The notes beneath the pieces were generated by a model, which was not told the DNA's origin, made no database searches, and was given only the letters and a program-made list of their open reading frames with translations. From a virus: 30,720 nt of DNA. Both the position numbers and the translations under genes were made by a program. Each line of letters opens with the position of its first letter. The stretch's first letter is position 1. Below, in pieces: positions 1 to 30,720 of the stretch. Where the stretch lies: IMG/VR virus record IMGVR_UViG_3300046167_000480, positions 1 to 30,720 of that record. One strand, written 5' to 3'.

Positions 1-35
1 TCTATGTCGTGTACGTTGTTTTCTTTCTCTATCAC
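1..35 (-). CDS. Possible start of a gene running off the left edge
   Basis: A GTG codon at 35 opens a frame that stays open to the window edge (residues read V-I-E-K-E-N-N-V-H-D-I). It lies directly downstream of a promoter-like element (39-69), as the small coiled-coil gene at 3293 does. GTG starts are used elsewhere here (sigma-like, NinG, large terminase). Only eleven codons are visible, so this is weak. Confidence 0.3.
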   Translation of the reverse strand, partial: MIEKENNVHDI

Positions 36-38
36 GTT

Positions 39-69
39 GTAAGATACGAAATATGAACGAATTACGCAA
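39..69 (-). promoter_or_regulatory. Promoter-like element, TTG-N20-TATCTTAC
   Basis: On the minus strand a TTG (67-69) is followed after exactly 20 bases by TATCTTAC (39-46). Elements at 3313-3343 and 22755-22785 have the same spacing and the form TAnnTTAC. The known Bacteroidota consensus is TTG about 19-21 bases before TAnnTTTG, so this is a close variant. The CGTATCTTACA core is shared word for word with the 3313 copy. Confidence 0.55.
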
Positions 70-547
70 ATCTGTTAGTTTTTTTCTTATCTCTTTTCGC
101 AAAGTATTCGTCCCATATACCTTTTGTTTCCTCAGCATTATGGTTCGTGATGCTACTTAGATTTTCAGGAAGTAGGTAAACGTCTTTATTCGTTTTATTG
201 TTTTTCCACAAACTGGTTTTCGGTGCGTAAACTGAGTTATTGTATTGTTCCACATCTATATTATTTAACCAAAACATATAATTCCCTTTCGGGTCTGCTA
301 CGAAATATAGTTTTACGATCTTCTCATCAAGTTGCATAAGCTTATCGTATTTGTATTTTTCGAGAAGTTTGTCTTCATAATACTTATTACGAAACTTCAT
401 TTCGATAACACAATCGTGTCCCTTAGGCGTTTTACCCTTTGCGTCAAAATGGCTATACTCCTCCCCCGTCCATTCTAATTCCCAACCGTCTAGGTTTAAT
501 GCGAATATAAGTGCTTTTTCATATTGATGTATGGTTTCTACTTTCAT
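62..547 (-). CDS. Putative PD-(D/E)XK-type nuclease-like phage protein
   Basis: This 161-residue protein starts at ATG 547, overlapping the stop of the preceding gene as ATGA. A core near residues 31-53 contains D35, then E49-M-K51 at the end of a hydrophobic strand (CVIEMKFR). That D...E-x-K spacing is what a PD-(D/E)XK active site looks like, and the D-A-K-G context favours it. The rest is rich in Lys and Tyr with no membrane segment. It closes the DNA-metabolism block that includes SSB-like and helicase-like genes, so an endonuclease or junction-processing role is reasonable. The fold is inferred from one motif only; a non-enzymatic conserved phage protein is the alternative. Confidence 0.6.
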   Translation of the reverse strand: MKVETIHQYEKALIFALNLDGWELEWTGEEYSHFDAKGKTPKGHDCVIEMKFRNKYYEDKLLEKYKYDKLMQLDEKIVKLYFVADPKGNYMFWLNNIDVEQYNNSVYAPKTSLWKNNKTNKDVYLLPENLSSITNHNAEETKGIWDEYFAKRDKKKTNRFA

Positions 548-771
548 CTAATTTTTGGCTTAGGCTGGGTTTCAAACAACCTATTGATGTCGTCTATCCA
601 TATTTGAAATTGTTTCCGTGCTTTACTCGGTTTGCACGAGCAAGGTAATTTATACTTATGGTTAAAGTATTTTGCGTGTAATGTGGCTATAAGTTTTTGT
701 TCCGCAACTGTAATAGTTTCCGTTCCGCTTTCTCTAAACTCTAACCACTTTTTCCATTCGTTAGTTTTCAT
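544..771 (-). CDS. Small conserved-type phage protein with CxC motif
   Basis: A 75-residue protein starting at ATG 771, which overlaps the TGA of the upstream 44-residue gene (ATGA). It has a Trp/Lys-rich N-terminus and a central H-x(5)-H-x(6)-CSC-like stretch (residues 32-46), a possible metal site, then an amphipathic helix. I do not recognise a named family. ATGA junctions on both sides suggest translational coupling within the sigma-like gene operon. Confidence 0.75.
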   Translation of the reverse strand: MKTNEWKKWLEFRESGTETITVAEQKLIATLHAKYFNHKYKLPCSCKPSKARKQFQIWIDDINRLFETQPKPKIR

Positions 772-902
772 TTGCGTCTAAATATTTGATTAAGCTTTTC
801 TTGTCGTTTGTCGCAACCGCAATTTTTCCCGTATAGTTTCTTTACAATCCACTTAATACCCGTCCATTTCGTTATAGTCGCTATCCAATCTCCTATTCTC
901 AT
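768..902 (-). CDS. 44-residue small protein with CGCDKR motif
   Basis: The frame opens with ATG 902 inside the 3' end of the sigma-like gene and ends with TGA at 768-770, overlapping the next ATG (ATGA). The product begins MRIGDWIATITKWTGIKW and contains the hallmark CGCDKRQEKLN at about residues 30-40. I associate a G-x-x-C-G-C-D-K-R-x-E-x-L-N signature with short proteins of Bacteroidota phages (memory, not a search). N-terminal amphipathic or membrane-associating helix, Cys pair, basic C-terminus. Function unknown. Coding is supported by coherent residues in a frame distinct from both neighbours and by the ATGA junction. Confidence 0.8.
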   Translation of the reverse strand: MRIGDWIATITKWTGIKWIVKKLYGKNCGCDKRQEKLNQIFRRK

Positions 903-1449
903 ATTCATTTTTTAATTCCTTTTTTATGTTTTTAATGGTATTATATACTGAGTAATACGTTATTCCCGTGTCCCTACTAAACTGACTTATCGAAACCCCT
1001 TTAATAAATATTTCCTCAAATATCTTTCGTTTATAAAACTTACCGAATTTAGCTGGGTTGTATTGAACGCTATTCGTACACAAGTCTATATAATCATCAT
1101 CTAACAAATAGTCTTCTATAACCCTAAACTTGTCTAAGTCCATAGGCTCAACGTAATACGTTTCCTCTGCTGATATTTCGTAATTGTCTATCGTGTCTAT
1201 ATGGATATTCTTTTCTTTCCTCTTTAAGTCGAACACCATATTTTTAAGAGTTACATATACAAAAAAGTAATTCGGCTCATCTTTATCGTTGTAAAGTATT
1301 TTGTTCCCCGTTCGGTTTATGTAGTCTTGAACCTTAATATACATTTCCATAACAATATCCTCTGACGTATCGTAATTGCAACCAAATGACATAACGTACG
1401 TTATCCAAACGTCGTGTCGTTCCCCAAGTATATGCAGTTCTTTTGCCAC
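853..1449 (-). CDS. Phage sigma-70-like transcription factor
   Basis: A 198-residue protein with a GTG start at 1449. Residues about 15-45 (WITYVMSFGCNYDTSEDIVMEMY...) resemble sigma region 2, with the characteristic acidic ED-I-V-x-E-M-Y stretch. Residues about 150-178 (KGVSISQFSRDTGITYYSV...) form a helix-turn-helix like sigma region 4. The middle is acidic and probably a linker. This supports a small sigma factor or sigma-like regulator that would redirect host RNA polymerase. No other initiation-type regulator is visible, and promoter-like elements with a non-consensus TAnnTTAC box occur three times, so it is a candidate for recognising them. That link is inference. A DNA-binding protein without true sigma activity is the alternative. 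Confidence 0.72.
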   Translation of the reverse strand: MAKELHILGERHDVWITYVMSFGCNYDTSEDIVMEMYIKVQDYINRTGNKILYNDKDEPNYFFVYVTLKNMVFDLKRKEKNIHIDTIDNYEISAEETYYVEPMDLDKFRVIEDYLLDDDYIDLCTNSVQYNPAKFGKFYKRKIFEEIFIKGVSISQFSRDTGITYYSVYNTIKNIKKELKNEYENRRLDSDYNEMDGY

Positions 1450-1453
1450 GAGG

Positions 1454-1483
1454 ACAATTTAACACTTTTATTTGAATTGTCAA
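1454..1483 (-). promoter_or_regulatory. Weak promoter-like element before the sigma-like gene
   Basis: Minus strand: TTG (81-83 of the 1400s) followed after 19 bases by TAAATTGT. The TTTGACAAT context overlaps the stop codon of the ATPase gene, an arrangement repeated at 28079. A start site here would make the sigma-like mRNA nearly leaderless, which lowers confidence. Confidence 0.3.
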
Positions 1484-2379
1484 AATGGCGTCTGTAATGA
1501 GTGTAATACGTTTTTGTTGTCTATCTCAAAGCCTACATTGTTTTTTACTGCCCTGAGTTTTATTGGTTCGTCCATAAGCGTTGGTCTACCGCCCGTTTCG
1601 ATTTCTTTGATCTTACGGACGTGAATATGACTGTACATCCACTCTGACGGGTGCTGAGTATATCTGTGTATAACGATAAAATCATCTGCTCGGTTTACGA
1701 ATTTACCACCGCCCTCGACATCTGATGCCATTGGTGGTATTGGATAACCGCAGTACTCGTGTCCAGCAGAGTGCTTCCACCTTAACGCTTGTGTGTTTGC
1801 GTGTGTATTTAGCCACGTTGTTATCTTACGTTTTTTGCAAAACATTCTAATTTCTGTACAAGCCTGATAATCGTACTCGTGTCCCCCTACCGACTTCATT
1901 AGTTCGTGGTCTTTTATAAGTGAGTTGTACGGGTCAATTAGTAAGCCGTGATAGTCCCAAGCGTCCTTTATGTCGTTGGCTAACCTTAGAATGTCCTTAT
2001 ACGTGTACATCTGCTCGTTGCTTACAAACTTAAAATGGTCGTTTACCCACGATTGATATTCGGCAAACTTATCTTCGGGTATTTGGTTTAATGGTTTCTG
2101 TGCAAGGAATTCGACTAGTTTACGTATAATTCCGTAAGGCTCGTTTTCTGAGGAAAACACAACCCACCTTTTCTTATGCGCTACTGAGTAACATAACATA
2201 AGGTATAATAGTGTTGTGGTTTTACCTACGTTTGCGTGTCCTAAGCATATATTAAAGGCACCCTCTTTGAAACGTATGTGGTTGTCTATTTCAGACATAT
2301 CTAGTCCTAACCCCTCTACGATTTCCCCCCGTCGTATTTTTTTGAGGTGGTTTACTTGCTCTTGGTAGTTTATTAACAT
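1480..2379 (-). CDS. DnaB/RecA-like replicative ATPase
   Basis: A 299-residue protein with Walker A GHANVGKT at residues 47-54, a post-strand acidic residue in SSENE (E80), and Walker B hydrophobics ending in D149 (HGLLIDP). A later NTHANTQALRW stretch (about 192-202) matches the sensor/arginine-finger region of DnaB and RecA-like helicases. It has the size of a lone DnaB C-terminal domain; the N-terminal primase-interaction domain is missing. It probably acts as the phage replicative helicase or a RecA-like DNA motor. The preceding SSB-like genes fit replication. A terminator (2403-2433) lies just ahead of the start, so expression depends on read-through or a promoter I cannot place. Confidence 0.82.
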   Translation of the reverse strand: MLINYQEQVNHLKKIRRGEIVEGLGLDMSEIDNHIRFKEGAFNICLGHANVGKTTTLLYLMLCYSVAHKKRWVVFSSENEPYGIIRKLVEFLAQKPLNQIPEDKFAEYQSWVNDHFKFVSNEQMYTYKDILRLANDIKDAWDYHGLLIDPYNSLIKDHELMKSVGGHEYDYQACTEIRMFCKKRKITTWLNTHANTQALRWKHSAGHEYCGYPIPPMASDVEGGGKFVNRADDFIVIHRYTQHPSEWMYSHIHVRKIKEIETGGRPTLMDEPIKLRAVKNNVGFEIDNKNVLHSLQTPF

Positions 2380-2402
2380 ATTTCTCTATTTTACTTAAAG
2401 AT

Positions 2403-2433
2403 AAAAAAAGAGGGTAAGCTATGCAAACCCTCT
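2403..2433 (-). terminator. Intrinsic terminator between SSB-like and ATPase genes
   Basis: On the minus strand a 7-bp stem AGAGGGT/ACCCTCT (2427-2433 with 2409-2415) and an 11-base loop are followed by a run of seven T (2403-2409). The polarity fits only leftward transcription. Confidence 0.85.
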
Positions 2434-2456
2434 CGTTCTTATTAAACAATAACTGA

Positions 2457-2777
2457 TTAAAACGGTAAATCATCTTCCGTTTCTTTTTCTACTACGGGTT
2501 CCTTATCTGCCATTCGGTCTGGCATATGCTCTTTTGCGTCCACCTTTGGTTTCGGTGTCCAAGGCGTATGCTTAGCATAGATTTTAGACCTATCGCTTTT
2601 TGCTCGTAGTAATTCGATTGTGATGTAACCATTGTTGGCTTTAATTGTTTCGGCGTTCTCTTTAAAAAACTCGACCAACCCCTTAGCGTTTACATTTAGG
2701 TTCGCAACGATAAAATCGTACTTACCCTCTTTACACCAAATACTCTCAACAAACTGAGTTTCGTTTTGCTTATCCAT
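2457..2777 (-). CDS. SSB-like acidic-tail protein (DDLPF C-terminus)
   Basis: A 106-residue protein whose last residues are E-D-D-L-P-F, matching the conserved D-D-x-P-F tip with which single-stranded DNA-binding proteins recruit partners. The N-terminal half (about 10-60) looks like a small alpha/beta domain (WCKEGKYDFIVANLNV). A Pro/Lys-rich linker at about 70-90 precedes the acidic tail, the order seen in SSBs. It overlaps the upstream OB-fold-like gene by 8 bases. It may be an SSB in its own right or the partner-binding half of a two-gene system. The tail is seen directly; the fold is inferred. Confidence 0.65.
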   Translation of the reverse strand: MDKQNETQFVESIWCKEGKYDFIVANLNVNAKGLVEFFKENAETIKANNGYITIELLRAKSDRSKIYAKHTPWTPKPKVDAKEHMPDRMADKEPVVEKETEDDLPF

Positions 2778-3147
2778 TGTTTATCCAATTTACAAAGTTC
2801 TGTGCGTCTGCAATTATTTGATTACTGTCCACGTTTCTTTGAGCGTTAAACTCAGCAGATGCCTTTATACACGTTTGGCGTATAATTAGCTGGTCTTTAC
2901 CACCGCTTTTGTATTGCCCGTTGAAATTACCACCGCCCGTATTGTTAAAGTTGTTTTCTCTAACAAGTTTGGCGTTGCCATATTCTGCGTTCGTAACCTC
3001 GAACTTTATGTCGTCACCGACATTCTTCTTAAATTCGCCCTTAGCGAAAAATGTAAAGGACTGTCCGTCCTCTATCGTGACTTGGAACTTATTCATATTG
3101 TTCCATTGTCCCGTTGCTTGTACTGATTTGACTTTTCCTGTCATCAT
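2770..3147 (-). CDS. OB-fold-like single-strand DNA-binding candidate
   Basis: A 125-residue protein starting M-M-T-G at 3147. Residues 1-60 alternate short beta-strand-like segments (GKVKSVQATGQW, KFQVTIEDGQSFTFFA, VGDDIKFEV), typical of an OB fold. An Asn/Gly-rich linker follows (about 65-85), then a helical C-terminal segment (KDQLIIRQTCIKASAEF). OB fold plus Gly/Asn linker is an SSB-like layout, but there is no acidic tail; that tail is on the next gene, which overlaps by 8 bases. The two may act together on ssDNA during replication. Nuclease- or annealing-associated OB proteins are alternatives. Confidence 0.6.
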   Translation of the reverse strand: MMTGKVKSVQATGQWNNMNKFQVTIEDGQSFTFFAKGEFKKNVGDDIKFEVTNAEYGNAKLVRENNFNNTGGGNFNGQYKSGGKDQLIIRQTCIKASAEFNAQRNVDSNQIIADAQNFVNWINNG

Positions 3148-3158
3148 AATTATATATA

Positions 3159-3293
3159 TTAAATAAATAAATACGCTAAGTCGTTGCTTAGCACTTCGTT
3201 TCTAGCGGAAAGAATTTCGATTTCATTTGTGAGCCGTATGTTTTCGGCTTCTAAGGCTTCTACTCTTGCTCTTAAATAATCTATCTCATTCAT
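3159..3293 (-). CDS. 44-residue coiled-coil microprotein
   Basis: ATG 3293 to TAA 3159-3161. The product starts MNEIDYLRARVEALEAENIR and keeps a Leu/Ile heptad pattern (L7, V11, L14, N18/I19, L21, I25, L29) to about residue 37, so it is a nearly complete parallel coiled coil with a hydrophobic tail. It is the first gene after a promoter-like element (3313-3343) that follows a terminator (3357-3379), so it leads a transcription unit. Dimeric coiled-coil microproteins can act as adaptors or inhibitors; no function can be assigned. Confidence 0.75.
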   Translation of the reverse strand: MNEIDYLRARVEALEAENIRLTNEIEILSARNEVLSNDLAYLFI

Positions 3294-3312
3294 AATTCCC
3301 TATTACTTACGT

Positions 3313-3343
3313 GTAAGATACGTAATATAATTGACAATTACAA
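3313..3343 (-). promoter_or_regulatory. Promoter-like element, TTG-N20-TATCTTAC
   Basis: Minus strand TTG (3341-3343), 20-base spacer, TATCTTAC (3313-3320), placed about 20 bases before the ATG at 3293 and just after the terminator at 3357-3379. A terminator-promoter-gene order is strong context. The element matches the one at 39-69. Confidence 0.6.
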
Positions 3344-3356
3344 AATTATTGGTAAA

Positions 3357-3379
3357 AGAAAACGCCGTACTAGACGGCG
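3357..3379 (-). terminator. Intrinsic terminator after NinG
   Basis: Perfect 6-bp stem CGCCGT/ACGGCG (3374-3379 with 3363-3368) and a 5-base loop. On the minus strand it is followed by TTTTCTTTT. It ends the NinG unit. Confidence 0.85.
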
Positions 3380-3432
3380 CATTCAATAGAGAAATATGGG
3401 TATGACCCAAGAGTTATGCTAAGGTAAGTAAT

Positions 3433-3828
3433 TTATATTAAACCACTAGCCTTATTGATACTTTTATAATGTTCTAAGAGGTCTAATAGTTCACGGGTTG
3501 TAAACTTCTGAGTAAGATGCGCCTTGTGATATAATTCGTCTGCAACGCCTGACCCGTATTCCATATCGAGTTGTTTAGCGAACATAAACTGTTCCCCCGA
3601 CTTAAATATGTTGCAACCAGCACATTGTACTTGTACGTTTATTTCGTCCCAACGTGTCGAATAGTGTTTACGGCTTTGGAAGTGTCCAGCTTGTAGCTTC
3701 TTCCAATGGTCTACTTTTCCACAAGTATAGCATTTAGAATAACCATTAACAGACTTTCTAGTCCTTATATACCTAGAAAACTCCGTGTCTAATCGACTTA
3801 TGATCTTGGAACGGGATAGCTTCTTCAC
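3433..3828 (-). CDS. ninG: NinG/Rap-like recombination endonuclease
   Basis: A 131-residue protein with a GTG start at 3828 that overlaps the end of the 56-residue upstream gene (GTGTGA). It has the NinG layout: N-terminal basic helix, C33-x2-C36, the Q-A-G-H-F motif (H49) with further basic/aromatic residues, then C69-x2-C72 and a helical C-terminus. Lambda NinG (Rap) is a DNA structure-specific nuclease that acts in recombination. The Cys/His pairs probably form a zinc-stabilised HNH-like centre. Length is somewhat shorter than lambda NinG. It is separated from the ATPase/SSB genes by a terminator. Confidence 0.85.
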   Translation of the reverse strand: MKKLSRSKIISRLDTEFSRYIRTRKSVNGYSKCYTCGKVDHWKKLQAGHFQSRKHYSTRWDEINVQVQCAGCNIFKSGEQFMFAKQLDMEYGSGVADELYHKAHLTQKFTTRELLDLLEHYKSINKASGLI

Positions 3829-3995
3829 ACTACTGCATTATCAAGTATTTGTATTAAGTGTCGTATTTCACTTCTTTCAAACTTTCCTTGTATTTCTGCA
3901 TTATACGTCTTAAAAGACAAGTGATACATATCTTTATCAGCGTCGTGCTTACTCTCTTTCTTCCCTAAATACTCTATTTTCAAATCGAACTTCAT
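3825..3995 (-). CDS. 56-residue small protein upstream of NinG
   Basis: ATG 3995 to TGA 3825-3827, whose stop overlaps the GTG start of NinG. The product (starting MKFDLKIEYLGKKESKHDAD) has an N-terminal beta-strand-like segment, a charged turn and a second strand/helix region ending ILDNAVV. No recognised motif. The overlap with NinG suggests coupling. A leader of about 80 bases with a hairpin (4024-4048) precedes it. Confidence 0.7.
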   Translation of the reverse strand: MKFDLKIEYLGKKESKHDADKDMYHLSFKTYNAEIQGKFERSEIRHLIQILDNAVV

Positions 3996-4023
3996 TGCGT
4001 AAGTGTTAAAAGATTAGTACTTT

Positions 4024-4048
4024 GGCGTATTGTACTACGTCAAACGCC
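4024..4048 (-). promoter_or_regulatory. Hairpin in the leader before the 56-residue gene
   Basis: Inverted repeat GGCGT-A-TTG / CAA-ACGCC (4024-4032 with 4041-4048) with one bulged base and an 8-base loop. It has no T tract, so it is not an intrinsic terminator in either direction. It lies between a promoter-like element (4082-4112) and the ATG at 3995. It may be an operator or an RNA structure controlling translation. Confidence 0.4.
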
Positions 4049-4081
4049 CTTATTGGTTTTGGTCTTATTGACTTCGTTTAG

Positions 4082-4112
4082 CCAAGTTAGTAAATATATT
4101 TGACAATGTCAA
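4082..4112 (-). promoter_or_regulatory. Promoter-like element with embedded palindrome
   Basis: Minus strand TTGACA (4107-4112), then TAACTTGG (4082-4089); TTG to box spacing is 20. The TTG region is part of the perfect inverted repeat TTGAC-AAT-GTCAA (4100-4112), a possible operator over the promoter. It follows the holin gene and would drive the 3995/NinG unit. Confidence 0.5.
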
Positions 4113-4124
4113 GCTTAAAGTTAA

Positions 4125-4514
4125 TTACTTAAGGGTTATCTTACTAGCTATTTTCTCAGCACTACGTCCTATAACGTAACCACCGATACCTAATTGTAGT
4201 AAATTCCAAAACTCGTTTTCTAGTTCGGGTATTCTAAGGTCAAATAGTGGTGCAACAAACTTAACGTATATCACGATAAACCCGAACGCTAACATCAGGA
4301 TAGGCCTCCAAGACCTTTGTAACCAATTACCATTCGCTTCGGACACAATTATTTCCGTTTGTAGCTTTTGTAATTCTAGTTGTTGTTCTTGTAGAACTTT
4401 AAATATCTCGTTTTTGGCTTTTAATCGTTCTTCCTCAGAAGTGAATAGATTGTCTATGACCTTACCTATTTCGCCTATAACGCCCTTACTAAACCATTGT
4501 ATTATTTTGTTCAT
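4125..4514 (-). CDS. Phage holin, 3TM-type family
   Basis: A 129-residue protein. Residues 1-65 form a charged amphipathic helix region; W64-L-Q-R-S-W-R-P then leads into a hydrophobic segment (about 71-90, ILMLAFGFIVIYVKFVAPL), and a second hydrophobic region spans about 105-118. The N-W-L-Q-R-S-W-R-P-I-L-M lead-in is the signature I know from the Holin_3TMs family, which often lies beside an amidase. It would permeabilise the inner membrane so that the amidase reaches peptidoglycan. It is the last gene of the lysis cassette, followed by a promoter. Confidence 0.85.
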   Translation of the reverse strand: MNKIIQWFSKGVIGEIGKVIDNLFTSEEERLKAKNEIFKVLQEQQLELQKLQTEIIVSEANGNWLQRSWRPILMLAFGFIVIYVKFVAPLFDLRIPELENEFWNLLQLGIGGYVIGRSAEKIASKITLK

Positions 4515-4650
4515 TATTGAAACGGTATTGTATTTGTATAATTCCTAAATAGACGTTAATTTCTTCGTATTCAAAATTCTTTTCTGGTGCCATATATCCT
4601 ATTCCAAATAAAAAGGACTTAGGAAACAATATAATAAAAGATAATTCCAT
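4489..4650 (-). CDS. 53-residue hydrophobic protein in lysis cassette
   Basis: ATG 4650 (just past the amidase stop at 4652) to TAG 4489-4491, overlapping the holin start by 26 bases. The product begins MELSFIILFPKSFLFGIGYM, with a hydrophobic N-terminal half, an acidic linker, a second hydrophobic strand (VYLGIIQIQYRF) and a polar tail. Position between amidase and holin suggests a lysis accessory role (spanin-like or antiholin-like), but no lipobox or classic spanin layout is seen. Function unassigned. Confidence 0.7.
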   Translation of the reverse strand: MELSFIILFPKSFLFGIGYMAPEKNFEYEEINVYLGIIQIQYRFNNEQNNTMV

Positions 4651-4651
4651 A

Positions 4652-5077
4652 TTAAAAATAGTAACTTAGATTTTGATATTCTTCTTTTGCGTTAAAACTC
4701 GGACACGCCTTACTGCTAAAATCACAATGCCCGTATATATGTACACCTCGATAGGCTTCTACAAGTCTTAGTAACAAGTCAAACATTGCGTCTTTTTGAC
4801 CCTCTGTTCTTGTGTCTTCGGGTTCGGACATATCTTTCGACATTCCACCAGCATAAGCAATTCCTATACTATCCCAATTTTGACCTTTTGTATGCGCACC
4901 CGTCTGCTCGATAGGACGGCACTCGTGTACACACCCTTGTAAGTCGATAAAGAAATGATAACCAATGTCTTTCCAGCCACGTTCTTTCACGTGCCATTTG
5001 TATAAGTCATCTGTCGTTACCTCTCGACCCTCAGGCGTTGCCGTGCAATGTATTATTATTTTGTTTATTTTTCGCAT
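4652..5077 (-). CDS. N-acetylmuramoyl-L-alanine amidase (endolysin)
   Basis: A 141-residue single-domain Amidase_2/PGRP-type enzyme of T7-lysozyme size. H10 (IIIHCTATP), H117 (YGHCD) and C125 (SSKACPS) are the zinc ligands; Y40 and K123 sit where T7 lysozyme has its catalytic Tyr and Lys. It cleaves the amide bond between N-acetylmuramic acid and L-alanine in peptidoglycan. No signal peptide, so it needs the holin. Its first 47 bases overlap the zinc-finger ORF in another frame. Confidence 0.93.
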   Translation of the reverse strand: MRKINKIIIHCTATPEGREVTTDDLYKWHVKERGWKDIGYHFFIDLQGCVHECRPIEQTGAHTKGQNWDSIGIAYAGGMSKDMSEPEDTRTEGQKDAMFDLLLRLVEAYRGVHIYGHCDFSSKACPSFNAKEEYQNLSYYF

Positions 5078-5192
5078 ACTTTAAGGCGTACTCTAAATGT
5101 TCTTTTAGCCAATGTACTCGGTATTCTGAGCCGTGATAGAATTCTTCTGAACATAAGCTACAACCTATTATTTTTTTCTTGCTTCGTACCAC
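5031..5192 (-). CDS. C2H2 zinc-finger ORF overlapping TM protein and amidase
   Basis: This frame runs from GTG 5192 to TGA 5031-5033 (53 codons). It contains C-x2-C-x12-H-x4-H (C11, C14, H27, H32), the spacing of a classical C2H2 finger, followed by a Lys/Asn-rich tail. It overlaps the 3' end of the one-TM gene by 25 bases and the amidase start by 47. It may be translated from its own GTG, or by -1 slippage on the A7 run inside the upstream gene, giving a membrane protein with a cytoplasmic zinc finger. Motif and frames are read directly; which route is used is unknown. Confidence 0.6.
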   Translation of the reverse strand: MVRSKKKIIGCSLCSEEFYHGSEYRVHWLKEHLEYALKYAKNKQNNNTLHGNA

Positions 5193-5320
5193 TTCTGAAT
5201 TGTATATCCTATCGAAACAATCAAAAGCAATATCTTTAACCCGTCTTCTATTGCGTCAAGAGAACTTAACGTCATAGCGGTAAGGTTAAAACTATATATT
5301 TTTAAACTTGTTGCGTCCAT
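5168..5320 (-). CDS. 50-residue single-TM lysis-region protein
   Basis: ATG 5320 to TAA 5168-5170. The product begins MDATSLKIYSFNLTAMTLSS, with one strongly hydrophobic segment (about 28-40, LKILLLIVSIGYT) and a basic tail W-Y-E-A-R-K-K. A short N-terminal helix, one TM and a positively charged cytoplasmic tail are typical of small phage membrane proteins next to amidases, possibly a pinholin-like or accessory holin. The final codons form the heptamer A-AAA-AAA followed by TAA, a -1 slippery sequence leading into the zinc-finger frame. Confidence 0.78.
   Translation of the reverse strand: MDATSLKIYSFNLTAMTLSSLDAIEDGLKILLLIVSIGYTIQKWYEARKK
5171..5177 (-). promoter_or_regulatory. Candidate -1 frameshift site A_AAA_AAA
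   Basis: Seven A on the minus strand, in frame as A-AAA-AAA just before the TAA stop of the one-TM gene. A -1 slip continues as ATA ATA GGT TGT into the C2H2 frame. The stop directly after the slippery run is a feature of known stimulatory contexts. No downstream structure was tested. Confidence 0.4.
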
Positions 5321-5322
5321 AA

Positions 5323-6138
5323 TTAAGTCATTCTAATTTTTACGTCGTTATTATGTCTGTACAGTCCGCCTAGCGGTACGCCACCAGCGCTAGCGTCGGT
5401 GTCGTTTGCGTAACTATTAGCATTGTATAAAGCCTTATGTATAACTTGCATACTGCCGTCATTAAAACCGTAATACTCTACTGCATTCATAGTTGCGCCA
5501 GCAAATTCCCCAGTCCCTACGCCTATAATTACATTTGCGTTCCTTGTGCCTGTGCCAGTTGGGTTGCTCGGCGGTGCGTTAAATTTACCTATTATAATCT
5601 CTTTTGCTTGAGAGCTCTCTAATCCTTGTCCAAATAAATGGCTATTTGAGTGTAGGCTCTCATTTAGATAACCAAAAGACGTAGCGTTGTCTGTAGTACC
5701 GCTTGATGTATTATTGTGTCCGACTGAAACAATTTTTGCACTGTCTAAGTTATTAAACCTACCAACGGCTATACCTTGTGCTTGTTCAGTAGTATTCGAA
5801 AAGCCTAAAATATAATTATTTTCATTATTTGCGGTGTTGCCACTACCTATAACGACTGTGTTTTTTTTTGTTACTGTATTGTTACTACCGATAGCCGTAC
5901 TAGCTAAACCATTAACTTCGTTTAACCTACCTATGGCTACCGTAACCTCGCTTGTACCTAAAACGTTTTTTTTACCAGTTGCAAACGAAAATTTGCCGTT
6001 TATTTCATTTTCATAACCAGTAGCTAAAGAGCCTTTGTCGCCATTAAAGTTGTCTACTCCTATTTGTACGCTGCCGTCTACGGGCTGCAAACAAATATTC
6101 CTTGCGGTGTCGTCGTTTTTACGACCTTGCACCCACAA
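5323..6138 (-). CDS. YadA-head-like receptor-binding tail fibre tip (C-terminal part)
   Basis: The frame has about ten repeats of the form A-x-G-x-x-N-x-V-x-G-x-x-S (for example ATGKKNVLGTS, AIGRLNEVNG, AIGSNNTVT, VIGSGNTANN), the Hep_Hag/YadA head beta-roll that trimerises in adhesins. The C-terminus (AGGVPLGGLYRHNN..KIRMT) looks like a fibre tip. The listed start is TTG 6138, but the frame is open and protein-like up to 6204 (reading ARLAIGLGSVYPTAVNYP upstream of TTG). It therefore probably continues the stalk gene at 6146-7474 after a one-base frame break between 6146 and 6205. The trimer would recognise the host surface. Confidence 0.75.
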   Translation of the reverse strand: MWVQGRKNDDTARNICLQPVDGSVQIGVDNFNGDKGSLATGYENEINGKFSFATGKKNVLGTSEVTVAIGRLNEVNGLASTAIGSNNTVTKKNTVVIGSGNTANNENNYILGFSNTTEQAQGIAVGRFNNLDSAKIVSVGHNNTSSGTTDNATSFGYLNESLHSNSHLFGQGLESSQAKEIIIGKFNAPPSNPTGTGTRNANVIIGVGTGEFAGATMNAVEYYGFNDGSMQVIHKALYNANSYANDTDASAGGVPLGGLYRHNNDVKIRMT

Positions 6139-6145
6139 AGGATAG

Positions 6146-7474
6146 TTAACCGCCGTAGGGTATACTGACCCTAAGCCTATTGCTAGTCTCGCTGTCTTCG
6201 TTCTTTAAAACTTGCCCAGCGTCCGAGTCATAAACAACGCTCGGCGCGTGTTTGTCTACGTCATTTGCCGTGAATTTTGCGTTTACTGTCAATGCGCCCG
6301 TCATAGTGTCCCCTGACTTAGAAACCTTATTTGCTATGTCCGAAGCATTTTGCGCAATATCTGTAACATTGGTTGCTATATTACCAGTGTTGGTAGTTAT
6401 GTTTGTAGTATTTGTAGATATGTTCGACGTGTTAGTCGATATATTGGTTGTATTCGTGCTTATATCGGTCGCATTAGTCGATATTCCAGATACATTTGTA
6501 GCAATACCAGAGGAATTCGTTGCAATATTTGTTGCGTTCGTACCTATATCAGTTGTGTTAGTCGAAATATTAGTTTGGTTCGTGGCTATATCCCCAGAGT
6601 TTGCACTTATGTCTTCTTCGTTGGTTTCAATGTTTCCAGCGTTTGTTGAAATGTCTGACGTATTAGTCGATATGTTTGCCGTGTTTGTGGAAATATTAGT
6701 TACGTTAGTAGAAATACCTGATGTATTTGTCGCTATATCAGAGGTATTTGACGCAATGTCTGTCGTGTTAGTTTGTATGTTACCCGTGTTAGTGGATATG
6801 TTACTTGTGTTAGTCGCAATGTTATTTGCGTTTGTCGTTATGTTAGACGTGTTTCCAGAAATAGCGACCTCGTTTAAGATAATATCGGCAGCGTTTGTAG
6901 CTATATTGGTAGCGTTGTCCGATATACCCGTTGCATTCGTGGATATATCCCCCGTATTAGTCGATATATCTGCCGTATTGCTATTTATAGCCGCTTCTAA
7001 GGCACTACCGCTTACAATTAGTACATTATCAATTGCGTTTGTAAATATACCGTTAGAGCCTTTTATTTCAAATGTTTCGCTATCTAAGTCTACATCACCC
7101 GCTCCTGAGTTTCCTGAGAAATCTAAGTCCTCAGCAGTAATTTTGTCATCTACATACTTTTTAGTTGCAGCGTCTTGATCTTCGGTAGGGTCTAAAACGT
7201 TTGTTATTTTATTGCTCGACATAGACGCTTCACTCTCGATTGTAACCGCACCCGAAAGAGTACTTGTGTCTGTAACACTTAAAGAGTTTGCGGTAGCTTG
7301 ACCCGAAGTTTCTAATGTAGTCGATTTAAGCGACCCGTCATTAGATATTTTAACACCCGTAAGAGTGCCTATCCCGTCAGTCAATTCTACTTCGCCCGTG
7401 ATTTCAAGATTATCTTCCGTTTTGATTAACGATTGATAAGTGTCTTTAATTTTAGTGTTTGTTAAAGTTGCCAT
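6146..7474 (-). CDS. Trimeric tail fibre stalk with heptad repeats
   Basis: A 442-residue protein. Residues 1-160 are tail-fibre-like, with a K-I-T-N-V-x-D-P-x-x-x-x-D-A-A-T-K-K-Y-V-D motif at 89-108. Residues about 163-383 are roughly 31 seven-residue repeats of the type T-N-x-x-x-I-S/A, the Asn-rich heptads of trimeric coiled coils. Then comes K-S-G-D-T-M-T-G-A-L (386-395), a frequent phage fibre motif. It ends early at G-G, while the +1 frame continues into YadA-head-like sequence, so this is probably the N-terminal part of one long fibre of about 725 residues. It forms the extended trimeric rod joining the tail to the receptor-binding tip. Confidence 0.85.
   Translation of the reverse strand: MATLTNTKIKDTYQSLIKTEDNLEITGEVELTDGIGTLTGVKISNDGSLKSTTLETSGQATANSLSVTDTSTLSGAVTIESEASMSSNKITNVLDPTEDQDAATKKYVDDKITAEDLDFSGNSGAGDVDLDSETFEIKGSNGIFTNAIDNVLIVSGSALEAAINSNTADISTNTGDISTNATGISDNATNIATNAADIILNEVAISGNTSNITTNANNIATNTSNISTNTGNIQTNTTDIASNTSDIATNTSGISTNVTNISTNTANISTNTSDISTNAGNIETNEEDISANSGDIATNQTNISTNTTDIGTNATNIATNSSGIATNVSGISTNATDISTNTTNISTNTSNISTNTTNITTNTGNIATNVTDIAQNASDIANKVSKSGDTMTGALTVNAKFTANDVDKHAPSVVYDSDAGQVLKNEDSETSNRLRVSIPYGG
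6326..6988 (-). repeat. 21-bp-periodic heptad repeat tract
   Basis: About 31 tandem 21-base units coding T-N-x-x-x-I-[SA]. Units differ at synonymous and x positions, so this is an old, selected coiled-coil tract rather than a fresh duplication. It can vary in length by recombination, which would change fibre length. It also creates a long open frame on the plus strand (6252-7178) that is not a gene. Confidence 0.85.
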
Positions 7475-7484
7475 ATTTTATATT

Positions 7485-7967
7485 TTAAACGGGACACGAT
7501 AAAGTCGCTATCCAACCCGTATTTGTTAGAGGTGCGTACACAATAAGTTGTGCCGTTGCCGTGTTTGTAGTTTTATTAAATGTTGCAGTTCCATTTGGTG
7601 GCGCAATAATCGTTTCGGTGGGTAAGCCTCTAGATATTAACTCAGCGTCTAATTCAGCTTGTCTAATTAAGTCCCCTCTATAACCCGTATTGATAACCTC
7701 AACGCCGTCATATCGAACAATAAACTTGTCAGGTATGCCGTAAGCGTCAAACGTGAGTGTGACAAGTCCCGTTGCGTCCCCTAAATTTATATTGTATATC
7801 GTTGGGAATGTTACGTTCCCCTGAATTGCACCAGCACCGCATTCTATCGCTGGCACTAAGCAGTCGGGCGCACTTTCATTCTTTATTGTAATTATATTGT
7901 CAATGTCCCCCCAAGCCTCGTTGGTTTCCATTTTGCAATAAACTATTCCCCAATCATTTGTGTTCAT
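7485..7967 (-). CDS. Tail-associated beta-rich protein upstream of fibre
   Basis: A 160-residue protein starting MNTNDWGIVYC. The N-terminal half resembles residues often ahead of fibre genes (TIKNESAPDCLVPAIECG), and the C-terminal half alternates beta strands (ATGLVTLTFDAYG, KFIVRYDGVEVINTGYRG, TATAQLIVYAPLTNTGW), like an Ig- or beta-sandwich module. Four Cys residues. It lies between the adaptor-side genes and the fibre, so it is probably a fibre connector or a distal tail component. No named family recognised. Confidence 0.75.
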   Translation of the reverse strand: MNTNDWGIVYCKMETNEAWGDIDNIITIKNESAPDCLVPAIECGAGAIQGNVTFPTIYNINLGDATGLVTLTFDAYGIPDKFIVRYDGVEVINTGYRGDLIRQAELDAELISRGLPTETIIAPPNGTATFNKTTNTATAQLIVYAPLTNTGWIATLSCPV

Positions 7968-8049
7968 TCGACTTTGGTTTTTGTTGCGTCTTTTTTAGGT
8001 ACGCAATAAGTTTTTTAACATTTTCTTTTTTTATAATATATTCTTTCAT
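7954..8049 (-). CDS. 31-residue basic microprotein
   Basis: ATG 8049 overlaps the TGA of the adaptor gene (ATGA), and the frame ends with TGA 7954-7956 inside the next gene. The product (starting MKEYIIKKENVKKLIAYLKK) is a Lys-rich amphipathic helix. The ATGA junction and A-rich site favour translation; the very short length keeps confidence moderate. Confidence 0.55.
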   Translation of the reverse strand: MKEYIIKKENVKKLIAYLKKTQQKPKSNEHK

Positions 8050-8546
8050 AATACCCAACCGACAAAGTTTGCTTCCCTATCAGGGTACATATCCGAATTT
8101 ACATTGTTCCAATACTCAGGAAACTTAGATTGCGAATTAAACGACATATAGTCGATAAAACGTCTTGTATAAAAATCTGCAAAGTTTCTGTGTTTCTGAG
8201 TTAAAAAGTCCATTTCGTCTTTTGTAACGCTATCGGAAGTTTCTGTTCTGTGTTTAAACAACCCCCCGTTTTTAACCTCGTAAGACGCAAACGGCAAATA
8301 ATCAACCATTGCAAAGTGTATAAGCATAGGTTGTATATAGTCTTGTACAAGGTCTAAATAATCGCCTGACAACGTCCCGTCAATCACGTCCTTTTCTATT
8401 TTGTCGTATAACTGCGTACCCAAGTAATTCTGAATATGCATCTGTTGTGCAATCTTAATAAACTGAATAAATTTGTCCGTATCTACATTCCCGTTAAGGA
8501 TTGTATTCTTAGATAAGTCTGTTCTTGTAATAAATAGTCCCGTCAT
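8046..8546 (-). CDS. Head-tail connector/adaptor-like protein
   Basis: A 166-residue mostly helical protein directly downstream of the portal gene. The pattern (ITRTDLSKNTILNGNVDTDK, then Q-N-Y-L-G-T-Q-L-Y-D-K-I, Q-P-M-L-I-H-F-A, a late R-R-F-I-D-Y) resembles adaptor proteins of Bacteroidota phages (DUF6712-like, from memory) that sit under the portal ring. Position after the portal supports this. It probably joins the portal to the tail tube or completion proteins. Confidence 0.68.
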   Translation of the reverse strand: MTGLFITRTDLSKNTILNGNVDTDKFIQFIKIAQQMHIQNYLGTQLYDKIEKDVIDGTLSGDYLDLVQDYIQPMLIHFAMVDYLPFASYEVKNGGLFKHRTETSDSVTKDEMDFLTQKHRNFADFYTRRFIDYMSFNSQSKFPEYWNNVNSDMYPDREANFVGWVL

Positions 8547-8549
8547 AAT

Positions 8550-10490
8550 TTAATTTTTACGCCAATAATTATTCCTTGCAGAAGCGATTTGTGCAACCTC
8601 AGGTGGGTTTACCTCGAATTTAGCTTCTGACCTTAAAGACGGGTCTAGTTCGTTAATTAGTCTTCTAGCTTCGCTAACACTAATTTTACGATTATTCTTT
8701 CTGATATATACTCTGCGCATCCAATAGTGCTTACAATTCACTCCACCCTTATATAAAAAGATATTGTACGTTGAAGCACCTTTTGGCGCAAGTTCGCTAT
8801 TTGCATCACTCTCTTTGTCTAAGTCCTCTTTACGATAAACCTTACTAGCAGACATCATTTTCGAGCAAAAATCTCTTGACTTACTTGACGTGCTTCCACC
8901 ACCCGTTGTGTACACATATCGTACTTTAAATAAACTTGTGTCTTGTTCGCTCTTTTTTCTTGGCGAAGATGATACTACGCTTGCTAAATTTAAAGAGTTA
9001 ATTAAATTGTTGTCAAAATCGTTAGAGGGTCTTTCGTCTACAATAGCGTAAGCCGACAAATCTTCTTCTTCAATCCCCGTTAATTCTTCTATAAGTTGTT
9101 CCCGTAACTTGTCTGCTTCTGACATAGGTACGCAATTAGGTACTTCTTTCCCGTCCTTTATCTTCGTGCCTATTTGTTCGTACCCGTCCCAGCAAGGCTT
9201 TTTTAAGTCGTGGCTTTCGCAAGGCATATAATACATAAAGCCGTTTTCTTCGTGTTCGTGATATCCGCTACAACCCATTTCTTTAGCGACTGCTTCCGCT
9301 TCTTCTATTGTTTCGTATGCGGTTCGCCCGTCTATTTGAACCGCTAAAGATAGTTTTTGACCCGTTTCTTCTTCGACTTGTTCTTTAGTCATAGCGTTTT
9401 CAAGGTCTACAAACTCTAATGGTTGAAGTGTTTTAAAGTACAACTTAAGAGATACGTTGTTATAAGCTAAAACGTCGTTAAAACTCTCTATCAAAAGGTT
9501 CTGGAATGGTCGTATAACCGTATTATCCATTAACGTACTTGCGGTTTCTAATTCATCTGCGTTGTTTCCAAGTCCCGTATTGTCTTTAATGCCTAATAAC
9601 ATAGGACTGATTACTCGGTGTGCAACCATAAGCTTCTGCATACTTTCGCTCGAAAGAAACTCGTATTGTTGGTGTGCGTCAGATAATTGTACGGGTTCTA
9701 TATTGCCTTGTTGCTCTGCACCGTCATTAAACGCAAGAATAAACCTACCAGCGTTACTGCTTCCCGAAAATTTATCACGTATCTTTTGTTCGATAAGCGA
9801 TTGTGTTTCTTCCTCAGGAATACCATTATTAAAGTTAATCATCATAGACGGCGCAAGTCCGTTCATAATGTTGTTTAAGTGGTAGTTGGCTATTTCTTCT
9901 TCTAATTCTGCGTATTGTAAACCACCTTGATAATCAACGGGACTATAATACTGAAAACCAGCACGATAAGGTTTAATATAAACGATTTCTATTTCTTCTT
10001 TGCTATATCCAAAAGCTGGTATTCTAGTTAATACGTCGTTTTTTTGGTATTCACTCCAATCGTGGAAGTAGTAATACGCTTCAATTTCGCCGTCCTCGTT
10101 ACATTTTTCTGCTCTTAGCGTTTCTACGGGAAAGTGTTCTACTTGCGCTACTTCCGTTCTTCCTTTGTTGTATATAACCTGATACGAGCATTGTCCCATA
10201 AGTTTAAGGTCGGCTGCAAGTTTCTTTACGCAATCGTCTGAAAAAAGAGATTTCATCTTTGCGTATTCTTCAGGTTGTTTATTGCTATCCGTTGCATCTA
10301 AACCCTTTCCGAAGATCATAGCTGATATTCCGTTTATGATAGCGTTATTTGTAGCACTCCCGTTGTATCTGTCTATTAAATACTGAAAGTATTGGTTATC
10401 CTCCCCGTACTCGATAAAGTCTTGGTTTTTAACCTCCTTTATTTGGGGTGTGGTATACGTGTTTAATTGTACAAATCTATATTTACTCAT
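8550..10490 (-). CDS. Portal protein with long Cys/His C-terminal extension
   Basis: A 646-residue protein. Residues 1-380 have portal features: E-Y-G-E-D-N-Q-Y (27-34), the AIINGISAMIFGKG helix, the long wing/stem region and the ISPMLLGIKDNTGLGNNADELE segment (294-315). After about 385 the protein continues with modules not needed by a portal: A-K-E-M-G-C-S-G-Y-H-E-H ... Y-M-P-C (402-424), a C-W-D-G-Y-E ... P-N-C-V-P segment (433-454), and a C-terminal domain (520-646) with R-D-F-C-S-K-M (539-545) and L-Y-K-G-G-V-N-C-K-H-Y-W (579-590). Cys at 407, 424, 433, 453, 542 and 586 could bind metal. The portal ring is the DNA-packaging vertex; the tail domains may be minor-head or scaffold functions fused on. 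Confidence 0.85.
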   Translation of the reverse strand: MSKYRFVQLNTYTTPQIKEVKNQDFIEYGEDNQYFQYLIDRYNGSATNNAIINGISAMIFGKGLDATDSNKQPEEYAKMKSLFSDDCVKKLAADLKLMGQCSYQVIYNKGRTEVAQVEHFPVETLRAEKCNEDGEIEAYYYFHDWSEYQKNDVLTRIPAFGYSKEEIEIVYIKPYRAGFQYYSPVDYQGGLQYAELEEEIANYHLNNIMNGLAPSMMINFNNGIPEEETQSLIEQKIRDKFSGSSNAGRFILAFNDGAEQQGNIEPVQLSDAHQQYEFLSSESMQKLMVAHRVISPMLLGIKDNTGLGNNADELETASTLMDNTVIRPFQNLLIESFNDVLAYNNVSLKLYFKTLQPLEFVDLENAMTKEQVEEETGQKLSLAVQIDGRTAYETIEEAEAVAKEMGCSGYHEHEENGFMYYMPCESHDLKKPCWDGYEQIGTKIKDGKEVPNCVPMSEADKLREQLIEELTGIEEEDLSAYAIVDERPSNDFDNNLINSLNLASVVSSSPRKKSEQDTSLFKVRYVYTTGGGSTSSKSRDFCSKMMSASKVYRKEDLDKESDANSELAPKGASTYNIFLYKGGVNCKHYWMRRVYIRKNNRKISVSEARRLINELDPSLRSEAKFEVNPPEVAQIASARNNYWRKN

Positions 10491-10954
10491 AGTATAATGT
10501 AATCATTTCGTTTCTTAAAATCGTCGTCTGTTTCAGGAGGTGTTTTATAGTCGCCTTTGCTTATTTCGTAATACTTATTCTCGGTTTGGTCTATGGTCTG
10601 CGCCGTAACAAATACCCTATCCTTAAAATATACCTCTTGACTATCGTAATTCTTTACTTCAATGTCGTAAAAATGTCCCTCTGTAAGAAAATCGGGGTAG
10701 TCTGAGAATTCAAAACGCATAACGTTAAAATCGTTAGTTTCAATTGGCGCATCTACCCCAACATCGTCTTGCCATTGGTAATCTGCTTCTTCCCAATTAT
10801 CCTCATTAAAGTTCCATACTAAACTAGGAAGCCGTCTGCAAATAGTTTCGTTAGTACTGTCGTCCCGAAAACAAACTTCGGCAGTAACAACGGCGTCGTT
10901 TCTACTTAAAAACGAAATATCTTGTAAAGACGTAATAGGTTTTAATATATACAC
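10487..10954 (-). CDS. Virion-associated hypothetical protein upstream of portal
   Basis: A 155-residue acidic protein with a GTG start at 10954, after a terminator at 10999-11027. Its stop overlaps the portal start (ATGA-like). Alternating beta strands (AVVTAEVCFRDDS, MRFEFSDYPDF, FYDIEVKNYDSQEVYFKDRVFVTAQ) suggest a beta-sandwich structural protein. It is likely a tail or head accessory protein given the flanking tail-tube-like and portal genes. No named family recognised. Confidence 0.72.
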   Translation of the reverse strand: MYILKPITSLQDISFLSRNDAVVTAEVCFRDDSTNETICRRLPSLVWNFNEDNWEEADYQWQDDVGVDAPIETNDFNVMRFEFSDYPDFLTEGHFYDIEVKNYDSQEVYFKDRVFVTAQTIDQTENKYYEISKGDYKTPPETDDDFKKRNDYIIL

Positions 10955-10971
10955 TTCTTGCTTTTGCTATT

Positions 10972-10979
10972 GTAACGTA
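10972..10979 (-). promoter_or_regulatory. TACGTTAC box after terminator, possible promoter
   Basis: Minus-strand TACGTTAC fits the TAnnTTAC box of the elements at 39, 3313 and 22755 and lies between the terminator at 10999-11027 and the GTG at 10954. The position 20 bases upstream is TTT rather than TTG, so this is a weak match. Confidence 0.3.
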
Positions 10980-10998
10980 TTAAATGCGAATTTTGTGT

Positions 10999-11027
10999 AA
11001 AAAAAAAAGAGGTCGAACAATACGACC
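10999..11027 (-). terminator. Intrinsic terminator after tail-tube-like gene
   Basis: Stem GGTCG/CGACC (11023-11027 with 11011-11015) with a 7-base loop. The minus-strand product continues into a run of about ten T (10999-11008). Leftward polarity. Confidence 0.85.
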
Positions 11028-11058
11028 CCCTTTAAAATCAACAATAATAAGAAAAAAA

Positions 11059-11601
11059 CTATATGTCGCTAATTTCCCCCGTACCTAAGTTAGATGTAAC
11101 CAAAGTAGGTGTTACAAAATAAGCTGGTAGTGGTTCCATTCCCGTAATAGTAAGGTTATAGCCTGACATATCCCCCATTGCAGTTCCCGTTGAGATAGTT
11201 CCCCCCGTTACGTTTGCACCGAATTTAAGTCCAGCTAGTAAAAAGTTTCCGTTGTTGTCTTCTATTACAACGTGAGGTCTACCTTTAGCCAAATCGTTCA
11301 CTTGTTGGTGTGATTGTGCGCTAAGTTTTGGTAAAACCATTGTAATAGTCTGTTCGTAGTATAGGGTTCCGTTTTCAGTTGAAGCGGTAACGGCTTGTTC
11401 TAGTGAAGAACTATTTTTTACTTCGTATTTAAAAAAGTCGGGACTATCTGCGGTAGCCCAAGAAGTAATAACGCCGTCTGAATCGACTGCAAACCCCGTT
11501 CCCTCTGTCAGTTCGCCGTAATCAGCGAAATAGACGTTCTTTACACCACCGATACTATCTCGGCAAGGTAAAGCTCTGTTTTTTGTTATAGTACAAGGCA
11601 T
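11059..11601 (-). CDS. Major tail tube-like protein
   Basis: A 180-residue protein. I start it at ATG 11601 (MPCTITKNRALPC); an in-frame ATG at 11634 would put the arm of a terminator hairpin into the coding sequence (M-P-T-Y-P-F), so it is rejected. The N-terminus with C3 and L-P-C-R-D-S-I-G-G-V-x-x-V-Y-F-A-D-Y-G resembles tail tube proteins I associate with Bacteroidota siphophages. The middle and C-terminal beta-rich parts (YYEQTITMVLPKLS, FLLAGLKFGANVTGG, MSGYNLTITGME) fit the tube fold. It lies directly after the capsid gene with its own terminators on both sides, expected for an abundantly expressed protein. Confidence 0.72.
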   Translation of the reverse strand: MPCTITKNRALPCRDSIGGVKNVYFADYGELTEGTGFAVDSDGVITSWATADSPDFFKYEVKNSSSLEQAVTASTENGTLYYEQTITMVLPKLSAQSHQQVNDLAKGRPHVVIEDNNGNFLLAGLKFGANVTGGTISTGTAMGDMSGYNLTITGMEPLPAYFVTPTLVTSNLGTGEISDI

Positions 11602-11614
11602 AATTATTTGTATT

Positions 11615-11653
11615 AAAAAAGGGTAGGTAGGCACAATATCGGCTTACCCACCC
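11615..11653 (-). terminator. Intrinsic terminator after major capsid gene
   Basis: Minus-strand hairpin with arms around 11641-11653 (GGGTGGGTAAG) and 11621-11630 (CTACCTACCC), including a G-U pair that forms only in the minus-strand RNA, then six T (11615-11620). It ends transcripts leaving the capsid gene, though partial read-through must feed the next gene. Confidence 0.82.
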
Positions 11654-11678
11654 CTTTATGTGATTATAAATTTATTAC

Positions 11679-12638
11679 TTACGAATAAGTTACGATTTCA
11701 GAACCAATTCCGAATTGTGTTCCAGCCGTATAACGCATTACTACACGAACGTTCTGACTTCCGTCAATGTCTGCCATATCTAACAACTTAACTTCGTTGC
11801 TATCAGCCAAAAGACCCGTACCAAAGTATAGGTTTCCTTTTTGAGCAGCCATAGCTTGGTTGTCGTTAAGTCCGTTTGCTACGAATAACTTAACGCCGTC
11901 AAATGCTAGGTCTTGACCCATTCCGTACCATAATGTACCTTTGTTATCTACACCATTTGCACCAGCGTTGTTAGCGATAGAGCCGAAGCCTCCTAACGCA
12001 CGTACATACGCTCTTGCAATGTTCTGTGAAATATAGATATGTAGGTCGTCTTTACCATAGATAGTGCTAGGAATAGCGTCTACGATCTTACCTAGTTCAT
12101 CAATTACGTTTGCAGCGGTAACCGTTCCAGCAGTTAATTGTTGTCCAGCAGGTACTCCAGAACCAACGGCTAAGGCTTGTGTTAAAAGTCCGTCAAAATC
12201 TCCAGCTACTGAGCCGTCATCACCATTCCAAATATTTTGCTCTGTTCTTTCGGCTACTTTTGCAGCTACGTGCGCTAGTAAAAAGTCAGAGAATTTAGGT
12301 GGTAGGTTGTCAAAAGCTGAGTAACCCATAGCGACCGCTTCCCAATCGGAACGGAAATCTTGCTTACATAATTCAAGGTTTACTTGAAGTTCTTTTGGTT
12401 GGATAATACGCTCTGCTAGTGTAATAGCGTCTGCCGTTGCGTCAAAGTCGCAACCAGCGTCAGCTACTAAGTCAGTAGATGTAAGTGTCTTAATAACCTC
12501 TTTGTATTTTACATTAGGTTTTACAGTGATACCGCCATTGTCAAGCGTTACGCCTGAAAGGAGTGCTGCAGCGATATATTCGCCAGCGAACTCTCCAGCA
12601 TAGGTAGTAGTAATCGGTGTGTTTAAACTATTTGCCAT
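11679..12638 (-). CDS. Major capsid protein, HK97-fold-like
   Basis: A 319-residue protein of typical size for a capsid subunit without a long delta domain. Features: N-terminal extended arm (TTYAGEFAGEYIAAALLSG), E-loop/P-domain-like strands, the helix KFSDFLLAHVAAKVAERTEQNIWNGDD (about 115-141, a spine-helix-like segment seen in HK97-fold proteins), and A-domain strands near the C-terminus (LYFGTGLLADSNEVKLLDMAD). It follows a scaffold-like gene with a 7-base gap and is followed by a strong terminator, the usual capsid-gene arrangement. Confidence 0.88.
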   Translation of the reverse strand: MANSLNTPITTTYAGEFAGEYIAAALLSGVTLDNGGITVKPNVKYKEVIKTLTSTDLVADAGCDFDATADAITLAERIIQPKELQVNLELCKQDFRSDWEAVAMGYSAFDNLPPKFSDFLLAHVAAKVAERTEQNIWNGDDGSVAGDFDGLLTQALAVGSGVPAGQQLTAGTVTAANVIDELGKIVDAIPSTIYGKDDLHIYISQNIARAYVRALGGFGSIANNAGANGVDNKGTLWYGMGQDLAFDGVKLFVANGLNDNQAMAAQKGNLYFGTGLLADSNEVKLLDMADIDGSQNVRVVMRYTAGTQFGIGSEIVTYS

Positions 12639-12645
12639 TTTTTAT

Positions 12646-13245
12646 TTATTTACTTAATTTATTTAATACTCTATCTAACGTACTCATTGGTCTGTTATGA
12701 GAGAACTTGTTTAATTTCTTTTGTGTTTTCGCTTCTGGATTGTGTTTTAAAGGTTTACGGCTTGGTTGCGCAGACATTTCTTCTTTTTTGTCCTCTTTTA
12801 CTTCGCCGTACTTTTCTTTAAGTTTTTCGACCTCTGCTTTCACTTCTTCGATTGCTGGTGCTATGACCTCTACAACCGCCTCAACGATAGCCTCGACCTC
12901 AGGTTGAATTTCGGCTGGTATGTCTTCTACGACAACCTCCTCAGCTTCGACCTTTTCATCTTCTTTTTTGTCGTCTTCCATTTCTTCTTCTTCTTCTTCT
13001 TCCATAGCGTCTTTGATTTCAGCAATAACGCCTTCCTCTGCTACGACAAGAATTTTCCCGTCTTCCAAAGTGTAATCGCCTACGGGCAACGCCACCTTTT
13101 CATCTTCGGTTACGATAAAAACGGATTGACCAGCATCAAAGCTTTCGGCTTCAATTGTAGTCCCGTTTTCTAAAGTCATTGTCGCTAGATTTACTTTAGC
13201 GTTTAGCAACGACTTAATTTGTGATAACATTTCTTTCGTGTTCAT
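12646..13245 (-). CDS. Scaffolding-like acidic coiled-coil protein
   Basis: A 199-residue protein just upstream of the major capsid gene. Residues 1-75 are a small beta-rich domain; 80-155 are extremely acidic, with runs of Glu and E/V-rich helix (coiled-coil-like); the last about 45 residues are basic (K-F-S-H-N-R-P-M-S-T-L-D-R-V-L-N-K-L-S-K). An acidic rod plus a basic C-terminal capsid-binding helix is the usual scaffold layout (phi29, P22). It would guide prohead assembly and then be removed, probably by the XkdF-like protease. Confidence 0.72.
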   Translation of the reverse strand: MNTKEMLSQIKSLLNAKVNLATMTLENGTTIEAESFDAGQSVFIVTEDEKVALPVGDYTLEDGKILVVAEEGVIAEIKDAMEEEEEEEMEDDKKEDEKVEAEEVVVEDIPAEIQPEVEAIVEAVVEVIAPAIEEVKAEVEKLKEKYGEVKEDKKEEMSAQPSRKPLKHNPEAKTQKKLNKFSHNRPMSTLDRVLNKLSK

Positions 13246-13258
13246 ATTTATTTAATTA

Positions 13259-13711
13259 TTAAGGTAAGTATTTGTTTGCTACGTTAGAAGCTTCTTCTAT
13301 TTTAGAACCCTCTGAGTATAACCATTCGTTAAAACCGCCACTCGAATATTCGTCGAGAGCGTCTTCTGCTTCTTGTATTTGAGTAGGGTATTCTTCAACG
13401 CCTAATTCATTAGCAGCGTCTTTATATCGTTCTAAGGCGATACTAACTTCTTGTGCAACAAAATCTACATCACCGACTTGCATAATTCTATCTGCTAATT
13501 CGATTATGTCTTGACTTAAACTAGCTAAGTCGTCTGTCATTCGCATCCATTCTTCGTGCACACCGCTTGCGTCTTCCATTAACTCTTTAGATTGTTTTAG
13601 GTAAGGTCGCAATTCTACAAGCGTACTTAATACGTTGTCTGCTAAAGATAATTCAGTTCGTTCTGATTTTAACCCGTATCGTTTTAGTATTCTGTTTGTT
13701 AAGATATTCAT
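13259..13711 (-). CDS. Capsid-assembly-region helical protein, paralogue B
   Basis: A 150-residue helical acidic protein. It shares features with the adjacent 14183-13713 gene: an N-terminal basic helix with x-E-L-S-L-A (20-24), a long helical middle, and the motif A-N-E-L-G-V (100-105) before a C-terminal helix. Gene duplication is likely. It lies between protease and scaffold, so it may be a minor scaffold or capsid assembly factor. No named family. Confidence 0.72.
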   Translation of the reverse strand: MNILTNRILKRYGLKSERTELSLADNVLSTLVELRPYLKQSKELMEDASGVHEEWMRMTDDLASLSQDIIELADRIMQVGDVDFVAQEVSIALERYKDAANELGVEEYPTQIQEAEDALDEYSSGGFNEWLYSEGSKIEEASNVANKYLP

Positions 13712-13712
13712 A

Positions 13713-14183
13713 TTATAAGTTTGTAAATGAAATGTCCTTTAATTTGTTGTAAGCTTCTTCCCAAGGCGAGTTTACGTATTTCATACTTTCCTCAGCATCT
13801 TTAATACCTCGTTCTAAAAGTGCGTATGCTTCAATAGTCGTAGGGTCTACACCTAGTTCGTTTGCCTGATCTTGCAGTTTAATTTTTAAATCGACCGCTT
13901 CTTGAACTAAAGCATCGCCTGACGCAGATAATGTTTTTGCGTTTTGATACGTTTCATCTAAGTCGTATTGAGATAAGGTGTCAAGAATTTGTTCTGTAAT
14001 CTCGTAATAAGCATCTACGAGTTGTGCAAAAACCGTGTCGTCTGCATATACGGGGTAGCTATCTGACGCAATACCCGTTACTTCCTGAGATAACTTATCA
14101 TACATAGCTTCGGCTTCGCTTGCCAAAGACAATTCTACTTTATTCTTGTCTAACCGACTTAATACTGCTTTAATTGTGTTCAT
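13713..14183 (-). CDS. Capsid-assembly-region helical protein, paralogue A
   Basis: A 156-residue helical protein starting MNTIKAVLSRLDKNKVELSLA. It ends one base before the paralogue's start region. It has the V-E-L-S-L-A N-terminal motif and A-N-E-L-G-V (108-113), the two signatures shared with the neighbour. Acidic overall, Gln/Asp-rich. Likely a capsid internal or scaffold-associated protein; function inferred only from position. Confidence 0.72.
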   Translation of the reverse strand: MNTIKAVLSRLDKNKVELSLASEAEAMYDKLSQEVTGIASDSYPVYADDTVFAQLVDAYYEITEQILDTLSQYDLDETYQNAKTLSASGDALVQEAVDLKIKLQDQANELGVDPTTIEAYALLERGIKDAEESMKYVNSPWEEAYNKLKDISFTNL

Positions 14184-14221
14184 AGTTACTATTTTAACGT
14201 GTGTTAATATTATTTTGCATT

Positions 14222-14401
14222 TTATACTTTACGAATTCTACCAATCCCTTGCGCTCTAAGTGTCCCGTCGCAACATTCACTACTATAAGTGTTTTTATCC
14301 CAACATAAACAACCACGCTTTCCGTTATAGGGACTAGAAAATGACGGCGTTTGAAACCCCCGTGTTCTGCTCGTTACTCCTTTGCGTTTATTTTTTCTCA
14401 T
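14222..14401 (-). CDS. 59-residue basic Cys-rich protein
   Basis: ATG 14401 to TAA 14222-14224, overlapping the 3' end of the protease gene. Very basic N-terminus (MRKNKRKGVTSRTRG), then a compact Cys module C-L-C-W-D-K-N-T-Y-S-S-E-C-C-D-G-T-L-R-A-Q (31-51) and G-I-G-R-I. The C-x-C...C-C-D-G-x-L-x-A-Q-G-I-G pattern is one I associate with short proteins near structural genes of Bacteroidota phages (memory, not search). The four Cys residues may bind zinc. Basic plus Cys-rich would suit DNA or capsid interior binding. Confidence 0.75.
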   Translation of the reverse strand: MRKNKRKGVTSRTRGFQTPSFSSPYNGKRGCLCWDKNTYSSECCDGTLRAQGIGRIRKV

Positions 14402-15293
14402 TGTCTATACTTTTGAGTTTACTAATTGCCCAATTTACACCCGAAGCACCGCCCCAAGCGTCCCACATAATGCCACCGCAACCCTCGTCATAGGGTACGT
14501 CCTTATTTTGCTGGTGTCTTTTAAAAGAAGCCATACGGGCAATCGTGTCACGGCTAATCTTTTCTTTGTTAGCGAGTTGTCTCGCCCTTGTCCACCCGAC
14601 TTGAGTTCCGCAAGATGACCCGTTTTCTTCTTTATACTTTATAGCCTTTTTGGCGTTGTTAGACGCACTCTCAGGATAGTCGTTGTAGCTTTCTAATTCG
14701 ACCTCGTTCTGCAAAAGCATCTCTTTGATCTTTAATAGTTTTAAACCAGCTTCGATATGTTCTTGTCTTTCGGATAGCTTCGCCTTTTCAGCAAAATACC
14801 CCTCGATTGAAAAACCTTTGACGGCACCCGTTTTGACAAACTCTTGCCATACTTGTTCGTTGTTTACTTTCATTGTCCCGAACCACGTCCCTAAGGGTAA
14901 GTCCATTCCGTACATATTTGACTTGTCGTTCTTCTTGTCTTCTATTATCCAGCTTTCTACTAGCGACAACCCCTTTAGTGGAATAGCGTGTTCGTATGTT
15001 GAATTGTTTTGACTACCTGACATAAGAAACATTTCGGAAGCTTTTCGTACAGTCGCCTTTGTAAAGTAAATGTAGTATTCATCTTCCCCGTCCTTTCGGT
15101 ATATCGTTTTGTTTGGAACGAGTAAAGCACCCGACAACAAACGTTTATCTTCGTCTATCGCTTGTAGCTTAATTTCTCTTTGGTCTTTTAAAGCGACAAA
15201 ATCTTCCTCGATTGCTGGGTGTTCTACGATACTAATAGCGTCTATTCCAGCGTAATCGTCTGTTTCGTCTATGACTAATTCGACTATCTTCAT
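14388..15293 (-). CDS. XkdF-like prohead protease with C-terminal extension
   Basis: A 301-residue protein. Residues 1-170 match the XkdF-type prohead protease layout: M-K-I-V-E-L-V-I-D-E start, S-I-V-E-H-P-A-I (21-28), Y-I-Y-F-T-K-A-T-V, then H102, V-E-S-W-I (S114, with the His a candidate catalytic pair) and G-F-S-I-E-G-Y-F (160-167). Residues about 202-297 form an extra domain with two Cys (S-S-C-G-T-Q-V-G-W-T, 226-235; E-G-C-G-G-I-M-W-D-A-W-G-G, 270-282) and basic helices. The enzyme would process scaffold and capsid proteins. Its position just before the capsid genes supports the call; the extension is unexplained. Confidence 0.75.
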   Translation of the reverse strand: MKIVELVIDETDDYAGIDAISIVEHPAIEEDFVALKDQREIKLQAIDEDKRLLSGALLVPNKTIYRKDGEDEYYIYFTKATVRKASEMFLMSGSQNNSTYEHAIPLKGLSLVESWIIEDKKNDKSNMYGMDLPLGTWFGTMKVNNEQVWQEFVKTGAVKGFSIEGYFAEKAKLSERQEHIEAGLKLLKIKEMLLQNEVELESYNDYPESASNNAKKAIKYKEENGSSCGTQVGWTRARQLANKEKISRDTIARMASFKRHQQNKDVPYDEGCGGIMWDAWGGASGVNWAISKLKSIDNEKK

Positions 15294-15323
15294 ATTATTC
15301 TAACGTGTTAATTTGTTCTTTTG

Positions 15324-16934
15324 TTAAATACTTGCGTCTGCAACAGTTTTGCGTTCTAGTTCCTGAGCCGTACTAACGTCTGACGATACCACATACGACC
15401 TACTAGGTTTGTTAGAAGCCTCTGCTATTGTTTCCGCTAATGCGTTTGTACTACTACCACCGACTATATTAAACGATGGTGCTTGTGGTCTTCCACCACC
15501 GCCACCGCTAGAGCCACCACCACCGCCTTTTACTCCTTGCGGTTTCGGGACTGATTTTATCTTCTGAACGGTTTGTAACCCCGAAGCTAGAACAGTTGCG
15601 GTCGATACTATTTTTTGTATTGTAGCAAATGGTTCAGGTAATGCCGATTTGGTACTCCATACTTCCGTAACACCTTGATAGGTATTTATCGTGGCTTGTG
15701 CGATTGCAGCCGATTTTCCAGCAGCACTATTTTTACCTAAGATATTAGCTAATTGTCCAAACGAGTCTTTAACCATATTGAGTTTAGCCTTTTCGACCAT
15801 TTCATCACGTTTCTTTTTTTCGTTTGTGTACTTGGTGTCTATTGCATCTAACTCGGATTGACGTGCTTCTTCAAGCATAGTCGTGTCCATTCCGTATGAC
15901 TTTGCTTTTTCGATTAAGTTAAAATACTTATCGGACACGGCGTTTTCCTCTTGTTGTTGTTTAGTTAGTTGAGAATTCATATATTCTTCTTCTAACGCTT
16001 CCAACGCATCTAAGGTGGCTTTTTTATCCGCTATAACCTTTTGTCTATCGCTTTCTGCTTTTGCGTCTATCTTTGCTTGTTTATCCGCTTCTTCGTTTGC
16101 TATCTTTTCGGCAGCGTCATCATCTATTTTTTTAATTGATAACTGATAACCAGCGTAAGAGTTTTTTAAGCGGTCAAGGTCTTTCTGCGTTTTTTCAAGA
16201 GCTTCGTCGGCTTTACCAGCAGTTTCTTCGGGGTCAAATATAAGACTTGCAGCGTCATCAAATATCTTCATTGAGTTTTTGCCCGTGATGTAATCGTACG
16301 CTGCTAAAATAGTTGTTAGCGGTACTGATACAAATTTAAGCAGACCCGAAAGTATTTTCTGATTACGCTCAGCAGTTTCTACTTGTTGCCTTTTAACTTC
16401 TTCTTGTGCTAGAATAGACGCTTCTAAGGCGTTAATCGTTTCTTTGGTTTGTGCAGCCTTGAGTTCTAGTATTTCTTTTTCGGACTTTCCTTGCATACGA
16501 AGTATGTTGTCTTGCCCGTTAAGTGAGTCTAATTTATCTTGTTCTGCTTCCGCTATTTCGTTTGTTAAGGCTACTTGTTTCTGCGCTTCTAAACTTGCGC
16601 CATTCATATAGTTTGTAATCGTTTCCCAATTCGCAGCAATTCCAGCAAGGATAACGACTAAAGCACCAATACCCGAAGAAATCATAGCGACCTTTAGAAG
16701 CTTCATTCCTTTAGTTAGGTTTTTGACTGCCGTAAAACCGCCAATCATTTTGTCTTTAAAGTTTAATACTTGCGTACTAACACCACCCGTCGCTGCGTCT
16801 AGTAATTTCGTTGCTTCTCGGTTACTATCTAATTCCTTATTTAGTTTACCCACAGAACTTGTTACGCTATCAAATTCTTGTTTCGCTTTTTTAGTGCCTT
16901 TTACAACAAATTCGCCTATTATTTCGAACGCCAT
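15324..16934 (-). CDS. Tail tape measure protein
   Basis: A 536-residue protein with an N-terminal start (MAFEIIGEFVVKGTKKAKQEF) and long coiled-coil helices, a hydrophobic segment at about 80-102 (KVAMISSGIGALVVILAGIA), extended Lys/Glu/Ala-rich coiled coil at 250-400, then a Gly-rich linker (475-490, GGGGGSSGGGG) and a C-terminal S-Y-V-V-S-S-D-V-S-T-A-Q-E-L-E-R-K motif. This is the tape-measure layout; 536 residues predict a moderately short tail. The preceding 48-residue gene overlaps its start by 16 bases. Confidence 0.85.
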   Translation of the reverse strand: MAFEIIGEFVVKGTKKAKQEFDSVTSSVGKLNKELDSNREATKLLDAATGGVSTQVLNFKDKMIGGFTAVKNLTKGMKLLKVAMISSGIGALVVILAGIAANWETITNYMNGASLEAQKQVALTNEIAEAEQDKLDSLNGQDNILRMQGKSEKEILELKAAQTKETINALEASILAQEEVKRQQVETAERNQKILSGLLKFVSVPLTTILAAYDYITGKNSMKIFDDAASLIFDPEETAGKADEALEKTQKDLDRLKNSYAGYQLSIKKIDDDAAEKIANEEADKQAKIDAKAESDRQKVIADKKATLDALEALEEEYMNSQLTKQQQEENAVSDKYFNLIEKAKSYGMDTTMLEEARQSELDAIDTKYTNEKKKRDEMVEKAKLNMVKDSFGQLANILGKNSAAGKSAAIAQATINTYQGVTEVWSTKSALPEPFATIQKIVSTATVLASGLQTVQKIKSVPKPQGVKGGGGGSSGGGGGRPQAPSFNIVGGSSTNALAETIAEASNKPSRSYVVSSDVSTAQELERKTVADASI

Positions 16935-17065
16935 AATACCTCTCTTTTAAGTTCGTTAAAGCCGTCTTTTAGCGAAGTGGATAATTTGTATTTACCTTGC
17001 GCTATTCTTATGTTTTCCGTTTCGCCTTTCGCTTGTCCGATATTTTCTATAATATATTTTATCAT
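16919..17065 (-). CDS. 48-residue small protein between tail genes
   Basis: ATG 17065 overlaps the TGA of the large tail gene (ATGA), and TAA 16919-16921 lies inside the tape measure start. Product MIKYIIENIGQAKGETENIR... continues to a helix K-D-G-F-N-E-L-K-R-E-V-L. Coherent residues fill an otherwise empty 127-base gap. Function unknown; perhaps a small tail assembly factor. Confidence 0.75.
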   Translation of the reverse strand: MIKYIIENIGQAKGETENIRIAQGKYKLSTSLKDGFNELKREVLWRSK

Positions 17066-19131
17066 TCTTCTATAAAGTAATCGTTTAATAATTCTAGTTC
17101 GCTCTTACCCGTTTTTAAATTTGTGGTTAGGGTGTTTATTTTGTAATGGTTTCCGCTTATAATTATCCTATCGTTCATTTTTATCTGCAAAAGAACGGCT
17201 AACGGAAGCATCACTTCTACTTTGGTAAGCCTTTGTTTAGGGTTAAATATGCTTAATATGTATTTTTGATATGCTGAGAATAGCGTTTCCGTAAAGTTTG
17301 TCTGCCGTGTCCATTCGCTAACCTCGTTTGAAAAGTTTAACTGAAAGTCCCCGTTTGCTGGGTCTAAGGCGTAATGGTTAAAAGGCATTGACTTAGGTGT
17401 TCTAGTAACAACGCTTATGATTTCATCTTCAACAACTTCGTCTGCTATTTTTATCTGTGGCGTGTCGTCTGCTCTTAAAGGGTAAAACAAAAGGGGTTTA
17501 GGTAATTGTGCTTGTTGGCTTTTATCTACCGACCAACCCCATTGTATTTCTATTTGACCACCCGTGTTAGCGTCATTTAATCTCTCGTATAAAAAATGTC
17601 CGAAAGGTGCGGTTATTTTATATAGGGAACCTGATAGGTCGTTTTGCTGATTATTGTATTCTAGTAACCCCCACGCCTTATTGTTTATTTCCCCGTACTT
17701 ATTAGCTAAAAAGCTTTTCGTGTCTGCAAACTCGAATTTTACTTGTCTGTAAGGTAGGGCAGCGTTTACGCTAGATTTTTCTATACCAACGTATTGCGTA
17801 ATGTCCCTATATGTAGGGTTGTCATTGTAGAAGTCGTTAAGCCTTTCCACTTTGATCTTCCCGTCAGTTTGCACAAAAGCCGTTAGGTTAAACATTTTAA
17901 ACAATCCGCTCAGGAAATCTAAAACCGTTATGTCAGGCATTTGTTTTGCAACGTCAAATAAAAACTCTGTCCCCGTAACCAATTGACCCGTGTTTACATT
18001 TATATAGTCATATGCGGCATTCGGATAGCTTGGTTGGTAATAATCTGCGTGCCACTTAATATTTGAAAACGTAACGGATTGCGTTGTTCTAATGTACAAG
18101 CTCATACCTACAAGACTAGTGGTGGTTATGTTTAAGTCGCTTTTTTCGATAACTAGGTTTCCGCTTGTTTCAGGACTTTCGTAAAGAAGTTGCCCGTAAA
18201 AAGTTCGCACCTCAGCAATATATGGACCACCACTAGTATATAAAATAAAGTCCCAATCAGTTACGTATTGCCAAGTATAAGGAGGGTTTAAATAACAACC
18301 CCCGTAATTACTTGTAAAAACATTGCCAGAAGAAGTTGCGCTAGGGAATTCGACAATAGTAAGTGTTTCAAAGTCACCGCTTAGGTTTTCGACCGCACCT
18401 GATTTTCTAGATAGCCATAAAAACAACTTATCCATTTCGGGTACGTTTTCATTTTTAAAAAAATCGTCTGTAAATTGTAATTGCGGAAAGGTGTCTTCAA
18501 TCGCTTCTATAATTCTATTTACCCTTATTGCTGGTTTTAGGTTGTTCCATTTAACCCCGTGTAAACCACTAGACGTTGCGAGGTTACCCGTTTGGTCTGC
18601 CGTTTGTCCGCTATCATAGTAAAGTCGTTGTGTGTGTGTTATTAAAGGAACTACGAAATCAAAGTTAGATGCTGAGTTAGGGTCACGTTGTAGCATATTG
18701 ATTATTTGATTTGCGCTATATTCAAAACTACCAAAGTTCAAAAGGTCGGATAGTTTGCTTTCCCCGATTGCGTCTTTTAGTTTTACTATTTCGCCAAAGA
18801 ACGTTACTCTATATGAAGACGGAATATTGTTCTTTAAGTCCACACCCTCTAGTTTAATATAGCCGTCCCGAAAAGGCATTTTGTTTAACTCAATATACGC
18901 TTTGGTCTTAACCCTTGCGTCAAAAGAGAAATCTGCTTCTAAGTTAAAATTGTAATAATGCTTAAATATCTTATTGTTCGTTTTAGAAGCTGGTAAGTTA
19001 AACGATTGACTAAAAGACGTAAAGACCTTTTCTATATCCCTTACGTTTTGTATGCTATCCTTAAGCGTAACACTTTCGTCTGAGAATACATCTACCCTTT
19101 GGTCTTGTATGTACAATTGCATTTCAATCAT
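17062..19131 (-). CDS. Large tail/baseplate-like protein
   Basis: A 689-residue protein (ATG 19131, overlapping the upstream stop as ATGA). The N-terminus (MIEMQLYIQDQRVDVFSDES) and repeated short beta strands (RVTFFGEIVKLKDAIGESKLSDLLN) are typical of tail-tip or baseplate proteins of Bacteroidota siphophages. A middle region with many aromatic residues and a C-terminal part with beta strands (RLTKVEVMLPLAVLLQIKMNDRIIISGNHYKIN) suggest a hub/tail-tip role. Position just upstream of the tape measure supports a tail role. Exact family not recognised. Confidence 0.72.
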   Translation of the reverse strand: MIEMQLYIQDQRVDVFSDESVTLKDSIQNVRDIEKVFTSFSQSFNLPASKTNNKIFKHYYNFNLEADFSFDARVKTKAYIELNKMPFRDGYIKLEGVDLKNNIPSSYRVTFFGEIVKLKDAIGESKLSDLLNFGSFEYSANQIINMLQRDPNSASNFDFVVPLITHTQRLYYDSGQTADQTGNLATSSGLHGVKWNNLKPAIRVNRIIEAIEDTFPQLQFTDDFFKNENVPEMDKLFLWLSRKSGAVENLSGDFETLTIVEFPSATSSGNVFTSNYGGCYLNPPYTWQYVTDWDFILYTSGGPYIAEVRTFYGQLLYESPETSGNLVIEKSDLNITTTSLVGMSLYIRTTQSVTFSNIKWHADYYQPSYPNAAYDYINVNTGQLVTGTEFLFDVAKQMPDITVLDFLSGLFKMFNLTAFVQTDGKIKVERLNDFYNDNPTYRDITQYVGIEKSSVNAALPYRQVKFEFADTKSFLANKYGEINNKAWGLLEYNNQQNDLSGSLYKITAPFGHFLYERLNDANTGGQIEIQWGWSVDKSQQAQLPKPLLFYPLRADDTPQIKIADEVVEDEIISVVTRTPKSMPFNHYALDPANGDFQLNFSNEVSEWTRQTNFTETLFSAYQKYILSIFNPKQRLTKVEVMLPLAVLLQIKMNDRIIISGNHYKINTLTTNLKTGKSELELLNDYFIEE

Positions 19132-20087
19132 CGAACCTTGTTTATTTTATCGAATGCGTATTTAAAGCCTATTTCGTATTGTATAAGTCTATCTACTACG
19201 TGTTGCTTTAAGTCTAGTGATTTGGTTTCTAGTATTACGGGTAGGACTTGTCCGTTTTCGGTTATCCATATTTTCTTACTGAGAAGTAATTCTTGGTATG
19301 TATCGTTAAAGGTTTGGTCTACATACGGGGTGTTCATCACGAAACTATCTGTACCCGTGTGATTAAATGTTTTTGTTTGGTGCTGGTACGTGTCGTAAGT
19401 CCCGTCCGCTTTCACAATGTTTCTTTTAAACACCTCTGATTTTGCCTGAGAACTATTTCGTCTTACAAGCGTAAACCATATATCTTCTAATGCGCCGTAT
19501 CTGTTTACAAATGTTATTTTGTAAGGTTCGTATTTTGGCGTACACTCTCTTATGATCTTCCACGTAACGCCGTTTATGGTCTTGGTTGTTGCGGTTGCGC
19601 TAAAAGAGTTATATGCAAAACCCGTTGCTGAGAACGTAGGTACATATCCCGTCGTGTTTTCTGGAACGTATAAAGTGCGTGTTGTAATTGCTGGTGGTGT
19701 ACCCGTAACTATCTGTGTACCCTCTTGAAAATACGTGTACCCGTCTACTCCATAAAAGTCAAAAGTACCTCTTGCTGCCGTGTATTCTGTATTGTCTGAA
19801 AAGAAGAATTTAATTAACGCCTGACATTGTAACGCCTGATTGGTGTAATTCCCGTCGAATTCGACATCTATATAATCACTAAACAATTCCCCTACCTCGA
19901 AACTAGCTTCGTATATTTCTATATTTCCGTTAGGTTGTTCTACTGCATTTTTTCTTACAACGTATAAAGGTGTTGAAGAACCATTTATATATAATTCCAA
20001 CAGAACATACCCGTCAGGTATAGGCGCAACCGCACCTAAGTTAGCGTATAAGTTTATTGTACTTCGTAAATACCTTTTGTCTGCCAT
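19128..20087 (-). CDS. Tail-module beta-rich protein
   Basis: A 319-residue protein (ATG 20087). Beta-rich segments with Tyr/Asn loops (YVLLELYINGSSTPLYVVRKN, IEIYEASFEVGELFSDYIDVEF) and a later W-K-I-I-R-E-C-x-P-K-Y-E-P-Y-K-I-T-F-V-N-R-Y-G-A stretch. It lies between the gp10-like gene and the large tail protein with tight overlaps, so a tail-tip or distal tail component is likely. No known family identified. Confidence 0.72.
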   Translation of the reverse strand: MADKRYLRSTINLYANLGAVAPIPDGYVLLELYINGSSTPLYVVRKNAVEQPNGNIEIYEASFEVGELFSDYIDVEFDGNYTNQALQCQALIKFFFSDNTEYTAARGTFDFYGVDGYTYFQEGTQIVTGTPPAITTRTLYVPENTTGYVPTFSATGFAYNSFSATATTKTINGVTWKIIRECTPKYEPYKITFVNRYGALEDIWFTLVRRNSSQAKSEVFKRNIVKADGTYDTYQHQTKTFNHTGTDSFVMNTPYVDQTFNDTYQELLLSKKIWITENGQVLPVILETKSLDLKQHVVDRLIQYEIGFKYAFDKINKVR

Positions 20088-20632
20088 TATTTAACTATTA
20101 TATTATCCCCTTCAATTTTTATTTTAATCTCGTTTTCGTAATCTTCCATAAGTGCCTTTTCGAGCGCACGTCTTAATTTCTTGTTTTCCCGTTCAAATGG
20201 CTTTGTGAAAAATAGTGTCGGTCTTATTCCCGTGAAGTAGATAGACCTTGATATAAGATATACCATACTCTTACGTGGAATAAAGCGTCCCTTAGCGTCC
20301 CTGACGTTGTCCAGACCCTTACGCACCACCCACTTGTCAATACTCCCTCTTAGGCTACCTTTTCCACTACCCGAACCAAACTTAAACGGGGACATTGGTG
20401 CTTTCTGAAAACCGCCTTTTATTTTAGACGGGTCTTTACCTTGTACCCCTTGGTCTTGAAATTTGCCGTAAGGCGCACTTTTAAAGTTTACGACTATCTC
20501 ATCTCCTGATATTATTATTTCGTAATCTAGGCTACCAGCTAACGCACCTGACGTGCTTGGTGCTTTTGCTCGTGCTTCGCTAATTACGTCTAAGCCGAAT
20601 TGGTTTAATAATGCTTCGGTTTGTTTTAACAT
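20087..20632 (-). CDS. HK97 gp10-like tail completion protein
   Basis: A 181-residue protein. The N-terminal A-P-S-T-S-G-A-L-A-G-S-L (24-35), the Y-G-K-F-Q-D-Q-G-V-Q-G stretch (56-66) and the late G-I-R-P-T-L-F-F-T-K-P-F segment resemble HK97 gp10/minor tail completion proteins, which join head and tail. Basic overall. It overlaps the next upstream gene by 7 bases and precedes tail genes. Alternative: a Bacteroidota-specific tail connector with a similar fold. Confidence 0.75.
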   Translation of the reverse strand: MLKQTEALLNQFGLDVISEARAKAPSTSGALAGSLDYEIIISGDEIVVNFKSAPYGKFQDQGVQGKDPSKIKGGFQKAPMSPFKFGSGSGKGSLRGSIDKWVVRKGLDNVRDAKGRFIPRKSMVYLISRSIYFTGIRPTLFFTKPFERENKKLRRALEKALMEDYENEIKIKIEGDNIIVK

Positions 20633-21090
20633 ATATAGATGTTGTTTTTAGTAACGACCGAAAATGTACCGACCCAACCAGCTAACATATTTTCTGACTT
20701 CTCGTAAAACGGTTCACACGATATATCCCCCTCTAATACGAAAAGGTTTCTTTCTAACGTACCTCTGCGTAATTCTTCCCCTAAGTGATTAAGCACGGCT
20801 TGTTGGCTATTTAATATATCTATTTCGTTATTGTTCCCGTAAAAGATGTCTTTAGTTTTCTCTTTAGAAATATCCACAATATCCATAGCCATAACGGAAA
20901 CGCTAAAAGTAATGGTGTGGTCTTTTATTTGTGCGCTATTTATAGTGATGTGCGACAATGGGAATATCGTCTGTTTGCTCAAATCGACTTCGAATATATC
21001 CCCCGTTGTTACAGTCTTGCAAAGTGGGTGTTTTAATAGTTCGTCTCTAAGGTTTTCGAGAACGTCATATACGTTTCTAAGTGCGCTCAT
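20626..21090 (-). CDS. Tail terminator-like protein
   Basis: A 154-residue protein with ATG 21090, overlapping the downstream half of the chaperone pair. Helix, then strands (FPLSHITINSAQIKDHTITFSVSVMAMDIV), then C-terminal strands, the alpha/beta layout of tail-terminator or completion proteins. Tail assembly chaperone, terminator and gp10-like genes in a row fit a tail block. Family assignment is by position and layout only. Confidence 0.65.
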   Translation of the reverse strand: MSALRNVYDVLENLRDELLKHPLCKTVTTGDIFEVDLSKQTIFPLSHITINSAQIKDHTITFSVSVMAMDIVDISKEKTKDIFYGNNNEIDILNSQQAVLNHLGEELRRGTLERNLFVLEGDISCEPFYEKSENMLAGWVGTFSVVTKNNIYIC

Positions 21091-21350
21091 TCAAATTTGT
21101 TTTTTATATTTAATCGTTCTGCTTCCATTTTGTCTTTCTCAAATTCTATATACATAAGGCATTCGTGAAAGTTTAGTTTACTGATCTTCTCGTATTTTGT
21201 TATGTCGCCTTGTGCTATTTGATAGATTGACTGATACCAACCCCACTTTTTCCCGAAGTTATTTGCTTCCCCTCCTCCTTTGAATAGGTCTGGATAGTTC
21301 TTCTTAACTCGTTCTCTAAACGATAAAAAAAAATAAGCGCACCCATACAA
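21087..21350 (-). CDS. Tail assembly chaperone, frameshift (gpT-like) part
   Basis: The -1 frame from about 21350 to 21087 encodes helical sequence (KKWGWYQSIYQIAQGDITKYEKI..., then HECLMYIEFEKDKMEAE). The listed start is a lone TTG at 21350 and is doubtful. It overlaps the 21215-21823 gene by 136 bases and is reachable by a -1 slip at the T9 run (21325-21333), giving ...ALIFF-LSFRERVKKNYP. The order (short upstream gene, slippery site, overlapping extension, before tail genes) matches the lambda G/GT chaperone system, in which the long form recruits tail-tube subunits to the tape measure. Confidence 0.7.
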   Translation of the reverse strand: MYGCAYFFLSFRERVKKNYPDLFKGGGEANNFGKKWGWYQSIYQIAQGDITKYEKISKLNFHECLMYIEFEKDKMEAERLNIKNKFE

Positions 21351-21823
21351 GCGGATAAAGGCATATTCTTCATTGCGTCTTGGTATAAATCGCCCTCGTA
21401 ATCGTAAAGAGTGTATTTGTTACCCTTTTTAAGTTTAACGGGTCTAAACAATACTGCCATAGCGTTGTGCATTGTGTCCCAATCCGAAATGTATGTGTCT
21501 AGGTCTATGTATTCCCCAAAGGTCATATCATCTAGTTTAGGTACAAAACCAAACTCGGTGTCCCCCATTTTAAACCTCTGTATGAGTGTAGGCTTTTCGG
21601 CTAACACCTCAGCAAGTTTCTCAGAAATCTTAGTCATACTTTCTAAAGTCATTTTGAGCGTGTCGCTTTGTTCTATATCTAAGAACGACTTCATCATTTG
21701 TATTGCTATTTCTTCGTCTGTAAGTGCTTCGTCGTCTGTTGCTCTTACGAAATCTTGATAGCGTCCAAGACTAACTTCCGACATTGATGACGGAATTGTT
21801 ATTTTAAGTTTCTTTGTTTTCAT
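21215..21823 (-). CDS. Tail assembly chaperone, upstream (gpG-like) part
   Basis: A 202-residue protein starting MKTKKLKITIPSSMSEVSLG. The N-terminal half has the layout of a small helical chaperone (SLGRYQDFVRATDDEALTDEE, MTFGEYIDLDTYISDWDTMHN), and the zero-frame C-terminus is basic (TYSKEEGKQITSGKSG). It opens the tail operon after a terminator (21872-21896). The T9 run near residue 165 provides a -1 slip into the downstream ORF. Role inferred from position and frameshift layout. Confidence 0.75.
   Translation of the reverse strand: MKTKKLKITIPSSMSEVSLGRYQDFVRATDDEALTDEEIAIQMMKSFLDIEQSDTLKMTLESMTKISEKLAEVLAEKPTLIQRFKMGDTEFGFVPKLDDMTFGEYIDLDTYISDWDTMHNAMAVLFRPVKLKKGNKYTLYDYEGDLYQDAMKNMPLSACMGALIFFYRLENELRRTIQTYSKEEGKQITSGKSGVGISQSIK
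21325..21333 (-). promoter_or_regulatory. -1 frameshift slippery site T_TTT_TTT
   Basis: A run of nine T on the minus strand, read in frame as ATT-TTT-TTT-TAT. The heptamer T_TTT_TTT allows -1 slip to TTA-TCG-TTT-AGA in the overlapping ORF. The run, both frames and the residues are read directly; slip efficiency is not known. Confidence 0.6.
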
Positions 21824-21871
21824 ACTTTGCCCTTTATGTTTTAACGTAAATTTAAATGATTTTACAAAATT

Positions 21872-21896
21872 AAAAAAGCCGACGTTTAATCGGCTT
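21872..21896 (-). terminator. Intrinsic terminator before tail module
   Basis: Perfect 7-bp stem AAGCCGA/TCGGCTT (21890-21896 with 21876-21882), 7-base loop, then a T tract on the minus strand (21872-21877). It ends the small-gene unit that runs 22625 to 21936. Confidence 0.88.
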
Positions 21897-21935
21897 GATA
21901 TGTCTGATGTAGACGGGTGCTAAAATGTACGTGTT

Positions 21936-22043
21936 CTATTCGTCTTCGTCTATGTACCCAAACATTGCGTGTTCCTTACAGTCGGAACATAAGTCCGTTT
22001 CCCAAAGAGGTGGCGCACCGCAACAATTACTTATTAACTCCAT
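21936..22043 (-). CDS. 35-residue zinc-ribbon-like microprotein
   Basis: ATG 22043, overlapping the end of the 53-codon gene (22034-22195), to TAG 21936-21938. The product (M-E-L-I-S-N-C-C-G-A-P-P-L-W-E...) carries Cys at 7, 8, 19 and 22 (C-C ... C-x2-C), a compact metal-binding ribbon, then an acidic tail D-E-D-E. Short zinc-ribbon proteins are common in phage early regions. Function unknown. Confidence 0.72.
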   Translation of the reverse strand: MELISNCCGAPPLWETDLCSDCKEHAMFGYIDEDE

Positions 22044-22195
22044 TTTCTTGCGTATTTATCATAATTAGATATTAGATGTATATACCTATCTCTCGGTATT
22101 CTCGTTTTAGCTATCGCTCGGCTATCGAACATATTGTAGTGTCCTTCTTCTCTTACGATTTCGTATCTTATAAATTCCTCTTGTGTTATATCCAT
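22034..22195 (-). CDS. 53-residue small basic/acidic protein
   Basis: ATG 22195 to TAA 22034-22036; the start overlaps the preceding gene's stop by 10 bases. Product starts MDITQEEFIRYEIVREEGHY-N-M-F and ends with I-S-N-Y-D-K-Y-A-R-K-W. The pattern 'F-x-R-Y-E-x-V-R-x-x-G-x-Y-N-M-F' is one I associate with short phage proteins in Bacteroidota. Helical; no catalytic motif. Confidence 0.78.
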   Translation of the reverse strand: MDITQEEFIRYEIVREEGHYNMFDSRAIAKTRIPRDRYIHLISNYDKYARKWS

Positions 22196-22347
22196 TGTAA
22201 ATTGTGTATTAGGTTTTTTAATTCTTCGTGTCTTAAAGCTAGTTTCTGATAATCTAGCGTTCTGTGTTTCCCGTCCCTTGCCATTGCAATAAGCTCGGTA
22301 TATACTTTGCGTTCCTCGTCTTGTAGGTCTGTTAATTGTGTTCTCAT
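22186..22347 (-). CDS. 53-residue helical small protein
   Basis: ATG 22347 overlaps the TGA of the upstream gene (ATGA); TAA at 22186-22188. Product starts MRTQLTDLQDEERKVYTELI and is one or two amphipathic helices (coiled-coil-like). It fills what looks like a gap; overlaps on both sides support translation. Function unknown. Confidence 0.75.
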   Translation of the reverse strand: MRTQLTDLQDEERKVYTELIAMARDGKHRTLDYQKLALRHEELKNLIHNLQWI

Positions 22348-22625
22348 AGTTCGTATGAGCTTACTGTGTAGTTTAGACGCTTAAACATAGATATTAGCAT
22401 TTCCTCTGCCGTATCGGCTTTTTCGACTATCGTATTTAGTCGGTCTTTGTCCCAAGGGTTTAGGTCATTGTCATCTCGAACTATCTTAGCCATATCAGAT
22501 ATGTGCGACATCATTGCTTCTAGCTTACCGAAATCACCTGCCGTGTTGAGCCTTAGGACGTTTACGCTTTCCCATTTTTTGAGGTTTACGTCTGGGTACT
22601 TTTCTGTTTTTACTTTTGTTTCCAT
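22344..22625 (-). CDS. Helical hypothetical protein, 93 residues
   Basis: ATG 22625, preceded by an A-rich site (AATAGAGAA). A 93-residue mostly helical protein with D-x-N-L-x-x-W-x-x-x-N-V-L and L-N-P-W-D-K-D-R-L segments. It is the first confidently read gene after the promoter-like element at 22755-22785. Family unknown. Confidence 0.75.
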   Translation of the reverse strand: METKVKTEKYPDVNLKKWESVNVLRLNTAGDFGKLEAMMSHISDMAKIVRDDNDLNPWDKDRLNTIVEKADTAEEMLISMFKRLNYTVSSYEL

Positions 22626-22636
22626 TTCTCTATTAT

Positions 22637-22748
22637 TTAGTGAACCAACCCTATTTTGAGTTTTACGTCTATTCGAGGAATTGGATTACCCACGACGGCT
22701 ATATTTCGTTTAGCTACGACTTTCGGTCTTACTTATCTGCCTACTCAT
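22637..22748 (-). pseudogene. Possible frame-broken 37-codon micro-ORF
   Basis: ATG 22748 lies right after a strong promoter-like element but reaches a stop after 12 codons (M-S-R-Q-I-S-K-T-E...). One base offset, the frame continues to TAA 22637-22639 with coherent basic residues (R-P-K-V-V-A-K-R-N-I-A-V-V-G-N-P-I-P-R-I). Removing one A from AGTAAGACC would join them as a 37-residue basic peptide. The span of 112 bases (3n+1) fits a one-base insertion. It may also simply be leader sequence. Confidence 0.3.
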
Positions 22749-22754
22749 TACTCT

Positions 22755-22785
22755 GTAATATACAAATAATTAACGTATCTACCAA
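22755..22785 (-). promoter_or_regulatory. Promoter-like element, TTG-N20-TATATTAC
   Basis: Minus strand TTG (22783-22785), 20-base spacer, TATATTAC (22755-22762), in a non-coding gap after the 47-residue gene. It shares spacing and box with the elements at 39 and 3313, making three members of TTG-N20-TAnnTTAC. Confidence 0.58.
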
Positions 22786-22790
22786 ATTTG

Positions 22791-22934
22791 TTAGTAGTTA
22801 TTTTTAGCGTATTCGTACGCTTTAACCAGCAGTAGATGTTGTCTTGGGTTTTGAGGAAGCGATATCCTTACACGTACGTTCCTCTTTTTTATTATGTAGG
22901 CTTCTAAGAACGAAATCATTTCTTGTTCCGTCAT
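22791..22934 (-). CDS. 47-residue small basic protein after terminase
   Basis: ATG 22934 overlaps the terminase stop (TAATG). Product starts MTEQEMISFLEAYIIKKRNV and is basic/helical, ending L-L-L-V-K-A-Y-E-Y-A-K-N-N-Y. The junction with terminase and coherent residues support it. Function unknown; could be a packaging accessory by position. Confidence 0.75.
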   Translation of the reverse strand: MTEQEMISFLEAYIIKKRNVRVRISLPQNPRQHLLLVKAYEYAKNNY

Positions 22935-24094
22935 TACCTAAGAGCATATTTCCCGTAATTAGGTTTACTGAGTTTATTAAATACTAGGTAACGGATTGCG
23001 TCGATTGAGTGATTGAACATATCTACGGGTGTGTTAAGCACAAGACCATTCTTATCCTCTTTCCATTTGTAGTTTCGGAATTCCTTTAGGGTGTTAGTGG
23101 ATTGCTTTGTAACAAATATGTTATATCGTTTAAGCATATCTATTCCTATGTTTATGCTATCCCGTCCTTTAGCAGCTGGTTTTATATTCCAACCCATACG
23201 ATATATTTCATCTATACTTTTCGGTTCTGCACTATCAGCATATATTTCCTCTCGCCTACCCACGCCTAAGCGTTGTAACTCGTTTGCTATATCTCTATTT
23301 GTCATACCCGTACGATATATCTTTTCGTGTACGTACATATTCGTGTCGTGGATAAATATACTTATAAGTGTGCTGGGGTCGTTAGTGTACCCGAAGTCCA
23401 TACCATACCCTAAGTGCCTTGCGTAATCAGGAACTTGGTCTATGAGCGACACATTAAAGATCGTGGCTAAACTCTTTCCTACTTCCCCTAAACCATACAC
23501 ACGCCAATAGTTTTCGTCTGTATCTCTTAGGCGTTCTATTTCATCTATAATCGTGTCAGGTAGAAAGTGATTGTCTTTATATGTCGTAATATGAAACTCA
23601 GCGTCTTCCCGTGTTTTAACCTTTTCGTATATCCAATGGAATTCGTCTGACGGGTTGTAGTCTAAAATAATACGTCCCGTTGTTCTAAACACAAGCTGTT
23701 GCCAATCCTCCCAAAACAATTCGTTTGCCTCGTTTATAAATAGTAAGTCCCTTTTGCGCCCACGTACCTTTTGTGGCTGGTCTAAAGAAATAAACTCTAC
23801 TCTATTCCCGTTTAGTATGTATTCCCCACTTGACTTATTGTGAAACGTTTCTGAGTACAAGCCGTGTGTTTTAAGTATATCAAAGAAATCACGCATTGCA
23901 GATGTACGTAAAGCTGGAAAGGTCTTACGGCATACGGTTATGGTCTTGCCCGTGTTTTGTAGTGAATAATAAAAGATAACCCACAGAAGAATATTATACG
24001 TCTTGCCTGAGCGTGTACCGCCTTGCTCGATTATTATACGCTTGTCTGAGTTTATAAGATGCTTACATACTACGTTAGTCTGTATTGTCTTCAC
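22934..24094 (-). CDS. terL: Terminase large subunit
   Basis: A 386-residue protein with a GTG start at 24094 overlapping the small subunit's 3' end by 20 bases. Walker A GGTRSGKT (25-32), Walker B hydrophobics with N121-E122 (LLFINEAN), and nuclease-domain acidic residues D233 (GMDFGYTNDP), D287 (YADSAEP) and D365 (NHSIDAIRY). It is a PBSX-type large terminase that pumps DNA into the prohead and cuts it. All active-site residues are present. Confidence 0.95.
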   Translation of the reverse strand: MKTIQTNVVCKHLINSDKRIIIEQGGTRSGKTYNILLWVIFYYSLQNTGKTITVCRKTFPALRTSAMRDFFDILKTHGLYSETFHNKSSGEYILNGNRVEFISLDQPQKVRGRKRDLLFINEANELFWEDWQQLVFRTTGRIILDYNPSDEFHWIYEKVKTREDAEFHITTYKDNHFLPDTIIDEIERLRDTDENYWRVYGLGEVGKSLATIFNVSLIDQVPDYARHLGYGMDFGYTNDPSTLISIFIHDTNMYVHEKIYRTGMTNRDIANELQRLGVGRREEIYADSAEPKSIDEIYRMGWNIKPAAKGRDSINIGIDMLKRYNIFVTKQSTNTLKEFRNYKWKEDKNGLVLNTPVDMFNHSIDAIRYLVFNKLSKPNYGKYALR

Positions 24095-24425
24095 TTTCTA
24101 TTATTTCTATTCTAAAGTGGTTTTCAGTTCCTAAGTCAAATTCTTGTCGTTCAATATACCCTCTATTCTTACCTTGTGTTTTAAGATAGAATATGGTTGA
24201 GGTCGTATTGTTTTCTCGTATCTGTTCAAATAACTTACTTTCCACGAAGTCCAAACAAATGTTTTTCACGTTGTCTACTGACGATTTATAATCAGGGTCT
24301 TCCTTATACCAGCGATAATGTGTTTCTCGGCTTATCTCTGCTTTGTTACACGCAACCGATACGACACCTAAGCTACTTTCTAAGGCTTGTATCATTACTC
24401 CTTTTTTAGTGTCAGATTTTGTCAT
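24075..24425 (-). CDS. terS: Terminase small subunit
   Basis: A 116-residue protein with an N-terminal helix-turn-helix-like region (LGVVSVACNKAEISRETHYRWYKEDPDY, about 19-46), as in small terminases that recognise the packaging site, followed by an oligomerisation helix (FVESKLFEQIRENNTTSTIFYLK) and an acidic C-terminus. It is located directly ahead of the large subunit. Confidence 0.88.
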   Translation of the reverse strand: MTKSDTKKGVMIQALESSLGVVSVACNKAEISRETHYRWYKEDPDYKSSVDNVKNICLDFVESKLFEQIRENNTTSTIFYLKTQGKNRGYIERQEFDLGTENHFRIEIIESEDNTD

Positions 24426-24979
24426 AAGATGTCAGATTTTTTTAAAGCGAATTCTTCCATACAATGCGGACACATCACGTCTACCGTTTGGTCTAAATGG
24501 CTTTGGTTAATGTTTGTCATTTGATTATTCATTTTATCCTCTTTATTCTTATAGTCCTCAGGGGACATATCGTTTATGTTAAAACCTACGCTATCCTCTA
24601 GCCAATTATTCAAATTGATGTTAGGGAAGTAGGCTTGCATATCTTCTACATTGTCTATTTCTCGCATCTCTAACACAAGGTCTTCATTGTTCCACAATGT
24701 TAGTTCGTGCGTCTTGTTGTCTGCTATCCTATACTCTTTTACCTTTTTGTCGGATAAGTGGTCTACTACAATTACGTTTATTTCGTCATACCCTAATTGC
24801 ATAAGTGCCTTGTATCTTGCGTGTCCCGTAATTATTACACCCTCGTTGTCTATTGATATTGGTTGATTGTACCCGTACTTTTTAATCGACTGCTTCAATG
24901 CGTCAATCGTTCTGTCATTCTTTCTTGCGTTTCGCCAATAAGGTTTAATGCTAGATAATTTCTTCGTTTGGATTTTCAT
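24422..24979 (-). CDS. ParB-fold protein with C-terminal CPHC knuckle
   Basis: A 185-residue protein. The N-terminal ParB/sulfiredoxin-like domain is visible: L-S-S-I-K-P-Y-W-R-N-A-R-K-N-D (8-22), G-Y-N-Q-P-I (36-41), then I-I-T-G-H-A-R-Y-K-A-L (49-59), the ParB box II-type motif. A Gln/Asn/Lys-rich linker precedes C170-P-H-C173, a CxxC pair that is half a zinc site and may bind metal with a partner. In phages such proteins often sit just before terminase. It may be a DNA-binding or nucleotide-binding factor; partition is unlikely as no ParA is present. Confidence 0.8.
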   Translation of the reverse strand: MKIQTKKLSSIKPYWRNARKNDRTIDALKQSIKKYGYNQPISIDNEGVIITGHARYKALMQLGYDEINVIVVDHLSDKKVKEYRIADNKTHELTLWNNEDLVLEMREIDNVEDMQAYFPNINLNNWLEDSVGFNINDMSPEDYKNKEDKMNNQMTNINQSHLDQTVDVMCPHCMEEFALKKSDIL

Positions 24980-25607
24980 TCTTAAATTCTTTTTTGATTT
25001 GTAATTGATGTTTTGTTTCCCACGACTTTTTGTATTCTACGTCTTTAAATAATTTACTGAACCCCGTTATGTGTTTTAATCGTATCAGTTCCTCAGCTTC
25101 CATTCCTAACTCGTTACAGATGTCTTCGTCTTTCCAGCCGTTATCCAGCATATCAAATACCATACTTGACATTCCGTCTATTGAGTGTTTGCCTCTTGCT
25201 CGGTTGTGCCGTACAGTTGATGCCATTCTATCGTTTATATCCTTTTCTATTACAACGATAGGGAGCCGTCCTAAGTTACGTTCTAGAATATCATTATTTG
25301 TTTTGCACGTCAGGTATCTGTGGAAGCCGTCCACGATTACGTACTTATCTTTTTCTTCATCATAAACCGTTACGATAGGTTGTGTATAGCCGTCGTGTGC
25401 AATAGAAGTGTATAAGAGTTTCATTTCTACTCGTGCAACACTATTGGGGTTATAGTCGTTAGCGGTTACTTTATTGATGTCAACCCAACGAACTCGTGCA
25501 ACGGGTTGCGTCCTTAGTGGGTGTACGTCAAATAGGTAATCCATTATTTGCTCTATTTTATCGAGCCGTTCTTCGCCTTGTAATTTTTCTATTCCTAATT
25601 CAACCAT
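24951..25607 (-). CDS. ibrB-like: IbrB-like ParB-fold protein
   Basis: A 218-residue protein. ParB-fold features: W41-V-D-I-N-K-V-T-A-N-D-Y-N-P-N, G-Y-T-Q-P-I-V (73-79), I-V-D-G-F-H-R (91-97) and R-H-N-R-A-R-G-K-H (133-141), with a helical C-terminal half. The D-G-F-H-R and R-H-N-R-A-R-G motifs are those I associate with IbrB proteins, which occur beside IbrA (PAPS-reductase-like) proteins in prophages. Here that partner is exactly the next upstream gene, overlapping by 8 bases. In the ParB/Srx superfamily this pocket binds a nucleotide (CTP or ATP). Function in phage unknown. Confidence 0.82.
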   Translation of the reverse strand: MVELGIEKLQGEERLDKIEQIMDYLFDVHPLRTQPVARVRWVDINKVTANDYNPNSVARVEMKLLYTSIAHDGYTQPIVTVYDEEKDKYVIVDGFHRYLTCKTNNDILERNLGRLPIVVIEKDINDRMASTVRHNRARGKHSIDGMSSMVFDMLDNGWKDEDICNELGMEAEELIRLKHITGFSKLFKDVEYKKSWETKHQLQIKKEFKNENPNEEII

Positions 25608-26751
25608 TTATATATTTATTTGTGTCTGTATATTTGTTCGTTATTCCACGTTTCCACTTACGCCAAGTATCTACGTCAGGGTGTCTTTCCCAATTTGTAA
25701 GCTTTGTAAACTCAAAGTCATTTGCTAGGATAGAGTTTATTTGTACTCGTGTCAGTTTGTCTTTATGAAACTCCATATCGTATTTTGCGTCCATTTTATC
25801 GAAACGCTTTTTGAATTTAGCTCGGTGCTTCTCGTTTGTTACAAGGTTGTCTACTAGGTGGTCTCGGTATTCAATCCAATCTCTAAACATAAAAGGTAGT
25901 TCTTTGATCTTGAGAAAGTTTTCACGCCCAAGTTTTCCAGCAGTATTGATACCCGACAATCTCTTTGTAAGCTTGTTCCACGTTTCCTTTTCGATTTCTT
26001 CTAAGTAGTAAAGGCTTTCAACGGCGGTTTCGTGGTGTAAGTTAGACACTCGCATTGATTTTATGTTGATGCCGTGCATATACTGATAGTCGTATATTTT
26101 AGTGTACTTCCAGCCGTTGTCGTGTATCGCTTTCCACACGTCTGTAAAACTCCAATCGTATATAGGATAAAACGTGTAGTGGTTCATACTTCTATTTAAT
26201 CGTTTCCCGAACGTCAAATACTTATATGTAGCGTCTGAGGTTACCGCTAAAAAACGTGCTGGACTTTCCTCTGTCCTAACACCAGCTAAGTAACACGCTT
26301 TAGTGTCTTTAAAGTGATGCTCGAAAATGGCTTGGAACATATCGAAAAACCTATCCGTTCCGTATATATTTTCTTTGTAAGCGTAATCTTCTTTAGGTCG
26401 CATCCAATTTTCCTCATCTTTCGGGTTCCAGCATTCTAACCAATGGTCTGTGTTGCTCGTTGCATTAAACAACCTAATAGGCACTTGAAACCACATTGGC
26501 TCGATACGTGGGTCTGACATAACCTCTCGGACGTAATCAATAACATTCTGCCATTCTGCTTCTTGGTCTAAAAACATAACTTTTAGCGGAAGCCTATTGC
26601 GTTCCTCAGCAACCTTTAAAGCTAGGTTTAATACGCACGTGCTATCTTTACCACCCGAAAACCCGACAACCACGTTATCGAATTCATCGAATAAATAATT
26701 TATGCGTTTTAGCGCAGCGTCATAGACATTGTCGTTTTTATATATTTTCAT
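25600..26751 (-). CDS. ibrA-like: PAPS-reductase-like ATP pyrophosphatase (IbrA-like)
   Basis: A 383-residue protein. PP-loop S-G-G-K-D-S at 32-37 after strand VVVGF, the nucleotide-binding motif of PAPS reductases and other ATP pyrophosphatases. Later segments (V-R-T-E-E-S-P-A-R-F, about 164-173; F-Y-P-I-Y-D-W-S-F-T-D-V-W, about 202-214) match the PAPS-reductase family (DUF3440/IbrA type). The catalytic Cys-Gly-Leu-His motif of true CysH is absent, so it is probably not a sulfite-forming reductase. It may activate a substrate by adenylation for sulfur or other transfer. Paired with the ParB-fold gene. Confidence 0.85.
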   Translation of the reverse strand: MKIYKNDNVYDAALKRINYLFDEFDNVVVGFSGGKDSTCVLNLALKVAEERNRLPLKVMFLDQEAEWQNVIDYVREVMSDPRIEPMWFQVPIRLFNATSNTDHWLECWNPKDEENWMRPKEDYAYKENIYGTDRFFDMFQAIFEHHFKDTKACYLAGVRTEESPARFLAVTSDATYKYLTFGKRLNRSMNHYTFYPIYDWSFTDVWKAIHDNGWKYTKIYDYQYMHGINIKSMRVSNLHHETAVESLYYLEEIEKETWNKLTKRLSGINTAGKLGRENFLKIKELPFMFRDWIEYRDHLVDNLVTNEKHRAKFKKRFDKMDAKYDMEFHKDKLTRVQINSILANDFEFTKLTNWERHPDVDTWRKWKRGITNKYTDTNKYING

Positions 26752-27343
26752 ACTTATATGATATTGCTTTTCCTACATTATGCCCTAAGGTGCTTACGTC
26801 CCCTATATGCTCAAATAAGCACGGGACGGGGGTTGTCCATTCTATATTGTGATATACAAAATAATCTTGTACGCACACGTCATAGTGATTTCTTCGTTTC
26901 TCAGGTATAAACTCCTTACCCTCTTTTTGTAACCAATCTTGCACACGTTTGTTTAGTCCTTGTTGGTTTATGTAAATACTTGCGTGGTCGTAAAAACCTC
27001 GTTTTACTACTCCTTTATAAAACCCTTGCGAAGCAAATTTTTTTAGGTGTGGTCTTCTAGTAAATAATGAATAAAGGTCTGTTTTTGTTTCTGAGTGTAT
27101 TTTACGCCAATCATCTATCCATTGCGGTTTCGTGATAACGTCGTCCATTGTAATGAGTATTGGCTCGTCTTTCTTAGCGTCATCTAACATACCCTCTAAG
27201 GCACGTTGTAAGTTCCAAGCGTGTCCTAACCTACGATAGTCCACAAACAAAGTAACCTCGCAACCGCTTTCCTCTAGTACATCTATTAAAGGGTATAGGT
27301 ATGCGTCCCGTTTGTTAGGGATTGTTACTATTCCTACTTTCAT
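26738..27343 (-). CDS. Putative GT-A-type glycosyltransferase
   Basis: A 201-residue protein starting MKVGIVTIPNKRDAYLYPLI, with a Rossmann-like first strand, V-T-L-F-V-D (30-35), then I-T-M-D-D-V (64-69) in which D67-D68 resemble the DXD metal/nucleotide-sugar motif of GT-A enzymes, followed by a substrate-side region (LFTRRPHLKKF; Y-D-H-A-S-I-Y-I-N). Small for a glycosyltransferase. It could glycosylate DNA bases or a protein; its location with IbrA/B-like and GNAT genes suggests a modification cassette. No signal peptide. Confidence 0.68.
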   Translation of the reverse strand: MKVGIVTIPNKRDAYLYPLIDVLEESGCEVTLFVDYRRLGHAWNLQRALEGMLDDAKKDEPILITMDDVITKPQWIDDWRKIHSETKTDLYSLFTRRPHLKKFASQGFYKGVVKRGFYDHASIYINQQGLNKRVQDWLQKEGKEFIPEKRRNHYDVCVQDYFVYHNIEWTTPVPCLFEHIGDVSTLGHNVGKAISYKYENI

Positions 27344-27675
27344 TTTTTTATAGGTGCTTTGTTTATTACGCCGTATCGACTTTCTTTAGTCGAAGCGATA
27401 AAGTATTTATGGTCGTTGTAATAAAAGTATATGAATTCTACACGGAAGAACCTTTCTCGGTTTCCGTTTTTCAGCAACCACGCAACGACTGAATAATATT
27501 TGCGTCTGTTCGCTTTGTAATTCTTTTCTAAAAGATAACTATGCGGAAGTCCTTTCTTTGCGTAATTACTACTAAACTTCCACTTTTGTTTGTCAATCCA
27601 TTCTAACACTTCGCTTTCTGTAAGCGTATCGTGTTCGGGAAAGGTGTCGTCAAATTCTACTATTTTGTATGCCAT
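27340..27675 (-). CDS. Hypothetical protein in modification-type cassette
   Basis: A 111-residue protein rich in aromatic and basic residues (KYYSVVAWLLKNGNRERFFRVEFIYFYYNDHKYF). ATG 27675 overlaps the GNAT stop by one base; its stop overlaps the glycosyltransferase start. I recognise no family. Confidence 0.7.
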   Translation of the reverse strand: MAYKIVEFDDTFPEHDTLTESEVLEWIDKQKWKFSSNYAKKGLPHSYLLEKNYKANRRKYYSVVAWLLKNGNRERFFRVEFIYFYYNDHKYFIASTKESRYGVINKAPIKK

Positions 27676-28045
27676 TAAATATAATATTCTAAATGTAAGT
27701 AATTTTTATATGATTTTATAGGTGTAGCACCTAAGCGTTTGTGTAATTGATAGGACATTCTCGTGCATCTTAATTCTATTACCGTTCCGTTACCAGCTTC
27801 TTGCTCGATAACTTTTAGTCGTTCCCTATGTAGCTTTTCATATATACGTTGTCCTCTGTACTCAGGCAATACGAAAGCGTTTCTTAGAACATACTTATTT
27901 TTATTCTTTGTCCAGCCGACTGTACCTACAATGTTATTACCTATGAAATACCCTAAAAACTGACACTCAGGAAGATAGTTAACCCCTGACTTTTTGGCTT
28001 GTGTCGTTATATCTTAAGGTCTTTATAGTTTATTGGCTTTATCAT
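27675..28045 (-). pseudogene. GNAT acetyltransferase with a one-base frame break
   Basis: From TAA 27675-27677 the frame is open up to 28013 and reads a full GNAT domain: G-Y-F-I-G-N-N-I-V-G-T-V-G-W, then L-R-N-A-F-V-L-P-E-Y-R-G-Q-R-I-Y-E-K-L (motif A with the acetyl-CoA pyrophosphate loop R-G-Q-R-I), then L-R-C-T-R-M-S-Y-Q-L-H-K-R-L-G-A. No ATG, GTG or CTG is present in this frame upstream of a TTG at 27869, which is inside motif A. ATG 28045 in a neighbouring frame gives M-I-K-P-I-N-Y-K-D-L-K, then stop; adding one base at AAG|ATA (K-D-I-T-T-Q-A-K-K-S) joins the two into a 123-residue protein of GNAT length. Either a -1 frameshift, a mutation, or an assembly error. Confidence 0.72.
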
Positions 28046-28051
28046 TGTAAC

Positions 28052-28082
28052 GCAATATAAACAAATTTTATCGTATTGTCAA
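28052..28082 (-). promoter_or_regulatory. Weak promoter-like element before GNAT gene
   Basis: Minus strand TTG (28080-28082), 20 bases, TATATTGC (28052-28059). It overlaps the stop of the DnaA-like gene in an ATTTGACAAT context like that at 1480. The predicted leader would be almost absent before ATG 28045. Confidence 0.38.
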
Positions 28083-28474
28083 ATATTTAGTGTGTCAAAG
28101 ATTTTCTCTACCACCTCATAGTCTTGTGTGCTTTTTATTTTCATAATTCTTTGTGCGAGTTCCGTCCTTTCGCTAATCGAAACATATTCGCCTTGTAAAA
28201 TCAAATGCGCTCGTCTTACGGCTAAATTGTTTGCTTCGACTACTGGGAATTGTTTGTGCAAATGTATTATTGAAGCGTGGGACTTTACGGGTTTACCTTT
28301 CTCGGTAAAGTATTTTGCTATATCAGACCAACCCATATTAAAACTATCGTGTAGTATTTTAACGAGTAAGACTCTGCCGTCTGAGTATTCTCGTTTTCGA
28401 GTATTCTTAAATAGGTCTATCCCTAAAACTTCTATAACACGTTTTGATATTTCGTTTTCTAAATTCCGTTCCAT
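28079..28474 (-). CDS. DnaA-domain-IV-like DNA-binding protein
   Basis: I start it at ATG 28474 (MERNLENEISKRVIEVLG), four bases after the nuclease stop; an ATG at 28501 would overlap that gene by 22 bases and adds residues unlike the family. The core (YSDGRVLLVKILHD, W-S-D-I-A-K-Y-F, G-K-P-V-K-S-H-A-S-I-I-H-L-H-K) resembles the C-terminal helix-turn-helix of DnaA that binds DnaA boxes, without the ATPase part. It may bind the phage origin or regulate early genes. Confidence 0.75.
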   Translation of the reverse strand: MERNLENEISKRVIEVLGIDLFKNTRKREYSDGRVLLVKILHDSFNMGWSDIAKYFTEKGKPVKSHASIIHLHKQFPVVEANNLAVRRAHLILQGEYVSISERTELAQRIMKIKSTQDYEVVEKIFDTLNI

Positions 28475-28478
28475 AATA

Positions 28479-29261
28479 TTATAATGTCCCCTCGTAAACA
28501 TAACTATTTATGTCCGCAGGTGTTAAAAAAAACTTGTTGTATAATTCTATCGCTTGGTGCGTTTCATCACGTCCACGCTCGTAAAATTCTTCTGAGCATT
28601 TAAATATACCTATGTCTAAGTTGTTTTTGTCGATACACACAAAGGTAAAATCTTTATAATCAACATTAAACAAGTTGCAATATATATAAACTTGAACGTG
28701 ATATTTATATTTTTGTGCGCTAATTTGGAAGTTCTTTATGTCGGTAGTCGTTTTTAGATCTACCAAACCACCTTTTGTTTGTAACACATCTGCTTTTCCA
28801 CGAAAAGGTATTCCGTCTATAAGACCCACACTAGGTATCTCAAACCTAGCGTCTGTTAAATACTTAGCCGTGTGGTCGTTTCTGTGGAATGCGTCCACAA
28901 GACGTTCTGCATCTTGCTTTTCTTTTATCGTGAACACTTGGTCGTGGTACGCCTTAGCTTCCTTATACGCTTTAGTGTTTTTAGATTGTACGTTTACAAA
29001 CACGCATTCATCTATCTTCTCGGGTTCTAATATCATTGTGTGAAACAACCAGCCTGACCGCAAGGCCTGACTACTCTTTTGCCCGTACTTAGTTACGTAA
29101 TGATACGTCTTAGGACTATCCAGCAGTAGCTTACAAGTCGAGCTTGATAACGCCGTCTTGCCTAAATAATTGTAGTAAAAGTCATCTGAGTACGCATTGT
29201 CGATTAACTCTTGTCTGTCGTGGATAGAGCCGTCTAGTAGTTTTATTGTTTTACTTTCCAT
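28479..29261 (-). CDS. PD-(D/E)XK exonuclease, RecE/DUF3799-like
   Basis: A 260-residue protein. L-S-S-S-T-C-K-L-L-L-D-S-P (38-50), G-x-L-F-H (H74), E141, G-K-A-D158-V-L, V-D168-L-K170-T-T and Q190-V-Y-I-Y form the RecB-type nuclease signature (E/D...D-x-K and the Q-x-x-x-Y motif). This matches exodeoxyribonuclease VIII/RecE-like enzymes, which resect double-strand ends for recombination. No annealing partner (RecT/Beta) is visible in the window; the SSB-like and NinG genes are far away. Confidence 0.85.
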   Translation of the reverse strand: MESKTIKLLDGSIHDRQELIDNAYSDDFYYNYLGKTALSSSTCKLLLDSPKTYHYVTKYGQKSSQALRSGWLFHTMILEPEKIDECVFVNVQSKNTKAYKEAKAYHDQVFTIKEKQDAERLVDAFHRNDHTAKYLTDARFEIPSVGLIDGIPFRGKADVLQTKGGLVDLKTTTDIKNFQISAQKYKYHVQVYIYCNLFNVDYKDFTFVCIDKNNLDIGIFKCSEEFYERGRDETHQAIELYNKFFLTPADINSYVYEGTL

Positions 29262-29412
29262 AAATTACGGGTGTTTTGTGAGTCATATATTCTACGTTAC
29301 TAAGGTTGTGGCCTTGAGCGATTACAAAATCCTCTGCGGTTAACGTCTTGCTTTCGGTGTACGGGTAATGATATACATTCCCGTCGCTGTAGTCTAATAT
29401 AGTTATACGCAT
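29251..29412 (-). CDS. 53-residue small protein before nuclease
   Basis: ATG 29412 overlaps the upstream gene's 3' end; TAA 29251-29253 overlaps the nuclease start by 11 bases. Product begins MRITILDYSDGNVYHYPYTE, a beta-hairpin-like start (M-R-I-T-I-L-D-Y-S) I associate with short phage proteins. Function unknown. Confidence 0.78.
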   Translation of the reverse strand: MRITILDYSDGNVYHYPYTESKTLTAEDFVIAQGHNLSNVEYMTHKTPVIYGK

Positions 29413-29555
29413 ATCCCTAACCAACTTTTGATCTTACGCAACCATATACTGCTTTGTAAGTACGTTTCTAATTCTGAGGGGGTGTACACGTGTACTTTAC
29501 CTCTTTTATCTGTGTGTGTCCACACGCCCGTTTCTAATTGTTTAAACTCTTTCAT
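29403..29555 (-). CDS. 50-residue small protein
   Basis: ATG 29555 directly after the stop of the next gene upstream (29557); TAA 29403-29405 overlaps the following start by 10 bases. Product begins MKEFKQLETGVWTHTDKRGK and ends with a Trp/Leu-rich helix (S-S-I-W-L-R-K-I-K-S-W-L-G). Possible membrane-associating helix. Function unknown. Confidence 0.72.
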   Translation of the reverse strand: MKEFKQLETGVWTHTDKRGKVHVYTPSELETYLQSSIWLRKIKSWLGICV

Positions 29556-29556
29556 A

Positions 29557-29820
29557 TTATTGTCTTTTACGTCCTCTTTTACCTTTGTAATCTTCTTTTA
29601 GTTGATTTCTAAAATCTACGAATTTCTTTGTTTCGTATTCGTTTTGTTGCTCGATAGCTTGTTTCGCCATTCTGTATAAGCTGGGTATGTCATCTAACAA
29701 TGCCTGAGCGTCGTATTCTATATACGTTTCTTCGTCTTGGTCGTACCCTATCGTTCTGATGTGTACAACACCTCTGCTTGTCCATAATTCTGATGTTCTT
29801 AAAATAAATGTTTCTTTCAT
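29557..29820 (-). CDS. Small hypothetical protein with basic tail
   Basis: An 87-residue protein. N-terminal beta strands (FILRTSELWTSRGVVHIRTIGYDQDEETYIEY), helical middle and a basic C-terminus (KGKRGRKRQ) that could bind nucleic acid. ATG 29820 with an A-rich leader. Family not recognised. Confidence 0.7.
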   Translation of the reverse strand: MKETFILRTSELWTSRGVVHIRTIGYDQDEETYIEYDAQALLDDIPSLYRMAKQAIEQQNEYETKKFVDFRNQLKEDYKGKRGRKRQ

Positions 29821-29830
29821 ATTGTTGTTT

Positions 29831-30236
29831 TTAATTTGTTCTGAATATATACCAATCTGTATCTAACAGACGTTCTTGTTCTTCTGAGCCGTCGTAACTA
29901 GAAAAGTGATGCCCGTACCCGTCTGCTGAAATGCAGTTGTCTGCGGTCTTTTCCCAATCTATCTCTATCCACCATAACTTATCTAAGTCGGTTCCGTTTA
30001 GATAGCAGTCATTGACTACTTCTTTTATTTCCTCTACCGCTATGTCATCTATTTCGGAAGCGTCTATAAAGCGATATTCGTTGCCGTCTAGTTCTATGTG
30101 GAAATCTATTTCCGTTTCTAGTTCGTCTATCAAAGTCGCCTACTTCGCCCTTGTGTGCCGTAATACCTAAGTCGTTTTGTATAAACTCGTATATTTCACG
30201 GACTTTTTTTATGTTCTCTGCTTTTATTCTACTCAT
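29831..30236 (-). CDS. Small acidic protein, frame-broken or two overlapping ORFs
   Basis: ATG 30236 starts M-S-R-I-K-A-E-N-I-K-K-V-R-E-I-Y-E-F and reads well to G-E-V-G-D-F (about residue 36), after which that frame becomes implausibly Arg-rich to its stop at 30045. In the +1 frame the sequence is coherent (I-D-E-L-E-T-E-I-D-F-H-I-E-L-D-G-N-E-Y-R-F-I) to TAA 29831-29833, but its only start is TTG 30133. Removing one T from GACTTTGATAG fuses the two into a 134-residue protein (C-terminus G-Y-G-H-H-F-S-S-Y-D-G-S-E-E). Likely one gene with a base error or +1 recoding. Confidence 0.6.
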
Positions 30237-30468
30237 AACTCTCTATTATTTTCTCTCTTATTTGTTCTACTAGGTTATCATTTAAAGCGTCGTGTAGTTC
30301 TTCTTCGCTTCCCTCAGCATATATGCCGTCTATTTCTACGTCTGGTGGACTACCAGGGTGTCCTGAGCCGTCAGGGTAATACATTACCATTGGTTCGCCC
30401 TTATCGTAATAATAGTCTACGATAAACTTGACACCCCACATTGTTAGGTCTGTGGTTTCTTTTCTCAT
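30229..30468 (-). CDS. Small acidic hypothetical protein
   Basis: A 79-residue protein starting MRKETTDLTMWGVKFIVDYY. A Y-P-D-G-S-G-H-P-G-S-P-P-D-V-E-I-D-G segment (31-48) and an acidic C-terminus. It overlaps the start of the next gene by 8 bases. Family unknown. Confidence 0.7.
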   Translation of the reverse strand: MRKETTDLTMWGVKFIVDYYYDKGEPMVMYYPDGSGHPGSPPDVEIDGIYAEGSEEELHDALNDNLVEQIREKIIESYE

Positions 30469-30716
30469 ATTCTCTTAGATTTTAGTGTTTGTAACTCATC
30501 TTCGGCTTCTCTAGCCCTTAGGATAGCACGATTACGACTAGCACGCCATTCTGAAATCTGCTGGTCGTATTGACGTTGGCGTTGTTGCATATGCATAACG
30601 TATATGCTTATCTCTGTAAACGCCTTGTGTACGGCAACCATTTCTTTTGTGGGTTTTGCCTTGTGCCACTTACTCAGTATGTCGTAACATAATTGAAAGT
30701 TATTGTGGTAAGTCAA
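30465..30716 (-). CDS. Helical hypothetical protein, open at right edge
   Basis: The frame is open to the window edge and its listed TTG (30716) is only the outermost start codon, so the true start may lie outside. Visible part: H-K-A-K-P-T-K-E-M-V and an Arg/Gln-rich coiled coil (about 45-80). Overlaps the next gene by 4 bases. Function unknown. Confidence 0.6.
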   Translation of the reverse strand: MTYHNNFQLCYDILSKWHKAKPTKEMVAVHKAFTEISIYVMHMQQRQRQYDQQISEWRASRNRAILRAREAEDELQTLKSKRI

Positions 30717-30720
30717 TTCC

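Follow-up and report, generated by a model that had tools for sequence, protein, structure and literature searches.

The window analysed here is a stretch of 30,720 nucleotides (positions 1 to 30,720 of virus record IMGVR_UViG_3300046167_000480) in which genes for a GNAT acetyltransferase, a small domain protein that we call U111, a GT-A glycosyltransferase, IbrA, IbrB, a second ParB-fold protein (ParB2) and the two terminase subunits (TerS and TerL) form one overlapping operon on the minus strand. The cassette genes lie where an earlier sequence-only reading had placed them and are listed below with their borders.

22934..24094, minus strand: terminase large subunit, downstream border (Terminase_3, E=1e-21)
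24075..24425, minus strand: terminase small subunit, downstream border (phrog_309, E=4e-7)
24422..24979, minus strand: ParB2, another ParB-fold protein, ending in CPHC (ParB_N, PHROG)
24951..25607, minus strand: IbrB, ParB/sulfiredoxin-fold partner (Pfam, PHROG, motifs)
25600..26751, minus strand: IbrA, 383-aa ATP pyrophosphatase with a PP-loop, PAPS-reductase/DUF3440 kind (Pfam, PHROG)
26738..27343, minus strand: glycosyltransferase of GT-A fold whose acidic metal-site motif is TMDDV (AlphaFold2, Foldseek)
27340..27675, minus strand: U111, small uncharacterised domain protein, 111 residues (alignments, AlphaFold2)
27675..28045, minus strand: GNAT acetyltransferase gene in the tailoring slot, frameshifted (Pfam Acetyltransf_1, DNA alignment with L002 and L003)
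28079..28501, minus strand: variable 140-aa protein of unknown function, upstream border (comparison with close relatives, 36-46% identity, their other genes being 84-95% identical)
28479..29261, minus strand: exonuclease VIII-like protein, upstream border (DUF3799, E=3e-19; phrog_412, E=7e-37)

IbrA carries SGGKDS at residues 32-37, exceeds the cut-offs of both PAPS_reduct (PF01507, E=9e-15, 55.5 bits) and DUF3440 (PF11922, E=2e-8, 34.8 bits), matches phrog_2302 (E=4e-91) and is 28% identical to E. coli YbdN. Across an alignment of 29 IbrA proteins, the PP-loop active site is essentially invariant and no cysteine is conserved, in keeping with the earlier observation that the CysH catalytic motif is absent. 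We rejected IbrA as a CysH PAPS reductase on its score (TIGR00434, 22.6 bits vs. a cut-off of 165) and on this lack of a conserved cysteine, and on the same two grounds it does not qualify as a DndC sulfurtransferase (TIGR03183, 32.8 bits vs. a cut-off of 290.4); a weak match to DndC was found in PADLOC (E=2e-11). The ibrB gene lies directly downstream and overlaps ibrA by 8 bases, as previously read, and the two make up an IbrA/IbrB pair. IbrB scores slightly under the curated cut-off for ParB_N (E=4e-5), matches phrog_2159 (E=2e-73), contains the motifs DGFHR and RHNRARGKH, and is 43% identical to E. coli YbdM. ParB2, which does end in CPHC, matches ParB_N (E=2e-6); its relatives include the ParB portion of ParB-methyltransferase proteins in phages (phrog_498, phrog_620). 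In families, gene order and overlap, the window pair is the same as known pairs from E. coli prophages and K-12 (YbdN/YbdM; phrog_2302 and phrog_2159). No chemistry has been described for those pairs, which are termed prophage co-activators, whereas the pair in the window forms a core beside terminase together with U111 and tailoring enzymes.

The glycosyltransferase, previously read as GT-A-like from its ITMDDV motif, is confirmed as such in its AlphaFold2 model (pLDDT 83.5), which combines a nucleotide-diphosphosugar fold with the acidic metal motif and matches GnT-I, POMGnT1, KfiA and TarS/TarP at a Foldseek probability of 1.00. Relatives of this protein match the glucosyltransferase family phrog_854, and D68 is invariant in 26 sequences. 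The GNAT assignment held in part: the open portion matches Acetyltransf_1 (E=2e-5), but the gene is not a single open frame, with an ORF caller giving only 64 aa (27869-27675) and DNA alignment revealing that one base near 28015 is missing by comparison with two close relatives (L002 and L003), both of which encode an intact GNAT of 123 aa. The missing base could be an error of sequencing, or the gene may truly be broken. Mu Mom is a GNAT-fold enzyme that serves phage DNA modification; the two proteins share this fold, but profile comparison shows no relationship (hhalign probability 0.8%), and we rejected the GNAT as a Mom homologue.

U111 appears from its AlphaFold2 model (pLDDT 90.7, pTM 0.85) to be an unrecognised domain, confidently folded and with no solved relative: it matches nothing in Pfam or PHROG, no PDB fold at E<=0.001 and no PDB sequence significantly, while BFVD yields a single match, a 93-aa viral protein (E=2e-5). 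Alignments of most relatives give the motif (W-x-F)-A-K-[TS]-M-P-x-x-P-H-x-Y ... KYWTMG ... INRA, from which the window protein departs (KGLPHSY, KYFIAS, VINKA). U111 was scanned for with a DNA motif. Some copies are fused to SAM methyltransferases. In cellular genomes, U111 is joined to or lies next to GmrSD type IV restriction enzymes, an association that Pfam confirms in eight loci and a motif proxy indicates in 13/70; it is also fused to a PD-(D/E)XK nuclease. IbrAB neighbours just 2 of the 70 cellular copies, and the domain is therefore not confined to the IbrAB pathway. GmrSD enzymes cut modified DNA, with glucosylated DNA preferred (PMC12409352). That U111 is found on the phage side, in tailoring operons, as well as on the bacterial side, alongside type IV restriction enzymes, suggests an arms race in which a modified base is at stake.

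Searching phages for a conserved neighbourhood, we found the cassette gene order again in dozens to hundreds of independent contigs, which excludes chance. Among viral contigs selected by IbrA and having enough upstream sequence (n=60), U111 lies upstream of IbrA in 53 and a further tailoring gene in 58; among IbrB-selected loci, IbrA is upstream in 51/51 and U111 is present in 46/51. TerL lies within 2.5 kb of IbrB in 50 of 52 such loci; on this count the pattern named by the sequence-only reading as telling against it, homologous phages with an adjacent terminase but none of these genes, did not refute it. IbrA, IbrB and terminase are thus a fixed core, with a variable slot upstream that contains glycosyltransferases, GNATs, methyltransferases or a dioxygenase-like protein in some 40 architectures among 82 non-redundant loci. 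The window and locus L004, for instance, are 84-90% identical in the flanks on both sides but differ in the whole tailoring set. Some combinations are constrained: the dioxygenase-like family c18 co-occurs with glycosyltransferase family c6 in 11/11 cases (p=1.5e-6), while a GNAT is found together with methyltransferase family c13 in 0/25 (p=0.004). The methyltransferase families c13 and c20 have weak Pfam support, with c20 resembling phage DNA methyltransferases (phrog_498, E=2e-5; SDPPW motif). The dioxygenase label of c18 is tentative, since it derives solely from an HxD...H pattern and c18 matches no Pfam family or PDB profile. E. coli K-12 has IbrA and IbrB as a pair on their own (YbdN/YbdM), and several phages have them with no tailoring genes, indicating that the core can act without caps.

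Taken together, we consider it probable that the cassette is a modular, post-replicative phage DNA hypermodification system acting on bases, in which IbrA adenylates. It most likely puts an undiscovered chemical group on the phage's own DNA, hiding it from bacterial defences. As a PP-loop superfamily ATP pyrophosphatase, IbrA would activate its substrate by adenylation, the substrate being most likely a base carbonyl, or else a small carboxylate for joining to a base. IbrB would be its obligatory partner, and the ParB-fold proteins may serve as DNA- and nucleotide-binding subunits. The primary adduct would be added to canonical bases once the DNA has replicated but before it is packaged. Genes of the thymidylate-synthase family are absent from all 16 cassette phages searched (Hendrix being complete, the others mostly contigs of unknown completeness), which argues against a hydroxymethyl-nucleotide precursor of the T4 kind. 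U111 might then recognise the adduct or act on it, and enzymes of the neighbouring slot would cap it: a glycosyltransferase and a GNAT in the window, methyltransferases or the dioxygenase-like enzyme elsewhere. Caps would be swapped among relatives because each cap meets adaptation by host defences, GmrSD type IV restriction enzymes among them. Counting against this explanation are the IbrA/IbrB pairs that lack tailoring genes, the many cellular U111 copies away from IbrAB, the ability of glycosyltransferases and GNATs to act on proteins, the weak assignments of c13, c18 and c20, and the frameshift in the window's GNAT.

The sequence-only reading had left three roles side by side: modification of phage DNA, modification of a virion protein, and regulation of fibre expression. 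The first is favoured by the core beside terminase, the swapped modules, and the links of U111 to nucleases and methyltransferases; the second fits worse. Glycosyltransferases and GNATs are also able to modify proteins, structural genes adjoin the operon, and the Microbacterium phages Hendrix, Rasputia and Leaf have two to four glycosyltransferases, as one might expect if GT, GNAT and methyltransferases decorated capsid or tail proteins with IbrAB making or activating the donor. We nonetheless regard this as unlikely given that DNA nucleases and methyltransferases are fusion partners or companions of U111, c20 is similar to DNA methyltransferases, ParB-fold proteins are constant partners, and the cassette is common to phages of several unrelated terminase families. 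Modification of tRNA or mRNA during takeover, with IbrA acting like TilS, TtcA or ThiI and the tailoring enzymes finishing the base, strikes us as improbable. The best-known nucleic-acid PP-loop enzymes do act on tRNA, a U111-methyltransferase fusion has a weak hit in a tRNA methyltransferase family of phages (phrog_4752, E=1e-6), and tRNA genes lie immediately upstream in Hendrix and Leaf; yet the window contains no tRNA gene, fast cap swapping suits defence evasion more than translation, and the association is with DNA restriction enzymes and terminase.

Regulation, with IbrAB co-activating phage or host genes as proposed for E. coli eib genes, has the name and annotation of IbrA/IbrB in the literature in its favour, as well as a fibre-like protein at 5323-6138 with YadA-head-type repeats (judged by eye). 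We give this analogy very little credence: the invariant PP-loop active site indicates an enzyme, swapping of tailoring enzymes beside IbrAB would be needless for a regulator, and the cassette accompanies terminases of several unrelated families and is found in phages whose hosts are unrelated, including Microbacterium and Mycobacterium. The E. coli phenotype could be explained by an indirect effect of DNA modification on expression. Least credible of all is a DndC-like IbrA yielding a phosphorothioate or thio-base, for which the weak TIGR03183 and PADLOC matches speak, but sulfur transfer is unlikely because no cysteine is conserved, and families of cysteine desulfurase, DndD and DndE were not noticed among recurrent neighbours.

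Phage DNA hypermodification as proposed here has partial counterparts in known systems. In the CmoA-CmoX-CmoY system for 5-carboxymethylcytosine, a base modification serves as a handle and is followed by AMP-forming ATP activation and capping, and many neighbourhoods contain ParB-domain genes (PMC12783734). The proposed role resembles it in all of these respects and in being a phage DNA cassette. However, CmoY is homologous to asparagine synthetase and a homologue of C5-methyltransferases makes the handle; among recurrent cassette neighbours neither was noticed, and IbrA belongs to the PAPS-reductase type of PP-loop protein and has DUF3440. T4-type glucosyl-hydroxymethylcytosine likewise involves a glycosyltransferase acting on phage DNA, and GmrSD-type enzymes counter it (PMC12409352); it differs in its hydroxymethylase and in that the window glycosyltransferase is a small GT-A protein. 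Phosphorothioation by Dnd, Ssp or type 4 BREX also pairs a PAPS-reductase-superfamily PP-loop protein (DndC, SspD, BrxP) with a ParB-superfamily protein (DndB), although IbrA lacks conserved cysteines and other Dnd genes were not noticed nearby. A 2013 survey of phage base modifications by Iyer et al. is said to have predicted lysidine-like pyrimidines.

A broader claim, towards which we lean slightly less than not, is that IbrA, IbrB and U111 may be the core of a widespread uncharacterised hypermodification pathway making an undescribed base with interchangeable glycosyl, acyl, methyl or hydroxyl caps, U111 being a new domain for handling modified bases, which GmrSD-type and other bacterial nucleases that target such DNA would share. 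Despite annotation in many phages and E. coli, the only described role of IbrA/IbrB is as prophage-gene co-activators, and we found no description of an IbrAB tailoring cassette in the literature. With the pair at the centre of such a cassette, what had been a dead end in annotation becomes a pathway testable in cultured, harmless phages. Against isolate phages, tblastn with GT, U111 and c18 mostly gave no matches, and Hendrix was the sole match for c6. This phage, whose genome is circularly permuted (PMC7302621), carries a full cassette in the order GT-GT-U111+MTase-GNAT-IbrA-IbrB-ParB-ParB-gp4-TerL. A further link to DNA is that IbrAB adjoins SNF2-type helicases in Flavobacterium and Streptococcus phages.

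On the minus strand of the window, itself a complete IMG/VR record (linear fragment, 30,720 bases), the cassette genes and their neighbours run in this order:

Minus strand: exonuclease VIII-like, 140-aa protein, GNAT acetyltransferase, U111 (uncharacterised domain protein, 111 aa), GT-A-like glycosyltransferase (GT), IbrA, IbrB, ParB2, terminase small subunit (TerS), terminase large subunit (TerL)

From GNAT through TerL, successive genes overlap by 1 to 29 bases. As the sequence-only reading had proposed, IbrA is a PP-loop PAPS-reductase-like protein (SGGKDS intact at 32-37, with PAPS_reduct and DUF3440 domains) and both IbrB and ParB2 have the ParB fold. Its GT-A-like call for the small GT also held, with an AlphaFold2 model (pLDDT 83.5) that matches GT-A enzymes at probability 1.00 and relatives that match the phrog_854 glucosyltransferase, while a Pfam search of the GT itself returned no match. 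The GNAT has lost its open frame through a one-base deletion near 28015, judged against two relatives carrying intact genes; the cause is an assembly error or decay of this tailoring gene.

Searching with the window IbrA protein yielded nine close relatives, and an alignment search returned 425 stretches, from which 80 loci went forward; loci were processed by ORF calling, clustering and profile building. The three commonest families across 99 loci were IbrA (97), IbrB (97) and ParB2-like (92). Among loci chosen by IbrA alone with at least 2.6 kb upstream required (n = 60), U111 lay upstream of IbrA in 53/60 and one or more other tailoring genes did so in 58/60, and in an independent IbrB-selected set we found IbrA (51/51), U111 (46/51) and tailoring genes (45/51) upstream and TerL within 2.5 kb downstream (50/52), though these counts are non-independent events because both sets contain related phages. 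The core families IbrA and IbrB are known by name, without known chemistry, and neither the cassette nor U111 is described in the literature searched (a 2013 computational survey excepted).

Genes upstream of IbrA are exchanged as modules. At a 95% identity threshold on IbrA, an 82-locus set—whose U111 count is biased because some loci were chosen by U111 motif—still contained about 40 distinct gene orders. This tailoring slot is filled from three GT-A-like families (c6, c15, c38), one family of GNATs, two methyltransferases (c13, c20), a fusion of U111 to a methyltransferase, and c18, a protein of 170 aa in which an HxD...H pattern is invariant. In this set c18 was accompanied by GT c6 in 11/11 cases (Fisher p = 1.5e-6, ancestry ignored) and never occurred with GNAT or c20, and GNAT and c13 were mutually exclusive (p = 0.004, ancestry ignored). 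Between the window and locus L004, the exonuclease, IbrA, IbrB, ParB2, TerS and TerL are 84-90% identical, whereas GNAT-U111-GTc15 in the former corresponds to a 25%-identical U111, GTc6 and c18 in the latter: a whole set replaced at a fixed place. In Pseudoalteromonas phage XCL1123 a cupin resembling ectoine synthase (L102 6326-6718; Ectoine_synth E = 2e-35) separates IbrA from IbrB and is perhaps another tailoring enzyme. Five loci (L038, L040, L041, L045, L046) carry a cytidylyltransferase-like nucleotidyltransferase, c54 (CTP_transf_like E = 7e-15), between IbrB and TerS, about 1.4 kb downstream of the IbrA middle, a possible maker of activated donor.

Cultured phages also carry the cassette or parts of it. 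The Microbacterium phage Hendrix genome ends with GT-GT-U111+MTase-GNAT-IbrA (second GT by phrog_854) and starts with IbrB-ParB-ParB-gp4-TerL, blocks that are contiguous because the genome is circularly permuted (PMC7302621). Rasputia and Leaf share its U111+MTase and IbrA with a different GT set; in mycobacteriophage Phlyer, ParB and two small genes precede IbrA, IbrB and terminase, and an SNF2-type helicase adjoins IbrA/IbrB in Flavobacterium and Streptococcus phages. No thymidylate-synthase-family gene was present in 16 cassette phages, Hendrix included, which makes a T4-type route by way of hydroxymethyl nucleotides unlikely for them.

The U111 model is confident (pLDDT 90.7), with no PDB fold relative at E <= 0.001. 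On viral contigs a DNA motif scan recovered 117 true U111 genes, and for 95 of them the retrieved stretch also contained IbrA or IbrB; bacterial and archaeal genomes gave 70, only two with IbrAB. Cellular forms are stand-alone proteins of about 100 aa or fusion partners:

L114, L124, L138, L170 (cellular genomes): U111-GmrSD fusion
L147, L153 (cellular genomes): U111-PD-(D/E)XK nuclease fusion
L148 3882-5336, minus strand (Methanomicrobiales archaeon MAG): U111-ADP-ribosylglycohydrolase fusion
L135 (cellular genomes): U111-SAM methyltransferase fusion
L161: U111 fused to an HNH-like stretch, by eye

At other cellular loci, including a Planctomycete, separate GmrSD genes adjoin U111, some encoding full GmrSD N+C proteins. 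BrxU, of the GmrSD family, prefers glucosylated cytosine DNA (PMC12409352). U111 may thus handle DNA, perhaps modified DNA. In Flavobacteriaceae (L163, L177, L179), U111 forms the C-terminal part of fusions whose N-terminal domain, about 150 aa long, is uncharacterised; the L163 and L179 proteins had no Pfam match.

Of the modification roles considered, DNA hypermodification is the best reading and a reasonably probable one; virion-protein modification is unlikely, and RNA modification somewhat more so. PP-loop superfamily enzymes adenylate a substrate. In a diverse set of 29 IbrA proteins that extends from E. coli YbdN to mycobacteriophage Phlyer, the PP-loop and residues D62, E64, W108, R159, E162, R166, D199, W200, D204 and R234 reach 93% conservation or more, and none of the cysteines is conserved, in keeping with the absence of a CysH catalytic motif already remarked; a sulfur carrier role is therefore unlikely, and in the simplest chemistry an adenylated carbonyl would be attacked by a nucleophile such as an amine. 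An amine-bearing adduct would agree with the alternation of acetyl- and methyltransferases in the slot.

Regulation of YadA-like fibre expression by the cassette, also suggested earlier, found little support. The fibre-like protein itself (5323-6138, minus strand) shows YadA-head-type repeats by eye (SLATGYENEINGKFSFATGKKN...AIGSNNTV) and no Pfam match at E <= 0.01. Beside it, a 442-aa protein (6146-7474, minus strand) contains long runs of an ISTNTTNI-like repeat of about 7 residues, and its PHROG matches are to tail and fibre proteins only.
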